DNA from: Candidatus Peregrinibacteria bacterium
GTDB lineage: Bacteria; Patescibacteriota; Gracilibacteria; UBA1369; LOWO2-01-FULL-3
Assembly: GCA_026395515.1 (NCBI GenBank)
Contig: JAPLYN010000005.1
Coordinates: 175,521 to 239,520, forward strand
Length of the DNA: 64,000 bases
Reading direction: 5' to 3'
In this document: positions 1 to 64,000 of the stretch, piece by piece
How the letters are laid out: every line of letters begins with the position of its first letter
Numbering within the stretch: position 1 is the first letter of the stretch
Notes under the pieces: model-generated
The model's input: the letters and a program-made list of their open reading frames with translations, nothing else
What the model was told of the DNA's origin: nothing
The model's database searches: none
Program-made: the position numbers and the translations under genes

Positions 1-96
1 ATAGTATGGGTTTGGGATAAGTTAAAAGATGAACTCCCACTCAAGAAATTAACAATTTACGAAACAGACGATTATTATTGCGAATATTATGGCTAA
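1..96 (+). CDS. 6-pyruvoyl-tetrahydropterin synthase / QueD family protein, C-terminal fragment
   Basis: Open frame from the window edge to TAA at 94-96. The 31 visible residues read like the end of a PTPS/QueD protein: a Trp-rich helix, a Leu-Pro-Leu turn, then the strand 'LTIYETDD' ending in 'CEYYG', matching the conserved 'v.v.ET....a.Y' tail of the family. It overlaps folK by 8 nt, so it is the upstream member of the folate operon. PTPS-family enzymes act on dihydroneopterin triphosphate; QueD makes 6-carboxytetrahydropterin, while PTPS-III paralogues can release 6-hydroxymethyl-dihydropterin and replace FolB. The active-site residues that separate these lie outside the window. Confidence 0.7.
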   Translation: MVWVWDKLKDELPLKKLTIYETDDYYCEYYG

Positions 97-574
97 AAAT
101 AAAGCTTACCTTAGTCTTGGAAGTAACATTGAAAATAGAAAGAACAATTTAGAAATCGCAATTAAAGAAATAGAAAAACTCGGGATAATTATAAAGAAAT
201 CATCAATCTACGAAACAGAACCAGTAGACTATAAAAATCAGCCAAGTTTTCTCAACTCAGCCTTACTATTAGAAACAGATTTATCTCCAGCAGAATTAAT
301 AATTAAACTACAGGAGATAGAACACAAAATGGGAAGAGTGAAAGAAATAGAAAAAGGTCCTAGAAATATCGATCTCGACATAATATTTTACAATAACGAA
401 ATAGTAAGAGAAAAACACCTACGAATTCCACATCCTAGCTATCATAAAAGAAATTTTGTCCTCACACCACTAGCAGAAATAGAACCGGAATACACAGACC
501 CAATCAACCATAAAAGCGTTTCAAATTTAAAAGAAACAATCATAAATCCAGAAAAAGTAACACTATGGACTTAA
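89..574 (+). CDS. folK: 2-amino-4-hydroxy-6-hydroxymethyldihydropteridine pyrophosphokinase (HPPK)
   Basis: 161 aa, normal length for HPPK. It transfers pyrophosphate from ATP to 6-hydroxymethyl-dihydropterin, the step before dihydropteroate synthase. Visible hallmarks: LGSN at residues 10-13; the KMGR...KGPRNIDLD block at about 80-97, which carries the Mg/ATP-binding Asp pair; and IPHP...RNFVL at 113-125. The ATG lies inside the end of the PTPS-like gene (8-nt overlap) and the 3' end overlaps folE by 10 nt, so translation is probably coupled through the operon. Confidence 0.95.
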   Translation: MAKNKAYLSLGSNIENRKNNLEIAIKEIEKLGIIIKKSSIYETEPVDYKNQPSFLNSALLLETDLSPAELIIKLQEIEHKMGRVKEIEKGPRNIDLDIIFYNNEIVREKHLRIPHPSYHKRNFVLTPLAEIEPEYTDPINHKSVSNLKETIINPEKVTLWT

Positions 575-1125
575 AAAAAATTGCAAAATTATATCAGGAA
601 ATTCTTGTAGAAATAGGTGAAGACCCAAACCGTGAAGGGTTAGAAAAAACACCTGAAAGAATTGCAAAATCCTTCGAGAAAATTTTTGGAGGTTATAAAC
701 AGAAAGCCTCAGAAGCACTCACCCAATTCGACGGCGAAAATTATGACGAGATGATTATCTGTAACGACATAGACTTCTTCTCCACTTGTGAACACCACAT
801 GCAACCCTTTTTCGGAAAAGTTTCCATTGGATACATTCCAAATAAAAAAATAATAGGACTTTCAAAACTTCCAAGAATTGTAGAGATTTTCTCTCGCAGA
901 CTTCAAAATCAAGAACGTCTCACCATGCAAATAGCCACCACTCTCAACGAACTTCTAAAACCAAAAGGAGTGGCCGTAGTAGTGAAAGCTAAGCACCTCT
1001 GCATGATGGCCCGTGGAGTAGAAAAGCAAAATGCGTCAATGATTACATCCTCCTGCACAGGACTTTTCAAGAAAAACGCTAAAACTAGAAGCGAATTCCT
1101 CAGATTAATTAAAGAAAATCAATGA
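565..1125 (+). CDS. folE: GTP cyclohydrolase I
   Basis: 186 aa, the usual length for FolE type IA. It converts GTP to 7,8-dihydroneopterin triphosphate, the first pterin step. The zinc ligands are visible as Cys75 and His78 in 'CEHHMQPF' and Cys146 in 'KHLCMMARGV'; 'GLSKLPRIVE' (98-107) is the substrate-binding strand. It overlaps folK by 10 nt and ends in TGA inside an ATGA overlap with pabA. FolE is the upstream source of substrate for the PTPS-family enzyme encoded just before folK. Confidence 0.96.
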   Translation: MDLKKIAKLYQEILVEIGEDPNREGLEKTPERIAKSFEKIFGGYKQKASEALTQFDGENYDEMIICNDIDFFSTCEHHMQPFFGKVSIGYIPNKKIIGLSKLPRIVEIFSRRLQNQERLTMQIATTLNELLKPKGVAVVVKAKHLCMMARGVEKQNASMITSSCTGLFKKNAKTRSEFLRLIKENQ

Positions 1126-1682
1126 TTCTTATCATCGATAATTACGACTCATTTACTTATAATCTTTATCAGCAAATAGAGTCCCTCGGACAAAAATGTC
1201 TGGTTTTTAAAAATGACGAAATAACTATCAAGAAGATTAAAGAACTAAACCCAGAGAAAATCATAATTTCTCCAGGACCAAAGAGACCAGAAGATAGCGG
1301 CATCTCCAACAAAGTAGTACAAAAATTTTATACAACGAAACCTATTCTAGGAGTGTGCTTAGGTCACGAATGTATTGGACAAATTTTTAGTTCAAAGATA
1401 GTCCACGCTAAGCAAATAATGCACGGTAAAACTTCCAAAATTAACCACACTAAAGACACTATTTTTAAAGGGGTAAAAAATCCATTCGTAGCAGCTAGAT
1501 ACCACTCACTCGTCATAGACAAAACACCAAAAGAATTTGAACTAATAGCCTGGACAGACGACAACGAAATAATGGCAATCAAACACAAGAAATATCCACT
1601 CTATGGCGTTCAATTTCACCCCGAATCGTTTCTTACAACTGAGGGAAACAAAATAATGAAAAATTTTTTATATGAAATCTAA
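1122..1682 (+). CDS. pabA: aminodeoxychorismate/anthranilate synthase glutaminase subunit (component II)
   Basis: 186-aa class I glutamine amidotransferase (usual 185-195 aa). It hydrolyses glutamine to supply ammonia to the chorismate-using partner. The catalytic triad is visible: Cys79 in 'GVCLGHECIGQ', His166 and Glu168 in 'VQFHPES'. 'IIDNYDSFTYNL' at the N terminus is typical of PabA/TrpG. It starts in an ATGA overlap with folE and overlaps pabB by 11 nt. Family members are often amphibolic, but the neighbouring component I and the folate operon favour PabA. Confidence 0.92.
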   Translation: MILIIDNYDSFTYNLYQQIESLGQKCLVFKNDEITIKKIKELNPEKIIISPGPKRPEDSGISNKVVQKFYTTKPILGVCLGHECIGQIFSSKIVHAKQIMHGKTSKINHTKDTIFKGVKNPFVAARYHSLVIDKTPKEFELIAWTDDNEIMAIKHKKYPLYGVQFHPESFLTTEGNKIMKNFLYEI

Positions 1683-2829
1683 CATTCTAGAAAATTTTCA
1701 AAATCTAAAACCCACAGACAAAAACATCTGCCTTCTTCACTCAGCACAAAAAGGAATAAATATTCTGGCTACAAATCCAGTAGCAGAATTCAAAGGAAAC
1801 GATCTGGAAAAATTCAAGGAATTCGCAAAGAAAAACAAAAAAAAATTACTAATAGGATACATCTCTTACGATTCAGCTTACAACCTCTACAGCCTCAAAC
1901 CAAAGGCTAAAAACGATCTCAACCTACCTTCTATAAATTTCTTTGCCTTCGATAATTGGAAAGAAGAAATCACTACACGACAAAACAAATTCAAAACAAA
2001 AAATTTAGAAGAAAAAATTAAATTTGAAATCAAAATAAGCAAAGAAGATTACAAAAAAGCTTTCAATAAGATTAAAAATTACATCAAGGAAGGGGACATA
2101 TACCAGATAAATCTCACCCACAGACTAGAAGCAAAAACTGAAATCGCAGGCAAGGATCTCTTTCTCAAAATCGCAGAAAAAAACCCAGTAGATTATCTAG
2201 CATATTTACAAACAGACAACGCTGAAATACTTAGCGCATCACCTGAAAAATTTATTAAAATAAAAAACAACATCATCGAAACCTGCCCAATAAAAGGAAC
2301 CAGACCAAGAGGTAAAAACAAAGAAGAAGATCTCGAATTATCTAAAGAATTAATTGCCAGCGAGAAAGAAGCCTCAGAATTAAACATGATCACCGACCTC
2401 CTCAGAAACGATCTTGGAAAGGTATGCAAAATAGGATCAGTAAAAGTAAAAGGCCACAGAATACTTCAGAAGTGTCCCACAGTTTGGCATACCTACAGTC
2501 GCATCGTTGGTGAACTAAAAACCACACCAATCGAAGCTCTTATCTCCATGCTACCAGGAGGATCCATTACAGGCTGTCCCAAGAAGAGAGCCATAGAGAT
2601 CATAGACGAATTAGAACCAACCATGCGCGGAATTTATACTGGAGTAATAGGCTACGTCATGCCAAACCAAAAGGAATTAAATTTCAGCATAGCAATTAGA
2701 ACTATCATCAAAAAAGGAGAAAATCTCTATCTTCAAGTGGGAGGAGGCATAGTAAATGACTCCAAAGAAAAAGATGAATTCGAAGAAACAATGAATAAAG
2801 CACTTTCCTTCCAAAATTTATTCAACTGA
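1672..2829 (+). CDS. pabB: aminodeoxychorismate synthase component I
   Basis: 385 aa, shorter than the usual ~450 aa because the N-terminal domain is reduced. It aminates chorismate to 4-amino-4-deoxychorismate for p-aminobenzoate. The chorismate-binding core is intact: 'GDIYQINL' (141-148), 'PIKGTRPRG' (206-214) and the 'PGGSITGCPK' block near 295-304. Lys208 in PIKGT is the residue that marks PabB rather than TrpE, which has Ala there. It ends in TGA, and its last 12 nt overlap the 3' end of the convergent DedA gene. No pabC or folP is visible in the window. Confidence 0.9.
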   Translation: MKSNILENFQNLKPTDKNICLLHSAQKGINILATNPVAEFKGNDLEKFKEFAKKNKKKLLIGYISYDSAYNLYSLKPKAKNDLNLPSINFFAFDNWKEEITTRQNKFKTKNLEEKIKFEIKISKEDYKKAFNKIKNYIKEGDIYQINLTHRLEAKTEIAGKDLFLKIAEKNPVDYLAYLQTDNAEILSASPEKFIKIKNNIIETCPIKGTRPRGKNKEEDLELSKELIASEKEASELNMITDLLRNDLGKVCKIGSVKVKGHRILQKCPTVWHTYSRIVGELKTTPIEALISMLPGGSITGCPKKRAIEIIDELEPTMRGIYTGVIGYVMPNQKELNFSIAIRTIIKKGENLYLQVGGGIVNDSKEKDEFEETMNKALSFQNLFN

Positions 2830-3447
2830 TATTTTTCTAGAAGCAACTACCTTCCTCAATATCAACACCAATACAACCAAAATAACCAAAGCAATTATAC
2901 CTATAGTTATTTCTTTATAGTAACTTTCTAGCAACGCCTGATTCTCACCAAAGAAATAACCCAAAGCAGCCAACATAGAGAGAGAAACAGCTGTTCCTAA
3001 AATGGTATAAATAGAAAAACTAACTAAATTCATTCCCACAAAACCTGCCGGCAAAGAAATCAAATGCCTAATAACTGGAATCATTCTTCCAATAAAAGTA
3101 GACGCTTCACCATATTTCAAAAAATAACCTTCAGCTTTAACCAAAGACTCTCTATTCAAAAAGAAAAAACGCGCCCAAGGCTTATCCACTAAAGAATAAA
3201 TAAGTTTTTTACCTAAGAAATGAGCTATTAGATAATTAAACAACGCTCCCACCAAACTTCCCAAAACACCAAACACCACAATCAAATAAACATTCATCTT
3301 TCCTTGATAGGCTAAATAAGCCGCCGGAGTAATAATCAATTCTGCTGGCAAAGGAACAAAAGAGCTTTCGATTGCCATGGCAACGAAAATCCCCAAATAA
3401 CCCCAACTTAGGACTATTTCGAGCAATTGATTGATTAAACTTTGCAT
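2818..3447 (-). CDS. DedA family membrane protein
   Basis: 209 aa from the ATG at 3447. A longer reading from 3462 would run into the tRNA-Leu gene and is rejected. The order of hydrophobic segments, the early 'ESSFVPLPAELI' re-entrant motif, and the later 'GRMIPVIRHLISLPAG' block (conserved Arg-Pro and Gly residues) are the DedA/VTT signature. Members are inner-membrane proteins linked to lipid carrier recycling and envelope homeostasis; the substrate here is unknown. The gene starts 5 nt after the end of tRNA-Leu(CAA) on the same strand, so it is probably co-transcribed with it. Confidence 0.88.
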   Translation of the reverse strand: MQSLINQLLEIVLSWGYLGIFVAMAIESSFVPLPAELIITPAAYLAYQGKMNVYLIVVFGVLGSLVGALFNYLIAHFLGKKLIYSLVDKPWARFFFLNRESLVKAEGYFLKYGEASTFIGRMIPVIRHLISLPAGFVGMNLVSFSIYTILGTAVSLSMLAALGYFFGENQALLESYYKEITIGIIALVILVVLVLILRKVVASRKISVE

Positions 3448-3452
3448 ATGTA

Positions 3453-3539
3453 TGGTGCCCAAGGAGGGACTTGAACCCTCACGATGTTGCCAACACTAGA
3501 TTTTGAGTCTAGCGCGTCTACCAGTTCCGCCACCTGGGC
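3453..3539 (-). tRNA. tRNA-Leu (anticodon CAA), CCA encoded
   Basis: Read on the minus strand: acceptor GCCCAGG paired with CTTGGGC, discriminator A, then an encoded CCA (3453-3455). The anticodon stem CTAGA/TCTAG encloses the loop CTCAAAA, giving anticodon CAA. It has a long variable arm (class II tRNA) and a T-loop GGTTCAAGTCC. It decodes UUG. Confidence 0.96.
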
Positions 3540-3604
3540 ATAAAAATTACAAGACATAACTTAGCGCAATAATTTAAAAACTACAACAAAATCGAATAAT
3601 TCTG

Positions 3605-3610
3605 TATAAT
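3605..3610 (+). promoter_or_regulatory. -10 box (TATAAT) for obg-pth
   Basis: A consensus TATAAT lies 23 nt before the obg ATG. The -35 region (TACAAC at 3582-3587) is weak. The predicted start gives a leader of about 17 nt without a clear Shine-Dalgarno sequence. Confidence 0.5.
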
Positions 3611-3633
3611 GTAAAAAAATGTAACCCGATAAA

Positions 3634-4953
3634 ATGTTTTGCGACGAACTAAATTTAAAGATTATAGCTGGTGACGGAGGCAATGGAGCTCTTAGTTTTA
3701 GAAGAGAAAAATTTATTCCTAGAGGTGGTCCAGACGGTGGAGATGGAGGCAGAGGTGGAAATATTATTTTCCGTGCCAACGCCAACGTTAACACTTTAAG
3801 CCATCTTTCTAACCGAAAGATGTACAAGGCTGAATCTGGAGGCAAAGGAAAAGGAAACAACATGACTGGTAATGACGCCGAGGATCTAATTCTTGATGTT
3901 CCTCAAGGCACCATAATTTACACAGCAGATAAAAGCACACAGCTCGCCGACCTAAGCAAACCTAATGACATGATCATTATTGCTCAAGGAGGAAAGGGAG
4001 GTATGGGAAATCTCAGATTTACTAGTTCAACAAATCAAGCCCCACACTTCGCAGAGACAGGAGAACCAGGAGAAGAAAAAGATATTTTATTGGAACTTAA
4101 ACTGGTAGCTGACATCGGACTTATTGGATTACCATCAGTTGGAAAATCTACTTTGATCTCCGTGGTAAGCAATGCTAAACCAAAAATTGCCGCTTATCAT
4201 TTCACGACACTAATTCCTAATTTAGGAGTAGTTAATATGAATCAATTCGGTGGATCAAATATGGAATCCTTCGTTATGGCAGACATTCCTGGATTAATAG
4301 AAGGTGCAAGCGAAGGAAAAGGATTAGGTCACAAATTTCTACGCCACGTAAGCCGTACAAAATTATTAATTCATATTCTTGATTGTACATCTGCAAATGT
4401 AGAAAACGACTACAAGACAATCATGTCAGAATTAAAATTATTCGACAAAAAACTTTCCAAATTAAAACAAATCGTCGCCATCAATAAAATAGACATGTTC
4501 GACGAAGAAACTTTAAAAGAAAAAATAGAGGAAATTAAAAAGTTCACAAAAAGCACAAAAATTTATCCAATTTCTTGCATGACAAGAAAAGGATTAAAAG
4601 AATTGATGTTCCAGGCTTACAACGATCTAACAGTAATTCAAAAGAAAGAAAAGAAAGTAAGAATCGCTGCCAAGAAAAAGGAAGTAATCATACCAATCCT
4701 ACAACCACACATCGATAAAGTTAAATTCTTCATCAAAGACGTAGAAAAGACCGCAGAAAACACTATTTTCCACGTCGGAGGAAAGCGTATAGAACAATTG
4801 ATAGTTATGACCGACATCAAAAATCCTGAGGGTCTAGAGCGCATATATCACTATATGGGCCGTATGGGACTTCAAAAAGCTGTTGAGAAGAAAGGCGCTA
4901 CCTTTGGAGACGTTATAATCATTAAAGGGAAAATCGTTCCCTACAGAAGATAA
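3634..4953 (+). CDS. obg: Obg/CgtA GTPase
   Basis: 439 aa. Three domains in order: a Gly-rich Obg fold (1-158, with repeated GGxGG turns), a GTPase domain (159 to about 330) and a C-terminal OCT domain. G1 is 'GLPSVGKS' (165-172), switch II contains 'DIPGLIEGA', and G4 is 'NKID'. Obg binds the 50S subunit, acts in ribosome maturation and senses guanine nucleotides. Pth begins immediately after its stop codon, forming a two-gene translation-quality operon. Confidence 0.97.
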   Translation: MFCDELNLKIIAGDGGNGALSFRREKFIPRGGPDGGDGGRGGNIIFRANANVNTLSHLSNRKMYKAESGGKGKGNNMTGNDAEDLILDVPQGTIIYTADKSTQLADLSKPNDMIIIAQGGKGGMGNLRFTSSTNQAPHFAETGEPGEEKDILLELKLVADIGLIGLPSVGKSTLISVVSNAKPKIAAYHFTTLIPNLGVVNMNQFGGSNMESFVMADIPGLIEGASEGKGLGHKFLRHVSRTKLLIHILDCTSANVENDYKTIMSELKLFDKKLSKLKQIVAINKIDMFDEETLKEKIEEIKKFTKSTKIYPISCMTRKGLKELMFQAYNDLTVIQKKEKKVRIAAKKKEVIIPILQPHIDKVKFFIKDVEKTAENTIFHVGGKRIEQLIVMTDIKNPEGLERIYHYMGRMGLQKAVEKKGATFGDVIIIKGKIVPYRR

Positions 4954-5505
4954 ATGAAAATAGTAGTTGGATTAGGAAATGTAGGCGAAAAATATCTAAA
5001 GACACGTCACAATTGTGGATTTTTAGCCTTAGATGAATTTACTAAACAGCTAGAAACAGCTGGAATAGACGTATCCTGGAAAAATGAATCAAAATTAGAG
5101 GCTGAAGTAGCCAAAATAAACTACAACGGAGAAAAAATACTTTTAGTAAAACCTACTACCTTCATGAATCTTTCAGGAGAGGCAGTAAGCAAAATTCTCA
5201 ATTTTTATAAAGAGGAAAAATCAAACCTAGTAGTAATCTACGATGATATAGATCTTCCACTAGGGAAACTAAGAGTAAGGGAAAAAGGTTCAGCCGGAAC
5301 TCACAATGGCATGAAATCCATCATCCAATGCCTTGGAAGCGAAGATTTCAACAGAATCCGCATTGGGATAGAGAGTAGAGGAGAACTAGCCCCAAAACAG
5401 CAAGATTTGGCCGATTTCGTCCTCGGAAACTTCGGTAAAGCCGAATATCCTCTTATTTCCGAGGCTCTTAAACAAAGCATCGAGGAGTTAAAAAAGTTAC
5501 TTTAA
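4954..5505 (+). CDS. pth: peptidyl-tRNA hydrolase
   Basis: 183 aa, normal length. It cleaves peptidyl-tRNA released from stalled ribosomes. The catalytic set is visible: Asn9 in 'GLGNVG', His19 in 'TRHNCG', the Asp of 'YDDIDLPLG' and the Asn of 'GTHNGMKS'; 'VKPTTFMNLSG' is the conserved substrate-binding strand. The ATG directly abuts the obg stop (TAA-ATG), so translation is coupled. Confidence 0.97.
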   Translation: MKIVVGLGNVGEKYLKTRHNCGFLALDEFTKQLETAGIDVSWKNESKLEAEVAKINYNGEKILLVKPTTFMNLSGEAVSKILNFYKEEKSNLVVIYDDIDLPLGKLRVREKGSAGTHNGMKSIIQCLGSEDFNRIRIGIESRGELAPKQQDLADFVLGNFGKAEYPLISEALKQSIEELKKLL

Positions 5506-5528
5506 AGCACCTTCTTCATAAATTCAGC

Positions 5529-5557
5529 TTGACCAAAGAGGCATTTATCCCTAGATT
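5529..5557 (+). promoter_or_regulatory. promoter for rplU (TTGACC-N17-TAGATT)
   Basis: The -35 TTGACC (5529-5534) and -10 TAGATT (5552-5557) are separated by exactly 17 nt. The predicted start is near 5564, leaving a leader of about 20 nt before the ATG at 5584. Confidence 0.55.
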
Positions 5558-5583
5558 ATCAGGGCAAATTTAACAATAAAATC

Positions 5584-5976
5584 ATGTTCGCAATTATAGA
5601 GACAGGAGGAAAACAATACAAAGTAGAAAAAGGCGCTACACTTGAAGTAGAAAAAATGAACGTTGAAGACGGTTCTACAATCACTCTCGACAAAGTAGTT
5701 CTTATTAGCGATAACAACGATATTAAAATCGGTACTCCATACGTAGCGGGTGCTGCAGTTACTGCTAAGGTTTTAGGACTAATTAAAGGAGAAAAAATCC
5801 GTGTTTACAAGATGAAAGCTAAGGAACATTACCAGAGAACAGCAGGTCACAGACAAAAATACACAAACCTTGAAATCACAGAAATCAAATCTGAAGGTGC
5901 TGTAAGAGTAAAAGCAGAAGCAAAGAAACCAGCCGCAGTAAAAAAGGCTGCTCCAAAAAAGACTAAATCTGTTTAA
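5584..5976 (+). CDS. rplU: ribosomal protein L21
   Basis: 130 aa. It begins with the L21 signature 'MFAIIETGGKQYKVEKG' and contains 'GHRQKYTNLEI' near residue 94. The last ~20 residues form a Lys/Ala-rich tail beyond the usual ~103 aa. rpmA, the usual partner, does not follow; instead the 3' end overlaps the convergent pseudouridine synthase gene by 14 nt. Confidence 0.96.
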   Translation: MFAIIETGGKQYKVEKGATLEVEKMNVEDGSTITLDKVVLISDNNDIKIGTPYVAGAAVTAKVLGLIKGEKIRVYKMKAKEHYQRTAGHRQKYTNLEITEIKSEGAVRVKAEAKKPAAVKKAAPKKTKSV

Positions 5977-6877
5977 GCTTAGTCTCTAGATTCTTCAAAT
6001 CATCTGGCAATTCTGCCACAATAGACACCTGTTTATCTTTAACAGGTGTTTTGAATTCTACTAGGTGAGCATGAAGGAACTGTCTTCTTAGACCATATTT
6101 TTTAATGAACTTACGATTCATAGAAGGATTTCCGTAAGTTGCATCCCCAATAACAGGATGACCAATAGAAGACATATGCACTCTAATCTGATGTGTACGT
6201 CCTGTATGAATTCTCACTTCAATCAAACTCACTAAATGTTTTGGATCAAGTCTATACTCCTTCAAAACTTTATATTGAGAAATAGCCTGTCTACCAGTTC
6301 CGGCAGCCGCTAAGGACATCTTCTTTCTATGTTTATGACTTCTTTGAATAGGAGAATCAATAATTCCCTCTGGATGCTGCATAATGCCGTAAACAAGCGC
6401 TAAATACACTTTCTTTACCTCTCTTTGCTTGAACTGAGCCATTAAATAATCCAAAGCTTTCTGGTTCTTAGCCAAAATCAAAACTCCAGAAGTTTCTTTA
6501 TCTAATCTATGAACAATTCCAGGTCTTTCTGGATCAGCAAATTTAACCTTAAAATTCTGCAAACTATAATCAATAATAGTCACAGACTTATCTTCTTCAT
6601 TAATAGGATAAACAGATACACCAGCAGGTTTATTAATTACCAAACATTCCTTGTCCTCATAAAGCACAGGGAAATCAACCTTAGTCTTTTTCAAGGCAAT
6701 TTTCTTTTTTCCAGGTTTAACTAATTCAACTTTATCAGTCTCTTTAATTGTTAAACTAGACTTAGCAATCTTGCCATTCACCAAAACTTTTCCCTTTTCA
6801 ATCAGTTTCTGAGCCTGACCTCTAGTAAATTCTGGATACTTTCCTACGATGTATTTATCTAAACGATTTATTGACAT
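5963..6877 (-). CDS. RluA/RluD-family 23S rRNA pseudouridine synthase
   Basis: 304 aa from the ATG at 6877 ('MSINRLDKYI'). An in-frame upstream ATG at 6913 would overlap the regulator gene and precede the conserved start, so it is not used. The N-terminal S4 domain (about 1-60) is followed by the RluA catalytic core with 'GIVHRLDKETSGVL', where the Asp is the nucleophile, and 'RIHTGRTHQIRVH' near residue 210. It isomerises uridines in rRNA; RluD-type specificity is likely but not provable from sequence alone. Confidence 0.92.
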   Translation of the reverse strand: MSINRLDKYIVGKYPEFTRGQAQKLIEKGKVLVNGKIAKSSLTIKETDKVELVKPGKKKIALKKTKVDFPVLYEDKECLVINKPAGVSVYPINEEDKSVTIIDYSLQNFKVKFADPERPGIVHRLDKETSGVLILAKNQKALDYLMAQFKQREVKKVYLALVYGIMQHPEGIIDSPIQRSHKHRKKMSLAAAGTGRQAISQYKVLKEYRLDPKHLVSLIEVRIHTGRTHQIRVHMSSIGHPVIGDATYGNPSMNRKFIKKYGLRRQFLHAHLVEFKTPVKDKQVSIVAELPDDLKNLETKLKQI

Positions 6878-6891
6878 GCATGGATTGTAGC

Positions 6892-7668
6892 CTAAAAGTC
6901 CAATCCTTTCCATGCCAATTGAAAAATACTTTTCTGCATATTGGAAATTTCCTTACTTTGAATTATCACTCCAAACTCTTGCCCCTTCTCCAGATGGATT
7001 ATCGCCACCTTGTCATCATAAATATTCATTTCATTTTCAAACAACTGACAATATTTTGGATCCTTCAAGTATTTAACCTTCGTCAGAGCATTATCCTTTT
7101 CATAATTTTCATCAAAAAAAGCCCGAACTTCAGGAGTATCGGGCACAATTGCTGACAATGGAATTTGCTTTGTTGCTATTCGGAAATCCTTATACTCCAA
7201 TAAAAACTCCTTCAGACCGGATTGAAACCATTTATGTAAACACAAACAAGTAAAGCAATTACCCTTAGTATTCAGAGCATCATACATTACATGTTTCACT
7301 CCCTCAAGGCCCTCATGATAAGCAACAACTGGCTTAGAATAGGAATATTCGTTCATCAAAGCCCTGTACTGAGGCACTAAATTAACCAATTCATTACGAA
7401 AATAATCATAAGAACGACACTTACTATCAATATAACCAATCAAACAATTGGGATCATTCGCCACAAAATAAGTTATTGAAGACTTATTATAAAAAGCCAC
7501 AAAACCCTTTTTAGCTAAACTTTTGAGAATAGAATAAGTAGTCGTCCTATTTAACCCAACCCTCTTCGAAATAATACTTACAGGTTGATGACCCAAAGAA
7601 AGTAGACCGGTATAGATCTTCGCCTCACTCTTTGATAAGCCGATTTCGGCTAGCTTTAACTCAAGCAT
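6892..7668 (-). CDS. TrmB-like winged-helix transcriptional regulator
   Basis: 258 aa. Residues 1-70 form a winged helix-turn-helix of the TrmB type ('LAEIGLSKSEAKIYTGLLSLG', then 'RVGLNRTTTYSILKSLAKKGFV'). The C-terminal 180 residues resemble a ligand-sensing domain without an identifiable motif. TrmB proteins are commonest in archaea, where they sense sugars, but related regulators occur in CPR genomes. The gene has its own good promoter. It may be autoregulated or act on the divergent tyrS-recG side (inference). Confidence 0.75.
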   Translation of the reverse strand: MLELKLAEIGLSKSEAKIYTGLLSLGHQPVSIISKRVGLNRTTTYSILKSLAKKGFVAFYNKSSITYFVANDPNCLIGYIDSKCRSYDYFRNELVNLVPQYRALMNEYSYSKPVVAYHEGLEGVKHVMYDALNTKGNCFTCLCLHKWFQSGLKEFLLEYKDFRIATKQIPLSAIVPDTPEVRAFFDENYEKDNALTKVKYLKDPKYCQLFENEMNIYDDKVAIIHLEKGQEFGVIIQSKEISNMQKSIFQLAWKGLDF

Positions 7669-7693
7669 TCAAAAAAGTTAACAGGAAACTAAC

Positions 7694-7721
7694 AATATAA
7701 GAGTTTTTAAATTTATGTCAA
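7694..7721 (-). promoter_or_regulatory. promoter for the TrmB-like gene (TTGACA-N16-TATATT)
   Basis: On the minus strand a consensus TTGACA (7716-7721) is 16 nt from TATATT (7694-7699). The predicted start lies near 7687, about 18 nt before the ATG at 7668. Confidence 0.6.
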
Positions 7722-7777
7722 CTTTTTCTTAACAAAACAGATGTAAAATCCCAAATAAAAGATTAAAATAGGCCCAT

Positions 7778-8971
7778 ATGAAACCAGACATCAAAACTCT
7801 TCTAGATCGTGGCACGGTGGAAGTCATCGTTCGCAAGGACCTAGAGGAAAAATTAAAATCAGGCAAAAAATTAAAAGTTAAATTAGGAATTGATCCATCA
7901 GGAGCTGATCTGCATTTAGGTCACATGGTGGTAATTAAAAAATTAAGAGAATTCCAAGAAGCCGGACACCAGATTGATTTATTATTTGGAAATTTCACCG
8001 GACAAATAGGGGATCCAACAGACAAATTAAATGCCCGCAAACCAAAAACTCAATCAGAGCTTGAAGCAAACGCTGCAAAATATCTCGAACAAGCTGGAAA
8101 AATTCTTGATACTAAAAAGGCCAATATCGTTTGGAATGCTGACTGGCTCGGTAAATTAACTTTTGCTGACGTCACAAAACTCGCTCAGAGTTTTACAGTT
8201 CAACAAATGCTACACCGCGATATGTACCAGGAAAGAATTAAAAAGAATGCTGAAATTTACATGCACGAATTTTTGTATCCACTTATGCAAGGTTACGATT
8301 CAGTAGCCCTAAATTCAGATCTTGAATTAGGTGGTACAGATCAAACTTTTAATCTTTTAGCAGGAAGAGTTATTCAAAAAGATTATGGTCAAGAACCGCA
8401 AAACGTACTCACAGTTCCACTTCTTGTTGGTACTGACGGTGTAAATAAAATGGGTAAGAGTTTAGACAACTACATCGGCGTAATTGAAACACCAAAAGAC
8501 ATGTACGGAAAAACCATGTCTGTGCCTGACAATTTAATTTTGAAATATTTCGAATTAACTACAGACTTAAGTTTGGAAGAAATTGCTAAGATCAAACAAG
8601 CTATGAGCGAAGGCGAAAATCCTCGTAATCTTAAGATGAAATTAGCGAGAGAAATCGTCGCTCTCTACCATAGCCGAACAGCTGCCGATCAAGCCGAAGC
8701 TGAATTTATCGAAATTTTTGCTAACAAAGGATTACCGGAAAATATTCCAGTACAGAAATTTGCAAATAAGAAGATGAACATCGTTGAGCTCCTATCAGAA
8801 TCAAAACTCGTAGCTTCCAAGGGCGAAGCTAGACGTTTGATCGAGGGTGGGGGAATAAGAGTAGATGGCAATAAAGTTGCCACACACGAAGAAGAAATCG
8901 ACCTCACAAATGAAAAGTTACTACAGGTAGGCAAACGCAAATTTTTAAAAGTAATCGGCAATGCTAAATAG
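7778..8971 (+). CDS. tyrS: tyrosyl-tRNA synthetase
   Basis: 397 aa class I synthetase. The HIGH motif is HLGH at 46-49 within 'GIDPSGADLHLGH'; the KMSKS motif is KMGKS at 224-228. A C-terminal S4 RNA-binding domain occupies about 335-395. The length and motif spacing resemble the TyrZ-like subgroup. It overlaps recG by 11 nt. A TAAAAT hexamer at 7764-7769 ends 8 nt before the ATG and could place the transcript start almost on it, but no matching -35 is visible. Confidence 0.96.
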   Translation: MKPDIKTLLDRGTVEVIVRKDLEEKLKSGKKLKVKLGIDPSGADLHLGHMVVIKKLREFQEAGHQIDLLFGNFTGQIGDPTDKLNARKPKTQSELEANAAKYLEQAGKILDTKKANIVWNADWLGKLTFADVTKLAQSFTVQQMLHRDMYQERIKKNAEIYMHEFLYPLMQGYDSVALNSDLELGGTDQTFNLLAGRVIQKDYGQEPQNVLTVPLLVGTDGVNKMGKSLDNYIGVIETPKDMYGKTMSVPDNLILKYFELTTDLSLEEIAKIKQAMSEGENPRNLKMKLAREIVALYHSRTAADQAEAEFIEIFANKGLPENIPVQKFANKKMNIVELLSESKLVASKGEARRLIEGGGIRVDGNKVATHEEEIDLTNEKLLQVGKRKFLKVIGNAK

Positions 8972-11006
8972 AAGTTTAGCAAATGTGTTAAGGACTACAA
9001 AAAAGCATCTATCTTTACTCGAAGAACTCGGCGTAAAAAATGTGAAAGATTTTTTGATGTATTTTCCTCGTACATACAATGACGCCAGCGAATTCACTCA
9101 AATTATCGATGTCAGAACAGATGAAATAAACGTCATCAAAGGAAAACTAAGCAATCTATTTAACATGAGCACTAGGACAGGAGTAAAAATCACTCGTGGA
9201 CTTTTTACTGACGAATCCGGCTCAATCCAAGTCGTATGGTTCAATCAGCCACATCTTACAAAGATGCTTCCAAGAAACAAAGACATTATCCTCAGCGGAA
9301 AGGCCAAACTTTCCATGGGCAAAATTTCACTTCAAGGACCATCCTATGAACTCATCAGCCAAAACAAAGAACAAATTCACACTGGACGCATCGTACCTGT
9401 CTATCACGAAACTGAAGGAATAAATTCCAAGTGGATGCGCGAAAAACTCAAACCTCTAGTCGACGAATGGCTAGGACTTTTCGAGGAATATATGCCCCAA
9501 GAAGTTCTTGATGAACACAAACTCATCGACTACAAAACAGCTATCAAAAATATTCATTTTCCAGAAGACGACGCCGTTTTAGATAAAGCTAAAGAACGCC
9601 TTTCTTTCGATGAACTTTTTCTTCTTCAATTAAAAGTTCTCCAGAAAAAATGGCATTGGCAAAACATCAGCGCCCAGGACGCAAAAAAGATGGAGATAAA
9701 AACAGAAGTAATTGCCGACTGTGTTTCCGGACTTTCCTTTGAACTCACCAACGCCCAGAAAAAAGTGATCAATGAAATTCTCGAGGACCTCAAACAACCA
9801 TTCCCAATGTCACGCCTCATTCAAGGTGACGTAGGTTCAGGTAAAACTATCGTCGCTGCCATAGCCGCGCTCAATGTAATCAAAAACGGCTTCCAGGTCG
9901 CCATTATGACCCCAACAGAAATCCTCGCCAAACAACACTATCAAACTTTTGTAAAAATTCTTACACGCTTTGGACTCAATATTCAATTCATTGCCGGCAG
10001 CACTTCTAAAGGTCAAAAAGACGACGTCGTAATGCAATTAAAAACAGGAACTTGCGATATCGTCATCGGTACACATTCTCTTATTCAAGAAGGAATTGGT
10101 TTCAAAAATCTCGGTCTCGCCATCATCGATGAACAACACCGCTTCGGCGTAAAACAAAGAGAAGTTCTCAAAAGCTACGGTTCTCCGCATCTATTAAATA
10201 TGACTGCGACACCGATTCCACGCACACTTGCCATCACAATTTACGGAGATCAAGACCTCTCTGTCATCGATGAAATGCCAAAAGGACGCCAAGAAATTCT
10301 CACAAAATTAGTACCTGAATCAAAACGTATCGAAGCCTATAGATGGATTGAGGATCAGGTAAACAAAGGACGCCAAGCCTTCGTAATTTGTCCTCTTATA
10401 GACGAATCCGACGTCCTCCAAGTGAAATCCGTCCTCAACGAATTTGCTTTCCTCAGCGAACATATTTTTCCAAAACTAAAACTCGGACTACTTCACGGAA
10501 AATTAAAACAGGAAGAGAAAGATAAAATCATGACCGACTTCAAAGACAATAAAATAAACATCCTCGTATCAACATCCGTAATCGAAGTTGGTATTGATGT
10601 CCCAAACGCTACAATCATGCTAATTGAGGGCTCAGAACGCTTCGGTTTATCGCAGCTACATCAGTTTAGAGGACGTGTAGGAAGAGGGGAGCACAAGTCC
10701 TACTGTTTCCTATTTACCGGAAATTTATCCGAAGAGGGAGCTAAGCGTATGAAAGCCATGGAAACATATTCCAGCGGATTTAAATTATCAGAAATTGATT
10801 TGGAACTTCGCGGACCAGGTGAAGTATACGGAGTGAAACAAAGTGGAATTCCTGACCTAAAGATGGCCAGCTTGACAGACTCCAAAACTATTGAAAAAGC
10901 TCGGGGAAGTGCTCAGAAGATTATAAACAAAGATCCATTATTGAAAACTTACGACAAACTCGCAGAAAAAATTGCTGCGTTACAAGAAATTTACGTTCAA
11001 GACTAA
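8961..11006 (+). CDS. recG: ATP-dependent DNA helicase RecG
   Basis: 681 aa, normal length. RecG remodels stalled replication forks and Holliday junctions. N-terminal wedge/OB domain, then helicase motifs: Walker A GDVGSGKT (289-296), DEQH (390-393), 'MTATPIPRTL', and 'QFRGRVGRG' (motif VI). It begins inside the end of tyrS (11-nt overlap). The C terminus has the expected 'LRGPGEVYGVKQSG' block. Confidence 0.97.
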   Translation: MLNRSLANVLRTTKKHLSLLEELGVKNVKDFLMYFPRTYNDASEFTQIIDVRTDEINVIKGKLSNLFNMSTRTGVKITRGLFTDESGSIQVVWFNQPHLTKMLPRNKDIILSGKAKLSMGKISLQGPSYELISQNKEQIHTGRIVPVYHETEGINSKWMREKLKPLVDEWLGLFEEYMPQEVLDEHKLIDYKTAIKNIHFPEDDAVLDKAKERLSFDELFLLQLKVLQKKWHWQNISAQDAKKMEIKTEVIADCVSGLSFELTNAQKKVINEILEDLKQPFPMSRLIQGDVGSGKTIVAAIAALNVIKNGFQVAIMTPTEILAKQHYQTFVKILTRFGLNIQFIAGSTSKGQKDDVVMQLKTGTCDIVIGTHSLIQEGIGFKNLGLAIIDEQHRFGVKQREVLKSYGSPHLLNMTATPIPRTLAITIYGDQDLSVIDEMPKGRQEILTKLVPESKRIEAYRWIEDQVNKGRQAFVICPLIDESDVLQVKSVLNEFAFLSEHIFPKLKLGLLHGKLKQEEKDKIMTDFKDNKINILVSTSVIEVGIDVPNATIMLIEGSERFGLSQLHQFRGRVGRGEHKSYCFLFTGNLSEEGAKRMKAMETYSSGFKLSEIDLELRGPGEVYGVKQSGIPDLKMASLTDSKTIEKARGSAQKIINKDPLLKTYDKLAEKIAALQEIYVQD

Positions 11007-11369
11007 AAAGCACAGAATCAAAACCAAAATTAAAAATCATACAAAAAGACCTAAACTAAGCCAAAAGAACATTCAACCCAGTTTCTAAACAAAACATCAG
11101 ACGACCCAAACGTCGTCTAGAATTTTTAAACGCGTTAAATCGAAAGAAAATATAGCCGAAATATAGAGAACCAAGCATAGAGCGCACATCATAAATATGA
11201 ATCCTAATTACAAACATCCTCGTCGGAAAAGCTGTCGACAACAAACGATAGTAAGTAACGCCCAACATTCACAAACAAAGTACTAAACATCAAAACAAAG
11301 CAAAGAACCCAGGTGTCAAGTAACCCCTCTCGAAAGCCGAATAACTTTGTACAAGGTACATTGTGCAAA
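11007..11369 (+). other. intergenic region of 363 nt without a convincing gene
   Basis: A-rich on the plus strand. It holds one hairpin followed by T5 (11099-11126) and an imperfect inverted repeat TTTGTACAA-GGTACA-TTGTGCAAA (11346-11369) that touches the stop codon of the next gene. A 70-codon minus-strand reading frame (11056-11268) has no recognisable domain and no promoter that I can see. I searched by eye for RNase P RNA, tmRNA, SRP RNA and tRNA signatures and found none. Confidence 0.6.
11099..11126 (+). terminator. candidate intrinsic terminator downstream of recG
   Basis: Perfect 7-bp stem AGACGAC/GTCGTCT with a 6-nt loop, followed after 2-3 nt by TTTTT. It lies about 93 nt after the recG stop. 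The T-run is short and slightly offset, so confidence is moderate. Confidence 0.5.
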
Positions 11370-12737
11370 CTAAACTTCATCTATAGATATTTTATCCCCT
11401 TCAAGTAGCCTTCTTCTAAGCCCCGCTATATTATCTTCTTTCTCAAAGTAAGTACTTAAAGCTTCAATCTTCTTATAATAAGTGGAATACTTTTCACTTG
11501 GTTGTTCCAAAACTTTTACCATAGCATTTATCACTTCCCTATTTTCTCCCTCAATTTTATAACCACGAGACTTTCCACTACCTAATAATTTCTTACCAAA
11601 TTTAACTAACATCGCATCAGGAATTTTATTCAAATTATCATTATCATCAGCGACTTGACCAATTTTTTCAGTTAAATAAGAATCTAAATAACGGCCATCC
11701 AAAGCGCCAGAAAGGCTACCAAAATCTACACGATAGTAACCATTTTCAGAATGTTTATCCGCAATATAATATACAAACTCTTGAGTTTGATCATTTTTAT
11801 AAACACTTACTTCCATTGGAAATTTTTCTGGACCAACAAGCACAGAAGCACCACCATCATGCATATCGAAATGGAAATTATCTGACTTCACAGTTGATAA
11901 AGCTTGTTGAATATCAGATTTATTTTCTACAGGTTTGTCGTTAGGCTGAGGGGAAATAGTGACCTTAACTTCCACGGCAATAGGAGCATCAGCTACGTTA
12001 GCCTTATGCTCTTCACATTCCTTTTGCAAATCTTTATCTCCTGAATCCTTAGCAACTTGATCATTTAATTCATCATTTTTCTTATTAAATTCATCTTTAG
12101 TAATTTCTCCTTTTTGAAATTTCTCAATATTTTCTTGTTTCTCTTTCCAGTACTTTTCTACTACAGCTTTTTGTTCAGGTGTAGCAGTAGCACTAGCAGC
12201 CAAATTAGCTACCTTAGTGGTATATCTCATTTCTTTTGCAACACTTACAAATCCCTCACGAAGAACTTTTGCTTCATCTTTATCTTTCACATAACCCACA
12301 AGGGCAAGATCAACTCTCTCACAAAGAGCAGAATACTCTTTAGGATCTTTCTTTCTCAGCATTCTATTCTGAGCATAATCCTTCAACTTACCAACATCGT
12401 CTCTAAACGCAGGATTTATGATAATAGCCTCTCTTGAAACACCGGTAAGAGCATTAATTTGATTCAGAAAATGTTCTTGAGGACGAGCATTAAAATTTGC
12501 CGAAATTCTCAAGAAATCGACTGGATTCTTACCAACATCAAGCATAGAACTCAACTCCTTAACTCTCCTTTTATCTATAACTTTAGTCAGTTCATCAGCC
12601 ATTAAATCAGCTCTAGCCCCCAAACCTTCTCCCAATTTTTTAGCAACATCTAAACGATTAGGCTGAGCTTCCTTCGCAGGTGCAGCATCAGTTGGTATAA
12701 CTTCCGGGCTAGCATTTTTACCAGGATTTGGAGCCAT
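11370..12737 (-). CDS. hypothetical protein of 455 aa
   Basis: No family recognised. The N terminus is Pro/Ala-rich and looks disordered (1-30). Residues about 30-200 are helical and charged. Residues about 200-260 form a likely coiled coil rich in Lys/Glu. Residues 260-455 contain a mixed alpha/beta region with 'GGASVLVGPEKFPMEV' and 'YYIADKHSENGYYRVDFG'. There is no signal peptide or membrane segment, so it is probably cytoplasmic. It has its own extended -10 promoter that overlaps the end of the Elp3 gene. Confidence 0.75.
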   Translation of the reverse strand: MAPNPGKNASPEVIPTDAAPAKEAQPNRLDVAKKLGEGLGARADLMADELTKVIDKRRVKELSSMLDVGKNPVDFLRISANFNARPQEHFLNQINALTGVSREAIIINPAFRDDVGKLKDYAQNRMLRKKDPKEYSALCERVDLALVGYVKDKDEAKVLREGFVSVAKEMRYTTKVANLAASATATPEQKAVVEKYWKEKQENIEKFQKGEITKDEFNKKNDELNDQVAKDSGDKDLQKECEEHKANVADAPIAVEVKVTISPQPNDKPVENKSDIQQALSTVKSDNFHFDMHDGGASVLVGPEKFPMEVSVYKNDQTQEFVYYIADKHSENGYYRVDFGSLSGALDGRYLDSYLTEKIGQVADDNDNLNKIPDAMLVKFGKKLLGSGKSRGYKIEGENREVINAMVKVLEQPSEKYSTYYKKIEALSTYFEKEDNIAGLRRRLLEGDKISIDEV

Positions 12738-12760
12738 AAATATAATTAACAGTTCTGCTA

Positions 12761-12769
12761 ATTATACCA
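12761..12769 (-). promoter_or_regulatory. extended -10 (TGGTATAAT) for the 455-aa protein gene
   Basis: Minus-strand TGGTATAAT overlaps the stop codon of the Elp3 gene. The predicted start is near 12754, with the ATG at 12737. The -35 (TGGAAC, 12784-12789) is poor, as expected when an extended -10 is present. Confidence 0.5.
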
Positions 12770-14471
12770 TTTTTACCATATAAGTTCCAGTAAGTTTATA
12801 GCCTTTTTTGGCATAATACTCACGTGTTCCAATACCGGCAATTACCGCCATTTTCTTATATCCAGCCTCCTTCGCCATTCTTTCAGCATCCTTCATCAAT
12901 CTCGTCCCCCACCCTACGTGTTGTTTTTCACCTTTTTCTTTATTGCCAATGGCAATTTGTTTTCCATACACATGCACCTCACGAATGAGTGCGGCACCTT
13001 TTAGCTCAGGAATAAAAGTCTTTTTAGGGAATCTCAAACGAAGCAAAGCCACAAGTTTATCTTGCTTCACATCTTCATATGACATAAAAAATTCTTGGCC
13101 TCCTTGAGCCATATATTTACGTACCACGAGTTCTACATGGGTGGGATCTACAATTGTATTCTGAATTTCGCGAGCTCTAATATCACGACAAGGTTTACCC
13201 ATCTTTTTAAGTCTTTCCTCGAGAATTTGGCGAATATTTGAAGACTTAAATCCAGACTCAATATCAGTAGAAGGAATATCGCGAGCGATACGATCGATAC
13301 GACACCATTCCGGCACATCCTTAATTTCCTGAAGTAAAATATCTTCTAAAGTTTTATCATCATAGGTATTAAACAAGCCTTTTCTATAAATAGATGAAAG
13401 AATAGATTTCGGCACCACCACACATGGATAAATCTTCAAATAATCCGGTTGATACTTGTCATCGGCAAAAAGTTCACCAACCATTTTCTTATCAATTTCA
13501 GGAGTAGATCCTGGCAAATTCGGCATCATATGATAACTGATTTTAAAACCAGCATCCTTTAGTAAAGCAGTCGCTTCCACCACCGATTTCAAATCATGAC
13601 CTCGTTTAGTAATTTCTTGCACTCTATCATCAGTAGTTTGCACACCAATTTCCACTTTAGTTACGCCAAGATAGCGCAATCTTTTTACTTCTTCGTCATT
13701 AATAAAATCTGACCTCGTCTCGATATTTATTCCAATACAACGAACATCAGCCGTCTCATTTTCTTTCACAATTTGTTCCCAAGTCTGATTTTTTTTATTA
13801 AGAGGCTTAAGAATCACAGTATTCACTTTATCGCTACCATAAGCACTATCCACCGTTTCTTCCCTCACAATATCCTCCATTCTATCTGTCTTACCATGAT
13901 CAGTTTGCAAATAAAATTCATTCATCGCCTGCAAACATTTTTTCAAAAACCAAATTTGATAACGTTTAGTATAAGCACTCCAAGTACCACCAAGCACACG
14001 CAATTCTACCTTGGAAACTTCGTGACCAGTAATACTCAAAGCCTTCAGCCTCACAAACACCTGAGTGTAAGGATTAAATCTCTGACGAAAAGCTCTCTGC
14101 GCAGCCGGCTGGCTCGGCAAATAACTCTTCGGCATACGAACATCAGTAGGACAATAAATACATTTACCAGGACAAGGAAATGGCTTCATCAGCACAGTCA
14201 CCGGCGCCACACCACTCATGGTGCGAACACTTCTTTTCTGAATCAAGCTAAGCAGTTCCATGTTCTTTTCAATCTTTCCTTCCTTCACAAGATCAGTATA
14301 AGCCTTGATGAAAAACAGATTATGGAAAATCTTTCCCTTAAATTCCTTCATCATCCCATTACGAAACTTTTCAAATTCATGACGATCTTTGAAATGCTTC
14401 TTAGCAGCTCTCTCAATAATGACTCGAGCTAATACCTGATTGTCCTTTAAATCGAGTTTTGCGAAATCCAT
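12762..14471 (-). CDS. Elp3-family radical SAM/GNAT tRNA U34-modifying enzyme
   Basis: 569 aa, the size of Elp3. Elp3 builds the carboxymethyl group at C5 of wobble uridine (cm5U34) using acetyl-CoA and SAM. The radical SAM cluster ligands are Cys100, Cys104 and Cys107 in 'PCPGKCIYC', followed by the Elp3 markers 'MPKSYL' and 'RFNPYTQV'. The middle contains 'VEIGVQTTDD' and 'YHMMPNLPGSTPE'. The C-terminal GNAT domain (about 430-569) has the acetyl-CoA loop 'GWGTRLM' and 'REYYAKKGYKL'. It is standalone, without other Elongator subunits. A Trm9-like methyltransferase gene lies about 1.1 kb upstream on the other strand. Confidence 0.92.
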   Translation of the reverse strand: MDFAKLDLKDNQVLARVIIERAAKKHFKDRHEFEKFRNGMMKEFKGKIFHNLFFIKAYTDLVKEGKIEKNMELLSLIQKRSVRTMSGVAPVTVLMKPFPCPGKCIYCPTDVRMPKSYLPSQPAAQRAFRQRFNPYTQVFVRLKALSITGHEVSKVELRVLGGTWSAYTKRYQIWFLKKCLQAMNEFYLQTDHGKTDRMEDIVREETVDSAYGSDKVNTVILKPLNKKNQTWEQIVKENETADVRCIGINIETRSDFINDEEVKRLRYLGVTKVEIGVQTTDDRVQEITKRGHDLKSVVEATALLKDAGFKISYHMMPNLPGSTPEIDKKMVGELFADDKYQPDYLKIYPCVVVPKSILSSIYRKGLFNTYDDKTLEDILLQEIKDVPEWCRIDRIARDIPSTDIESGFKSSNIRQILEERLKKMGKPCRDIRAREIQNTIVDPTHVELVVRKYMAQGGQEFFMSYEDVKQDKLVALLRLRFPKKTFIPELKGAALIREVHVYGKQIAIGNKEKGEKQHVGWGTRLMKDAERMAKEAGYKKMAVIAGIGTREYYAKKGYKLTGTYMVKMV

Positions 14472-14478
14472 AATTTGC

Positions 14479-14490
14479 TTTATAGCAAAA
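14479..14490 (-). promoter_or_regulatory. extended -10 (TTTTGC-TATAAA) for the Elp3 gene, leaderless arrangement
   Basis: Minus-strand TGC-TATAAA (hexamer 14479-14484) ends 7 nt before the ATG at 14471, so transcription would start at or next to the A of the ATG. The same bases also form a 6-bp inverted repeat (TTTGCT/AGCAAA). Confidence 0.5.
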
Positions 14491-14508
14491 GGATTTTAGC
14501 ACATCTGA

Positions 14509-15564
14509 CTAGATTCTCAACATCGCTTTAGCTGCTTCGTAATTTTTGCCAAGACGAGTAGGATAATCTTCCGCAGGAGACTCTAACTTCTCACCCTTTT
14601 TCTTCTTCTTATTTCTTTCATTAATACGAGCATTTTCTTTTTTTACGGCAAGTTGCCAATTTCCATTATAGAAAGAGGCAAAATCCTCAGTTTTACCTTC
14701 CAGAGGAAAAAGATCTTGGAAATTATCCGGATCCTTTTCAATCATAAAAGCTAAAAACAATTTCACTGAATTTTTAGGTGTAAGAGTTTGCCCCTCCGTC
14801 ATCCAAAGATTTTGTCGCGCCTTGAGTCCCGCACCATGCATTAAAATATGGAACAAACTAAGAGAATAAGCCTTCTGATTACCTTGATATCTAAAAAGCG
14901 AAAACTGATCAAATCTTCCGTTGCCTGATTCTGTTTTGGCACAAGCAAGCATCATTGCCACAATCTGATCCTCTGTAGTTTTTTTTAATAATTCCACAAT
15001 GAAGCGTCCATAAATCGGGTCTTTCTGTATTTCCTTAATGGCATCTCTACAGTCATCAATAAATTTTTCATCTGTTAATCCTTCTGCCGGGGAATGATGA
15101 GGTGGAATAATAATCCATTTACCAGGATGCAAATCATTACCTGAAATATTAAAACCTTTAATTTTTGATTTAGATAAATCTTTCAAATAAGAAAAAAATG
15201 GAAACCTCGACAATTTTTCTGTAATCACCGCGAAAGAATCCGCCTCTTGAACCAGATAATAATTAATACCAACATCATGCCTCATTATAATCCCCTCACC
15301 CATCTTCATCGTTCTTAAAGCCTTCTCCTCATCTGGAAATTCTCCATTAGGATATTTGGCGACATAACTATCCGTAAACTTTTTACTATCATAACGCGCA
15401 TCAACATTCATAATAGCCAAATTTCTTCTAGAATCGATGGACTTAGCTTTTAAAACCTTCTTAGCCTCTAAATGTTCAGCCTTAACCACAGGTTTCTCAA
15501 CCTTTCTTGTTTTTTCTACAACTTTTGCTCGGCCACCTTTTTCGAAAGCCGGAGGTTTTCCCAT
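14509..15564 (-). CDS. LysM-like plus lysozyme/transglycosylase-like protein
   Basis: 351 aa from the ATG at 15564 ('MGKPPAFEKGG'); an ATG at 15606 would add 14 residues and is also possible. A basic, disordered N terminus (1-60) is followed by a LysM-like segment at about 102-154 ('YYLVQEADSFAVI' ... 'NDLHPGKWIIIP'). The C-terminal half resembles a lysozyme-like fold: Glu212 in 'AKTESGNGRF' is the candidate general acid, and 'FASFYNGNW' and 'TRLGKNYEAAK' match its later helices. It would bind or cut peptidoglycan, yet no signal peptide is visible. Family assignment is by motif only. Confidence 0.6.
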   Translation of the reverse strand: MGKPPAFEKGGRAKVVEKTRKVEKPVVKAEHLEAKKVLKAKSIDSRRNLAIMNVDARYDSKKFTDSYVAKYPNGEFPDEEKALRTMKMGEGIIMRHDVGINYYLVQEADSFAVITEKLSRFPFFSYLKDLSKSKIKGFNISGNDLHPGKWIIIPPHHSPAEGLTDEKFIDDCRDAIKEIQKDPIYGRFIVELLKKTTEDQIVAMMLACAKTESGNGRFDQFSLFRYQGNQKAYSLSLFHILMHGAGLKARQNLWMTEGQTLTPKNSVKLFLAFMIEKDPDNFQDLFPLEGKTEDFASFYNGNWQLAVKKENARINERNKKKKKGEKLESPAEDYPTRLGKNYEAAKAMLRI

Positions 15565-15593
15565 TTGGTATTCCAATTTCGTTAATTTATCTC

Positions 15594-15599
15594 TATATT
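15594..15599 (+). promoter_or_regulatory. -10 box (TATATT) for the Trm9-like gene, leaderless arrangement
   Basis: TATATT ends 7 nt before the ATG at 15607; the -35 candidate TTCCAA (15571-15576) is 17 nt upstream. Transcription would begin at or within a nucleotide of the start codon. The divergent LysM gene shares this region. Confidence 0.45.
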
Positions 15600-15606
15600 T
15601 TAGCAT

Positions 15607-16293
15607 ATGAAAGACAAAATCGCAAAGGAGCTGATGACAAAAGTCATTAAAGACTACGACGAAATTGCTGAAGAATTCGACAACACTAGAAATCAACCCT
15701 GGAAGGAATTCGAAATTTTTCTGAAATACATAGGAAACGACGAGAAAATCGCTGATTTGGGCTGCGGAAATGGTAGATTATTCGAATTTTTGAAGAAAAA
15801 TCGCCAAATTCAGTACGTTGGAGTAGATAACAGTAAAAACCTCCTCGAGCTCGCAAAGAAGAAATATAAGAACAACACCAACGCTAAATTCCTAGAAGGA
15901 GACCTAATAAATACAAACCTGGAAACTAATTCTGTAGATGCCATCACTGCCATCGCTTCCTTCCATCACCTGCCTGGCAAGGATACAAGAAAAAAGTCTC
16001 TCCAAGAAATACACAGAATTCTCAAAGACGAAGGCATCCTTATCATCAGCGTCTGGAATTTATTTCAGGACAAGTATAAAAAATACGTTTGGAAAGCTCG
16101 TCTCAAACATATAGTATCTTTAGGAAAATATGATTGGCGCGATACCATGATTCCTTGGGGAAAAACCAGCATTGATAGATATTACTACGCCTTCAAAACT
16201 ACCGAACTAAAACAATTACTAGAAACCCACGGCTTCAAAGTTTTGGAAACCGTCATTGATAACAATTTCGTTTTCATATGTCAGAAACAATAA
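15607..16293 (+). CDS. Trm9/ALKBH8-like class I SAM methyltransferase
   Basis: 228 aa. The N terminus 'YDEIA...F..TRNQPW' (17-32) matches the YNEIAPHFSxTRxxPW opening of Trm9-type enzymes. SAM motif I is 'ADLGCGNGRL' (49-58). The post-motif 'FHHLPGKDTRKKSLQEIHRIL' region, 'SVWN', and the late pair 'MIPW' (181-184) and 'RYYYAF' (191-196) correspond to the 'F/VPW' and 'RYYH' elements of Trm9. Trm9 methylates cm5U34 to mcm5U34, the step after Elp3. The comparison is from memory of the family; a generic methyltransferase remains possible. It overlaps the glycosyltransferase gene by 16 nt. Confidence 0.72.
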   Translation: MKDKIAKELMTKVIKDYDEIAEEFDNTRNQPWKEFEIFLKYIGNDEKIADLGCGNGRLFEFLKKNRQIQYVGVDNSKNLLELAKKKYKNNTNAKFLEGDLINTNLETNSVDAITAIASFHHLPGKDTRKKSLQEIHRILKDEGILIISVWNLFQDKYKKYVWKARLKHIVSLGKYDWRDTMIPWGKTSIDRYYYAFKTTELKQLLETHGFKVLETVIDNNFVFICQKQ

Positions 16294-17102
16294 AAATTCT
16301 AGGAGTCAGATTCGATAAAGTGAGCAGGAAAGACGCTCTAGAGAAAGCCATTTCTTTTGCAAAAGACAAACATCAGCACTACATCTGCACGCCTAATCCT
16401 GAAATTCTCCTCGCTGCTCAAAACAATCCTAAATACCTAGAAGTCCTCAATCATTCAGATCTGAATATCGCGGATGGCATTGGTATTCTTTGGGCTAGCA
16501 AATTTGAAAAAATCACGGAACACAATAAGAGGAATCCAGGCATTTTTGCCAAATGGCTCTCTTCCCTATCCTCTATTCTTTTTTATCCAAAATATATTCG
16601 CACCGAACTCGCTGAAAGAGTAACTGGCACTGACCTCATGCAAGATATTTGCAAAGAAGGTGCTTATCAAAATCTGAAAGTATTTCTCCTCGGCGCTGCC
16701 GAAGGCGTGGCGGAAAAAGTGAAAACAATTCTGGAAAAGAAACATCCTGGAATAAAAATCGTCGGCACTTTCGCCGGATCAGCAAGCCAAGAAGATGAGG
16801 ATGATATAATTAAAAGAATAAATAAAACTGACGCGCAAATTCTTTTCATCGCCTATGGCGCACCAGCTCAAGAATTCTGGATTTCTAGAAACTTAAAAAA
16901 ACTAAACACAGTTAAACTCGCTATCGGCATAGGCGGCGCTTTCGATTATATCGCCGGCATCCGCAAACGCGCCCCAAAACTCCTTCAAAAACTCGGCGCC
17001 GAATGGCTCTACCGTTTGATTCAACAACCTTCCAGAATTAAAAGAATCTTCAATGCGACTGTGAAATTTCCAGTCAAAATATTATCTAAAAGATTGAAGT
17101 AA
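16278..17102 (+). CDS. WecG/TagA/CpsF-family glycosyltransferase
   Basis: 274 aa (usual ~240-260 aa plus a basic C-terminal helix). The family signature runs from about 36 to 70: 'TPNPEILLAAQNNPKY' ... 'NIADGIGI', with the catalytic Asp in 'ADG'. 'VTGTDLM', 'FLLGAAEGVAEK' and 'GAPAQEFWI' follow, and 'RAPKLLQKLGAEWLYRL' is the conserved membrane-associated tail. It transfers a sugar (ManNAc-type in known members) to an undecaprenyl-linked acceptor. It overlaps the methyltransferase by 16 nt and the convergent ankyrin gene by 21 nt. Confidence 0.92.
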   Translation: MSETIKILGVRFDKVSRKDALEKAISFAKDKHQHYICTPNPEILLAAQNNPKYLEVLNHSDLNIADGIGILWASKFEKITEHNKRNPGIFAKWLSSLSSILFYPKYIRTELAERVTGTDLMQDICKEGAYQNLKVFLLGAAEGVAEKVKTILEKKHPGIKIVGTFAGSASQEDEDDIIKRINKTDAQILFIAYGAPAQEFWISRNLKKLNTVKLAIGIGGAFDYIAGIRKRAPKLLQKLGAEWLYRLIQQPSRIKRIFNATVKFPVKILSKRLK

Positions 17103-17930
17103 AGTAACAATTTGCACCGGTCCTTTTCCTTTCAATACCTCATATACATCAACACCGTTATTATCTTTTTGATCAATCATCTTCAACTTATCCTTAGACT
17201 TCGCCACCAAACTCCTCACTATCATTTCCAAGTCACTTTCGGAATACATCGTTCCATCAAAATTTTTTATAGCCAATAGTAGAGCCGTATTACCCGCAGC
17301 ATCGCGCACATCCACAGAAGACACATTCTCTAACAAAAATTCCACCATAGGCGGTCTAAACCACATACCGGCAGCAGCCATAAGCGCAGTCGTTCCTTCG
17401 GCATTGCCAGCATTGATATCATAACCATTTTTCACCAACACCGGAATCACATCCATACTATCAAACCTCGCCGCCTCAATAAAAAAATATCCCGACTTCT
17501 CTACGCTTGGAGAAAGCTTTTTAATCAATTCCTCCACCACAACTTTATCATTTTTCTCAATAGCCGTATTCAGATCTCCTCCACCAATATCACGCATCAA
17601 AAAGTAGAAGAAAGTAACAATCAAAGAAGCATATATAATCACACAAAGCGCTCCCCACACAGGATACTTTTTCATTTTTTCCCAAATCCATTCCAACTCA
17701 GAAAGGATAAGACACATAGAAAAGAACACACCCAGCATTACCTCCCACGCCAAGATATCTATAAGACTATTTGGCGCCGTAAACCAGGACTTAGAACCAA
17801 CCGGCCCTACGGCAATCATAAAGTCAGTATGGAAAAAAGTATTGATCAAACCAGCAATCAAAACCAAAACCATCACTATCCCTGTCAAATACGCACAACC
17901 AGCAAAAAAAAGTTTTAAAATTGATTTCAT
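17082..17930 (-). CDS. ankyrin-repeat membrane protein
   Basis: 282 aa from the ATG at 17930, where a hydrophobic segment follows directly; an ATG six codons upstream (17948) is also possible. Four hydrophobic segments appear in the first ~125 residues. Ankyrin-type repeats follow from about 130: 'AARFDSMDVIPVLVKNGYDIN', 'GTTALMAAAG...VEFLLEN', 'DAAGNTALLLAI'. A membrane-anchored protein-interaction module; the partner is unknown. Confidence 0.75.
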   Translation of the reverse strand: MKSILKLFFAGCAYLTGIVMVLVLIAGLINTFFHTDFMIAVGPVGSKSWFTAPNSLIDILAWEVMLGVFFSMCLILSELEWIWEKMKKYPVWGALCVIIYASLIVTFFYFLMRDIGGGDLNTAIEKNDKVVVEELIKKLSPSVEKSGYFFIEAARFDSMDVIPVLVKNGYDINAGNAEGTTALMAAAGMWFRPPMVEFLLENVSSVDVRDAAGNTALLLAIKNFDGTMYSESDLEMIVRSLVAKSKDKLKMIDQKDNNGVDVYEVLKGKGPVQIVTLLQSFR

Positions 17931-17947
17931 GCCCCCATCATAACACA

Positions 17948-17976
17948 TTGAATAAACCCATTAAATAAAATAGACT
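17948..17976 (+). promoter_or_regulatory. promoter for tRNA-Ala (TTGAAT-N17-TAGACT)
   Basis: TTGAAT (17948-17953) and TAGACT (17971-17976) are separated by 17 nt. The predicted start near 17983 is 12 nt before the mature tRNA 5' end. Confidence 0.6.
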
Positions 17977-17994
17977 GCCATTGGAAATCAACCC

Positions 17995-18070
17995 GGGGCT
18001 GTAGCTCATCTGGTAGAGCGCATCCATGGCATGGATGAGGTGAGGGGTTCGAGTCCCCTCAGCTCCACCA
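17995..18070 (+). tRNA. tRNA-Ala (anticodon GGC), CCA encoded
   Basis: Acceptor GGGGCTG pairs with CAGCTCC and includes the G3:U70 pair that identifies tRNA-Ala. The anticodon stem CATCC/GGATG encloses ATGGCAT, giving anticodon GGC. The T-loop is GGTTCGAGTCC, and ACCA is encoded at the end. It decodes GCC/GCU. Confidence 0.97.
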
Positions 18071-18082
18071 AGAAAAATAAAT

Positions 18083-18703
18083 ATGAATAATACAGCGAAA
18101 AAATATATATTTATGGCAAGTTCATTCATAATATTATGGGGATCTTTCTGGTTGATAATGAATAATTTTTTAGACAATGACATATCCAAAAATAACATAA
18201 ATAACATGTTTTTCTTTGTTCTAGGGGGGTCGTTCGTTGATCTTATATTACATGATCCATCAAATAGCAAAATACCTAAGCTGTTCAATAACCAGAAATT
18301 TATTATTTCTTACACCTCAGGGTGGCTTAGAGAATTTTTATTTCTAGCTTTCCTACTTGCGCTAATAATCATAAATTTTTCCATATCAACCATTGCTGGT
18401 CCTAATTTATATTTTTATAAATTTATTTCAGGAGCTGTATTTTTAGGATCGATAGAATACATACTGCCTTTCAAAAAATGGGTCGTACTAGAAAAAAATA
18501 GTATTGTACTTGGATCCGGGAAAATTTTCCCAGAAAAAATTAAAACTTTTCAAATCAACTCAATTGAATCTATAGAAAACATAAAATTTGGAATTATATC
18601 CAATACAAAAATAAAATTAAAAAGCGGAGAGTATATTTACATTTATCTAAATAAAAAGTTCACGAAACAACTACATGAAAAAATAGAAAAAATAAACAAA
18701 TAG
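18083..18703 (+). CDS. hypothetical membrane protein, unusually AT-rich
   Basis: 206 aa, no family recognised. Hydrophobic segments lie at about 9-26, 43-55, 88-108 and 115-130. The C-terminal 70 residues are soluble and beta-rich with alternating Ile/Lys ('IKTFQINSIESIENIKFG'), somewhat like the PH-like tails of small membrane proteins. Codon use is more AT-biased than in its neighbours. It starts 12 nt after tRNA-Ala(GGC) and is probably co-transcribed with it. Its position at a tRNA 3' end invites the idea of acquisition, but no flanking repeat was found. Confidence 0.65.
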   Translation: MNNTAKKYIFMASSFIILWGSFWLIMNNFLDNDISKNNINNMFFFVLGGSFVDLILHDPSNSKIPKLFNNQKFIISYTSGWLREFLFLAFLLALIIINFSISTIAGPNLYFYKFISGAVFLGSIEYILPFKKWVVLEKNSIVLGSGKIFPEKIKTFQINSIESIENIKFGIISNTKIKLKSGEYIYIYLNKKFTKQLHEKIEKINK

Positions 18704-18719
18704 ATTAATCAAAATTCCC

Positions 18720-18983
18720 CTACTTCTTCTTCCCCTTAAACCTACTCTCAATCATCTGCTCGATATAAGGCTTCGCCTTCTCAATCACAAAATCTACAGC
18801 CTTTAATGGGCCGGTAATTGTGTTGTGGATGCGGTCAATGAGGTCTTTGGAGTCGTCAGTAATTTTGCTCACGTCACGCATGACGAGGATTGTGTAGAAT
18901 ATTAAAATTGAAAGGAAAATTACCAATACGAGAAAACCAACAGCTAAAGCGATATTCAAAATGTCGCCAGAGGTTGCAAACAT
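18720..18983 (-). CDS. small single-pass membrane protein with a helical tail
   Basis: 87 aa. One strong transmembrane helix (about 8-33), then an amphipathic helical region 'VSKITDDSKDLIDRIHNTI' and a basic C terminus 'RFKGKKK'. The plan resembles small DUF948-like proteins, but the match is too weak to assert. It lies 34 nt after gatB on the same strand and may share its transcript. Confidence 0.65.
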   Translation of the reverse strand: MFATSGDILNIALAVGFLVLVIFLSILIFYTILVMRDVSKITDDSKDLIDRIHNTITGPLKAVDFVIEKAKPYIEQMIESRFKGKKK

Positions 18984-19017
18984 AGGAAGTGTTTAAGAAT
19001 AAGGTAAACCAAATATA

Positions 19018-20460
19018 TCACGCCAGAAGCTTGCGAATCAAATCGTTTATAATCTGCGGATTTCCCTGACCCTTCATTTCCTTCATCACCATTCCCACAA
19101 TGAATCCAATCGCCTTGCCCTTACCAGCCTTAATATCAGCTACAGGACCAGGATTTGCTTCAATCACCTTCTTGCATACAGCTTCAATCGCGCCAGTATC
19201 ACTCACCTGTTTCAATCCCTTTTCTTGTACAATTTGAGATGGAGTTTTTCCAGTCGTATACATTTCATCAAAGACTTCCGCCTTCGCCACGTTATTAGAA
19301 ATTTCACCTTTGTTTACCAAATTAATTAACTCAGCCATCATCTCAGCAGTCACTTTTTGTTCATCTACCGTAATCAATTCTTCGTTCAAATGTTTCATCA
19401 GAATTGTATTGATAAATGACACCGCTTTCTTGGCATCATTACACCTAGCAAAAACTTCTTCGAAATAAACAGCCATTTTCAAATCATCAGACAAAAGTTT
19501 CGCATCATCTTCAAGAAGTCCGAGCTCAGCGATAAATCTAGCACGTTTCACATTTGGCAATTCAGGCAAAGCGGCCTTGTATTTCGCCACCATTTTTTGA
19601 TCGATAGAAAGAGGCGGAATATCCGGCTCAGGGAAGTAGCGATAATCATCACTTTCCTCCTTATCACGCATGAAAAAAGTTTTTCCAGTCTCTTCATTCC
19701 AACCCACAGTAATAGGGCCTTTCATCGGACCATTCGCTTCCCATTCTTCAGTCTGGCGAGCGATCTCATATTCCACAGCACTCTCAAGTGATTTAAATGA
19801 ATTCAAATTTTTAATCTCAGCACGAGGATATAATTTTGTTTCACCCACTGGTCTGATAGACACACTGGCATCAAAACGCATCATTCCTTTCTCCATGTCC
19901 GCTTCGCTACTTCCTACATATCTCACAATCTTCTGAATCTGGCGCGCGTATGACGCAGCCTCAATAGAATTATGCATATCTGGATCAGATACGATTTCCA
20001 TCAGAGGAGAACCGGCCCTATTGAAATCCACAAGTGAACCATTGCGCACATGAGTGAGCTTACCGGCATCATCTTCCAAATGGAGACGAGTGATACCGAC
20101 TTTTAGTTTTCTAGTTGTAGAGCCCTCAGGCACATCCACATCTATATAACCTTTCACAGACAAAGGCTCATCAAATTGAGAAATCTGATAACCCTTTGGA
20201 TTATCAGGATAAAAATAGTTTTTACGGTCAAATTTACAGTGAGATGGAATCTCGCAATTGAGCGCGAGGGCAGCAATAATTCCTTTCTCCACCGCAACTT
20301 CATTCACCACAGGTAACTGACCTGGGAAACCCATACAGACAGGGCAAGTATTGATATTAGGTTCTTTATCAAAAGAATCAGTACTACAGCGACAAAACAT
20401 CTTTGTCTTTGTAGAGATCTGGGCGTGAATTTCTAATCCGATTACAGCTTCAAATTTCAT
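19018..20460 (-). CDS. gatB: aspartyl/glutamyl-tRNA amidotransferase subunit B
   Basis: 480 aa, normal length. GatB is the kinase/tRNA-binding subunit that, with GatA and GatC, converts Glu-tRNA(Gln) or Asp-tRNA(Asn) to the amide form. Signatures: 'VIGLEIHAQI' at the start, 'CRCSTDSF', 'NTCPVCMGFPGQLPVVN', 'FDRKNYFYPDNPKGYQISQ' and 'DDYRYFPEPDIPPL'. The C-terminal YqeY-like domain (about 330-480) is complete. gatA and gatC are not in the window. Confidence 0.97.
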   Translation of the reverse strand: MKFEAVIGLEIHAQISTKTKMFCRCSTDSFDKEPNINTCPVCMGFPGQLPVVNEVAVEKGIIAALALNCEIPSHCKFDRKNYFYPDNPKGYQISQFDEPLSVKGYIDVDVPEGSTTRKLKVGITRLHLEDDAGKLTHVRNGSLVDFNRAGSPLMEIVSDPDMHNSIEAASYARQIQKIVRYVGSSEADMEKGMMRFDASVSIRPVGETKLYPRAEIKNLNSFKSLESAVEYEIARQTEEWEANGPMKGPITVGWNEETGKTFFMRDKEESDDYRYFPEPDIPPLSIDQKMVAKYKAALPELPNVKRARFIAELGLLEDDAKLLSDDLKMAVYFEEVFARCNDAKKAVSFINTILMKHLNEELITVDEQKVTAEMMAELINLVNKGEISNNVAKAEVFDEMYTTGKTPSQIVQEKGLKQVSDTGAIEAVCKKVIEANPGPVADIKAGKGKAIGFIVGMVMKEMKGQGNPQIINDLIRKLLA

Positions 20461-20482
20461 GAGTATAGTTTAGGTCGGCAAA

Positions 20483-20495
20483 ATAATAGCAAAAA
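20483..20495 (-). promoter_or_regulatory. extended -10 (TTTTTGC-TATTAT) for gatB
   Basis: Minus-strand T5-GC-TATTAT (hexamer 20483-20488) places the start near 20476, about 15 nt before the gatB ATG at 20460. It belongs to a recurrent T-tract/TGN/-10 motif in this window. Confidence 0.45.
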
Positions 20496-20521
20496 GGAGG
20501 ATTACAGTACATATAAAAACT

Positions 20522-20550
20522 TTGACAATATTTGGCAAATTCGGTTGAAT
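20522..20550 (+). promoter_or_regulatory. promoter (TTGACA-N17-TTGAAT)
   Basis: Consensus TTGACA (20522-20527) is 17 nt from TTGAAT (20545-20550), upstream of the small gene at 20575. The -10 matches consensus at four of six positions. Confidence 0.45.
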
Positions 20551-20574
20551 GAGGTCTACAAATAATAAAACTAT

Positions 20575-20868
20575 ATGGAAGGAGTAGATAGAGGAGATGA
20601 AAGAGAACCAGGCACATTCGAGGTCGCAGTACAAAGAATAATAAGTGATTTAGAAAACAGGTTTAGACCAAGATTCGGTTCAAATTTAAGCGAAGCCAAA
20701 CAAGTACTTCATCATTTAAAAAACTTAAATAGACTTCAACTAGAAGGATTCTATAGCAGAATCATGATTGTTTCATTTGATGATGAAGCCTATGCCCGCA
20801 TTCAAGAAAAAATAAAAAATCTTCTCGCAGAAGTTGAAAGATGCCTCAGCGAACATGGACTAGAATAG
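20575..20868 (+). CDS. hypothetical protein of 97 aa
   Basis: Unrecognised. A soluble, highly charged, predicted all-helical protein ('RIISDLENRFRPRFG', 'EAKQVLHHLKNLNRLQ', 'RIQEKIKNLLAEVERCL'). A recognisable promoter sits at the right distance upstream, which supports it as a real gene. In general style it resembles the 146-aa soluble protein encoded at 43854. Confidence 0.6.
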   Translation: MEGVDRGDEREPGTFEVAVQRIISDLENRFRPRFGSNLSEAKQVLHHLKNLNRLQLEGFYSRIMIVSFDDEAYARIQEKIKNLLAEVERCLSEHGLE

Positions 20869-20910
20869 ACTCACGTGTATTTCAATGGCAGCATGCTGTA
20901 TATTTGAGCC

Positions 20911-21339
20911 ATGAAGACCAAAGCAAAAGAATGGCTAAAACGCTACCTTCCAGCTGAATTATTTGCGCTTACCTGCTCAATGCTAGGAGCGGTTTCAGTA
21001 TTTGTTTTAACAAAAAATAGAATATTAGCCGCCTATGCAGGAACACTTGGAGAAGTCATTGGTTTTTATGGCGCAATATTCGTGATAGAAAAAATTAATT
21101 ACAAAAAAAGCCCTAAACCAATAGGCCTCAAAAAAACTATTAGGAATCTACTAGTTGAATTTGGTTTTTCAGAATTTCTCGATGGAGCATTTATAAGACC
21201 ATCTTGTTTGTACATATTTCCGCTTATCATAGGCCAATTCAGCATAGGAATACTCACGGGAAAAGTAGCGGCAGATGTAGTTTTCTACATTCTTACAATT
21301 TGCGCCTATGAATTAAGAAAGAAACATTTAAAAGACTAA
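20911..21339 (+). CDS. hypothetical multi-pass membrane protein
   Basis: 142 aa, no family recognised. Amphipathic start 'KEWLKRYLPAELFAL', then three or four hydrophobic segments (about 15-35, 38-60, 97-115, 118-133), with a basic loop between. It ends in 'ELRKKHLKD'. The last 12 nt overlap the convergent coaE-like gene. Confidence 0.6.
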   Translation: MKTKAKEWLKRYLPAELFALTCSMLGAVSVFVLTKNRILAAYAGTLGEVIGFYGAIFVIEKINYKKSPKPIGLKKTIRNLLVEFGFSEFLDGAFIRPSCLYIFPLIIGQFSIGILTGKVAADVVFYILTICAYELRKKHLKD

Positions 21340-21804
21340 GGACCAAGCATTTTCAGCCATCTCTACTGTGAATCCCCTTTCTTTCACCAAACATTCTATT
21401 ATTTCTTCTTTTGGTCTTTCCACCAATACCACTTCATCCACAAAATCTTCCAAAAAGTTAGGATCAAAATAAGTAGCTTCAATGGCAATATTTTCACTTT
21501 TTTTCTTTTTCATCAGGATAGATATCTCCTCATATACTAGCGGATGAATTACATCATTCAATAATTTCAATTTAGCTTCATCAGTAAAAACCACATCGCG
21601 CAATTTCATGCGATCTACACTTCCATCTTCATTCAAAAACTTTTTACCAAAAACAGCAGCCAATACCTTTGCACCTACTCCACCACTAACATACAAGTCA
21701 TGCACAATTTTATCCGCATAAATACAATAAAAGCCTCGCTCTTCATATTCTTTCATTAAGCGCGATTTACCTGAAGCAATTTTGCCAGTAATACCGATTA
21801 CCAT
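21328..21804 (-). CDS. coaE: dephospho-CoA kinase-like protein, short at the C terminus
   Basis: 158 aa against the usual ~195-210. The N-terminal part is clearly CoaE: P-loop 'GITGKIASGKS' (4-14), 'GFYCIYADKIVHDLY' and 'LNDVIHPLVYEEI'. CoaE phosphorylates dephospho-CoA at the 3'-OH as the last CoA step. The protein stops at 'AENAWSLVF', where family members continue for about 45 residues containing the lid/CoA-contacting 'Q...K...AD.VI.N' segment. Whether it is active is uncertain. It overlaps the convergent gene by 12 nt. Confidence 0.75.
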   Translation of the reverse strand: MVIGITGKIASGKSRLMKEYEERGFYCIYADKIVHDLYVSGGVGAKVLAAVFGKKFLNEDGSVDRMKLRDVVFTDEAKLKLLNDVIHPLVYEEISILMKKKKSENIAIEATYFDPNFLEDFVDEVVLVERPKEEIIECLVKERGFTVEMAENAWSLVF

Positions 21805-21808
21805 AAAA

Positions 21809-22219
21809 TTAGAGTTTAGCCCCTAAGTCATTTAAAGCCTGCTTGAACTGACGCAAAGCGCGACGACCATCATCCTTAGAAAGCTGCACCAATTCATGAG
21901 CTAAAGTATTTCTCAACTTATGTGCACTCCACACTCCATCCAAATCTGAGAAACGCCCCTTAGCCACTTTCAATTTTTCTCCAAGATGTCCTTCGTATCC
22001 ATAACATTTCAAAGCATAATCCAAAAGTTTATCCGCATCCATCACAGCTTGCTGAGAATGAGAATCGAAAGCATCAATAATGCGAATCCAATGTGCCTTA
22101 ATATATTGCAACTGATCCGGTCTTAATCCCTTTTTCTTAAATTTTCTCCAGAAATAAAAAAATATAGCCGCTGAAGCTACAAAGAAAATAATAACACCGA
22201 TATCAGCTAAAATATTCAT
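21809..22219 (-). CDS. small membrane-anchored protein
   Basis: 136 aa from the ATG at 22219; a TTG two codons upstream overlaps the previous gene. One N-terminal transmembrane helix (about 3-24) is followed by a soluble helical domain with 'KAHWIRIIDAFDSHSQQAVMDADKLLDYAL' split across two helices and 'KLRNTLAHEL', a motif seen in HEPN-like helical bundles (inference). It follows the PH-domain gene after 2 nt and lies 4 nt before coaE. Confidence 0.65.
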   Translation of the reverse strand: MNILADIGVIIFFVASAAIFFYFWRKFKKKGLRPDQLQYIKAHWIRIIDAFDSHSQQAVMDADKLLDYALKCYGYEGHLGEKLKVAKGRFSDLDGVWSAHKLRNTLAHELVQLSKDDGRRALRQFKQALNDLGAKL

Positions 22220-22221
22220 AA

Positions 22222-22839
22222 TCAATCTTTATTGCGAATATCCACCTTATTATTCTGAACATGATAAGCGATCATATCCGCCAACATATCCTTCAAAGCT
22301 TGATGATCACGTACACTTCGTTCAGCCACATACCTTTCCTGGAAATCCATAATTTTTCTTTCCAATTCTTGAGGATGAGCAGCATCAAGCAACACCACTG
22401 AAGTTTTCGCACCAAGTTTATCAATCGTAATATCTCCCACGTTCATCATCGTATTCCAAAAACCTTTCACTGTGTAAGAAATACCTTCAATCATATGATA
22501 TTCCACACGAGTAGAAGTCATACTAAAAAGTCCTTCTCTATCCAAATCAACCACTCCATAAGTAGTAAGTAACCAACAATCAAAATACCAATCTATAAAA
22601 TGCTTAAAGAGTCCAAATATACCTACACAAATCCATAGTACTGACACAAACCACGCACCTGGAAAGAACAAATAAAAAACAATTGGCAAAACAATTCCAA
22701 AAAACATCGTCTTTGAAGCGTGAATCTTTAAAGTAATAATATGGCGATGTGCCACATCTACAATTTTTTCACCGTCATCAAGATATCTAGAATAAAAATA
22801 AAACTTAGGTTTCTTTTTCTTAGTTTTCTGAGTGCTCAT
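22222..22839 (-). CDS. PH-domain membrane protein
   Basis: 205 aa from the ATG at 22839 ('MSTQKTKKKK'). The GTG at 22893 would overlap lepB and read through its promoter. Basic N terminus; two adjacent transmembrane helices (about 38-75); then a bacterial PH-like domain ('WLLTTYGVVDLDREGLFSMTSTRVEY' spread over strands, 'GDITIDKLG', 'PQELERKIMDF'), as in bPH2/YdbT-like proteins. Probable envelope role; ligand unknown. Divergent from lepB. Confidence 0.7.
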   Translation of the reverse strand: MSTQKTKKKKPKFYFYSRYLDDGEKIVDVAHRHIITLKIHASKTMFFGIVLPIVFYLFFPGAWFVSVLWICVGIFGLFKHFIDWYFDCWLLTTYGVVDLDREGLFSMTSTRVEYHMIEGISYTVKGFWNTMMNVGDITIDKLGAKTSVVLLDAAHPQELERKIMDFQERYVAERSVRDHQALKDMLADMIAYHVQNNKVDIRNKD

Positions 22840-22857
22840 GTACACCATTATATTATA

Positions 22858-22886
22858 TTGTAATAAAAAATCAAAAAAGATAAGAT
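22858..22886 (+). promoter_or_regulatory. promoter for lepB (TTGTAA-N17-TAAGAT), leaderless arrangement
   Basis: TTGTAA (22858-22863) and TAAGAT (22881-22886) are 17 nt apart. The hexamer ends 7 nt before the ATG at 22894, so the mRNA would start at that codon rather than at the ATG at 22888. Confidence 0.5.
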
Positions 22887-22893
22887 AATGCAC

Positions 22894-23601
22894 ATGAAAG
22901 AAAAATCAAAGAAAATACTGTTATGGCTTCTAGACCTCGGAATCAACATCGCTATCATTTTTATATTAGTGGTAGTAATTCAAAAATGGATCATTGCTCC
23001 GTTTGATGTATCCGGTGCTTCCATGTGTGACACCCTTAATGACATCGGTGGTAAATGCACAAACACCTACGGAGAGAAAATTATTATTAACGAAGCTCTT
23101 TATCTATTCAACGACCCAGACCGTGGAGATATAGTAGTCTTCAAAGTAAACGAAGGCGACGGTAGCGAAGAAAAATATTTCATTAAGAGGGTTATCGGAC
23201 TTCCAGGAGATACTGTAGAAATAAAAGGCGGATACGTATACCTCACACCAAAAGGAACTAAAGAAAAAATTCAACTTAAAGAGGATTACTTAAACGTAAA
23301 CAACAACGGCAGCACTAAAGCTTATTTCAGTGGTTTCAATGTTTTCAAAGTACCAGAAGGACACTACTTCGTTCTTGGCGACAACAGACAAGCCAGCACA
23401 GATTCAAGAAGCTGCTTCAAGAGCAACATCTCTATTACTTGCAAGGATCATCCAGAAGAAGCTTACGTAGACCGTAAAGTAATTCGTGGAAAAGCATGGG
23501 TTGTTTGGTGGCCACTAAAAAGCATCAGACTCCTAGCGCATCCAGATTATCCTGAACTTCAAGATACTCAGGCGAGCTCAGCATCTTTAGCTGAGAAATA
23601 A
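22894..23601 (+). CDS. lepB: signal peptidase I
   Basis: 235 aa from the ATG at 22894 (ATG at 22888 would add two residues; the promoter spacing favours the second). It removes signal peptides from exported proteins at the outer face of the membrane. One N-terminal transmembrane helix (about 10-32), then the catalytic Ser in 'GASMCDTL' and the catalytic Lys in 'FIKRVIGLPGD'. Box E 'VLGDNRQASTDSR' is intact. The 3' end overlaps the convergent gene by 34 nt. Confidence 0.95.
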   Translation: MKEKSKKILLWLLDLGINIAIIFILVVVIQKWIIAPFDVSGASMCDTLNDIGGKCTNTYGEKIIINEALYLFNDPDRGDIVVFKVNEGDGSEEKYFIKRVIGLPGDTVEIKGGYVYLTPKGTKEKIQLKEDYLNVNNNGSTKAYFSGFNVFKVPEGHYFVLGDNRQASTDSRSCFKSNISITCKDHPEEAYVDRKVIRGKAWVVWWPLKSIRLLAHPDYPELQDTQASSASLAEK

Positions 23602-23951
23602 AACTCTAAGAGTACAGAGATCACTACTAAAAGGAGACCTGACCACCAACTCAGAACTCTCATCATTTGGAATATAAGACAAAAGACAGCTATTAGACTG
23701 AGGAATATTCCCTGTCTAAGAGCTACATTGATATGTCTGTAAAATATTTCATTCTTGAACAACCACACACGGAAATAAAAACCCACCACGGCAAACGTCG
23801 CACTGAGTGCAATAAACATTGTCACGTAAAAGAACGCTAGTGACAATCCTAAAGTTTGGTACGGCGAAAGCTTAAACAATACTAACAACCACCCCATCCA
23901 AGCTAGCAATCCTGACCCAGCGATAATCGCTATATATTTATTATGGCTCAT
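23568..23951 (-). CDS. hypothetical four-TM membrane protein
   Basis: 127 aa from the ATG at 23951. Four hydrophobic helices (about 6-25, 34-58, 74-94, 98-115) and a short charged C terminus 'SAKDAELA'. No family recognised. It begins 11 nt inside the end of the preceding 312-aa gene, so the two are probably translated together. Its 3' end overlaps lepB by 34 nt. Confidence 0.65.
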   Translation of the reverse strand: MSHNKYIAIIAGSGLLAWMGWLLVLFKLSPYQTLGLSLAFFYVTMFIALSATFAVVGFYFRVWLFKNEIFYRHINVALRQGIFLSLIAVFCLIFQMMRVLSWWSGLLLVVISVLLEFYFSAKDAELA

Positions 23952-24879
23952 TGGCAAATCTAAGAGAATAAAGTGTTCCAGCAATTCCCAATATCAACGC
24001 TGGAATAACATAGATCAACAAATTAAACGAAAAGGCTTTGAAAAATAAACCAATAAAATTAACCAATAAATAATTATTAACATCAACTCCTGCTGGCTGA
24101 AACTTCAAAAGTGAAGGAAAAAAATAAAGACCAAGAACAAAAACTGACAAAAGAGACGAAGGCAATAAAATGGTTTTAGCTCCATACTTCATAATTTTAT
24201 GCCAAGGTTTTCCAACCAAAATAGCAACAGTCACCAATAAGAATAAACAGAAAGAGAAACCAATCACGAAAACCCAGTGAAAAGCTCCGTACACATAACC
24301 CCAAACATCACTTCCTAAAAAGGTAGGAACAGCAAGTTCTACATCAAAAGTATTAGGTAACTTAGAAAATAAAGTAATATCCATAATACTAGAAACTCTA
24401 GAAGAAAAATCAGCTTTAGCTAAACCTTTCTCCATACATTCAAAAGCTTTTGGCTTTACCTTATCAGCACAAGTAGGAACTCTCGCATACAAAATATTGG
24501 CCACCTCAGCGGTAAAATTAGCCTTTTTACTCTTGAAATCATCCAAAGGAAAATGCAAAACAGCATTCCCATCAACTACATTAGCTAAATCTTTTTTCAC
24601 AGAGACAAAAGATTTAGCAAAAAAATCAGAAGCATCCTCAGGAGTAAATACTTTCTTAAACACTTGCTGCCAATCCTTTTCACTAATATTTCCTAGCTCA
24701 TTAGATTCGTTAGTAGAAGGCAAATTCTCCGTTACAAAAGTATAACTAAAATTCGCCAAGTCCTTGGTATAAAAAGTCTGATCAAAGAAAGTATTATAAA
24801 AACCCAGAAAGAATGTCAGAGGCATTACAATCAAGGCGAAAAGTAACATCAACAACCAAACTAAAGCATTTTTAAACAT
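23941..24879 (-). CDS. hypothetical membrane protein with a large extracytoplasmic domain
   Basis: 312 aa. An N-terminal transmembrane helix (about 5-27), an extracytoplasmic domain of about 150 residues with a Cys pair ('PTCADKVKPKAFEC'), then three C-terminal transmembrane helices (about 193-216, 231-250, 271-298). No family recognised. Its promoter suggests a leaderless mRNA. Confidence 0.7.
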   Translation of the reverse strand: MFKNALVWLLMLLFALIVMPLTFFLGFYNTFFDQTFYTKDLANFSYTFVTENLPSTNESNELGNISEKDWQQVFKKVFTPEDASDFFAKSFVSVKKDLANVVDGNAVLHFPLDDFKSKKANFTAEVANILYARVPTCADKVKPKAFECMEKGLAKADFSSRVSSIMDITLFSKLPNTFDVELAVPTFLGSDVWGYVYGAFHWVFVIGFSFCLFLLVTVAILVGKPWHKIMKYGAKTILLPSSLLSVFVLGLYFFPSLLKFQPAGVDVNNYLLVNFIGLFFKAFSFNLLIYVIPALILGIAGTLYSLRFANEP

Positions 24880-24885
24880 GCAAAC

Positions 24886-24894
24886 ACTCTAGCA
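24886..24894 (-). promoter_or_regulatory. extended -10 (TGC-TAGAGT), leaderless arrangement
   Basis: Minus-strand TGCTAGAGT ends 6 nt before the ATG at 24879. The -35 position holds TTCAAT (24909-24914), three of six matches. Confidence 0.4.
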
Positions 24895-24914
24895 AATTTC
24901 CAGATATAATTGAA

Positions 24915-25901
24915 CTAAAACTCTAAAGATCTTTTTGACAAATCTTCAGAAACTATGGTGTATTTCAAATTCGCTTGGATTTTTCCTGGAAGCATAAAAC
25001 CGGAAGCCTTAGGATGTCCCCCACCGCCAAATACCGCAGCAATACGAGATAAATCCAAATCAGTTTGTCTTGTACGGAATGATCCTTTCACATTTCCTTT
25101 TCTATCTTCATTTAGTAATACCGCGAATTTCGTATCAGGAACCATATTCAAATAATCTACCACTCCACTTAATTGTTCTGGAGTAGAACCAACTTGTTCA
25201 TAATCCTCATCCTTCACCACAGACATCACCACTCCATCAGTTGTAACTTCTACCTTTTCTAAAACCTTTCCCCATAATCTCAAAGTCTCCAAAGATTTAG
25301 ATTTAAAAAGAGATTTAATAATACCTTTTACATTTGCGCCCTTAGACATAAGATCCGCAGAAACTTTATAAACTTCTTTGTCGGTATTGGAATGCATAAA
25401 ACCACCAGTATCTCCATAAATTCCAGCAAGCAAACAAGTCGCAATATCCGCATCAATAGTTACTCCCAGCTCCTTAAACATTCTATAAAGCATCACCGTA
25501 GTAGATGGAGCTACAGGATCAACAATATTCACTTTTCCAAAATGATCATTCGAAGCATGGTGATCAATATTGATAATAGGCACTGAAGATTCAAAAAAAT
25601 TAGCATACTTCAGGTGAAAATTAGTCATATAAGAAGCACCCGCATCTACAATAATTCTTAAATCAAATTCTTTTAAATCAAAATTATTTACGAACTCACC
25701 CAAGTAAGGAAAGAAATCCATCTCCTCATCAGGTTTATCCACACAAGCCAAAGTCACTTCCTTCCCTATACTTCCTAACCATAATCTCAAAGCCAATGCA
25801 GCACCGAGCGTATCAGCATCAGGTTTTCTGTGCGAAATAATTAGTATTTTCTGTGATTTTTCAATGTAACTGAGTACATCTTTATGTTTGTCTTCTATCA
25901 T
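24915..25901 (-). CDS. DHH/DHHA1 phosphoesterase (NrnA-like nanoRNase/pAp phosphatase)
   Basis: 328 aa, the size of NrnA. The DHH domain has 'SHRKPDADTLGA' (metal-binding DxD), 'IIVDAGAS' and 'NIDHHASNDHFG'; the DHHA1 domain ends with 'FGGGGHPKASGF'. Known members degrade 2-5-nt RNAs and 3'-phosphoadenosine 5'-phosphate, and some act on c-di-AMP/pApA. It has its own promoter, divergent from fmt. Confidence 0.9.
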   Translation of the reverse strand: MIEDKHKDVLSYIEKSQKILIISHRKPDADTLGAALALRLWLGSIGKEVTLACVDKPDEEMDFFPYLGEFVNNFDLKEFDLRIIVDAGASYMTNFHLKYANFFESSVPIINIDHHASNDHFGKVNIVDPVAPSTTVMLYRMFKELGVTIDADIATCLLAGIYGDTGGFMHSNTDKEVYKVSADLMSKGANVKGIIKSLFKSKSLETLRLWGKVLEKVEVTTDGVVMSVVKDEDYEQVGSTPEQLSGVVDYLNMVPDTKFAVLLNEDRKGNVKGSFRTRQTDLDLSRIAAVFGGGGHPKASGFMLPGKIQANLKYTIVSEDLSKRSLEF

Positions 25902-25924
25902 ATAGAACTGAACGAATAGAAGAT

Positions 25925-25952
25925 AGTATACAACTTTTCAGGAATTAGGCAA
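25925..25952 (-). promoter_or_regulatory. promoter for the DHH gene (TTGCCT-N16-TATACT)
   Basis: Minus-strand TTGCCT (25947-25952) is 16 nt from TATACT (25925-25930). The predicted start is near 25918, 17 nt before the ATG. Confidence 0.5.
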
Positions 25953-25953
25953 G

Positions 25954-25959
25954 TATAAT
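25954..25959 (+). promoter_or_regulatory. -10 box (TATAAT) for fmt
   Basis: Consensus TATAAT on the plus strand, about 45 nt before the fmt ATG, next to the divergent DHH promoter. No good -35 is visible. Confidence 0.4.
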
Positions 25960-26004
25960 TGGCAAATATACAGATTACTGATAATATGACAAAAATAAAA
26001 TCCT

Positions 26005-26913
26005 ATGAAAATAATATACTTTGGCACACCGGAATTCGCAGTAAAACCCCTAGAAAACCTCTACGGTGATAGTGAATTTGAAATTCTAGCAGTAGTTACT
26101 CAACCAGATAAACCTCAAGGCAGAAAACAGATTCTAACAGCCAGCCCAGTAAAAGATTGCGCTGAAAAACTTGGAATTCCTGTAATTCAACCAAAGAATA
26201 AAAAGGAATTAGCGGAAGAATTAGGCAAAATAGAGAAAGTCGATTTCTTTGTAGTTATTGCCTACGGCATGATTCTCACCAAGGAAGTTTTAGAAATGCC
26301 AAAGTTTGGACCAATTAATGTCCACGCTTCCCTTCTTCCAAAATATCGCGGAGCCTCCCCTATTCAAGAATCACTTCTACATGGCGACTCCAATACAGGA
26401 GTATCAATTATGGCCATGGATGAAACTATGGATCATGGAAACATCTATCTCATTAAAAGATTAAATATAGAAGAAAGCGATAGCCTAGAAAGTCTTACTA
26501 ATAAACTGTCGGAAATGTCGGCGGAAATTCTACCCCTAGCTCTAAAAGATATTAAGAACGGCATCCTCACACCACTTCCACAAAATCATCAAAAAGCTAC
26601 TTTCTGTCACAAGATAGAAAAAGAAGATGGCAAAATAGATTTCACAAAATCAGCGGTAGAAATCAAAAATATGCTTAGAGCTTTTACCCCATGGCCTGGA
26701 ATTTTTACTGAATTCAATGGCAAAAAAATTAAAATTATTGAAGCTACAACTTCTAACGACAAAATAGAACCAGGTAAATTCAAGATAGACGGCAAGATCT
26801 TGAAAATTGGGACAGCAAATGGCTCTCTCACCCCTTCTAAACTTCAAATTGAAGGCAAGAACGTTATGGACGCAGCAGCCTTTATAAACGGCTACAAATC
26901 ACAAATAAACTGA
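26005..26913 (+). CDS. fmt: methionyl-tRNA formyltransferase
   Basis: 302 aa, normal length. It formylates initiator Met-tRNA using 10-formyl-tetrahydrofolate, a use for the folate route encoded at the start of the window. Signatures: 'YFGTPEFAV' at the start, 'VVTQPDKPQGR', 'NVHASLLPKYRGASPIQ' (Asn and His catalytic) and 'TGVSIMAMDETMDHG' (catalytic Asp). The C-terminal OB-like domain has 'FTPWPG'. It ends in TGA, and its last 22 nt overlap the convergent gene. Confidence 0.97.
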   Translation: MKIIYFGTPEFAVKPLENLYGDSEFEILAVVTQPDKPQGRKQILTASPVKDCAEKLGIPVIQPKNKKELAEELGKIEKVDFFVVIAYGMILTKEVLEMPKFGPINVHASLLPKYRGASPIQESLLHGDSNTGVSIMAMDETMDHGNIYLIKRLNIEESDSLESLTNKLSEMSAEILPLALKDIKNGILTPLPQNHQKATFCHKIEKEDGKIDFTKSAVEIKNMLRAFTPWPGIFTEFNGKKIKIIEATTSNDKIEPGKFKIDGKILKIGTANGSLTPSKLQIEGKNVMDAAAFINGYKSQIN

Positions 26914-28163
26914 TTCCTAGACTTAGTTACATAAGCCATTACAAACCAGAATAGAAATTGCCCCTGGTACAGAGAAAAAAGATAGTGATCAAAGAGAGAA
27001 ATTATCATCAATACAAACATCAGAGCAAAAAGAACACACTCTTTGTTTTTTAGTGTTTCATAAATTCCATAAGAGAAAATCAAAAGCAAAGAGATAAGAC
27101 CGGCAAATCCAATTTCATTCAAAGCCAAAAGAAAAACATTATGCACGGGCTGATAATTCCATGGAAAAAGCTTGTAATAAGAAAACTGAGACATTGCCTC
27201 TGTAAAATTGCCCAAACCTACACCAAAAGGCTTATCGATAAAAAGTTTGCCGCTAATAGACAAAAATCTCACTCTTTCTAAGGCAGTAACCTCCGAAATT
27301 AAAGCCAAGACCATCAATACACCAGTCATCGCCAGCAAAAACAATTTCATCTTCGGCGTGAACTTTTTTTGAAAAAGGAAAAACGGCAAAAGTATCAAAG
27401 CCACCAAAGTAGTTTTAGAAAAAGTTAATAAAAATACTGTCAAAAGCACAAATAAAATTAAAATACTTAATTTATTTTTTACAAAAAACTCTTTTTTATA
27501 AAAAACATAAACAAAAACTAAAGAAATCGCCAAAAATCCAGAAAAAATATTTGGATGAGCAAAAGTTCCATATACCCTCAAAAGCTTAAATCCACCAAAA
27601 TCCAACTTCGCCACCCCCACCATGGAATTTGAAACTACCGATTCTCCCAGAATTTTTAAATCCAAAGAATGCTGAAGAATAAATTGAGCGAACCCAATTA
27701 CAGAAGAGAAAAACACAGATACTAACAGAGTAATAATCAAAGATTTAAAAGGAATGAGATCAAAAATCAGCAAAAGATAAATAATAAAAAATTCAAAAAC
27801 TCTCAAAAGAGAGAAAAAAGAATTTTCTAAATTAATTGAGAAAAACAAAGAAATGGCAGAGAAAAACACAAAAAAAGCACTAAGAAAAAGTAAATTTCTA
27901 TCAAATTTCAAACTATTCCACTCGAATTTATGATTTTCATTCAAAAGGAAATCAAAAGCAAGAAACAGCATCCCAATTAAAAAACAAATATCTGCTGCAT
28001 ACAAATAATGGCTGACAAAAGGAATAAATCCTCCAGCCTCATAAAGAGTAGAACTTGAAACCAAAAATTTTATAGGAAAAACAACACAGACAACAAAAAG
28101 ACACATGAAAATATTAGACATCCCACTTAAGCTAAATAGTCTTTTATTTTGTAGGTTTAGCAT
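26892..28163 (-). CDS. O-antigen ligase/polymerase (Wzy/WaaL-like) membrane protein
   Basis: 423 aa with about 11 hydrophobic segments. The Wzy_C-type signature is seen late: 'FIDKPFGVGLGNFTEAM' and 'YQPVHNVFLLALNEIGFAGL', where the conserved His of 'VHN' is expected in ligases. It acts on undecaprenyl-linked glycans in the membrane. It starts 20 nt inside the preceding binding-protein gene and would be co-expressed with it. Confidence 0.82.
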   Translation of the reverse strand: MLNLQNKRLFSLSGMSNIFMCLFVVCVVFPIKFLVSSSTLYEAGGFIPFVSHYLYAADICFLIGMLFLAFDFLLNENHKFEWNSLKFDRNLLFLSAFFVFFSAISLFFSINLENSFFSLLRVFEFFIIYLLLIFDLIPFKSLIITLLVSVFFSSVIGFAQFILQHSLDLKILGESVVSNSMVGVAKLDFGGFKLLRVYGTFAHPNIFSGFLAISLVFVYVFYKKEFFVKNKLSILILFVLLTVFLLTFSKTTLVALILLPFFLFQKKFTPKMKLFLLAMTGVLMVLALISEVTALERVRFLSISGKLFIDKPFGVGLGNFTEAMSQFSYYKLFPWNYQPVHNVFLLALNEIGFAGLISLLLIFSYGIYETLKNKECVLFALMFVLMIISLFDHYLFSLYQGQFLFWFVMAYVTKSRNQFICDL

Positions 28164-29637
28164 TATTTTTAAGGTCTTTCGTCTTAGCTTTAGGATCTAC
28201 CGGAGCTACCACAGCCTTTGGCACTACCAAGCCATCCGGAGGAAGCATTTCAGTTACCTTTGTCTGAGCATCCAGTAAAGCACTATTACCTACTCCAGCA
28301 AGATTTGCCTTAGTAATTACAGTTGTAAACAAGTCCTTATAAACAGAATAATCTAAAATTGGGAAACTCTCAGCGTAAGCCACCTGATCAGCAAAAACTC
28401 CATAAACTGGATCTTTTCTTTGATCTTCAATCATATCGCGACGACTTGTAGGCTTATGAGTTTTATTAAAGTAGTAATCGAGATTTTTCTTTTTAGTTAA
28501 TTCAATCAAAAAGTCCCAAGCAATATCCGGATGTTTAGAATTTCTAGAAACAGCTTCAGCAAAATAACTAGCATAAGCTACTCTCTTATTTTTTGAAACA
28601 CTTGGATCAAACAACTGAGGAGCCGGAGCAATACCAATATCCTTCACATTCAAAATCGTACCTCCTTTATCCTTCATAGAATTAATTGCCTTCACAATAT
28701 CATCGTAAGTATAAGCATAACCAAAAATCATCGAAACCTGTCCCTTAGCAAAAGCATCCACTTCCTTATTGCCAGTAGGATCGCTAACAACATATTCATT
28801 CCAAGAATAGTGACGTTGTTTTGAATCAGCAAAACTTACAAAAAGTCTTACCGCCTCAATTCCAGGATAAAGTGCCAAGCCCCCTTGTTGACCAGCAAAT
28901 GAAGCCTCAGAAAAATTATCATTATAAAATTTAGTACCATACTGAAGCATCAACAAATAAAGCGTATCCACACCACGGCTAATATTATCAGCTCTTCCAG
29001 CAGCAATTCCAGAAACCTCAAAACGAGAAAGACTATTGCTAGATTTATTTAATTGAATCACATCATCTTTAATACCTTCCCAAGTCTTAGAGGGTTTACC
29101 ACCTTTTGAAGCCAACCTATCTTCAACCTGTGCTTTATTGTAATACAAAGCCAAAGTATCAACCGTCATCGGCATTCCATAAACTTGCGTCACTCCATCT
29201 TTATCAGGACGAACTAGATCATTATAAGCAACATCTACAAAAGTCCCGCCGAAATCATTTGGCGTACCAAAAGTAATTGGCATTGGTATTAACTTCTTAT
29301 AATTACTCATAAACCAAGTATTCTGCATCGAGAAAATATCCGGACCACCACCTTCAGCCATCTCATTCAAAACAACTCTCTGGTATTCAGTAAAATCAGC
29401 AAATTGACGATAATTAATTTTCAAACCTGGATGATCAGTCTCATACTGTCTGATAATTGGATCCAAAATTTCCGAACTATCAAAAACCTTATAATAATTT
29501 AAGACAACGCCGTTATAATTTGCCTTAGCTGCTGTTGGGGCCTTTGTTCGACAACCAGTGACAAACAAAAGACTCACAATCAAAAGTATTGAAGTTGTGA
29601 GACGAATTTTTTTAGAATGAGGGGAATTCTTTATCAT
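28144..29637 (-). CDS. extracellular solute-binding lipoprotein, family 1 (sugar-type)
   Basis: 497 aa. Signal peptide with lipobox 'FVTGC' (Cys29). The mature part is an SBP_bac_1 fold: 'GPDIFSMQNTWFMSNY', 'YGMPMTVDTLALYYNK', 'GQVSMIFGYAYTY' and 'AWDFLIELT'. It would bind a carbohydrate at the cell surface. No ABC permease or ATPase gene is adjacent; instead an O-antigen-ligase-like gene follows with a 20-nt overlap. A proline/lysine-rich tail closes the protein. The gene overlaps the FmdB-like gene by 4 nt. Confidence 0.88.
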   Translation of the reverse strand: MIKNSPHSKKIRLTTSILLIVSLLFVTGCRTKAPTAAKANYNGVVLNYYKVFDSSEILDPIIRQYETDHPGLKINYRQFADFTEYQRVVLNEMAEGGGPDIFSMQNTWFMSNYKKLIPMPITFGTPNDFGGTFVDVAYNDLVRPDKDGVTQVYGMPMTVDTLALYYNKAQVEDRLASKGGKPSKTWEGIKDDVIQLNKSSNSLSRFEVSGIAAGRADNISRGVDTLYLLMLQYGTKFYNDNFSEASFAGQQGGLALYPGIEAVRLFVSFADSKQRHYSWNEYVVSDPTGNKEVDAFAKGQVSMIFGYAYTYDDIVKAINSMKDKGGTILNVKDIGIAPAPQLFDPSVSKNKRVAYASYFAEAVSRNSKHPDIAWDFLIELTKKKNLDYYFNKTHKPTSRRDMIEDQRKDPVYGVFADQVAYAESFPILDYSVYKDLFTTVITKANLAGVGNSALLDAQTKVTEMLPPDGLVVPKAVVAPVDPKAKTKDLKNNAKPTK

Positions 29638-29987
29638 ATTTCCAAGGTAAGTTTAGAGGAAGACTTACAAGGTGTTTTGCAGCTGCATCCACCGCCACAA
29701 CCACCACCGGATTTACTACATTTTCCGGGAGAACCATCGGTTCCACAACCACCACAACTCAGAGTCTTGTCACTCATAATTCCACTTAAATCCACTTTTA
29801 ATTTCTGTTTATCTAAAGTTTTGTCATGAGGACAAAATACTTTGTTTGGATAAAAATAAGTTTTATCTACACGTGAAATTTCATTAGCACCACAGCTAAT
29901 ACAATCTATATTGGAAGAATTAACAGAAGAAACAAGGTGTTCGAAAATCGCAGAACAGCTATCACACTTAAACTGAAAAATTGCCAT
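29634..29987 (-). CDS. FmdB-like zinc-ribbon protein with a Cys/Gly-rich tail
   Basis: 117 aa from the ATG at 29987 ('MAIFQFKCDSC'). An N-terminal zinc ribbon (Cys-x2-Cys near 8-11 and Cys-x2-Cys near 29-32) matches the FmdB/CxxC_CXXC_SSSS type. A second half contains many Cys and Gly residues ('SCGGCGTDGSPGKC', 'GGGCGGGCSC'), suggesting further metal binding. Probably a small regulatory or metal-handling protein; function unknown. Its promoter overlaps the ssb terminator. Confidence 0.75.
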   Translation of the reverse strand: MAIFQFKCDSCSAIFEHLVSSVNSSNIDCISCGANEISRVDKTYFYPNKVFCPHDKTLDKQKLKVDLSGIMSDKTLSCGGCGTDGSPGKCSKSGGGCGGGCSCKTPCKSSSKLTLEI

Positions 29988-30013
29988 AAAAATGTTAATC
30001 AATAACAAGTGGC

Positions 30014-30042
30014 ATTATAGAAAAGAGCCCTGAATTACTCAA
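30014..30042 (-). promoter_or_regulatory. promoter for the FmdB-like gene, embedded in the ssb terminator (TTGAGT-N17-TATAAT)
   Basis: Minus-strand TATAAT (30014-30019) directly follows the T-tract of the ssb terminator, and the -35 TTGAGT (30037-30042) lies in the terminator hairpin, 17 nt away. The predicted leader is about 20 nt. Confidence 0.55.
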
Positions 30043-30054
30043 GGCTCTTTTTCT
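30020..30054 (-). terminator. intrinsic terminator after ssb
   Basis: Outer 9-bp stem AAAAGAGCC/GGCTCTTTT with a smaller inner pairing, followed on the minus strand by TTTT and on the plus strand by TTTTT. It lies 8 nt after the ssb stop. Confidence 0.75.
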
Positions 30055-30061
30055 CAAAAGA

Positions 30062-30472
30062 CTAGGCCACAGCCAATTCTTCCTCCTCGGACTTGTCCAC
30101 CACTTCCTCAATTCCAATTTCGGAATTTCCAGACTTAGTTTTTTTCCAAGTAAGAATGTTTAAACCATCCGCCACTATTTCTGTACGAAAATGTTTCTTG
30201 CCATCATTGTCATCAAAAGAATGATTGGCCAAACGACCTTCTACGTAAATAGCCTGTCCTTTGTGCAGATAATCACCACAAATACCACCTAGCTTATTCC
30301 AAGCTAGTACACGATGGAAATCCACAATTTCCTTCTTAGAACCATCCTCATTACGGAAAATTCTGTTTGTAGCGATCGGAAAGTTTACCACGGTGTGACC
30401 GCTTTTTGTCTGCCTTACTTCCGGATCAGCAGCCAGATGCCCGATGAGCATCACTCGATTTAAGCTTCTCAT
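30062..30472 (-). CDS. ssb: single-stranded DNA-binding protein, no canonical C-terminal tip
   Basis: 136 aa. OB-fold signature 'LNRVMLIGHLAADPEVRQTKSG', 'FPIATNR', 'FHRVLAWNKLGGICGDYLHKGQAIYVEGRL' (split across strands). Residues 1-108 are the DNA-binding domain. The remaining ~28 residues are acidic ('EEVVDKSEEEELAVA') but end in Ala-Val-Ala, not in the Asp-Asp-x-Pro-Phe tip that recruits RecG, PriA, RecQ and other partners in most bacteria. Confidence 0.94.
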   Translation of the reverse strand: MRSLNRVMLIGHLAADPEVRQTKSGHTVVNFPIATNRIFRNEDGSKKEIVDFHRVLAWNKLGGICGDYLHKGQAIYVEGRLANHSFDDNDGKKHFRTEIVADGLNILTWKKTKSGNSEIGIEEVVDKSEEEELAVA

Positions 30473-30620
30473 AAAATTTGGGTTAAGAGATAAGCATCAC
30501 CATCATTAGCAGCCAAACATTAAATTTTCTTAAATTAATTCTAAATAAATTCTAAAATTCCTAAATTAGGCTTTAAATAAAGAAGAAAACATGGCAATAT
30601 GTACATCCGTAAAACAGATT

Positions 30621-31244
30621 ATGTTCACAGGAATAATTCAAGAAGTAGGCAAGGTGACAAAAATTGAAAAGACCTCGACAGGCCTTAGTATTATTATTGA
30701 AAGTAAAAAAGTGATTATAGATAAAAAAATTGGTGATTCCATATCTGTAAATGGTGCTTGTCTCACAATTGTTGGAATAAACAACAACAATGTGGAATTC
30801 AACGTAATAGAAGAGACTCTAGATAAAACTAATCTTAAGACTTTGGAAACTGGTAGCGAAGTAAATCTCGAACCAGCCCTAACTCTAAGCCAAGGAATAG
30901 ACGGACATCTCGTACAAGGACATGTAGATTGCGAAGGAATAGTAGAAAAATTTGAAGGACAAAAGTTAACAGTAAAATTTCCGTTAAACATTGCTGAATG
31001 CCTAGCTTTTAAAGGATCGGTTACTCTAAATGGCGTCAGCCTCACCATTTCAAATCTACAAGAAGACACCTTAACCGTATCTCTAATCCCCCACACTCTC
31101 GAAAATACTAATTTGAAAAATCTCACGAAAGGAAATAAAGTAAACATCGAAGTCGATCTCATCGCCAGATATTTAAAAAATATGATGGAGAAAAGAGACA
31201 ACGAAGCCAAATACGAATTTTTAAAAGAACGTAACCTTATCTAA
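30621..31244 (+). CDS. ribE: riboflavin synthase alpha chain
   Basis: 207 aa from the ATG at 30621, which gives the family start 'MFTGIIQEVG'; an ATG 10 codons upstream is ignored. Two lumazine-binding repeats follow each other (1-95 and 96-190), each with its 'GxV' and 'VNGxxLT' strands ('SVNGACLTI', 'TLNGVSLTI'). It dismutates two 6,7-dimethyl-8-ribityllumazine molecules to riboflavin. The stop shares a base with the ATG of ribH. Confidence 0.95.
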   Translation: MFTGIIQEVGKVTKIEKTSTGLSIIIESKKVIIDKKIGDSISVNGACLTIVGINNNNVEFNVIEETLDKTNLKTLETGSEVNLEPALTLSQGIDGHLVQGHVDCEGIVEKFEGQKLTVKFPLNIAECLAFKGSVTLNGVSLTISNLQEDTLTVSLIPHTLENTNLKNLTKGNKVNIEVDLIARYLKNMMEKRDNEAKYEFLKERNLI

Positions 31245-31699
31245 TGCAAACAGGTAAAACAAAAGATATACAAGTAAACGGCAGAAAATTGAAGATAGCT
31301 GTAGTGCTTCCATATTTCAATGAAGAACTCGGATTAGAGTTATTTGAAAATGTAAAAAAAGAATTGATTAGAAATAATGTATTAGAAAAAAATATTAGTT
31401 TTACGAGAGTTGCTGGCGCTTTGGAAATTCCCTTTGCCTGCAAAAAACTAGCAATGATTCAGCCAGATGCCATCATCGCTCTCGGCATCGTAATCAGAGG
31501 AGAAACAAGCCATTATGACCTAGTGACAGAAACTGCACATCAAGGATTAATGAAAGTACAATTGGAAGAAGTTGTGCCAATTATTTTTGGAATACTCGCT
31601 TGTGAAAATATCAAACAAGTAAAAGATCGCGTAAGTGAAAAAGGACTTAATAAAGGAAAGGAATTTGCTCAAGCAGCACTTATTCAAACTTTAATATAA
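31244..31699 (+). CDS. ribH: 6,7-dimethyl-8-ribityllumazine synthase
   Basis: 151 aa, normal length. It supplies the substrate of RibE. Signatures: 'VAGALEIPFACKKL' and 'GIVIRGETSHYDLV', where the His is the catalytic residue, and 'NKGKEFAQAAL' near the C terminus. It overlaps ribE by one base and is 4 nt from pgk. ribA, ribB and ribD are not in the window. Confidence 0.95.
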   Translation: MQTGKTKDIQVNGRKLKIAVVLPYFNEELGLELFENVKKELIRNNVLEKNISFTRVAGALEIPFACKKLAMIQPDAIIALGIVIRGETSHYDLVTETAHQGLMKVQLEEVVPIIFGILACENIKQVKDRVSEKGLNKGKEFAQAALIQTLI

Positions 31700-31703
31700 C
31701 CCT

Positions 31704-32888
31704 ATGAAAATCCGCACCCTCAAAGACCTTGCCTCCCTCAAAGGAAAAAAAGTTTTATTAAGAGTAGACTTCAACGTTCCACTGAAAAAAGACGGTAGTG
31801 TTCAAGACGACACAAGAATGGTGGAATCTTTACCAACAATTAAATATCTTCAGAAGAAAGGCGCTAAAATCATCATAGTAAGCCATTTAGGACGCCCAGA
31901 TGGAAAAGTAAAAGAAGAATTGAGACTCACGAAAGTAGCAAAGCATCTTCAGAAAATTCTAAAAAAACCAGTAAAGAAAGTAGATGAATGTATTGGCGAA
32001 AAAGTAGAAAAAGCTATTTCTGCGCTTAAAGACGGGCAAATTCTAATGCTCGAGAACGTACGCTTCCACAAAGAAGAGGAAGCTTGCGAAGTAAATTTCA
32101 CAAAGAAATTAGCGGCTCTAGCAGATATATACGTGAATGATGCATTCGGAACCGCTCATCGTCGTCACGCCTCTACAGCTGGCGTTGCAGACTATCTCAA
32201 AGCCTATGCTGGACTGCTTATGGAAAAGGAAATCAAACACCTCTCCCCTCTTCTCGATAAAAAAATTGCTAGACCACTAACTATGATTTTTGGTGGAGCA
32301 AAAATTGATACCAAGATTGGAATCATTCAACACTTTCTCAAAAAAGCCGATTACTTCCTCATGGGCGGAGCTTTAGCTAACACTTTCCTTTATGCTGAAG
32401 GCCACGACGTAGGAGGATCTATCTACGAAAAAGACAAGAAAGAAGTAGCCGTGAAAATAATGAAAGAAGCAGGAAAAGATAAATTCATTCTTCCAGTCGA
32501 TGTAGTGGTTTCCAATGAAATTTCCGATAAAGCTAAAACTAAAAATGTTTCTATTTCAGATGTAGCTGCAGATATGAAAATCCTCGACATTGGTAAGCAA
32601 AGCGCCTTAAACTTCTGCAAAATCCTCGCCAAATCCAAAACTGTGATCTGGAACGGCCCTCTCGGTCTCTGCGAATTCAAACCATTCCAAAAAGGCACAG
32701 AAGTTGTCGGCAAATTCCTAGCTAAGAAAAAATGCACCTCCATTCTCGGAGGTGGAGACACTGCCGACAGCTTAAAGAGACTAAAAATCAAACCTACAAA
32801 ATTCACCCATGTCTCCACAGGTGGCGGAGCATGTATTGAATTTTTATCTGGTGAAAAATTACCAGGAATAGAAGCTCTGAAGAAATAA
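31704..32888 (+). CDS. pgk: phosphoglycerate kinase
   Basis: 394 aa, normal length. Glycolytic ATP-forming step. N-terminal signature 'VLLRVDFNVPL', 'SHLGRPDGK' and 'LLENVRFHKEEE'; the C-terminal nucleotide domain has 'GGAKIDTKIGII' and the final 'HVSTGGGACIEFLSG'. It follows ribH after 4 nt, an unusual partner, so transcription may be shared. Confidence 0.97.
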   Translation: MKIRTLKDLASLKGKKVLLRVDFNVPLKKDGSVQDDTRMVESLPTIKYLQKKGAKIIIVSHLGRPDGKVKEELRLTKVAKHLQKILKKPVKKVDECIGEKVEKAISALKDGQILMLENVRFHKEEEACEVNFTKKLAALADIYVNDAFGTAHRRHASTAGVADYLKAYAGLLMEKEIKHLSPLLDKKIARPLTMIFGGAKIDTKIGIIQHFLKKADYFLMGGALANTFLYAEGHDVGGSIYEKDKKEVAVKIMKEAGKDKFILPVDVVVSNEISDKAKTKNVSISDVAADMKILDIGKQSALNFCKILAKSKTVIWNGPLGLCEFKPFQKGTEVVGKFLAKKKCTSILGGGDTADSLKRLKIKPTKFTHVSTGGGACIEFLSGEKLPGIEALKK

Positions 32889-32889
32889 C

Positions 32890-32918
32890 TTGTCCAAACT
32901 AAAGAACAACCGTAGTAT
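32890..32918 (+). promoter_or_regulatory. promoter for the frameshifted lipoprotein gene (TTGTCC-N17-TAGTAT)
   Basis: TTGTCC (32890-32895) and TAGTAT (32913-32918) are 17 nt apart, each four of six matches. The predicted start is near 32925, 15 nt before the ATG at 32940. Confidence 0.5.
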
Positions 32919-32939
32919 TAAAAAAATAATTAATTACAA

Positions 32940-33471
32940 ATGAAAAAAAACAATATTATTAGCAACGTCAATACTTCTATTTACAGCTTGTAGCCAACAG
33001 AAATCACAACCTGTAGACATTACTAACCAATTACAAAAACTAGATAACAATGAAATAAGCGACACAACAGTAGTTAAAATAACTGGAAATGAGATAAAGA
33101 AATATAGCAGTAAAGAACCAGCTGTCTCTTTTGATTATCCATCAAATTGGGAAGTAAAAACAAATAGTGACAAGAACTCAATTACAATTAAATCATCCAA
33201 GGGCGATGGTGTAAGACCAATTTTTGTCTATCTTCCATATAAAAGCTTTGAAGAAGAGGAAAAATACGTGGGAGAAGAATCAAGACTAAGACTTCTAGGA
33301 AATTTTTCGCCAACAGATAGTAAAAAATATATAGCAAAAGAATACGGGGCTGAAGACGGATCATACTACATAGTTAAAGTTGATAAAATCTATGTTAGAG
33401 TGGATGATACTCCAGACCAAAAGCAGAAAGAAGAATTAGATATAATCTTGAATTCTCTTTCTTCAAACTAA
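32940..33471 (+). pseudogene. small lipoprotein gene interrupted at an A8 tract (frameshift)
   Basis: The ATG at 32940 is followed by eight A residues and then runs into TAG after 17 codons. If one A is removed, the frame continues to TAA at 33469-33471 and gives 176 aa that begin like a lipoprotein: 'MKKTILLATSILLFTAC' with Cys17 followed by 'SQQ'. The mature part is coherent ('AVSFDYPSNWEVKTNSD', 'SITIKSSKGDG', 'YGAEDGSYYIVKVDKIYVRVDD'), resembling PsbP-like/DUF lipoproteins whose beta core opens with 'FDYPSNWEV'. No other start codon exists in the long frame before Cys17. Explanations are sequencing error, a recent mutation, or slippage on A8. Confidence 0.7.
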
Positions 33472-33842
33472 ACCTCAGCCACACAATCAATCTCAACCTT
33501 CGCTCCTTTTGGCAAAGCAGCTACTGCTACGGTCACACGGGCAGGTTTGTGTTCGCCTGTGAAATAGCTACCGTAAACCTCATTCACCGCAGTAAAGTCA
33601 GCAATATTAACTAAGTAGATAGTACATTTAATAGCTTTCTCAAAAGAAGTACCAGCCGCGCTCAAAACCGCCGCTAAATTCTCCATCACCTGTTTAGCCT
33701 CATCTTTCACCTCACCTGACACAAGACTTCCATTAGCCTTCAAAGGAATTTGACCGCTGCAGAAAAGTAAATTTCCAGTCTTCACAGCCTGTACATAAGG
33801 CCCAATAGCAGCTGGAGCTTTATCAGTTTTTATCGTTTCCAT
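33468..33842 (-). CDS. RidA family reactive-intermediate deaminase
   Basis: 124 aa, normal length. RidA hydrolyses 2-aminoacrylate and related imines released by PLP enzymes. Signatures: 'KAPAAIGPYVQAV', 'LFCSGQIPL' and the final 'PARVTVAVAALPKGAKVEID', with the conserved Arg. It overlaps the upstream PAP2_C gene by 20 nt and the 3' end of the lipoprotein reading frame by 4 nt. Confidence 0.94.
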   Translation of the reverse strand: METIKTDKAPAAIGPYVQAVKTGNLLFCSGQIPLKANGSLVSGEVKDEAKQVMENLAAVLSAAGTSFEKAIKCTIYLVNIADFTAVNEVYGSYFTGEHKPARVTVAVAALPKGAKVEIDCVAEV

Positions 33843-34566
33843 TTGTTGAAAGGTTAGTAATTTCTTTTAATTTTTGCATGGCATCCCATCCGTACAACTT
33901 AATACTTGTAGAAAATCTCATATTCAAAGGATGGAAAATCCTTCTACAAACAGAATAAGTACCATAGGCAAAGAAGAAAGCCGCAACAACGTCGATTGAG
34001 TAATGAATATGCATCAATAAGACAGTAGCTCCCTCTAAAATTGACCCTGCCAAGAAAACCCATTTTATCTTACTATCTCTGAAAATTAAAAAGGCCAAGA
34101 ATGGAAAGGCAGTATGTCCGGAGAAAAAGAGATCATTTCTAAAAGCCATGTCATCAATAATATTTTGACCCAATTGGAATGTATCAAAGAAAAAACCATG
34201 TGGCGGCCCCACGTTAATCAACAAAATGCAAAAAGTACGAAGATAAAGTAACGCTGCATAGCACTTAATAGTGAAAGGCATTAACTCAGGCTTAAAGAGA
34301 ATTGGATAAAGGAAAATAAGTAGAGTAAAACCTAACATTCCCCAACTAAACATAAACTCCACATTAATCGTCGGAATATGATCTAGCAACAAATCGCCTA
34401 CAGAAATATACGTCTGGCTATCTTTATAAATAGCTGCCAAAAAATCCAAGAGATAAGCCAAAGTTAACATCAAGACACCAGCATAAAAAGAAACCTTAAA
34501 AGTGTGATCACTCAATAAGACTTTCCAATGATGTCTAAACTTATTAAAAAATTCTCTAAATTTCAT
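33823..34566 (-). CDS. PAP2_C (sphingomyelin synthase-like) membrane phosphatase/transferase
   Basis: 247 aa with about six hydrophobic segments. The catalytic motifs match the PAP2_C/sphingomyelin-synthase arrangement: 'FFSGHTAFPFL' (first His) and 'HIHYSIDVVAAFFFAYG' (second His and Asp). These residues form the His-His-Asp centre that transfers a phospho-headgroup or dephosphorylates a lipid. The substrate in a CPR cell is unknown. It overlaps ridA by 20 nt and follows the TraG-like gene after 8 nt. Confidence 0.75.
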   Translation of the reverse strand: MKFREFFNKFRHHWKVLLSDHTFKVSFYAGVLMLTLAYLLDFLAAIYKDSQTYISVGDLLLDHIPTINVEFMFSWGMLGFTLLIFLYPILFKPELMPFTIKCYAALLYLRTFCILLINVGPPHGFFFDTFQLGQNIIDDMAFRNDLFFSGHTAFPFLAFLIFRDSKIKWVFLAGSILEGATVLLMHIHYSIDVVAAFFFAYGTYSVCRRIFHPLNMRFSTSIKLYGWDAMQKLKEITNLSTNGNDKN

Positions 34567-34574
34567 ATTTTCAT

Positions 34575-37166
34575 TTAAGCTTTTTTCTTAACAACATGTT
34601 TTGGCTCAGCCACCTTAGTCTCTTGATTATCAGCCTTTTCTTCATCCTTTTCATCATCAACAGTACTCCAACGTTTAATCTTATCAGTAACGATGGAAGT
34701 TTTTTGACTGTATCTTTCGCGAGAAACTTTCACAATCTTATCAATTCTCTCTCTATCAACAATCACCTGAGGAGGTGGCAAAGTGTTCAAAGAAAAGGTA
34801 TTAGTCGGCATACCATCAACCAGAAGCCTCATATAAGCTGTATATTTACTCAAAGACACAAGATCCGGTGGCATAATTTCCTCACCATATTGCTGAGAGA
34901 TATATTCCGCATCATCAAAACCAACCTGGAAGCTCAAAACAGTACCAACGTTACCAAAAACCGCATCTCTCACCTCTTCTTCCATCTGAGCAATATACTG
35001 ATTGGCCATGGTCAAATTCAGTTTATACTTACGAGCCTCAGACAAAATTGTTGCAAAAGAATCAGTCGCAAAATTTTGGAACTCATCCACATATAGATAG
35101 AAATCTCTACGCTCCTTCTCTGGAATATTCGCACGACTCATGGCATCAAGCTGGAACTTCGTGATAAACATCGCACCAAGTAGAGCAGAATTATCTTCAC
35201 CAATCTTACCTTTTGAAAGATTAATAATCACAATTTTACCCTTATCCATCGCAAAACGTAGATCTACAGTACTCTTTGGCTGACCTACGATATTTCTAAT
35301 CGTAGGGCTGGATAAGAACTGACCAACCTTATTTTGAATCGGTGCAATCGCCTCAGTTCTAAATTTTTCCTGCATCTTCGCAAACTCTGTCACCCAGAAA
35401 GCTTTCACCACTGGATCTTCAATCTTCTTCACAATTTTCTTTCTATATTCATCATCCTGAAGGATTCTGGTAATTCCAAGCATTGTCGTTCCAGGATATT
35501 CAAGCAAAGACAAAATTGTATTTCTCAAAATATGTTCCAAACGAGGTCCCCAGCTCTCAGCATAAATCTTCTTAAAAATACCCACCAATCCACTACACAC
35601 AATAGAATTCAAAGCTGGATCGACATTCTCTAACATATTGAAGGCCACAGCATAATCCTTATCAGACGGATCAATTAGGACTACATCATTAATACGATTT
35701 GCAGGTATAAAATTGAGAACTGCATCAGCTAAATCTCCATGAGGATCAATAACACCAACTCCTTTACCAGCAATTACATCTGAATAAATCATGTTTTCCA
35801 AAAGAGTAGATTTACCCATACCAGTCTTTCCTATTACATACACGTGTCTGCGACGATCTGAAGGCTTAATACCAAAGACCTGATTTGCACCACGAAAATT
35901 AGTTCGACCAAGAATAGTAATTGGATCAGTAGCATCTGCTGTCTCCACAGGAAGGTCTCCAGGTGGTTCAAGCTTCTTACTCCTCACCCAGTAAATAGTT
36001 GGAGTCTTCACGGTAATATTAGGCATATGAAAAATTGTCGCCAACTCTTCATTATTCATAACGCAACCATCATTAATCAAACGCTTATTGTATTTTTCAA
36101 TTAGCATTTTTCCAGTCTGCAAAGTTCCCTCTTCAAAACCATTCAAAGTAGGATAATTAAACTGTTTAAAAGAGCTCACTATCTCATGTAACTTCACCTC
36201 ACCTTTCTTGTGACTCTTCGTTTTTGGCACGTAAACTATACGCACAGTAGAATCAAAAAGAGGACGACCAACCTTATCAATCGCCGCATCAATATTTGTT
36301 TCTCTATCATGAGTTTTTGAAGAAAGCTCCTCTACGTCATCTGCTCCCCCACCTTCTTCAGGAGAAAAATTGATATGAGCAGTAATAAAGAATCCTCTCA
36401 ACCAAAACATAAAATAGACCGGAAAGAAAACTACTTTCGGCCAAACTTTACGAGTAATAAAAGCCCTAGCGTAAATCTTTTTAAGAGAATCAATATTTGC
36501 AAAAACACCGTGATGCATAATCTTCACACATTTGATGAAAACTAAACGCCACTTATCTCTCAAAGGAGTTAAGACCAACTGTATCCAAGCCTGATCTTCT
36601 ACATCATCAAATTTCACCAAGGCAGAAGTAATACCAGCAATAGGATCCACAGCTATTCTCGCCAACTTATCTTCAAATTGAGAATAACGCTTGATTGGAT
36701 AAATATCCGGTTCATCAAATTTCAATTCCATACCCATGGCATTCTCCGCATTCCTTACGTTCACACTATAATCAGGACAATCCTCTATTTCCACATCTGG
36801 ATACTGAGCATAAATCTGACCCTCTACTAAATTTCGCAACTTCTCAGGAAAGGCGGCGTAAAATTTAATAACTCTATCTATACTCGCAATCTCAAAACTC
36901 ACATTGTCGCTGCTGTAACCATTCAATCTATCCCAAAGAGTGAATTTGCTTGAAATACCATGAAGAGTCGCAAAAATATTTTCCATCGCAATAGGACCAA
37001 TGCCCACATCGTCATCCGTTTGTTTCACCACACGAATCTGTAATAAAGCATACTTCTCGTTCAAATTTCTCTTGATACGATTCAACTCAGCAATAATCAA
37101 AAAAACTATAAGTAGAACAAAAAATATTCCTAAACCAATGCCTAAACTGATAATGATTTCTTTCAT
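34575..37166 (-). CDS. membrane-anchored TraG/TrwB/HerA-like ATPase (DUF87)
   Basis: 863 aa. One N-terminal transmembrane helix (about 5-27); a long region to about 430 without clear homology, with a second hydrophobic stretch near 250-262; then a HerA/TraG motor domain: Walker A 'IGKTGMGKSTL' near 445, 'GVIDPHGDLADAV', Walker B 'LYVDEFQNFA' near 693, 'ANQYIAQM'. The Lys/Asp-rich tail is probably disordered. These proteins energise DNA or protein transfer in type IV systems; CPR genomes commonly encode one with PrgI and VirB4-like genes, which here lie 22 kb away. Confidence 0.85.
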   Translation of the reverse strand: MKEIIISLGIGLGIFFVLLIVFLIIAELNRIKRNLNEKYALLQIRVVKQTDDDVGIGPIAMENIFATLHGISSKFTLWDRLNGYSSDNVSFEIASIDRVIKFYAAFPEKLRNLVEGQIYAQYPDVEIEDCPDYSVNVRNAENAMGMELKFDEPDIYPIKRYSQFEDKLARIAVDPIAGITSALVKFDDVEDQAWIQLVLTPLRDKWRLVFIKCVKIMHHGVFANIDSLKKIYARAFITRKVWPKVVFFPVYFMFWLRGFFITAHINFSPEEGGGADDVEELSSKTHDRETNIDAAIDKVGRPLFDSTVRIVYVPKTKSHKKGEVKLHEIVSSFKQFNYPTLNGFEEGTLQTGKMLIEKYNKRLINDGCVMNNEELATIFHMPNITVKTPTIYWVRSKKLEPPGDLPVETADATDPITILGRTNFRGANQVFGIKPSDRRRHVYVIGKTGMGKSTLLENMIYSDVIAGKGVGVIDPHGDLADAVLNFIPANRINDVVLIDPSDKDYAVAFNMLENVDPALNSIVCSGLVGIFKKIYAESWGPRLEHILRNTILSLLEYPGTTMLGITRILQDDEYRKKIVKKIEDPVVKAFWVTEFAKMQEKFRTEAIAPIQNKVGQFLSSPTIRNIVGQPKSTVDLRFAMDKGKIVIINLSKGKIGEDNSALLGAMFITKFQLDAMSRANIPEKERRDFYLYVDEFQNFATDSFATILSEARKYKLNLTMANQYIAQMEEEVRDAVFGNVGTVLSFQVGFDDAEYISQQYGEEIMPPDLVSLSKYTAYMRLLVDGMPTNTFSLNTLPPPQVIVDRERIDKIVKVSRERYSQKTSIVTDKIKRWSTVDDEKDEEKADNQETKVAEPKHVVKKKA

Positions 37167-37181
37167 CCCGAGGATTATAAC

Positions 37182-37607
37182 CTAAGCTCTCAGCTTATTA
37201 AAGAATCTTTGCAAAATAATTTGTGCTGCATACAGATCATCAGGTCCTTCTATCTTATATTCAGACATCAATTGCTCGGCCTCAAAAGAGCTTAAACGCT
37301 CATCAAATAGAGTAATTTCAATATCCTTAAAAGTAGAAGTAAGTGTATCTACAAAAGTTTTGACATCTTTCATAATTCTATTCTCCCTCTGATCTTCCTG
37401 CATACTTAGAGGTAAACCAATCACAATCATTTTCACATCTAAGTCCTTACACATTTTAGAAATCTCCCCTAGTACATAGGGTAAACTTTTGTTCTGAATA
37501 ACAACACGAGGAAAGGCTATACCCATTTCGATATCACCACTGGCAATACCAATACGTTTCTTTCCGTAATCAATTGCTAAAACCTTACCTTTTTGTAATA
37601 TCTCCAT
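37182..37607 (-). CDS. ruvX: RuvX/YqgF family Holliday-junction resolvase-like protein
   Basis: 141 aa from the ATG at 37607. An ATG two codons upstream and a TTG further on are alternatives; the -10 position favours 37607. RNase H-like fold: 'VLAIDYGKKRIGIASGD' (first Asp), 'IVIGLPLSM', 'LFDERLSS' (Asp/Glu) and a later 'GPDDLYAAQIIL' (final Asp). Implicated in 16S rRNA 5' processing and junction resolution. It sits 14 nt before the TraG-like gene. Confidence 0.92.
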   Translation of the reverse strand: MEILQKGKVLAIDYGKKRIGIASGDIEMGIAFPRVVIQNKSLPYVLGEISKMCKDLDVKMIVIGLPLSMQEDQRENRIMKDVKTFVDTLTSTFKDIEITLFDERLSSFEAEQLMSEYKIEGPDDLYAAQIILQRFFNKLRA

Positions 37608-37614
37608 AGTCATA

Positions 37615-37623
37615 TTTATATCA
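37615..37623 (-). promoter_or_regulatory. extended -10 (TGA-TATAAA) for ruvX, leaderless arrangement
   Basis: Minus-strand TGATATAAA ends 7 nt before the ATG at 37607. It follows the U-tract of the rplI terminator by 11 nt. Confidence 0.45.
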
Positions 37624-37634
37624 CACAAATCAGT

Positions 37635-37680
37635 AAAAAAAAATTGACCTCATTCCGTTAAACGGGATTAAGATCAATTT
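37635..37680 (-). terminator. intrinsic terminator after rplI
   Basis: Outer 8-bp stem ATTGATCT/AGGTCAAT (one G:U pair) with an inner CCG/CGG pairing, followed on the minus strand by nine T. It ends rplI transcription just before ruvX. Confidence 0.8.
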
Positions 37681-37699
37681 TTATAATGTAGATTTAAAA

Positions 37700-38143
37700 T
37701 TAGAGTGCTTTTACTGTAACTTTCACTTTCTCTTCCATTTCTGGAGCAATATGAACGATTACGTCGTGAGAACCTGTAGTCTTAATATGAGTCATCTTGA
37801 TGAATCCTCTATCAAGTTTAAGTCCTGTCGCCTTATTAATTTCAGCAACAACCTGATCTTCAGCAATAGCACCAAAGAGTTTACCTTTAGAACTAATCTT
37901 AGATTTCAATAAAATCTTCAAACCTTTTAGCTTAGACAATATATCCTTAGAATTCTCTAAAGTTACTTTGCGTTGAGCTACGATCTTCTCCTTACGAACT
38001 GCAGCAACTTTTAAATTGCATACATCTCCGATCAAAGCTAGACCTCTTGGCAAAAGAAAATTTCTGAAAAATCCTTCTCTAACCTTAACAACATCTCCTC
38101 TGTGTCCTAGTTTTGCTACATCTTTGTTTAATACAACTTGCAT
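37700..38143 (-). CDS. rplI: ribosomal protein L9
   Basis: 147 aa from the ATG at 38143 ('MQVVLNKDVAKLGHRGD'), the normal L9 start; an upstream frame to 38188 is not used. The N-terminal signature continues with 'VKVREGFFRNFLLPRGLA'; a central helix and a C-terminal domain follow ('GKLFGAI', 'HIKTTGSHDVIVHI'). L9 is missing from several CPR groups, so its presence helps to narrow the lineage. Confidence 0.96.
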   Translation of the reverse strand: MQVVLNKDVAKLGHRGDVVKVREGFFRNFLLPRGLALIGDVCNLKVAAVRKEKIVAQRKVTLENSKDILSKLKGLKILLKSKISSKGKLFGAIAEDQVVAEINKATGLKLDRGFIKMTHIKTTGSHDVIVHIAPEMEEKVKVTVKAL

Positions 38144-38226
38144 AATTTCTAAATTAAAGGCCTTTAATAAATAGCGAATAATGATCACAAAGTAAAGGCA
38201 AAATTCACAAAATAGCCAAAATTCAG

Positions 38227-39906
38227 CTATTTATGGAATTTCCAGATAGAAATATTAGAAAATCTATCGCTAGGGAAAACCACCCCATCCATAGATAAAC
38301 CTGTTAATTTGGTATCAGAGGCATAGTAATAGATTGGTCTATATAGGAATATAGCCGGAATATCATCATTTAGAGCCTTTGCTAGCTCATTCAGCTTCTT
38401 TGTACGCTGACTTGGATCAAAAGTAGATCTAATATCCTCTATAAAGCTATCTACCTTAAAACTCTTATAACTGGATAAATTCTGCCCTAAAGGACCAGCC
38501 TGCGTAGAATGCCAGAAAGAATAAGTATCAGAATTATAACCAAGATTCTGGCCAACCAATAAAACATCATAATCTCTCTTTGAAATTCTTTCATTAAAAG
38601 CTTCAACAGGTAAGAATTGTACCTGAGTATTAATACCAATCTTTTTCCAAGACTCTGTAAGGAAAGAAACTAAATTTTTTGTTTCATTAAACTGATAAGT
38701 ACCTTCATCGTATGCCCTCACTATCATCTTCAACTCTAAACCATTTTCGTCCTTATCATATCTAATTCCCAAATGATTTGCATCATCAGCACCATATTTA
38801 TAACCAGCAGTCTTTAAATTGGCATTAGCTAAATCAATATCGTATTTATACGCCCAATCTTTCTGCTTCAATTCAAGAATAGGAGTGTTAATACTAATTT
38901 TATCCAAACTATCTCCAATATAAGCAGTCTTATCCAATGAACGAGCCAAAGCTGAACGAACATCTGAATTCTTTAAAATTTTGCTCTCCATATTCATAAA
39001 AATAGCTGAATACTGAGGCAACTCATATGGAACAAGTTTGAATCTATCGTTATTTAAAAAATCCATAATATTATTCCCAGAAACCTTCACCACACCATTC
39101 ACAGCATCAATATGACCCAAGAGATCATCCATTGTTGGATAAACAATAAAACGCATTTGTTCAATTTCAGATTTTTCTCCATAAAAAGCATCATTTCTAG
39201 TCAAAGTGATCTGATTGCGACCATCTTGAAAAGATTCTATAGGATCCTTTACTTCATATGCACCACTGCCAATTGGCTTTTTATTAAAATCATTCTGAAG
39301 AATATCTGAAGGGTTAACATCCTTCAAAACATGTTGAGGTAAAATACCTGTCAAAAAGTTACTTACAAAGAAAGCATTAGGCTTTTCCAAAGTAAATTTA
39401 ATGTTTTTCGTATCCACCTTCGTCACTTTCACACCAGAAAAATTCGTTCTCAAAATATCATTCGGAAAAGCCGGATTCAGAATCAAATCATGGAAAGTAA
39501 AATAAACATCATCAATAGTCACCGCTTGACCATCATGCCATTTCAAACCATCTCTTAAAGTAAAAACATAATCCTTCTTATCTTCACTAATAGTCAAATG
39601 AGCCATATCATCCACAACTGCTTTTTTAGACGGATCATATTTCATCAAACCTGAAAAAACCAATCTCGAAACTTCGCGATCAGCTTCATTGTAATCAACA
39701 AAAAGTGGATTAATACTTTGTATTCCATTTTTAGAAACTAATCCCTCAGTATAGATACTATTTTGACCAAAGCCAAAAACTCCATAAGGAAAAACTATCA
39801 TCTTTGTTAGCATCAAAAGGAAAACTACCAAAGCTAACACGGAAACTATTTTGTCAGCATAAGTATAGGTTCTAAAAACCTCTATAATTTTGCGGAATAC
39901 GTTCAT
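38227..39906 (-). CDS. ABC-type peptide/nickel substrate-binding protein, family 5, membrane-anchored
   Basis: 559 aa. A charged N terminus then one transmembrane helix (about 22-45), apparently uncleaved, and an SBP_bac_5 domain: 'INPLFVDYNEADREVSRLVF', 'TLRDGLKWHDGQAVTIDDV', 'PIGSGAYEV' and 'DVRSALARSLDK'. It would bind peptides or small cations outside the membrane. No permease or ATPase is nearby. secG lies 2 nt upstream on the same strand. Confidence 0.88.
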   Translation of the reverse strand: MNVFRKIIEVFRTYTYADKIVSVLALVVFLLMLTKMIVFPYGVFGFGQNSIYTEGLVSKNGIQSINPLFVDYNEADREVSRLVFSGLMKYDPSKKAVVDDMAHLTISEDKKDYVFTLRDGLKWHDGQAVTIDDVYFTFHDLILNPAFPNDILRTNFSGVKVTKVDTKNIKFTLEKPNAFFVSNFLTGILPQHVLKDVNPSDILQNDFNKKPIGSGAYEVKDPIESFQDGRNQITLTRNDAFYGEKSEIEQMRFIVYPTMDDLLGHIDAVNGVVKVSGNNIMDFLNNDRFKLVPYELPQYSAIFMNMESKILKNSDVRSALARSLDKTAYIGDSLDKISINTPILELKQKDWAYKYDIDLANANLKTAGYKYGADDANHLGIRYDKDENGLELKMIVRAYDEGTYQFNETKNLVSFLTESWKKIGINTQVQFLPVEAFNERISKRDYDVLLVGQNLGYNSDTYSFWHSTQAGPLGQNLSSYKSFKVDSFIEDIRSTFDPSQRTKKLNELAKALNDDIPAIFLYRPIYYYASDTKLTGLSMDGVVFPSDRFSNISIWKFHK

Positions 39907-39908
39907 AT

Positions 39909-40124
39909 TTAGACAAAAAGGAAGGCTATTGAGTTAGCCAAAAATAGTGCAGCTAAAACAACAGTTGCTACTGAAAGAAATTTTTCGATTCCTCTTTTGC
40001 TTGTATAAAAACCACCTCCTCCACCAAAAGTAGCACTAAGACCAGTACCCTTCTGCTGAGCAAGAATAACTAAAGCTAATAATACTGAAAATATAACCTG
40101 AGTAACCATCAACACTGTTTTCAT
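39909..40124 (-). CDS. secG: preprotein translocase subunit SecG
   Basis: 71 aa, two transmembrane helices (about 2-22 and 49-70) joined by a Gly-rich loop. Signature: 'VILAQQKGTGLSATFGGGGG', then 'RGIEKFLSVAT'. It assists SecYE during protein export. It lies 2 nt before the SBP_bac_5 gene and 9 nt after a 4-TM protein gene. Confidence 0.94.
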   Translation of the reverse strand: MKTVLMVTQVIFSVLLALVILAQQKGTGLSATFGGGGGFYTSKRGIEKFLSVATVVLAALFLANSIAFLFV

Positions 40125-40133
40125 AAATACAAA

Positions 40134-40502
40134 TTAAATAATTAATCCTGCGGCCCAGTTAATTAAACCGAACACAACAGCTCCTATAGCATAAGTAGCA
40201 AAATTTGGGAAGAATAAAGTGACCCCTTCCATCTGAATTGCAGCAATAAAATATTTCAAAAACCAAAGCACCGCCATGTTAATGACAATGTTAAAAAGAC
40301 CACCAGTAATCAGCATGGCTGGAAAAGACAAAAGCTTCATAATCGGTTTAATCACTAAATTGATTAAACCCAAAACTACACCGCCAATCACAAAAAATTT
40401 CCAGCCACCTGTAAACACAATAGTCGGCACCAACTGAGTCAACAGGTACAAAATACCTGCATTCAGAAGAATTCTAACTATTGGTTTAAAAATAAAGTTC
40501 AT
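40134..40502 (-). CDS. phage-holin-4-like (PF04020-type) membrane protein
   Basis: 122 aa with four hydrophobic segments. The pattern 'GLINLVIKPIMKLLSFPAMLITGGLF' (split over two helices) and the final 'FGLINWAAGLII' match the Phage_holin_4_2/YvlD group. Despite the name, most members are chromosomal proteins of unknown function. It lies 10 nt after ileS and 9 nt before secG. Confidence 0.8.
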   Translation of the reverse strand: MNFIFKPIVRILLNAGILYLLTQLVPTIVFTGGWKFFVIGGVVLGLINLVIKPIMKLLSFPAMLITGGLFNIVINMAVLWFLKYFIAAIQMEGVTLFFPNFATYAIGAVVFGLINWAAGLII

Positions 40503-40512
40503 AAACTTAAAC

Positions 40513-43500
40513 TTAAATTTTTCTTACAGCCACTTTAACACTAACGCCATCCAAATCCACGATAATTTCCTTGTCCCATTCTAAATTTCCACTCTGCTGC
40601 AATTCTTCAGCAAGAGTTTCTCTCTTAATATAGTCCGCAAAAGCAGTAACGGCATCTGCTACTTCACCAGTAGGAGCCTCAATTGACACATAAATTCTAT
40701 CATCAACTTGGTAATCAGCATCTTTACGCAATTCCTGAATTGAACGCACTAAATCACGAGCAAAACCTTCTTTCTTCAATTCTTCAGTAATATGAGTATC
40801 AAGAGAAACTACCACTCCTTCTTCACTTGCCACATCAAATCCAGGTTTTCCGCGGAAACCAACTTCCACGTCATCGCCAGACAATTCAAATGGACCTACC
40901 TTAATAATAGAACCTTCCACTTTGTACTCACCTGCCTTCAAATTATTGATGATAAATTGCACGTCCTTACCAAACTTAGGACCAAGAGCCTTAGGATTTG
41001 GCATTACAATACGTTCCACAATTGCTGAAGCTTCTTTAATGATTTCAAATTCTTTTACATTTAATTCTTCAAGAATCACCTCTTTCTGAGTTTCAAGCAA
41101 AGATCCATCTACATCTTCAGGTAAAGCAATTTGTACCTTAACGAGTGGCTGTCTCACCTTAATTTTAGCCTTAGCACGTACGCTATGACCCAAATTTACT
41201 ACGAGACGAATAAGATGCATCTCCTTATTCAATTCATCATTAATCAAATACTTATTAGCTTTTGGCCAATCTTCCAAATGAACTGAAGCTTTCATTCCAC
41301 CAGAAAGATTCTGATAAATTTCATCTGAAATATATGGCATGAACGGCGCCAACAGCTTAGTAAACTGCATTAAGACAATATAGAGAGTCTGGTAAGCTTG
41401 ATTTTTGTCTCCATCATTCTGACTCTTCCAAAAACGACGACGAGAACGACGCACGTACCAATTAGAAAGATTTTCAATAAACGCCTGCATTGGACGCACT
41501 GACCAAGTAAGATTATAAGCATCCATCTTATCAGTAACTTCCTGAATCAAAGTATTCAATTCAGACAAAATCCATTTATCTAGTTTATTTTCCGGCTGAA
41601 ATTTTTCAAATTTCTGATCCGGCTCGAAATTATCAATATTCGCATAAGTCACAAAGAAGCTATAAGTATTCCAAAGAGTAAGCGTAAATTTCTTCACGAT
41701 TTCCTCTACGTGTTTCTCAGAAAATCTCACATCTTCAGCAAGCGGCGCTGTAGAGTTGTATAAGAAATATCTCGTACTATCTACACCCTGACTTTCGAAA
41801 AGTAGACCAGGATCAGGATAATTTTTCTTTCTCTTGGAAAGCTTTTCACCATCAGCTGCAAGCAAAATTCCATTCACAATTACATTCTGGAAAGCAGGTT
41901 TATCGAAAAGAATTGTCGATAAAACATGTAATGTATAAAACCAACCACGAGTCTGATCCAAACCTTCAGCAATAAAATTTGCTGGGAAATTGTTTTCAAA
42001 TTCCGCTTTATTTTCAAATGGATAATGAAGCTGAGCATAAGGCATTGATCCACTTTCAAACCAACAATCGAGTACATCCGGCACACGATGCATTACCGCA
42101 CTACAAGTCTTGCACTTCATGGTAACATCATCGATATATGGCTTATGTAAATCAATTTCGCCATTATTCATTGGGAGTTTTCCTCCAGACAATTTACCTA
42201 ATTCTTCAATAGAACCAATACAAACTTGTTCGCCACAATCACATTCCCATACTGGAATTGCACAACCCCAGAAACGATTTCTAGAAATTGACCAATCACG
42301 CACACCATCGAGCCATTTACCAAAACGTCCATCTTTCACGTGCTCAGGCTGCCAGTGAATTTTCTGATTATTTTTCTGAAGTTTTTCTTTGATATCAGTA
42401 ACTTTGATGAAGAACGAACGAGTAGAATAATTAATCAACGCCGTATCGCAACGCCAACAATGTGGATAGCTATGTTTGTAATTATATTTTTTGAAAAGTA
42501 AGCCTTTCGCCGCAATAAAATCAGCCACGTTAGAATTCTGGCCGATTACAGTTTTGCCGGCAAATTCCGTAACTTCAGGCTTGAAAGTACCATCCATATA
42601 AACATGATTGATCTGAGCAAAACCATACTTCAGACCAAAATTGTAATCGTCCTCACCGAACATTGAAGCAATATGTACTACACCAGTACCATCTTCAGTC
42701 GTCACAAAATCTCCAATATTTATTTCATAAAGTTTTCCAGGCAATTCCGCCTTCACGTAATAATCAAAAAGCGGCTCATAGTGAGTACCTACTAGTTTTT
42801 TATGGTCTATAGTTTCAATAATCTCATAAGGAATATTACCAAACACAGACTCGCATAATTTTTCAGCCACTATGTAATATTCCACTGGACCACTAGATTC
42901 AGAGGGAAACTCTGGCCCTTTCTGTTTACTATAATCATGAGCCATCAGAGGCAAACCACCTGCCTGCACTTTCACATATTTTATATCCTCACCAAAAGCC
43001 AAAGCCACATTTCCAGGAAGTGTCCAAGGAGTAGTGGTCCAGGCCAAGACATAGACATCTTTTTCCTTCGCTTTAATTGCCTTCAATGCATCTTCCTTCA
43101 ATTTAAACTTAGCAGTCACAGTCATGTCCGTCACATCTTTGTAACCTTGAGAAACCTCAAAGTTTGAAAGAGCTGTCTCACAACGTGGACAAATATGCAT
43201 GGATTTGAAACCTGTATAAACCATTTTCTTATCCCAAATTTGCTTAAAAACCCACCAAATTGATTCCATGTAATCATTATCCAAAGTGGCATAAGTATCC
43301 TCAAAATCCACCCAACGCCCTACTCTCTGCAACAATCCCTTCCACTGATCGGTATAACGAAAAACTGACTCACGACATTTTGCATTAAAATTCTCTACGC
43401 CATATTCCACAATCGCCTTGCGCCCAGAAAGACCCAATTCTTTTTCGATTTCGTACTCCACAGGAAGTCCATGACAATCCCAACCATTAGTTCTTGGCAC

Positions 43501-43734
43501 ATAATAGCCTTTCATAGTCCAATATCTCGTCACAGCATCTTTAAGCGCCGTAGCCAAAATATGACCATAGTGAGGCAAACCATTTGCAAATGGAGGGCCA
43601 TCATAAAATACAAATTTCTCAGCATCCCTTCTTTGCTCTACCGATTTCTCGAAAATCTTATTATCCTCCCAGTACTTTAAAACGTTTTTTTCCATCGCCG
43701 GAAAAGACTGTCTGACATCAACTTTCTTAAACAT
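40513..43734 (-). CDS. ileS: isoleucyl-tRNA synthetase, type 2 (eukaryote-like)
   Basis: 1073 aa class I synthetase. The HIGH motif is HYGH at 55-58 in 'PFANGLPHYGHIL'; the KMSKS motif is a variant, 'KLSKRKKNYPDP', near 628-640. 'SKRKKNYPDP' and the length are typical of type 2 enzymes (eukaryotic cytosolic, archaeal and many CPR), which are often resistant to mupirocin. CP1 editing residues are present ('WTTTPWTLPGN'). A C-terminal anticodon-binding region and DUF5915-like tail follow. Confidence 0.96.
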   Translation of the reverse strand: MFKKVDVRQSFPAMEKNVLKYWEDNKIFEKSVEQRRDAEKFVFYDGPPFANGLPHYGHILATALKDAVTRYWTMKGYYVPRTNGWDCHGLPVEYEIEKELGLSGRKAIVEYGVENFNAKCRESVFRYTDQWKGLLQRVGRWVDFEDTYATLDNDYMESIWWVFKQIWDKKMVYTGFKSMHICPRCETALSNFEVSQGYKDVTDMTVTAKFKLKEDALKAIKAKEKDVYVLAWTTTPWTLPGNVALAFGEDIKYVKVQAGGLPLMAHDYSKQKGPEFPSESSGPVEYYIVAEKLCESVFGNIPYEIIETIDHKKLVGTHYEPLFDYYVKAELPGKLYEINIGDFVTTEDGTGVVHIASMFGEDDYNFGLKYGFAQINHVYMDGTFKPEVTEFAGKTVIGQNSNVADFIAAKGLLFKKYNYKHSYPHCWRCDTALINYSTRSFFIKVTDIKEKLQKNNQKIHWQPEHVKDGRFGKWLDGVRDWSISRNRFWGCAIPVWECDCGEQVCIGSIEELGKLSGGKLPMNNGEIDLHKPYIDDVTMKCKTCSAVMHRVPDVLDCWFESGSMPYAQLHYPFENKAEFENNFPANFIAEGLDQTRGWFYTLHVLSTILFDKPAFQNVIVNGILLAADGEKLSKRKKNYPDPGLLFESQGVDSTRYFLYNSTAPLAEDVRFSEKHVEEIVKKFTLTLWNTYSFFVTYANIDNFEPDQKFEKFQPENKLDKWILSELNTLIQEVTDKMDAYNLTWSVRPMQAFIENLSNWYVRRSRRRFWKSQNDGDKNQAYQTLYIVLMQFTKLLAPFMPYISDEIYQNLSGGMKASVHLEDWPKANKYLINDELNKEMHLIRLVVNLGHSVRAKAKIKVRQPLVKVQIALPEDVDGSLLETQKEVILEELNVKEFEIIKEASAIVERIVMPNPKALGPKFGKDVQFIINNLKAGEYKVEGSIIKVGPFELSGDDVEVGFRGKPGFDVASEEGVVVSLDTHITEELKKEGFARDLVRSIQELRKDADYQVDDRIYVSIEAPTGEVADAVTAFADYIKRETLAEELQQSGNLEWDKEIIVDLDGVSVKVAVRKI

Positions 43735-43802
43735 AAAACATTTTTAATGAAACTGGTGCTTAGTCTAATCTAAAGACAGCATTTTTCCAATAAAAAAACA
43801 CT

Positions 43803-43831
43803 TTGACTTATCATTGCCGAACTAATAATAT
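43803..43831 (+). promoter_or_regulatory. promoter (TTGACT-N17-TAATAT)
   Basis: TTGACT (43803-43808) and TAATAT (43826-43831) are 17 nt apart: one of the best promoters in the window. The predicted start is near 43838, 16 nt before the ATG at 43854. Confidence 0.65.
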
Positions 43832-43853
43832 TCACTCCAATAATTTTGAAGAT

Positions 43854-44294
43854 ATGCCGTACGGAAACAAAACACCGGACAGACACACAGGAGGTACTAG
43901 ATCAAGAGATAGACAATCACCTGTCCCATATTTTCCTCAAACTACTTCTCAAGACAAAGAAAGAGCAGCACTAGCAGGACTCAACTATGCTAAAACAGCA
44001 CTACACGGCAAAAACATTCACCTAAGAGATAACGTTGCCGAAGCAATTTTTGAAGTACTCGAAGAACTTAGGTTCTATTTTCAAACAGAAGTTAGAGCTG
44101 CAATTGCCAATAAACTATCTGAAGAGGCCAGTTATGCTAAAAAGACCTATCCAGACGATACGAAAGAAGCACTAGTAGCAAAAATGGATTACACCATAAG
44201 TAACTCCCTGGATTGGAGATCAAAAGGCATACCTCAAGACATAGCAAAAGCTACCGAAGAATCTATCAAAAATGCCATTGTCCAAACCTACTAG
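43854..44294 (+). CDS. hypothetical soluble protein of 146 aa
   Basis: Start at ATG 43854. The reading frame extends upstream through the promoter to a TTG, which is rejected because that TTG is the -35 box. The N-terminal ~35 residues are polar and Arg/Pro-rich ('DRHTGGTRSRDRQSPVPY'), the rest helical ('RDNVAEAIFEVLEELRFYF', 'RAAIANKLSEEASY'). No family recognised. The strong promoter suggests high expression. Confidence 0.65.
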   Translation: MPYGNKTPDRHTGGTRSRDRQSPVPYFPQTTSQDKERAALAGLNYAKTALHGKNIHLRDNVAEAIFEVLEELRFYFQTEVRAAIANKLSEEASYAKKTYPDDTKEALVAKMDYTISNSLDWRSKGIPQDIAKATEESIKNAIVQTY

Positions 44295-44310
44295 ATATGA
44301 GCCTAGTTTA

Positions 44311-45750
44311 CTAACCGCATCCCTGGCATCCGCCACCACAGCTTCCAGAGCCACATCCAGCTTCACTGACAGCAACTTTTAATTCGTAGTTGTCTACCAA
44401 ACTTTCAGCTAGACCCACATAATTAGTAGGAGTCAAAGCCAATAAACGCTTCTTATCAGAAGCAGGGATTTTCAAGTCCTTAATGAATTTCTGAACCACA
44501 ACTTTTGTAATTCCAGCCTTCCCACGAGTCAATTCTTTCAATTTTTCGTAAGCATTTGGCATCAAATTTTTCTTCATTACTACCTGTATAGGTTCTGCCA
44601 AAAGTTCCCATTTATCAGCCAAATCATCTTCAATCTTTTTCTTATTAACTTCACATTTGGTCAAACCCTTCATTGCGCTCTTATAAGCCAAAATACAGTA
44701 GGACAAAGCTGAACCAACATTTCTCAAAGAAGTAGAATCGGAAAGGTCCCTTTGCATACGAGAAACCTGAAGTTTTGAAGATAATTGTTCAAGAAGAGCA
44801 TTAGCAATTCCAATATTTCCCTCAGCATTTTCGAAATCAATAGGATTCACTTTATGAGGCATAGTAGAAGAACCAACTTCATTCTTCACTACCTTCTGAC
44901 CAAAATATCCAAGACTAATATAGGTCCACATATCGCGTACGAAATCTAAACAAATGTTATTAATTCTCTTCACTGAATCAAAAATATCAGCATAACAATC
45001 ATGAGGTTCAATTTGAGTTGTGTACATATTCACACCAAGACCCAAACTCTGAATAAAATTCTTGCTAACATCGAACCAATTTACATCTGGATAAGCCACT
45101 ACGTGGGCGTTGTAATTTCCTACAGCACCATTGATTTTTGCCATCAAGAAATTACCTTTCATGGCAATTTCCATTTCTCTTTCAATACGAGCCACGAAAT
45201 TAATTAGTTCCTTACCAAGTGTAGTAGGTGTAGCGGCCTGACCATGAGTACGAGAAAGCATTCCCAACCCCTTATAAGTCTGAGCTTTACCATAAATTTC
45301 CTGCACTAGACCAGAAAGCACTGGCACCAACTCCCTCTCATTAAAATCGCGAAGCATACAAGCATAAGCGATATTATTTATATCTTCAGAAGTACAAGCA
45401 AAATGAATAAATTCCTGATATTTCTCAATCGGACCACCCTTTACCTTTTCCTTAATGAAATATTCAATAGCCTTCACGTCATGATTAGTAACTTTTTCAA
45501 TATTTTTCACGCGTTCAGCATCCACGACATCGAATTGCTCATAAATACTACGAAGAATACGAATTTCCGTAGGCTCGAGTAGTTTTGTACCTGGCAACTT
45601 TTCATCATTGAAAAGATAAATAAACCATTCAACCTCAGTAAGAACGCGATATCTCATCAAAGCCGCTTCAGCAAAATACTGTGAAAGATGATCCACTTTC
45701 TCCGCATAACGTCCATCCAAAGGAGAAATGGCCAACAAAGGATTATTCAT
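44311..45750 (-). CDS. purB: adenylosuccinate lyase with a Cys/Gly-rich C-terminal tail
   Basis: 479 aa. It acts twice in purine synthesis (SAICAR to AICAR and adenylosuccinate to AMP). Signatures: 'SPLDGRYAEKVDHLSQYF', 'HDVKAIEYFIKE', 'SRTHGQAATPTTLGKE' and the fumarase-superfamily motif 'GSSTMPHKVNP'. The last 14 residues (466-479) are an appended tail with Cys at 466, 471, 475 and 478 among Gly and Ser, not a feature of the family. It follows purE after 23 nt. Confidence 0.96.
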   Translation of the reverse strand: MNNPLLAISPLDGRYAEKVDHLSQYFAEAALMRYRVLTEVEWFIYLFNDEKLPGTKLLEPTEIRILRSIYEQFDVVDAERVKNIEKVTNHDVKAIEYFIKEKVKGGPIEKYQEFIHFACTSEDINNIAYACMLRDFNERELVPVLSGLVQEIYGKAQTYKGLGMLSRTHGQAATPTTLGKELINFVARIEREMEIAMKGNFLMAKINGAVGNYNAHVVAYPDVNWFDVSKNFIQSLGLGVNMYTTQIEPHDCYADIFDSVKRINNICLDFVRDMWTYISLGYFGQKVVKNEVGSSTMPHKVNPIDFENAEGNIGIANALLEQLSSKLQVSRMQRDLSDSTSLRNVGSALSYCILAYKSAMKGLTKCEVNKKKIEDDLADKWELLAEPIQVVMKKNLMPNAYEKLKELTRGKAGITKVVVQKFIKDLKIPASDKKRLLALTPTNYVGLAESLVDNYELKVAVSEAGCGSGSCGGGCQGCG

Positions 45751-45773
45751 AAAATGTTTATTAATTTAATTAA

Positions 45774-46223
45774 TTATTCGAAACTCTTCCTGATTTCCTC
45801 AATTCTTGCCCACACTTTCTTACGTAATTCAGCATTTTTTTCCGCAAAGATTTTAACAACAGATAAAATCAAATTAGCTGGATCAATTACAGTCATTACA
45901 GGTGTATCACCAGGCATCATCAATGAGCTATTCAAATTAACCATCATATCCACCTTATCCTGAAATGGAGGACAAGCAAAAACCGGATGAACACTATTCG
46001 CAGCAATCACGCCAGAAAGTGCATTAGATCTACCAGCCACACCCACAAAAATAACATCTTCAACACTATTATATTTTTCCACAATATCCGCCACTTTTTT
46101 TGGAACTTTATGAGCTGAAGCCACAATAACCTCTGTCTCAACACCCCACTTATTCAAACCGTCCACCATTTTCTGAGTAAATTCTTTATCAACCTGAGAT
46201 CCAAGAATAAAAATAGTTTTCAT
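45774..46223 (-). CDS. purE: phosphoribosylaminoimidazole carboxylase PurE, class II-type
   Basis: 149 aa. It forms CAIR. The residues that differ between PurE classes point to class II (AIR plus CO2 directly): 'SAHK' (36-39) in place of SAHR, 'AGRSNALSG' (63-71) in place of the class I AGGAAHLPG, and 'ACPP' (83-86). The same motifs occur in Treponema PurE and in the animal PAICS enzyme. If correct, PurK and N5-CAIR are not needed. It lies between purC and purB. Confidence 0.88.
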   Translation of the reverse strand: MKTIFILGSQVDKEFTQKMVDGLNKWGVETEVIVASAHKVPKKVADIVEKYNSVEDVIFVGVAGRSNALSGVIAANSVHPVFACPPFQDKVDMMVNLNSSLMMPGDTPVMTVIDPANLILSVVKIFAEKNAELRKKVWARIEEIRKSFE

Positions 46224-46245
46224 ATATAAAATTTTTAAGATTTAA

Positions 46246-47211
46246 TTAACAATATTTTGCTAAATTCACCTTCAATCTAGCATCTACATCCCCTACCTGT
46301 GCCTCAAATTTTTGGCCAGTGATAAGCTCAAAAGCCTCAATGTAACGACGTCCTGTCTCCACTCTAATATCATCTGGAATAACAGGAACTTCCCCCTCGC
46401 CCTTGAAACCTCTTTCAGCCAACCATTCTCTCAAATATTCTTTATCAATTTTTTTCTGCTCCTCGCCAGAAGCCAATCTCTTTTCATATTCATCAGCAAA
46501 CCAGAAACGAGAAGAATCGGGAGTATGAATTTCATCGATCAAAACAATTTTTCCTTCATCATTAATACCAAATTCATATTTTGTATCTACGAGAATAATT
46601 CCCTGTTTAGCAGCAACTTCTACACCACGTAAGTATAATTTCATCGCTACATCAGCCATATAATCGAACTGCTCAGCATTAATTACGCCACTTTTCAAAA
46701 TTTGTTCACGAGATACAGATTCATCATGACCACCATATTCAGCCTTAGTAGAAGGAGTAAGAATTGGTTTCTCAAGTTTTTGATTTTTCTTCAAACCATC
46801 TGGCAACGCATTTCCACAGAAATTACGTTCACCTTTTTCATAATGAGTCCAAATACTAGTACTAGTAACACCAGTAATATAGCCACGAACAATCATTTCT
46901 ACCGGCATCGCCTTACATTCTTTAGCAACCACAACATTTGGATCTGGAAATTCAATCACATGATTTTCAGCAATATCTTTAGTCTGATCAAACCAAAACT
47001 TTGCCATTTGATTAAGAACCTGACCCTTAAAAGGAATCAAAGTAATTACCCTATCAAAAGCAGAAAGTCTGTCAGTAACAATAATCACACGCTTACCATC
47101 CTTAGAATAATTATCACGAACCTTTCCTTCATATTTGGCACCCATAGTCGGAAAATCAGTAGCCTTTAAACACAAAAGGAGCTGAGCCTGCAGATCTGAA
47201 TTTACTATCAT
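46246..47211 (-). CDS. purC: SAICAR synthase (phosphoribosylaminoimidazole-succinocarboxamide synthase)
   Basis: 321 aa, in the longer group (about 290-310 aa). It joins CAIR to aspartate with ATP. Signatures: 'YEGKVRDNY', 'VTDRLSAFDRVI', 'PVEMIVRGYITGVTSTS', 'KPILTPSTKAEYGGHDE' and 'LVDTKYEFGI', 'IDEIHTPDSSRFW'. First gene of purC-purE-purB on the minus strand, with 22-nt and 23-nt gaps. In animals PurC and class II PurE are fused as PAICS; here they are adjacent. Confidence 0.96.
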   Translation of the reverse strand: MIVNSDLQAQLLLCLKATDFPTMGAKYEGKVRDNYSKDGKRVIIVTDRLSAFDRVITLIPFKGQVLNQMAKFWFDQTKDIAENHVIEFPDPNVVVAKECKAMPVEMIVRGYITGVTSTSIWTHYEKGERNFCGNALPDGLKKNQKLEKPILTPSTKAEYGGHDESVSREQILKSGVINAEQFDYMADVAMKLYLRGVEVAAKQGIILVDTKYEFGINDEGKIVLIDEIHTPDSSRFWFADEYEKRLASGEEQKKIDKEYLREWLAERGFKGEGEVPVIPDDIRVETGRRYIEAFELITGQKFEAQVGDVDARLKVNLAKYC

Positions 47212-47282
47212 ATTTTAAAAAAAGTTATATTACAGTTAAATAATAATTGATTAGAACCCTAATCGCAATACTGGTTTTATGC

Positions 47283-47552
47283 TTATTTTCTCTTACCCCA
47301 ATACCAACCAACCTTGCCTTCAACTTTATCTGAAACCAAATACATAAATGCCACCGCAGAGAGACAAACATCAAAAATCATCTTCACATTTTCCTGTCCT
47401 GTAAAAAGTTCCGGATGACTCAAGTCATAAGCATACCAAACATAAGCACCCATCAAACCAATATAGAACAAAGTTGTTAACCATCCTTGCCAAGTAACTG
47501 GAACAAGACCCCATCCATAATTTTTTGGGATAAACCATTTTTTGCTTTCCAT
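47283..47552 (-). CDS. small membrane protein with two TM helices
   Basis: 89 aa. Starts 'MESKKWFIPKNYGWGLVPVTWQGW', a Trp-rich amphipathic segment typical of small two-TM proteins, then helices at about 22-42 and 60-76, and ends 'GWYWGKRK'. No family recognised; similar small proteins recur in CPR genomes. Confidence 0.65.
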   Translation of the reverse strand: MESKKWFIPKNYGWGLVPVTWQGWLTTLFYIGLMGAYVWYAYDLSHPELFTGQENVKMIFDVCLSAVAFMYLVSDKVEGKVGWYWGKRK

Positions 47553-47626
47553 AGGAGAAAATTAAAAAATATTACTAACACAAAAATAGCACAAAAGTGC
47601 CTTAAATCCAACAAACACAAGCAAAA

Positions 47627-47824
47627 TTAACGTCTGTTACCAAAATCCAAATAATTATTAACCCTAGCTCTAGTTGTAGCTCTACCTGCAACAACAACTT
47701 TATCAGAAGACTCGGAAACTTGAGGATCAACATCAGCTACCTCAGTTTTAACAACTTCCTTAGGTTTATCATTGCCCATAGTAATAACAGTCCTATCCTC
47801 CGGTCCAAACTTATCAAATCCCAT
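47627..47824 (-). CDS. small hypothetical protein of 65 aa
   Basis: Start at ATG 47824 ('MGFDKFGPED'), chosen because an extended -10 lies 24 nt upstream. A polar, largely disordered protein with Val/Lys/Asp-rich centre and a basic end 'RATTRARVNNYLDFGNRR'. No family recognised. Confidence 0.5.
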   Translation of the reverse strand: MGFDKFGPEDRTVITMGNDKPKEVVKTEVADVDPQVSESSDKVVVAGRATTRARVNNYLDFGNRR

Positions 47825-47848
47825 AATATAAAAGTTATTGATGTCAAA

Positions 47849-47877
47849 AATATAGCACAAAAAAAGCGATTTCCTAA
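47849..47877 (-). promoter_or_regulatory. promoter embedded in the tRNA-Val terminator (TGC-TATATT)
   Basis: Minus-strand TGCTATATT (hexamer 47849-47854) directly follows the T7 tract of the terminator. The -35 position (47872-47877, TTAGGA) falls in the hairpin loop. The predicted start lies about 18 nt before the ATG at 47824. Confidence 0.45.
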
Positions 47878-47883
47878 TCGCTT
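47859..47883 (-). terminator. intrinsic terminator after tRNA-Val
   Basis: Perfect 7-bp stem AAGCGAT/ATCGCTT, 6-nt loop, then seven T on the minus strand. Confidence 0.8.
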
Positions 47884-47893
47884 AGATGTAATA

Positions 47894-47970
47894 TGGTGGG
47901 CGCTGAGGGATTCGAACTCTCGACCCTCTCGGTGTAAACGAGATGCTCTAACCAGCTGAGCTAAGCGCCC
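47894..47970 (-). tRNA. tRNA-Val (anticodon TAC), CCA encoded
   Basis: Minus strand: acceptor GGGCGCT/AGCGCCC, discriminator A, encoded CCA (47894-47896). The anticodon stem TCTCG/CGAGA encloses TTTACAC, giving anticodon UAC. The T-loop is AGTTCGAATCC. It decodes GUA/GUG and, with modification, GUN. Confidence 0.97.
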
Positions 47971-48039
47971 TTATTAAATTTGCCCATAACTTTTATCATA
48001 TTGCTCAAAAGATGGCAACAAAATTTCTCTAAATTAAAT

Positions 48040-48765
48040 TTATCCTAACAAAAATCCCCTACCTCTTAGCCACTTCTCAGCCTCCTTATAGTCGGGCATC
48101 GCCATCTCCACCCAAGCCCAAAAACGCGCCGAGTGATTAAATTCTTTCAAATGCGACAACTCATGCACGCACACATAACGGAAAACCTCGCGTGGAGCGA
48201 AAAGAAGTCTATAAGATATGTTTATATTCCGCTTTGAGCTACAACTACCAAAGCGCCCATTAGTTCTCTTAAAACGAACATCATTCACCCTTTCTTGAAA
48301 ATGCATTTGATTCAATTCTTCCAAAACCTCCTCTAGATAAGGCGTCTGATCCTCCATAATTTTCTTCTCCGCCAAAAACTTAATTTTTTTCTTCCTTTCT
48401 GCCTCAGTCAGAAAACTATTTAATCTAATTTTTAGAAAATGCCCCTCGCGAAGCAAAGCCTTCGAATTCACACCAGGCAAGACATCCACAGTTAATTCAT
48501 AAATTTTATTATGAGTAACAATTCTTCCGCCATCCTCATATTCAGGATTTATAAAATCCAATTTCTCCACTTTTTCCAGTCTCTTCTCCGCCCATTTTAA
48601 AAATTTATCGATGATTTCATCCCTTTTTCCGCCCTGAGCAAAACGGCTCAGCTTAAGCAAAACCACCCCATTTTTAATTCTCACAGAAGAGGTAGCTTTC
48701 AAAACTGGCTTGTACTCAATTGGATAATTTACTTGTCCTACTTTCAAAAATTCCGGATACGTCAT
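48040..48765 (-). CDS. YgjP/DUF45 family zinc metallopeptidase-like protein
   Basis: 241 aa. The zinc-binding motif 'HELSHLKEFNHSARFW' lies near residues 196-211, preceded by 'RFGSCSSKRNINISYRLLFAP', the characteristic YgjP region. The N-terminal half matches the family only loosely. These proteins are SprT-like; substrates are unknown. The promoter implies a leaderless mRNA. Confidence 0.88.
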   Translation of the reverse strand: MTYPEFLKVGQVNYPIEYKPVLKATSSVRIKNGVVLLKLSRFAQGGKRDEIIDKFLKWAEKRLEKVEKLDFINPEYEDGGRIVTHNKIYELTVDVLPGVNSKALLREGHFLKIRLNSFLTEAERKKKIKFLAEKKIMEDQTPYLEEVLEELNQMHFQERVNDVRFKRTNGRFGSCSSKRNINISYRLLFAPREVFRYVCVHELSHLKEFNHSARFWAWVEMAMPDYKEAEKWLRGRGFLLG

Positions 48766-48771
48766 AAACGA

Positions 48772-48784
48772 ATAATACCAAAAA
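48772..48784 (-). promoter_or_regulatory. extended -10 (TTTTTGG-TATTAT) for the YgjP gene, leaderless arrangement
   Basis: Minus-strand T5-GG-TATTAT (hexamer 48772-48777) ends 6 nt before the ATG at 48765. Confidence 0.5.
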
Positions 48785-48787
48785 TAT

Positions 48788-48816
48788 TTGAAAATTTAAA
48801 CAAAACATACTAGAAT
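48788..48816 (+). promoter_or_regulatory. promoter for the DUF378 gene (TTGAAA-N17-TAGAAT)
   Basis: TTGAAA (48788-48793) and TAGAAT (48811-48816) are 17 nt apart. The predicted start is near 48823, 24 nt before the ATG. Confidence 0.55.
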
Positions 48817-48846
48817 ACTCACAATTACCTCATAACTTATTTATCT

Positions 48847-49116
48847 ATGGAAAGCGGATGCAATTGCAAAGGTGGCGAACACAAATGTTGCTGGATGGGC
48901 TTCATTACAAAACTCCTTCTAGTAATCGGAGGTTTGAACTGGGGACTTATTGCTATTAATCCAGAATGGAACCTTGTAACTCTTGCTCTTGGTCAATGGC
49001 CAGTAGCTGTACAGGTAGTTTACGGACTAGTTGGACTAGCTGCATTAATGATGTTAGGAAAAATGGTGATGAAATGCTGCGGAAAAAAATGCTGCGGTGG
49101 TCAATGCAAGAAATAA
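48847..49116 (+). CDS. DUF378 membrane protein with Cys-rich ends
   Basis: 89 aa. The DUF378 core is clear: 'LLLVIGGLNWGLIAINPEWNLVTLALG' (split across helix 1 and its loop) and 'VVYGLVGLAALMMLGKMV'. Two transmembrane helices. Both ends carry extra Cys residues ('CNCKGGEHKCCW' and 'CCGKKCCGGQCKK'), which could bind metal. Function of DUF378 unknown. It has its own promoter and terminator. Confidence 0.85.
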   Translation: MESGCNCKGGEHKCCWMGFITKLLLVIGGLNWGLIAINPEWNLVTLALGQWPVAVQVVYGLVGLAALMMLGKMVMKCCGKKCCGGQCKK

Positions 49117-49130
49117 ATCTAATTGAATAG

Positions 49131-49160
49131 AAAAAGGCCTCTGAAAAGGGGCTCTTTTTT
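49131..49160. terminator. bidirectional intrinsic terminator
   Basis: Stem AAAAAG-GCCTC / GGGGC-T-CTTTTT with one bulged base, loop TGAAAA, then T-runs on both strands. It closes the DUF378 gene (plus) and the htrA/tRNA-Leu transcript (minus). Confidence 0.75.
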
Positions 49161-49208
49161 GTAATAATTTTTTGCAATAAAATAAGCGCCAACTTAGCGC
49201 TTAAATTC

Positions 49209-49294
49209 TGGTGCCCAAGGGGGGACTTGAACCCCCACAGGATTGCTCCCGCTACCACCTCAAGGTAGTGCGTCTGCCATTTCGCCACCTGGGC
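49209..49294 (-). tRNA. tRNA-Leu (anticodon GAG), CCA encoded
   Basis: Minus strand: acceptor GCCCAGG/CTTGGGC, discriminator A, encoded CCA (49209-49211). The anticodon stem CTACC/GGTAG encloses TTGAGGT, giving anticodon GAG. Long variable arm. It decodes CUU/CUC. It lies 7 nt after htrA and is probably processed from the same transcript. Confidence 0.96.
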
Positions 49295-49301
49295 CTGTGA
49301 A

Positions 49302-50426
49302 TTACTTATCCTTATTACTCTTCAGAGTTAACTTAAACTCTGAAATTTTTCCATTTCTCCATACCTGAAACGTAACCACGTCCCCAGGATTATAGTTTCT
49401 AATAATTTTATGTAAAGGGTTTTCTAGAGTCACGGGAATGGAATTAACGCTCAATACTACATCCATATCCTTCAAACCTGCTTTATCCGCTGCTCCACCT
49501 TTTTGAATTGCTGAACGTCCATTTCTATCATTTACCACTAATAATGCTCCATGATCCAAAGTTTTATCCAAATCCTGAGCTTCAGATTTAGTCATCATTA
49601 CGAAATTGACACCCAACACAGGCCTCACGATTTCGCCATTCTTTTTCACACTAGCAATAATTGGTTTAAGATCATCAATTGGAATCGCAAAACCAATACT
49701 ATTCGCAGATTCCTGCACGGCAGCATTCATTGCAATCACTTCCCCATCCAAATTAACCAAAGGTCCACCACTATTTCCCAAATTTATCGCCGCATCAGTT
49801 TGAATAAGACCGGTCATATTCTGAATAGCTCCATAATCATTATAAGCTTCTACTTCCCGACCCTTAGCACTGATAATTCCAGCAGTCACTGTGTTTCCAT
49901 ATAAAGCCAATGCATTTCCAATTGCCACAACCTTCTGACCAATTTGCAAATTTTCTGAATCCCCAAGGGTTACCACTGGAAAATTAACTTTTTCAGACTG
50001 AATTTTTAAAACTGCCACATCATCAAAAGGATCTTCACTCAAAAATTTCGCCAAATATTCAGAACCATCAATTAGAACAACTTTGTAATTGGCTTTTTTA
50101 TCTAATATCACATGCTTATTAGTAAGAACTAAACCGCTAGCATCCACAATAAAACCAGTTCCTCCATAAATCTCGTCCTTCTTAGGAATGATCAAAGATT
50201 TCGAATCTAAATTATCAGAAGTAACAATAGAAACAACAGCCGGATCCACCTTGTTTATAGCCTGAACCACCTGAGAATCCTCTATATAAACATGATCAAC
50301 AATTAATTTTCCACTCTCAATTTTAAAATTAGTATTATAAAGACGATCACCAGCGAATCCACCAATTAGACCTGAAACAAAAGCTAAACCTAAAAATACA
50401 GCGACATTTTTTGAGGAATTTTCCAT
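49302..50426 (-). CDS. HtrA/DegP-like serine protease with one PDZ domain
   Basis: 374 aa. N-terminal transmembrane anchor (about 8-27), trypsin-like domain with the triad His105 ('TNKHVI'), Asp136 ('FDDVAVLKI') and Ser219 ('LGNSGGP'), then a single PDZ domain (about 270-365: 'HGALLVVNDRNGRSAI', 'AGLKDMDVVLSVN'). A membrane-bound quality-control protease acting outside the cell membrane. The promoter spacing implies a leaderless mRNA. Confidence 0.94.
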   Translation of the reverse strand: MENSSKNVAVFLGLAFVSGLIGGFAGDRLYNTNFKIESGKLIVDHVYIEDSQVVQAINKVDPAVVSIVTSDNLDSKSLIIPKKDEIYGGTGFIVDASGLVLTNKHVILDKKANYKVVLIDGSEYLAKFLSEDPFDDVAVLKIQSEKVNFPVVTLGDSENLQIGQKVVAIGNALALYGNTVTAGIISAKGREVEAYNDYGAIQNMTGLIQTDAAINLGNSGGPLVNLDGEVIAMNAAVQESANSIGFAIPIDDLKPIIASVKKNGEIVRPVLGVNFVMMTKSEAQDLDKTLDHGALLVVNDRNGRSAIQKGGAADKAGLKDMDVVLSVNSIPVTLENPLHKIIRNYNPGDVVTFQVWRNGKISEFKLTLKSNKDK

Positions 50427-50432
50427 ACAGCT

Positions 50433-50461
50433 AATCTACAGAAAAAAAATCACAATCGCAA
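50433..50461 (-). promoter_or_regulatory. promoter for htrA (TTGCGA-N17-TAGATT), leaderless arrangement
   Basis: Minus-strand TTGCGA (50456-50461) and TAGATT (50433-50438) are 17 nt apart; the hexamer ends 6 nt before the ATG at 50426. Confidence 0.5.
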
Positions 50462-50492
50462 ATTTTTTGATACTACAGCTGTTGACTGAGCA

Positions 50493-50520
50493 TCAACACT
50501 GCTAAACATTCAAATATACT
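50493..50520 (+). promoter_or_regulatory. candidate promoter for glyA (TCAACA-N16-TATACT)
   Basis: TCAACA (50493-50498) and TATACT (50515-50520) are 16 nt apart. The predicted leader is about 54 nt. No riboswitch fold was recognised in it; a GTTGA/TCAAC inverted repeat lies just upstream (50481-50497). Confidence 0.4.
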
Positions 50521-50580
50521 TGCAGAATATCTGAAAATAATCGAGAATGCCGACGGCCTATTCATTAACCTTCTTATCCA

Positions 50581-51822
50581 ATGAGTGCTATCCAAACACA
50601 AGATTCAGAAATTTTTGAGTTTATTGAACATGAAAAGAAAAGACAAAAGGAAGGTATTGAATTAATCCCATCTGAGAACTACACCTCAGCTGCAGTAATG
50701 GAAGCTTGCGGAAGCATTCTTACAAATAAATATTCCGAGGGTTATCCAGGAAAAAGATACTACGGTGGACAAGAAAATATCGATGCTATTGAGAACATCG
50801 CTATTGACCGTGCCAAGAAACTTTTCGGTGCGGAACACGTGAACGTACAACCATATTCAGGCTCACCTGCTAATACAGCTATTTACTTCGCTCTATTGAA
50901 TTTCGGAGACACTGTAATGGGACTTAAGCTAGATCATGGTGGACACATTACTCATGGACTACCAATCGCCTTCTCTGGTAAAGCTTACAATTTCGTTCAA
51001 TACGAAGTAGATAAAAATACTGGAAAAATCGACATGGAAGTAGTAAGAAAACTCGCTCTCGAACATAAACCAAAAATGATTGTTGCTGGTTTCACAGCTT
51101 ATCCTCGCGATATTGAATGGAAGAAATTTAAAGAGATTGCGGACGAAGTAGGAGCAATTTCCGTTGCTGATATTTCCCATACAGCTGGTCTTATCGCTGG
51201 AGGTGCATTGGAATCTCCAGTGCCATATTTTGATGTAGTAATGACTACAACTCACAAGACTCTTCGTGGTCCACGCGGTGCCATGATTATGTGTAAAGAA
51301 AAATTTGCTAAAGCTATTGATAGAGCTGTATTCCCTGGTCTACAAGGTGGCCCACACGAACATATCATCGCTGGTAAAGCGATTGCTTTCGGTGAAGCTC
51401 TAAAACCTGAATTTAAAGAATATGCTGCACAAGTAAGAAAGAATGCTAACCATCTAGCTGAAGCCATGAAGAAGAAAGGCTTCAAATTGGTTTCTGATGG
51501 TACAGACACACATTTAATTCTTGCTGATCTTACAAACAAAGGCGTTCCAGGTAAACAAGCTCAAGCCGTTCTCGACAGCGTGGGAATTACTCTAAACAAG
51601 AACACTGTTCCTTTTGATACACGCACACCAATGGATCCATCAGGCATCCGTCTTGGTACTCCAGCAGTCACTACTCGTGGCATGAAGGAACCAGAGATGG
51701 AAATGATCGCCGACTGGCTCGATCGTGTAATTAGCAACATCGAAGACACTGCTTTGCACGCTAAAATAAAGGAGGAGGTAAAAACTATGTGTTTGAAATT
51801 TCCGGTTCCGGGGATTATCTAA
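50581..51822 (+). CDS. glyA: serine hydroxymethyltransferase
   Basis: 413 aa, normal length. It moves the serine C3 to tetrahydrofolate, feeding the one-carbon pool used by Fmt and purine synthesis. Signatures: 'IELIPSENYTS', 'KYSEGYPGKRYYGG', 'VQPYSGSPANTAIY' and the PLP lysine Lys226 in 'TTTHKTLRGPRG'. The last 4 nt overlap the convergent SGNH gene. Confidence 0.98.
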   Translation: MSAIQTQDSEIFEFIEHEKKRQKEGIELIPSENYTSAAVMEACGSILTNKYSEGYPGKRYYGGQENIDAIENIAIDRAKKLFGAEHVNVQPYSGSPANTAIYFALLNFGDTVMGLKLDHGGHITHGLPIAFSGKAYNFVQYEVDKNTGKIDMEVVRKLALEHKPKMIVAGFTAYPRDIEWKKFKEIADEVGAISVADISHTAGLIAGGALESPVPYFDVVMTTTHKTLRGPRGAMIMCKEKFAKAIDRAVFPGLQGGPHEHIIAGKAIAFGEALKPEFKEYAAQVRKNANHLAEAMKKKGFKLVSDGTDTHLILADLTNKGVPGKQAQAVLDSVGITLNKNTVPFDTRTPMDPSGIRLGTPAVTTRGMKEPEMEMIADWLDRVISNIEDTALHAKIKEEVKTMCLKFPVPGII

Positions 51823-52823
51823 GCATCCTTAATACCACCCTTATCTTTAATCAATGCCGCCATATTGGCCGCATATTTACCGTACAAATGAACAAAATCG
51901 CCACGTTTATACTTATTGAGATCATGCATTTCAGTAAATAAATCTACTACTTTAATACCAGAACCAGCCTGAGATTTAATCCACTCATTAAGTTCTTTAG
52001 TTTTCAATTCAAGCTCTGCTACTGAAAGTGGATAATTTCCTCCACTCCACTCATGTTTTTCAAATGTTCTCTGAAAAGTTTTACGTCCAGACTCATAATC
52101 CCACTCTGGAATAGTACAAGCCACCACAGTCAAATCAGCCTTCTTCGCAGCTTCATACATTGAAGTTAAATTAGCCTTTATACTAGATATACTTTTTAAA
52201 CTTGTTAGATCATTAAATCCACCAAGAATAGAAACACGTTTAATATTTGAATGCATTCCATTCTTTTTTTCTGCCAGAAAATTATTGAAGTTCTTTACCA
52301 TCCAACCAGTCTGCATTCCACCCTTGGCAACCTTGTCCGCACCTTTTAAATTAGGCTCCATTAAAAAAGTGAGTGAATCACCCACAAAAACAGTTTCACT
52401 AATTTTAACAGTTCCCATATCAACATTTCTATCAACCGCTTCAGCCTTTTTCTCATTTTCCACTACAGATTCCTCCATTAAGCCAGATCTATCACCTGCA
52501 CTTTTACTCACCACAGTTCTTCCTTCATAAGCTCTCTTCGTAAAAGGTCCTAATCTTCCATCACAACCATGAGAATTATCTTCTTCTGAAAAACCAAGCT
52601 TTTTTTGCAAATTAAAAACACCAAGAGCTAAACTTTTATCATTTTCAGGATTTATAATTATTTCAAATGGAGGCTTTTTCAATTCTTCCACAAAAGAGGC
52701 GAGAGGTTTTCCATTTTGTTCTAAAAATTTTCTTGTAAAACCAGCTCTTTGCTCGGCAGTTTTTTCTACAATGCTTTGCAAATCATTTTTTAAACCCTCA
52801 TTGTTTTGTGGGATTTCAGCCAT
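51819..52823 (-). CDS. SGNH-like hydrolase with an N-terminal peptidoglycan-binding-like segment
   Basis: 334 aa. The C-terminal half is an SGNH/GDSL hydrolase: Ser150 in 'VFVGDSLTF', Gly in 'AKGGMQTGW' (block II), Asn204 in 'LGGFNDL' (block III), and Asp309/His312 in 'GDFVHL' (block V). Residues about 63-100 resemble a peptidoglycan-binding repeat ('LALGVFNLQKKLGF' ... 'CDGRLGPFTKRAYE'). Possibly an acetyl-esterase acting on wall glycan; however, no signal peptide is visible. It ends 4 nt inside glyA and follows the phosphatase gene region on the same strand. Confidence 0.72.
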   Translation of the reverse strand: MAEIPQNNEGLKNDLQSIVEKTAEQRAGFTRKFLEQNGKPLASFVEELKKPPFEIIINPENDKSLALGVFNLQKKLGFSEEDNSHGCDGRLGPFTKRAYEGRTVVSKSAGDRSGLMEESVVENEKKAEAVDRNVDMGTVKISETVFVGDSLTFLMEPNLKGADKVAKGGMQTGWMVKNFNNFLAEKKNGMHSNIKRVSILGGFNDLTSLKSISSIKANLTSMYEAAKKADLTVVACTIPEWDYESGRKTFQRTFEKHEWSGGNYPLSVAELELKTKELNEWIKSQAGSGIKVVDLFTEMHDLNKYKRGDFVHLYGKYAANMAALIKDKGGIKDA

Positions 52824-52829
52824 ATTCTT

Positions 52830-54407
52830 TTAAGTTCTTTTAATTACCATAATTGTAATATCATCCATTTGCTCATGTCCTTCGGCGAAGGCTTTTACAT
52901 CAGCCAAAATGGCTTTCTTCACTGAATCTGCATCAGCCAATGTGCCGAATTTTTCCATAGCAGCCTTCAGTCTCTCTGGACCATACAGCTCTGTCTTATT
53001 TTTCCAACACTCTGGAATACCATCGCTGTAAATCACCAAATAATCTCCAACTTGGAAATCAATTTCCACCTCATTAACATGCTTAGAAATATCCGGCAAC
53101 ATACCAAGTGCAATACCTCCGGCAGATTTATACTCAGCCATTTTTTGCGCAGCCTTATAATGCAAAATCTGTTCGTGACCGGCACTCGCATATGTAAATT
53201 TCTTCGCAATAGAATCCCATTGCATGAGACAAAGTGTCATAAACATTGTTGGCAAAGTCTTTACTTTAAGTACCCTATTCACTTCTAACAAAATCTTTTT
53301 CAAATCTCCGAGCCCAGCAAATCCATAAAACAAAGCATTGGAAATAGAACTAATAATTCCCGCTGGCACACCATGTCCAGTCACATCACCGAGATACATC
53401 ACCAAGCGATTTTCCACTTTAATAAAATCATAAATATCTCCTCCTATTTCTTCCGCCGGCACTAAATCCGCAGCAATTTGAATTCCATCCATTTGAGGAA
53501 TTTCATTATCGTCAGGAACTAATTGATCCTGAATTGTAGCCGCAATTTTAAGTTCATTTTTCACACGATCATGTTCAATCTTCGCCTCAATACTCTTTTC
53601 CAAATCCTCCGTCATTTTATTAAACGAAGCACCCAAGAAACTCAACTCATCATGAGTTTTAATATCCACACGAGCTTTAAAGTCGCCCTTACCCACCTTA
53701 TCTGCACCCTCTACGAGCTGTGCAATAGGCTTTGTCACCTGTCCTGACATCACGAATGACATAATCATTCCCAGCATAATTCCAAAGACCGCTAAGTAAA
53801 TAATTCTTATGCGCATTCTTTCAATACGATCGTTCAGGTTTTTATAATCAAAAGTGTACTGCACTGAATATTTATCGCTTCCAGAAATCACCAAGTAATT
53901 AAGCAATGTGCCAGATTGCAAACTCTCAATCGGCTTTTCATTCTTATCTACATAAACAAAATCACCACTAGCATTAGTTTTCAAAAAGAAAACTTTTCCA
54001 TCAGCAGTTTGCATAGAAACATTCTTCGATTGAATCTCACTCAGCATTGAAGCATCTGAAATATTACGAGCTTCACCTTCATATTTTTTATCGATATCAA
54101 CACTAGAGTCATACAAAAGTTCACCACTGTAAGAAAGAACTTTAATTGAACCAATATCCGCATTTTGCTTAAAAATTTTAGCCAATTCTCTATTGAAATA
54201 GACGAAACTATTCTGCGCTAAATACAGATCATAATCATAAGAAACTGTTGGTGCAGTAAGTCTCGCAAACGCCAACATATTCAAATAAATATCCTGAGCA
54301 AATTCCTGCTTCTTTTCATTAACAAATAACGAAGCAGCGACAGTAAACAACACCACCATCAGAGTGGAAATTGCGACAATTAATTTGCTGCGAATAGTTA
54401 TTTTCAT
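52830..54407 (-). CDS. membrane sensor with HAMP and SpoIIE/RsbU-type PP2C phosphatase domain
   Basis: 525 aa. Two transmembrane helices (about 8-26 and 203-223) flank an extracytoplasmic sensor of ~175 residues. A HAMP domain follows ('MSGQVTKPIAQLVEGADKVG' region), then a short coiled coil and the PP2C domain with metal-binding Asp residues in 'AEEIGGDIYDF' and 'YLGDVTGHGVPAG', plus 'TYASAGHEQILHY' and 'MDDITIMVIKR'. RsbU-type enzymes dephosphorylate anti-anti-sigma factors. Its start overlaps the SBP_bac_5 gene in ATGA fashion. Confidence 0.92.
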   Translation of the reverse strand: MKITIRSKLIVAISTLMVVLFTVAASLFVNEKKQEFAQDIYLNMLAFARLTAPTVSYDYDLYLAQNSFVYFNRELAKIFKQNADIGSIKVLSYSGELLYDSSVDIDKKYEGEARNISDASMLSEIQSKNVSMQTADGKVFFLKTNASGDFVYVDKNEKPIESLQSGTLLNYLVISGSDKYSVQYTFDYKNLNDRIERMRIRIIYLAVFGIMLGMIMSFVMSGQVTKPIAQLVEGADKVGKGDFKARVDIKTHDELSFLGASFNKMTEDLEKSIEAKIEHDRVKNELKIAATIQDQLVPDDNEIPQMDGIQIAADLVPAEEIGGDIYDFIKVENRLVMYLGDVTGHGVPAGIISSISNALFYGFAGLGDLKKILLEVNRVLKVKTLPTMFMTLCLMQWDSIAKKFTYASAGHEQILHYKAAQKMAEYKSAGGIALGMLPDISKHVNEVEIDFQVGDYLVIYSDGIPECWKNKTELYGPERLKAAMEKFGTLADADSVKKAILADVKAFAEGHEQMDDITIMVIKRT

Positions 54408-55948
54408 TTTATATTTATTTCATCAAAGTAAATCAAACCATCAATTCGTGGCTGTAAATCAAGGTTCTTACTGAAAGCAAAAATCTTTTGATATTCAAAA
54501 AGTGGAACACCATACACATCATCTTCCACCACAATCTTCATTGCATCCTTGAGGTTTTTCAAACGCTTCGCTGGATCCATTTGCACTGCACTATCTTCTA
54601 CCAATTTATCAACTTGAGCATTTAAATAATGGCCTACATTAAAGGATCCTTTGCTATAAGCCAAAGTATTCAAGAAGTCACTTGAATCACCTATGTCAGC
54701 TTTAAATCCAAGGAAATAAACATCTGCATCACCGGCAGAAAGACTAGCCATAAATTTATCATTATCCATATAAGAAACCAGCACATTCACGCCAATTAAA
54801 GCCATTTGCTTACGCACATGTTCTCCAAGCAATTCCAAGGTTTTAGGTAAATGAAACGTAATAGTCATATCCTTAAATCCATCAGTTTCAGCCATTTTTT
54901 TTGCACTCTCTATGTCATAAACATGAGGAAGAATATCTGGATTAAAACCAAAAACACCATTACTTACAAATTGACTAATAACTCTAGAAAATTTCACTCC
55001 GATCACATCCACTAAAGCTTTCGGATCCACAGCCACAGAAAAAACCTTTCTCTTTTCCAAATCTTTAAAAACAGCAGATTGAGTATTGAAAACCAAAAAC
55101 TGCACTTCAAGACTTGGCACACTTGCAATCTGAAAACCCTGATCTAAAACATTTTGCACTCCATCAAAAGGCACAAAATCAAGAAGGTCAGCATCCTTAT
55201 TAACAAGAGCACCAACACGTGCAGATTTATCTGGAATAACAATCATTTCCACCTTAGAAAATTTTGGTTTAGCACCCCAGTAATTATCATTTCTATCCAA
55301 AATTAATCGATCTCCCTGTTTCCAAGAAGAAAATTTATAAGGACCAGTTCCAATCGGATCAATTTGTTTTTTACCACTTTGTTCAGATGCAAAAATTAGC
55401 ACCGTAGAGACCTTCTGCAAAAGCAAAGGATCTGGTTTTTTAGTAATAATTTTAAAAGTAGACTCATCCACAATTTCAATCTTATTAATTGTATCCAAAA
55501 TGCTTGTTAACTGAGAAGTTTTTCCCTTAGTGGCACGTTCGAAACTAGCTACCACATCAGCCGTATCAAGATTACTTCCATCTTGAAATTTCACGCCAGG
55601 ACGTAAGCTGAATTTCCAAGTAACATCGTCAATCATTCCCCAAGAAAGCGCCAATCCTGGCTTAACATTTAAATCTCTATCTAATTTAACCAAAGGCTCA
55701 AAAATATTTATCAATCTTTGACGCGTCGTTGGATCATAGAAAGTAGGCTCAAGCAAAGCCGGTTCATCAGCATAGACTATGCGTAAATCCTCAATACTCG
55801 GCTTCACTGAAGCACCACTCGAGAAAATAGAAGTCATAATACTGTTAGTCTGATTCTCGAAAAATAATTGCCCAGATATCCAAGTAAAAGCCAAAAGGAA
55901 TAATCCATAAGTTGTACCTTTCAAAATTTTACTCAATTTCTCGCTCAA
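54404..55948 (-). CDS. SBP_bac_5 substrate-binding protein coupled to a SpoIIE-type phosphatase
   Basis: 514 aa. It begins with TTG (55948). N-terminal transmembrane/signal helix (about 11-30) without a lipobox Cys, then an SBP_bac_5 fold: 'EPTFYDPTTRQRLINIFEPL', 'SLRPGVKFQDGSNLDTADVV', 'PIGTGPYKFSSWKQGD' and 'RKVFSVAVDPKALV'. No transporter genes are adjacent; the next gene, overlapping by 4 nt, is the sensor phosphatase. A role in signalling is inferred from this coupling. The transcript begins with a perfect palindrome. Confidence 0.88.
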   Translation of the reverse strand: MSEKLSKILKGTTYGLFLLAFTWISGQLFFENQTNSIMTSIFSSGASVKPSIEDLRIVYADEPALLEPTFYDPTTRQRLINIFEPLVKLDRDLNVKPGLALSWGMIDDVTWKFSLRPGVKFQDGSNLDTADVVASFERATKGKTSQLTSILDTINKIEIVDESTFKIITKKPDPLLLQKVSTVLIFASEQSGKKQIDPIGTGPYKFSSWKQGDRLILDRNDNYWGAKPKFSKVEMIVIPDKSARVGALVNKDADLLDFVPFDGVQNVLDQGFQIASVPSLEVQFLVFNTQSAVFKDLEKRKVFSVAVDPKALVDVIGVKFSRVISQFVSNGVFGFNPDILPHVYDIESAKKMAETDGFKDMTITFHLPKTLELLGEHVRKQMALIGVNVLVSYMDNDKFMASLSAGDADVYFLGFKADIGDSSDFLNTLAYSKGSFNVGHYLNAQVDKLVEDSAVQMDPAKRLKNLKDAMKIVVEDDVYGVPLFEYQKIFAFSKNLDLQPRIDGLIYFDEINIK

Positions 55949-55969
55949 TTTTGTTTTTGTTATTTTTGA

Positions 55970-55985
55970 TTTCCGAGCTCGGAAA
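55970..55985. promoter_or_regulatory. perfect 16-bp palindrome in the leader of the SBP_bac_5-phosphatase operon
   Basis: TTTCCGAG/CTCGGAAA is fully self-complementary. It lies 3-18 nt after the predicted transcript start (about 55988) and 21 nt before the TTG start, where a repressor would block early elongation or a hairpin could form. Confidence 0.55.
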
Positions 55986-55994
55986 CATCCCTAC

Positions 55995-56008
55995 ATTATA
56001 CCAAAAAA
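55995..56008 (-). promoter_or_regulatory. extended -10 (TTTTTTGG-TATAAT) for the SBP_bac_5 operon
   Basis: Minus-strand T6-GG-TATAAT; the T-run is the U-tract of the preceding terminator. The -35 position (TGTACT, 56018-56023) lies in the terminator hairpin at 17-nt spacing. Confidence 0.6.
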
Positions 56009-56029
56009 TGACCTGTAAGTACAGATCAT
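56003..56029 (-). terminator. intrinsic terminator after the transglutaminase-like gene
   Basis: 9-bp stem ATGATCTGT/ACAGGTCAT (one G:U pair), 4-nt loop ACTT, then six T on the minus strand. Confidence 0.8.
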
Positions 56030-56048
56030 TGCATCCATTAACAACCTA

Positions 56049-57308
56049 TTAAATCTTGCTCAAAGTTCCCTTCACCGACTCCACCAAACCAGCATCCCCT
56101 ATCTTTTCCGCCAAAACCAGCATTTTCTGATAAACATACTTCTTATTTTTGGCATCCTGTAGCGTTCTTACCCCAGAAACCTGACTCACCAATTCATTAT
56201 ATTGTTTCTGATAACAAGCTTTCTTCATTTTTTCATCTCCAATTGAGCTAAAAATGGCCAAGGCCGCATCAATACTATTTTGATTAAAGAGGTCCACGCC
56301 CTGATTAAACTTAATATTTTTTTCAACTTCATGATCACCGCTCTTACTAGCGTAAAAAAGAGCTTTCTTATAGTCCTTTAAGCCCATGTAATAAGCCATG
56401 GCATTATGATAAACAACCAAAAGCTGCTCCTTGTCCTCTGCTTTATCAAAATAGAAGATAGCAGAATCAAATTTATGTGCATTTAGAGCGGAAACAGCCA
56501 AATTATGATAAGAAATATTTAAGTTTTTAGCCACCATCGTCTTCAAACTACTAATGGCATAAGCCAATTGGGCACTCTTCACCATTACGTCAGGAGTAAT
56601 AGTTTGCACATCTTCACGGAAATCGCTCAAGTCGAGCAAGTTCGTAGAAATAATTTCCGTCGCCGGAAGCACATCTCTATTTTCTGTATATTTCGCGAAT
56701 TGACCATTCGTACACTCAATATCAATTTCACGAAAATGTAGACAGACGTGCTCTGGCAAAAGTTTAATTTGCAAATCACTAACTGGAAATTTTAATGAAT
56801 ATAAATAAATATAAAGCGTTACAATTTGATTACAATCTCCTTCTAATTTTTCTTTATTTGGATCGCGCAAAAGTTTTCCAAAACTGGCAGTATTTATATA
56901 ATGATAATATTTTCCCGGCTCCAAGAACATCATTATTTGGTATATATAAGCCAATTTAACGTCGTCGCCGTCAGGAAAAGTATAACCATGATCTTTAAAA
57001 AAAATTTTCAGTTCATCCAAATTCACCACATGAGTCGCACAAAATTCTTCTAACTTTTTTATAATTAATTGCGTATCAGCATACATTTTTTTACGCATAT
57101 CTTTCGTCAAATAAAGATAGCCTTTAAATTTCTTTTCCAACCACACATTCACAATCATTAAATTCTCCTGCATGAGTTCCAGCAATTTATCTTTAATCGA
57201 ACTCAAACTGTCTGTCGATTTTATATTCACAAAAAACTTATCCACCTTTTTTTCAAAAGGACTGACATATTGCGAAAATAATCCGAAAAACCACTTTAAG
57301 AATTGCAT
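56049..57308 (-). CDS. transglutaminase-like protein with C-terminal TPR-like repeats
   Basis: 419 aa. Residues about 125-205 carry the order Cys-His-Asp seen in transglutaminase-like folds: Cys159 in 'EGDCNQIV', His187 in 'LPEHVCLHF' and an acidic residue in 'DIECTNGQ' (196-202), as in SirB1-like proteins. Residues about 265-400 form helical TPR-like repeats ('YHNLAVSALNAHKFDSAIFYF', 'AMAYYMGLKDYKKALFYA', 'GVDLFNQNSIDAALAIF'). Family assignment is motif-based. It has its own promoter and terminator. Confidence 0.65.
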   Translation of the reverse strand: MQFLKWFFGLFSQYVSPFEKKVDKFFVNIKSTDSLSSIKDKLLELMQENLMIVNVWLEKKFKGYLYLTKDMRKKMYADTQLIIKKLEEFCATHVVNLDELKIFFKDHGYTFPDGDDVKLAYIYQIMMFLEPGKYYHYINTASFGKLLRDPNKEKLEGDCNQIVTLYIYLYSLKFPVSDLQIKLLPEHVCLHFREIDIECTNGQFAKYTENRDVLPATEIISTNLLDLSDFREDVQTITPDVMVKSAQLAYAISSLKTMVAKNLNISYHNLAVSALNAHKFDSAIFYFDKAEDKEQLLVVYHNAMAYYMGLKDYKKALFYASKSGDHEVEKNIKFNQGVDLFNQNSIDAALAIFSSIGDEKMKKACYQKQYNELVSQVSGVRTLQDAKNKKYVYQKMLVLAEKIGDAGLVESVKGTLSKI

Positions 57309-57331
57309 ACTAGAAATAATTTATTCCTAAC

Positions 57332-57345
57332 ATTATAGCAAAAAA
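57332..57345 (-). promoter_or_regulatory. extended -10 (TTTTTTGC-TATAAT)
   Basis: Minus-strand T6-GC-TATAAT (hexamer 57332-57337), start near 57325, leader about 17 nt before the ATG at 57308. The -35 is poor. Confidence 0.55.
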
Positions 57346-57362
57346 TAGAGGAAAACACCACT

Positions 57363-59174
57363 TTAGTTCTTCTTCAACACCGCCAAGAACGCTTCTTGTG
57401 GCAACTCTACCTTACCCATCATCTTCATGCGTTTCTTACCCTTTTTCTGTTTGTCCAAGAGCTTGTTCTTACGAGTTACATCTCCACCATAGAGATAACC
57501 GGTAACGTCCTTACGAAACGCAGCAATTGTCTCACGAGCAATAATTTTGCCACCAATAGCAGCCTGCAAAGCAATCGTAAACTGATGTTTTGGAATTAAC
57601 TCCTTCAATTTTTTCACCAAATCACTTCCTACGTAAAAAGCATCTTTTCTATGCACAATCAAGGCCAACGCATCCACCTTTTCAGCAGCAATCAAAATAT
57701 CCAATTTCACTAAATCTCCCACTCTATAATCTAAATGCTCATAATTCATGGAAGCATATCCACTACTTATACTCTTCAATTGGTCGTAAAAATCTACAAC
57801 AATTGAAGCCAATGGCATTTCAAAGTGTAAAATCACACGTTTTTCATCTATATACTGCATGTTTTTGGAAATACCACGCTTATCAGAACAAAGAGTCATA
57901 ATTGCACCCATGGATTCACTAGGAGTCAAAACCTCAACCTTCACCCAAGGTTCCTTAATGTCTTGAATTGTCGCTGGATCAGGCAAATCTGCCGGACTAG
58001 AAATCATAGTCTCTTCACCTTGAGTATTAATAATAATATAAGAAACAGACGGCGCCGTAGCAATCAAAGTAAGATTATATTCTCTCTCTAGACGTTCCTG
58101 CACAATATCCATATGCAACAAACCGAGGAATCCGCATCTAAAACCATGTCCCAAAGCACCAGAATGCTCAGGCTCAAAAGTCAAAGAACTATCATTCAAT
58201 TTAAGCTTATCTAAAGATTCGCGAAGCAAAGGATAATCATCAGATTCCGCACAGAAAATTCCCGCAAATACAAAAGGCTTCACAATTTTATATCCCTCTA
58301 GAGGCTCTGCTTCTTCCATAGTCATGCCAGTACTGCCCGCATGCCAAACCGTATCACCCACACGACATTCACGCACATTACGCAAACCAGTCACTATATA
58401 ACCCACTTCACCAGGCAAAAGCACATCCGCCGTTTGATACTTAGGCTTCAAATATCCGACTTCCAAAACTTCAATTTCCTTTTTAGTATTCAAAAAAGTC
58501 ACTTTATCTCCTCTTTTCACAGATCCAGAGCGCAATCTAACGAAAGCCACTACACCTTTATAAGTATCGTAAATTGAATCAAAAATTAAGGCTTTAAGCT
58601 CATCAGTCTCAGCAGTTTTTGGGCAAGGAACCTTTTCTATCACTCTTTCTAGAATAGATTCCACGTTTGTCCCCTCTTTAGCAGATACAGCAATAATTTC
58701 ACTCGCAGGAATTCCCAGAGCAGTTTCAATTTCCTTGGCTCTTCTGTCCACCTCGGCAGAAGGAAGATCAATTTTATTCAAAACAGCCACAATCTCCAGA
58801 TTATGTTCCATCGCCATGTAGCAATTTGCCAGAGTCTGAGCCTCAATTCCTTGAGTAGCATCAACCACCAAAATAGCACCTTCACAAGCCGCAAGACTGC
58901 GAGAAACCTCATAATAAAAATCCACATGCCCCGGAGTATCAATAAGATTGAGAACGTAGTCCTCCCCTTTATGTTTCCAGTTCATTCTAACCGGCTGAAG
59001 TTTGATTGTAATACCTCTTTCCTGCTCCAATTCCATCGTATCTAGCATCTGTCCATGCTTCATGTCTCTCTTGTTAAGAGTAGACGTTACTTCGAGAAAA
59101 CGGTCAGCCAAAGTAGACTTTCCATGATCAATGTGCGCAATAATGCAGAAATTTCGAATATGCTTTAAATCCAT
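57363..59174 (-). CDS. lepA: elongation factor 4 (LepA)
   Basis: 603 aa, normal length. Ribosome-associated GTPase. G1 'AHIDHGKSTLADR' (13-25), switch II 'LIDTPGHVDFYYEV', G4 'VLNKIDLPSA'. The LepA-specific C-terminal domain is present ('YVGSDLVKKLKELIPKHQF', 'RKDVTGYLYGGDVTRKNKLL'). Its -10 box lies 9 nt before the ATG. Confidence 0.98.
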   Translation of the reverse strand: MDLKHIRNFCIIAHIDHGKSTLADRFLEVTSTLNKRDMKHGQMLDTMELEQERGITIKLQPVRMNWKHKGEDYVLNLIDTPGHVDFYYEVSRSLAACEGAILVVDATQGIEAQTLANCYMAMEHNLEIVAVLNKIDLPSAEVDRRAKEIETALGIPASEIIAVSAKEGTNVESILERVIEKVPCPKTAETDELKALIFDSIYDTYKGVVAFVRLRSGSVKRGDKVTFLNTKKEIEVLEVGYLKPKYQTADVLLPGEVGYIVTGLRNVRECRVGDTVWHAGSTGMTMEEAEPLEGYKIVKPFVFAGIFCAESDDYPLLRESLDKLKLNDSSLTFEPEHSGALGHGFRCGFLGLLHMDIVQERLEREYNLTLIATAPSVSYIIINTQGEETMISSPADLPDPATIQDIKEPWVKVEVLTPSESMGAIMTLCSDKRGISKNMQYIDEKRVILHFEMPLASIVVDFYDQLKSISSGYASMNYEHLDYRVGDLVKLDILIAAEKVDALALIVHRKDAFYVGSDLVKKLKELIPKHQFTIALQAAIGGKIIARETIAAFRKDVTGYLYGGDVTRKNKLLDKQKKGKKRMKMMGKVELPQEAFLAVLKKN

Positions 59175-59183
59175 AGTGCGCCA

Positions 59184-59196
59184 ATTCTAGCAAAAA
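59184..59196 (-). promoter_or_regulatory. extended -10 (TTTTTGC-TAGAAT) for lepA, near-leaderless
   Basis: Minus-strand T5-GC-TAGAAT (hexamer 59184-59189) ends 9 nt before the ATG at 59174, predicting a leader of about 0-3 nt. Confidence 0.5.
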
Positions 59197-59234
59197 GTAC
59201 TCAAGAGCAAAAGGAGAAAGAGATTAAAGCAGTA

Positions 59235-59263
59235 TTGTAATTTTCATCATTTTTTGGTATAAT
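59235..59263 (+). promoter_or_regulatory. promoter for prgI (TTGTAA-N17-TATAAT, extended)
   Basis: TTGTAA (59235-59240) and TATAAT (59258-59263) are 17 nt apart, with an extended TGG and a T-tract before the hexamer. The leader contains an AGGAAA ribosome-binding site 4 nt before the ATG, one of few clear ones here. Confidence 0.7.
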
Positions 59264-59289
59264 AACCAGATAAATTTAAAAGGAAACTA

Positions 59290-59796
59290 ATGCAATTCAA
59301 AGTCCCACAAGACGTACAACGTAAAGATACCATCATCTGGAGCTTAACAATCCAGCAGTTAATTATTTGTGGTATCGGTGGAGGAATTGCTTACGCGCTT
59401 TATATTCAATTATCAAAAACATATTTCTTAGAGGTGTGGCTTCCACCTGTAGTTATTATTTCAGCCATTACTTTGGCCTTTGCATTCCTAAGAATTCACA
59501 ACTTACCTTTCGATGAATTTCTAATGCACTTCATTGAATACCATATGCTTCCAAGACAAAGAAGCTGGATCCAAGGAGCAGGTAAACCATTCATTCCACC
59601 ATTTGATGATACGAAAAAGAAAATAGAAAAAGTTCAACCAAAGAAAGATTCAAAGAAGAAAAAGAGTCTCGCCGAATTAACAGAAGTACTCGACACTCAA
59701 GGAGGCGCAGACAATACAGAAAAAGCTAAAGAACTAACAAGCCAAGAAAAAAAAGACGGCTTAAAACAATTAATAAATCAAAACTATAACAACTAA
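59290..59796 (+). CDS. PrgI family protein
   Basis: 168 aa. N-terminal 'MQFKVPQDVQRKDTIIWSLTIQQLI' (read as strand plus helix) and two transmembrane helices (about 20-40 and 49-66), as in PrgI proteins of type IV secretion-like loci. The C-terminal 60 residues are Lys/Glu-rich and disordered. It precedes the TraC-like gene by 3 nt. Confidence 0.88.
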   Translation: MQFKVPQDVQRKDTIIWSLTIQQLIICGIGGGIAYALYIQLSKTYFLEVWLPPVVIISAITLAFAFLRIHNLPFDEFLMHFIEYHMLPRQRSWIQGAGKPFIPPFDDTKKKIEKVQPKKDSKKKKSLAELTEVLDTQGGADNTEKAKELTSQEKKDGLKQLINQNYNN

Positions 59797-59799
59797 AAT

Positions 59800-60573
59800 A
59801 TGGGATTCCTAGACTTCATTTCACCAGGACAAAAAAATAGAGATAACCAGATGAATAGCACTCAAGCTCATCTCAGAATTGCTGAAATTCGTGAGAATGT
59901 AGTCGTGCTTAAAAACGGTGGAATGCGCGCAGTTCTTAAAACTTCTAGTATTAATTTTAATTTAAAATCTGAAGAAGAACAGAACTCAATCGTCTACGCT
60001 TATCAAAGCTTTTTGAACTCGCTAGAATTCCCTATTCAAATTTTAATTCGTTCAAAAAAATTAGATATTGATAACTACATTGATGGAGTAAAAAAAATTG
60101 GTGAAAAACAGCAAAATAAACTTTTGCAGGAACAAACAATGGAATACGCTCAATACATTAAACGCCTTGTGGAATATGCCGACATCATGGAAAAAGAATT
60201 TTACGTAGTAATTCCATTCGATCCAGGTAGAACTCAATCTGGAGAATCAACTAAAAAGTTTTTCTCATTCTTCGAAAGACTAGCGCCTAAAGATAGTTAT
60301 GCCGATATCAAACAACGCCGTTCAGAATTCAACAATTTGAAAAAAGGATTACTTCAAAGAGTAAATGTGATTCAAGCTGGTCTAGAAAACTGTGGTTTAA
60401 AAGTAGATCAAATGGATACAACTTCTCTCATAGAACTCTACTATGAAAGTTATAATCCAATGACTTCTAGAAGTCAGAAATTGAAAGATTTGATGAACAC
60501 TGCAATTACTACTGATGAACAGGTGGCAGCGGAGGCAAAAGAAACGGCTTCAGCTCATCAAGAAGTAAAGTAA
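59800..60573 (+). CDS. TraC/VirB4 N-terminal domain-like protein without the ATPase domain
   Basis: 257 aa. Residues 20-215 resemble the N-terminal domain of VirB4/TraC ('LRIAEIRENVVVLKNGGMRAVLKTSSINF', split; 'SLEFPIQILIRSKKLDIDNYI'; 'LELYYESYNP'-like 'LIELYYESYNPM'). There is no Walker motif: the motor domain usually follows in the same or next gene but is absent here. The final 65 nt overlap the convergent hydrolase gene. Confidence 0.8.
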   Translation: MGFLDFISPGQKNRDNQMNSTQAHLRIAEIRENVVVLKNGGMRAVLKTSSINFNLKSEEEQNSIVYAYQSFLNSLEFPIQILIRSKKLDIDNYIDGVKKIGEKQQNKLLQEQTMEYAQYIKRLVEYADIMEKEFYVVIPFDPGRTQSGESTKKFFSFFERLAPKDSYADIKQRRSEFNNLKKGLLQRVNVIQAGLENCGLKVDQMDTTSLIELYYESYNPMTSRSQKLKDLMNTAITTDEQVAAEAKETASAHQEVK

Positions 60574-61093
60574 ATTTAGTAAAACCTGCGCTACCATTAA
60601 AGTGCCCAGCTCCTTTTACCAAATGAAATTTAGCATGCATATTTCTAGCTAATTGTTGAGCAGTTCCAAATCCGACATAAGGATCATTGTCTCCATAAAA
60701 AACCATAGATTTATGACAATTATCAGTGATTCTTCTCCAATCAAACTCCAAACGTTCAGGTGAAACAAAAGTTTTCATTCCTTCATCAAATTTATTACCA
60801 GGCAATTTAGCAAAACTCGCCACAAAAACAGCTAATTTGATCTTATATTTTTCCAATAGAGACAACATAAAAAGTCCACCTAAACTATGACCAATAAAAA
60901 TAGAATCTTCCTGAACTTGATCAGCATATTGCTCAAAAGTTTCCATCCAGTTTTCTAAAGTCTGACCTTTTGGCGTTGGAAACTGTGGCACAATTACATT
61001 ACATTTTTTATACTGCAATTCTTTCTTCAACCACGGAAACCAATTCTCTTCCGGACTTCCCTCTACACCATGAAAAATAAAAACTGTACGCAT
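60509..61093 (-). CDS. alpha/beta hydrolase, RBBP9/YdeN family
   Basis: 194 aa, the normal size. Nucleophile Ser70 in 'FIGHSLGG', acid in 'FYGDNDPYV' and catalytic His in 'KGAGHFN' near the C terminus; 'HGVEGSPEENWFPWL' is the oxyanion-side loop of this family. Substrate unknown. The C-terminal ~10 residues ('LLPPLPPVHQ') come from the region that overlaps the TraC-like gene. Confidence 0.9.
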   Translation of the reverse strand: MRTVFIFHGVEGSPEENWFPWLKKELQYKKCNVIVPQFPTPKGQTLENWMETFEQYADQVQEDSIFIGHSLGGLFMLSLLEKYKIKLAVFVASFAKLPGNKFDEGMKTFVSPERLEFDWRRITDNCHKSMVFYGDNDPYVGFGTAQQLARNMHAKFHLVKGAGHFNGSAGFTKFTLLLDELKPFLLPPLPPVHQ

Positions 61094-61096
61094 AAA

Positions 61097-61867
61097 TTAA
61101 ATTAAAATTTTCATATTATCTTGAGCTATCACTATATCTTTTCTTGAACCAATTTTCTCTTGGATCAAAGACTCATTCTCCACACGAAGATGTGTAACAT
61201 AAGCCTTTTTCACCTTTGCAGTATCCACTAATTCCATTACTTGTTCAATTGTAAAATGTGATGGAGACGGTTTCATAGTTCCGCATTCGATTAAAAGAAC
61301 GTCGACGTCTGCCACCTTAGCTTTCAAATCCTCAAGCGGATGATTACTACCAATGTCTCCTGTATAAACAAAAGTTTTCCCATTATGGGTAATTTTTATT
61401 CCTAGTGACGGAAACCATGGTACATGCACCACATCAAAGAGTTCAATTTTCAAACCATCAATTTCAAGCTCTCGAGCACCTTCCAAGAATTTAATTCCAT
61501 AATTCTCCCCTGGCTCAGGCCAGAACACCTCTTTTAGCTTATTCCAGCGTTCTTCCAGTGTCTTTGGTCCAAGTATTAACAAAGGCTGCTTCTGAGACTC
61601 CTTAGATGAACTAAATAGGTCATCAACCCATCTCGCATGCATAAAAGGAAAAGCATCGGCAAAATGATCAGTATGAAAATGAGAAATGAAAAGTGTATCA
61701 ATTGAATGAAGATCCACACCCATATCTACTAGGCGCGCAATCGTCGTATGACCACAATCAATCAAAATTTTCTTTTCATTAAACTCAAGCAAAAATCCGG
61801 CTGGATGACGAGTAGCAGTTGGCATCATAGAGCCAGAACCAAGAATTGTAAGCCGCAAATCAGACAT
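61097..61867 (-). CDS. metallo-beta-lactamase fold hydrolase, RNase Z-like
   Basis: 256 aa. 'LGSGSMMPTATRHPAGFLL' at the start and the metal motif 'SHFHTDHFAD' (His63, His65, Asp67, His68), then His in 'DVVHVPWF', Asp in 'YTGDIG' and a final His in 'THLRVE'. Lacks an obvious RNase Z exosite arm; the family includes tRNA 3'-end nucleases and other hydrolases. All four tRNAs seen here already encode CCA. It lies 3 nt from its neighbours on both sides. Confidence 0.85.
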   Translation of the reverse strand: MSDLRLTILGSGSMMPTATRHPAGFLLEFNEKKILIDCGHTTIARLVDMGVDLHSIDTLFISHFHTDHFADAFPFMHARWVDDLFSSSKESQKQPLLILGPKTLEERWNKLKEVFWPEPGENYGIKFLEGARELEIDGLKIELFDVVHVPWFPSLGIKITHNGKTFVYTGDIGSNHPLEDLKAKVADVDVLLIECGTMKPSPSHFTIEQVMELVDTAKVKKAYVTHLRVENESLIQEKIGSRKDIVIAQDNMKILI

Positions 61868-61870
61868 GAA

Positions 61871-62122
61871 TTATTTTCTAAATTTTAGCCAAATTTTCTT
61901 AAACACAGACATCGATAAATTGGAGATTATAAAGGCCAATGCCGGCACGATTGAATTCACAAAAGGATCTGGCAAATGCGCAAAAACAAAGAAACACACT
62001 ACTACTACATAGGTCGAAAATGCCACGATGAACTTACGCGTCCAGCTAAGCTCCCAAGCCTTATCAATCTCAACGCGTTTATTGCGCTCGTGAATTTGCT
62101 GAATTTCCTGCTCAATATTCAT
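61871..62122 (-). CDS. small two-TM membrane protein
   Basis: 83 aa. A charged N-terminal helix (1-28) is followed by two hydrophobic helices (about 30-48 and 54-72) and a basic end 'KKIWLKFRK'. No family recognised. First gene of a three-gene set with the MBL hydrolase and the alpha/beta hydrolase, with 3-nt gaps. Confidence 0.65.
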   Translation of the reverse strand: MNIEQEIQQIHERNKRVEIDKAWELSWTRKFIVAFSTYVVVVCFFVFAHLPDPFVNSIVPALAFIISNLSMSVFKKIWLKFRK

Positions 62123-62143
62123 GACAAAGTTTTAACATAAAAC

Positions 62144-62173
62144 AAAAAAAAAGCCCAGGACGAATCCTAAGCT
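62144..62173 (-). terminator. intrinsic terminator of the rRNA operon
   Basis: 9-bp stem AGCTTAGGA/TCCTGGGCT (two G:U pairs) closed by a TTCG tetraloop and followed by nine T on the minus strand. It lies 50 nt after 5S rRNA. Confidence 0.9.
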
Positions 62174-62221
62174 CAACAGGTTTAACCCTGAAAATTAGCG
62201 GCAGAATTATAGAAACCATTA

Positions 62222-62336
62222 TCTTGGCAGCGCCCTACTTTCCCGTGGGAAAACCACAGTAACATCGGCGAGGGCAGGCTTAACTGCTGTATTCGGGATG
62301 GGAACAGGTGTACCCCTGCCTCTAGAACTACCAAGA
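62222..62336 (-). rRNA. rrf: 5S ribosomal RNA
   Basis: About 115 nt. The ends TCTTGG and CCAAGA pair as helix I; the minus strand shows the conserved loop sequence 'CCCATCCCGAATAC' and 'CCGATG' regions of 5S rRNA. It follows 23S after about 62 nt. Ends are estimated from helix I. Confidence 0.93.
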
Positions 62337-62398
62337 TGATGGCTTCTATAAATATAAATTTTTTTCACTAATTACTAGTCAAAATAAAGGTTCTCTGA

Positions 62399-64000
<1,602 letters not shown>

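Follow-up and report, generated by a model that had tools for sequence, protein, structure and literature searches.

Elp3 Paired with a Trm9-like Methyltransferase in Patescibacteria: A Probable Two-Enzyme Route to mcm5U at the tRNA Wobble Position

The Patescibacteria bacterium studied here, which has a tiny genome, probably finishes its tRNA wobble uridines in the eukaryotic style, as mcm5U, and not by the MnmE/MnmG route usual in bacteria. We consider it highly likely that Elp3 and then a stand-alone Trm9-like methyltransferase act on the wobble uridine in a two-enzyme pathway, with MnmA following, to give mcm5U34 and mcm5s2U34. A minimal bacterial mcm5U34 route of two enzymes had been proposed in the first-pass annotation of the window (the whole 64,000-nucleotide stretch of DNA analyzed), and the proposal gains support from the likeness of the methyltransferase to Trm9 and from its co-occurrence with Elp3; the mcm5U product is inferred. 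Four features of the window bear on this reading:

12762..14471, minus strand: Elp3 (radical SAM plus GNAT/KAT domains), 569 aa, the proposed cm5U34 synthase, assigned from TIGR01211, PDB matches, and residues.
14509..15696, minus strand: an open reading frame lying between Elp3 and the methyltransferase in the window's genus, without a Pfam or NCBIfam match.
15607..16293, plus strand: Trm9-like SAM methyltransferase, 228 aa, the proposed cm5U34 carboxyl methyltransferase, assigned from a PDB match, residues, and an AF2 model.
16278..17102, plus strand: glycosyltransferase of the WecG/TagA/CpsF family (PF03808, 190.6 bits).

The gene at 12762-14471 (minus strand) encodes, as judged from its sequence, an Elp3, for which cm5U formation and tRNA-stimulated acetyl-CoA hydrolysis are inferred activities. 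The protein scores 555.8 bits against TIGR01211 (cut-off 350; 8e-167) over model positions 2-521 of 522, and its best PDB matches are archaeal and yeast Elp3 structures. The Fe-S cysteines Cys100/104/107 (Cx3Cx2C) are present, and the KAT residues K154, K310, E498, and Y552 align with MinElp3 K150, K266, Q461/DmcE386, and Y517, with H500 likewise found; the earlier identification of an Elp3-type protein from this cysteine cluster and a GNAT domain is thus confirmed.

The second enzyme is a class I methyltransferase of Trm9-like type (15607-16293, plus strand), and its conversion of cm5U34 to mcm5U34 is a putative function. As first described, it lies 1.1 kb from Elp3 on the opposite strand, the two genes being divergent, and carries the motifs YDEIA..F..TRNQPW, FHHL, MIPW, and RYYYAF, all of which we found again. 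When the single sequence is searched against the PDB, the top match is Yarrowia lipolytica Trm9 (5cm2_Z; E 6.9e-14; 29-31% identity), and a profile of the family places the same chain first at 4e-29, with the next protein at 2e-22. The residues R29, H115, R241, Y243, and N271, which ScTrm9 needs for tRNA binding and catalysis (PMC5372719), correspond to R28, H120, R191, Y193, and N220 of the window protein. Among 105 family members, R28 is kept in 105, H120 in 94, R191 in 95, Y193 in 77, and N220 in 98. Which of two histidines corresponds to ScTrm9 H115 depends on the yeast numbering; the window protein has both. The AF2 model (pLDDT 97.2) has a class I fold with a Trm9-type two-stranded lid above the active site (strands 179-184 and 189-194), and of the 105 members, 77 carry the lid motif P[WF]..R[YF].. 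under a strict definition and 92 under a relaxed one, against none of 22 comparison methyltransferases. Foldseek ranks 5cm2_Z second for this model; the VIA Z of Trm9 is 21.1, under several unrelated enzymes (23.8), and Z is at least 8 for all 1000 chains compared, with Trm9 at row 42. Because class I methyltransferase folds are so alike, fold searches cannot single out Trm9.

The distribution of the two genes ties them together. In a sample of 192 Patescibacteria genomes, the Trm9-like gene is found in 52, every one of which has Elp3. It is missing from all 121 genomes that lack Elp3, and a further 19 genomes have Elp3 without it; Elp3 alone in some genomes and the methyltransferase never without Elp3 is the pattern expected of a downstream enzyme. 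The pair are divergent neighbors less than 500 bp apart in 42 of the 52 genomes, and at the order level all 49 same-contig pairs are adjacent and divergent, separated by 41-409 bp in 43 of these 49 linked relatives and by ∼1 kb in the window's genus. Across 80 loci from different Patescibacteria classes, Elp3 adjoins the methyltransferase in 62, and every other neighbor family, the order-level WecG gene excepted, in 12 at most. Orthologs of the methyltransferase were found throughout the order and the phylum, which takes the Elp3/methyltransferase observation beyond chance. The first-pass annotation would have been refuted by a lack of co-occurrence with Elp3 in related genomes; the counts come out the other way (52/52 versus 0/121), with the two genes nearly always adjacent and divergent.

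We observe the other components in keeping with such a route. MnmE and MnmG are both absent from 188 of the 192 genomes, and none of the four that have them has Elp3. MnmA is present in 20 of 21 relatives, the window's own genome included, and U34 tRNAs are present for Lys, Glu, Gln, Arg, Gly, and others. In the proposed mechanism, Elp3 alone would use radical SAM chemistry and acetyl-CoA to carboxymethylate U34 at C5 in split-box tRNAs, giving cm5U34; the Trm9-like enzyme, without Trm112, would then esterify the carboxyl with SAM to give mcm5U34; and MnmA, the usual bacterial 2-thiouridylase, would thiolate U34 of tRNA-Lys, -Glu, and -Gln, yielding mcm5s2U34. Such a pathway would replace MnmE/MnmG, which these bacteria lack. 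The reactions, their order, the tRNA targets, and the mcm5U product are inferences. That no Trm112-like gene was visible in the window extends to the whole genome: no free-standing Trm112 was found there or in 102 others (103 searched), the ten matches to PF03966 (Trm112) in these genomes all lying within open frames of 296-686 aa. The suggestion that the pathway works without Trm112 is thus backed by gene absence in 103 genomes; its counterpart, that it works without Elongator subunits, is not covered by the evidence.

Might the methyltransferase be a generic UbiE/Methyltransf_11 enzyme that resembles Trm9 in its motifs by chance? Its fold is generic, and the NCBIfam UbiE/MenG models do match it; however, they do so at 72.7 bits (cut-off 216) and 69.9 bits (cut-off 158.35), missing by more than 85 bits, and neither the absence of the lid motif from the 22 comparison methyltransferases nor the strict nesting of the gene within Elp3 genomes fits this explanation, to which we give next to no weight. 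In the tree, Trm9 groups with the window family and not with UbiE, CmoM, BioC, or generic Patescibacteria methyltransferases (split support 73/88), nested in a starred 20-row set that holds the window protein (96/99). We reject an identity as UbiE, BioC, or CmoM, given the cut-offs, scores, and tree, and the first-pass interpretation survives the placement test that it named, with Trm9 the nearest solved relative of the protein. The phylogenetic placement itself, in which Trm9 is nearest to the family, is only weakly supported: a position of Trm9 outside the window family is not rejected (AU test, p 0.24), and the sample holds a single eukaryotic sequence with an incomplete N terminus. Since a clade of the Patescibacteria rows without Trm9 and a Heimdallarchaeota sequence also survives the AU test (p 0.286), we leave the direction of transfer unstated.

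The neighboring genes raise a different possibility, namely, that the methyltransferase serves cell-envelope glycan synthesis with WecG/TagA, methylating the transferred sugar (e.g., a uronic acid), and that its link to Elp3 is no more than shared promoter geography. In the window, the WecG and methyltransferase genes share 16 bp; the two also overlap in nearly all members of the order, and in relatives L039, L070, L086, and L089, they are fused with the signature motifs of both halves retained. Yet WecG is single-copy and is also present in all seven f18 genomes that lack Elp3 and the methyltransferase; in other classes the methyltransferase still sits beside Elp3, with WecG elsewhere or not found; within the phylum sample, the methyltransferase is never found in the absence of Elp3; and the tRNA-binding residues of Trm9 are kept even in members far from WecG. 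We judge the glycan reading, which the fusions prompted, quite unlikely from this distribution, which does not support a role for WecG in the wobble-uridine pathway either. That the overlapping or fused WecG of Gracilibacteria/Peregrinibacteria also acts on tRNA, to yield an unknown glycosylated cm5U derivative at the wobble uridine, is very unlikely. It remains conceivable, if unlikely, that the methyltransferase acts on Elp3-modified tRNA to give another product (e.g., another ester/amide precursor) or at another site (e.g., another anticodon-loop base): Y193 and the lid vary in some lineages, the chemistry is unknown, and ncm5U is also reported to accumulate in yeast trm9 mutants (PMC3110198). 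Against this, each of the five residues with which ScTrm9 positions cm5U34 is present in the window protein. A point against the main reading is that in one class the methyltransferase is arranged operon-like with the WecG glycosyltransferase or fused to it. For the frame at 14509..15696, the true start probably lies downstream of the listed TTG (an internal ATG lies near 15564), and we do not think that this frame belongs to the pathway.

Our literature search found no report of Elp3 in CPR/Patescibacteria, of a bacterial Trm9, or of a bacterial Elp3/Trm9 pair, and reviews set (c)mnm5s2U34 in bacteria against mcm5s2U34 in eukaryotes (PMC5400242). If the proposed Elp3/Trm9-like pathway holds, much of a major bacterial phylum seems to carry the eukaryote/archaea-type side chain, built by two proteins in place of the six-subunit Elongator and Trm9-Trm112 and combined with the bacterial thiolase. 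The pathway predicts a Trm112-free Trm9, which would help in exploring the purpose of Trm112, and the pair offers a small system for the study of Elp3. With MnmE/MnmG almost totally absent and ∼117 of the 192 genomes without any known C5 route, the assumed need for C5 modification of U34 becomes directly testable.

The proposed pathway resembles eukaryotic Trm9-Trm112/ALKBH8 in sequence, in the two-stranded lid, in the five active-site/tRNA residues, and in the pairing with Elp3. It differs in that no free-standing Trm112 gene was found in the 103 genomes searched and in that the methyltransferase gene is linked to Elp3; yeast Trm9 has a long insertion ahead of RYY, which the shorter window protein lacks. 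We know of no Elongator scaffold in bacteria. With the bacterial MnmE/MnmG(/MnmC)-MnmA route to (c)mnm5s2U34, it shares the base, the decoding job, and MnmA, whereas MnmE and MnmG are both absent and Elp3 would supply the C5 group. As with E. coli CmoM, the cmo5U34 carboxyl methyltransferase, the carboxyl of a U34 C5 substituent would receive a methyl ester; CmoM, however, acts on cmo5U, matches the family profile at 34 bits, and is separate in the tree. Archaeal Elp3/Trm9 pairs in Haloferax volcanii and Sulfolobus solfataricus are published predictions, with mcm5s2U the proposed product (PMC2584109, PMC5372719), and likewise consist of a stand-alone Elp3 and a Trm9 homolog, the genes being clustered in S. 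solfataricus. The archaeal system has the Tuc1/NcsA thiolase and, in many cases, Trm112, whereas the Patescibacteria have MnmA and no Trm112, and, unlike in archaea, their two genes form a divergent pair that is widespread in the phylum.

The genome around the window comprises 1.30 Mb in 6 contigs and is 99.9% complete, its relatives that bear names being Candidatus Peregrinibacteria, and the genes considered here are arranged as follows:

12762-14471, minus strand: Elp3, a full-length match to TIGR01211 (555.8 bits, cut-off 350)
14509-15696, minus strand: ORF without known family, between Elp3 and the methyltransferase
15607-16293, plus strand: Trm9-like methyltransferase, METHYLTRANSFERASE, with Trm9 as first PDB sequence match
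16278-17102: WecG/TagA-family glycosyltransferase (WecG), overlapping the methyltransferase stop by 16 bp

The PDB matches of the window Elp3 are archaeal and yeast Elp3. It has the Fe-S cysteines C100, C104 and C107, and its K154, K310, E498 and Y552 are counterparts of the acetyl-CoA/catalytic residues K150, K266, Q461 and Y517 of MinElp3 (PMC6367351), E498 being a Glu like E386 of DmcElp3. The cluster spacing is Cx3Cx2C in 97 of 97 Elp3 ORFs for which it was read and Cx4Cx2C in the archaeal Elp3 PDB match. Two of three linker zinc cysteines are gone from the window copy (CRDIRARE); the CxCIRCRE motif is kept in most other Patescibacteria copies checked. The additional ORF in the gap, with zero matches in Pfam and NCBIfam, is an insertion between the divergent pair in the window's genus, and the gap in one relative's genome (G012) is of similar size.

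Pfam places the methyltransferase only with generic Methyltransf_11 and its kin, and UbiE models score far below their cut-offs. In a comparison with all PDB sequences, Y. lipolytica Trm9 (5cm2_Z) comes out on top at E = 6.9e-14, aligned through TR..PW, HH, PW and RYY motifs, and with a 47-row family profile 5cm2_Z is again first (4e-29; second protein, 2e-22). Five mutations of yeast Trm9 (ScTrm9), R29A, H115A, R241A, Y243A and N271A, are reported to have strong effects on its affinity for tRNA and on its activity (PMC5372719). Alignment with the Y. lipolytica enzyme gives R28, H120, R191, Y193 and N220 as the window equivalents, conserved in 105, 94, 95, 77 and 98, respectively, of 105 family members. 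Which of two adjacent histidines corresponds to H115 depends on the yeast numbering; the window protein has both. A confident AlphaFold2 model (pLDDT 97.2, pTM 0.92) has lid strands at 179-184 and 189-194, a predicted two-stranded lid that resembles that of Trm9 (PMC5372719). Judged from this model, the fold itself is of no diagnostic value for Trm9, because 5cm2_Z ranks second in Foldseek and, although no chain listed by VIA-align exceeds its sequence identity of 29%, it does not have the top Z there.

In a 61-row tree, Trm9 and a Heimdallarchaeota homologue group together (support 95/94), and this pair is nested (96/99) in a starred set of 20 rows that holds the window protein. The set stands apart from E. 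coli UbiE, CmoM, BioC and CmoA and from the 18 nearest generic Patescibacteria methyltransferases, with a weak deep split (73/88). The tree has long branches, and neither a position of Trm9 outside the methyltransferase family (p = 0.24) nor Patescibacteria monophyly (p = 0.29) is rejected by AU tests. The tree agrees with orthology without proving it. The Asgard homologue beside yeast Trm9 (L103, from a Heimdallarchaeota MAG) has a strong Elp3 in the same genome (650 bits).

Both genes occur in 54 of 60 relatives' genomes and are adjacent and divergent in all 49 contigs that carry both, with a gap of 41-409 bp in 43 of these. Across a phylum sample of 192 Patescibacteria genomes (completeness at least 85%; Trm9-like calls requiring a near-full-length match of at least 102 bits), the methyltransferase is found in 52 and Elp3 in 71: Elp3 is present in 52/52 Trm9-like genomes, and the methyltransferase in 0/121 genomes lacking Elp3 (Fisher p = 3e-31, kinship not corrected for). 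The 19 genomes with Elp3 alone include all seven Elp3-bearing genomes of one group (f32). A divergent layout with less than 500 bp between the genes is seen in 42 of these 52 genomes (median gap of same-contig pairs, 123 bp). In a set of 80 named loci spanning many Patescibacteria classes, Elp3 lies upstream on the opposite strand at 62; other neighbour families each reach at most 12 loci, leaving aside the glycosyltransferase, whose cluster was merged by fusions with that of the methyltransferase. Among 18 genomes checked (16 loci without adjacent Elp3 and two of odd taxonomy), 15 have an Elp3 at some place, and the other three are MAGs of unknown completeness. Trm9-like genes also appear under the labels Ignavibacteriales (L065), Lysobacteraceae (L100) and Omnitrophota (L102); in L065 and L100 Elp3 adjoins in the usual divergent layout, and these contigs may be mis-binned Patescibacteria.

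The overlap with WecG, kept throughout the order, could suggest that the two enzymes share a substrate, as could single-ORF fusions that retain the signature motifs of both halves (window equivalent, 15607-17102):

L039, 3968-5521: methyltransferase-WecG fusion
L070, 3920-5473: methyltransferase-WecG fusion
L086, 3-1616: methyltransferase-WecG fusion
L089, 3953-5539: methyltransferase-WecG fusion

However, WecG is single-copy and found in 7/7 genomes of group f18 that have neither Elp3 nor the methyltransferase, and in other classes it lies away from the pair. We consider a shared substrate improbable and read the arrangement as operon coupling followed by fusion, which is no proof of a common substrate. 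In a Magasanikbacteria genome, a C-terminal NUDIX domain is fused to the Trm9-like methyltransferase (L084, 3965-5107).

MnmG and MnmE occur in only four of the 192 genomes, the identical four, none with Elp3; since the searches were positive in 9 of 14 control genomes, this absence is not search blindness. With MnmE/MnmG lost, Elp3 is the sole C5 route already known that turned up in these cells, in a search that did not extend to CmoA/CmoB (cmo5U). Elp3 and MnmE/MnmG are both missing from about 117 genomes of the sample, in which, accordingly, none of the known routes to U34 C5 modification turned up. MnmA was found in 20 of 21 relatives, among them the window's genome. No free-standing Trm112 was found in the 60 relatives or 43 further Trm9-positive genomes (controls positive, 9/14), and ten Trm112-type matches all lie inside long open frames (296-686 aa). 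The genome's own U34 tRNAs are those for Lys, Glu, Gln, Arg (UCU, UCG), Gly, Leu, Ser, Pro, Thr, Ala and Val. For the Arg CGN box it uses tRNA-Arg GCG and UCG; tRNA-Arg ACG was not found in its tRNA set, and inosine 34 may therefore be absent.

In the pathway that we infer, Elp3 would make cm5U34, as its family suggests; PMC5372719 cites literature showing this reaction for archaeal Elp3. The Trm9-like enzyme would then bind the anticodon loop, position cm5U34 via R28, H120, R191, Y193 and N220, and transfer a methyl group from SAM to give mcm5U34, and MnmA is expected to add the s2 group in the tRNAs for Lys, Glu and Gln.

Archaeal Elp3 and Trm9 homologues have been predicted to make mcm5s2U-like bases, and their genes are clustered in Sulfolobus solfataricus (PMC2584109; PMC5372719). 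Bacterial Elp3 was termed rare in 2019 (PMC6367351); a 2026 paper states that numerous bacteria have it (PMC13315578). We found no report of bacterial Trm9 or of U34 routes in Patescibacteria, in a search that did not cover most subscription papers or any bioRxiv preprints, and we therefore take as new the Patescibacteria version of this known type of pathway, which is bacterial, lacks Trm112 and is paired with MnmA.
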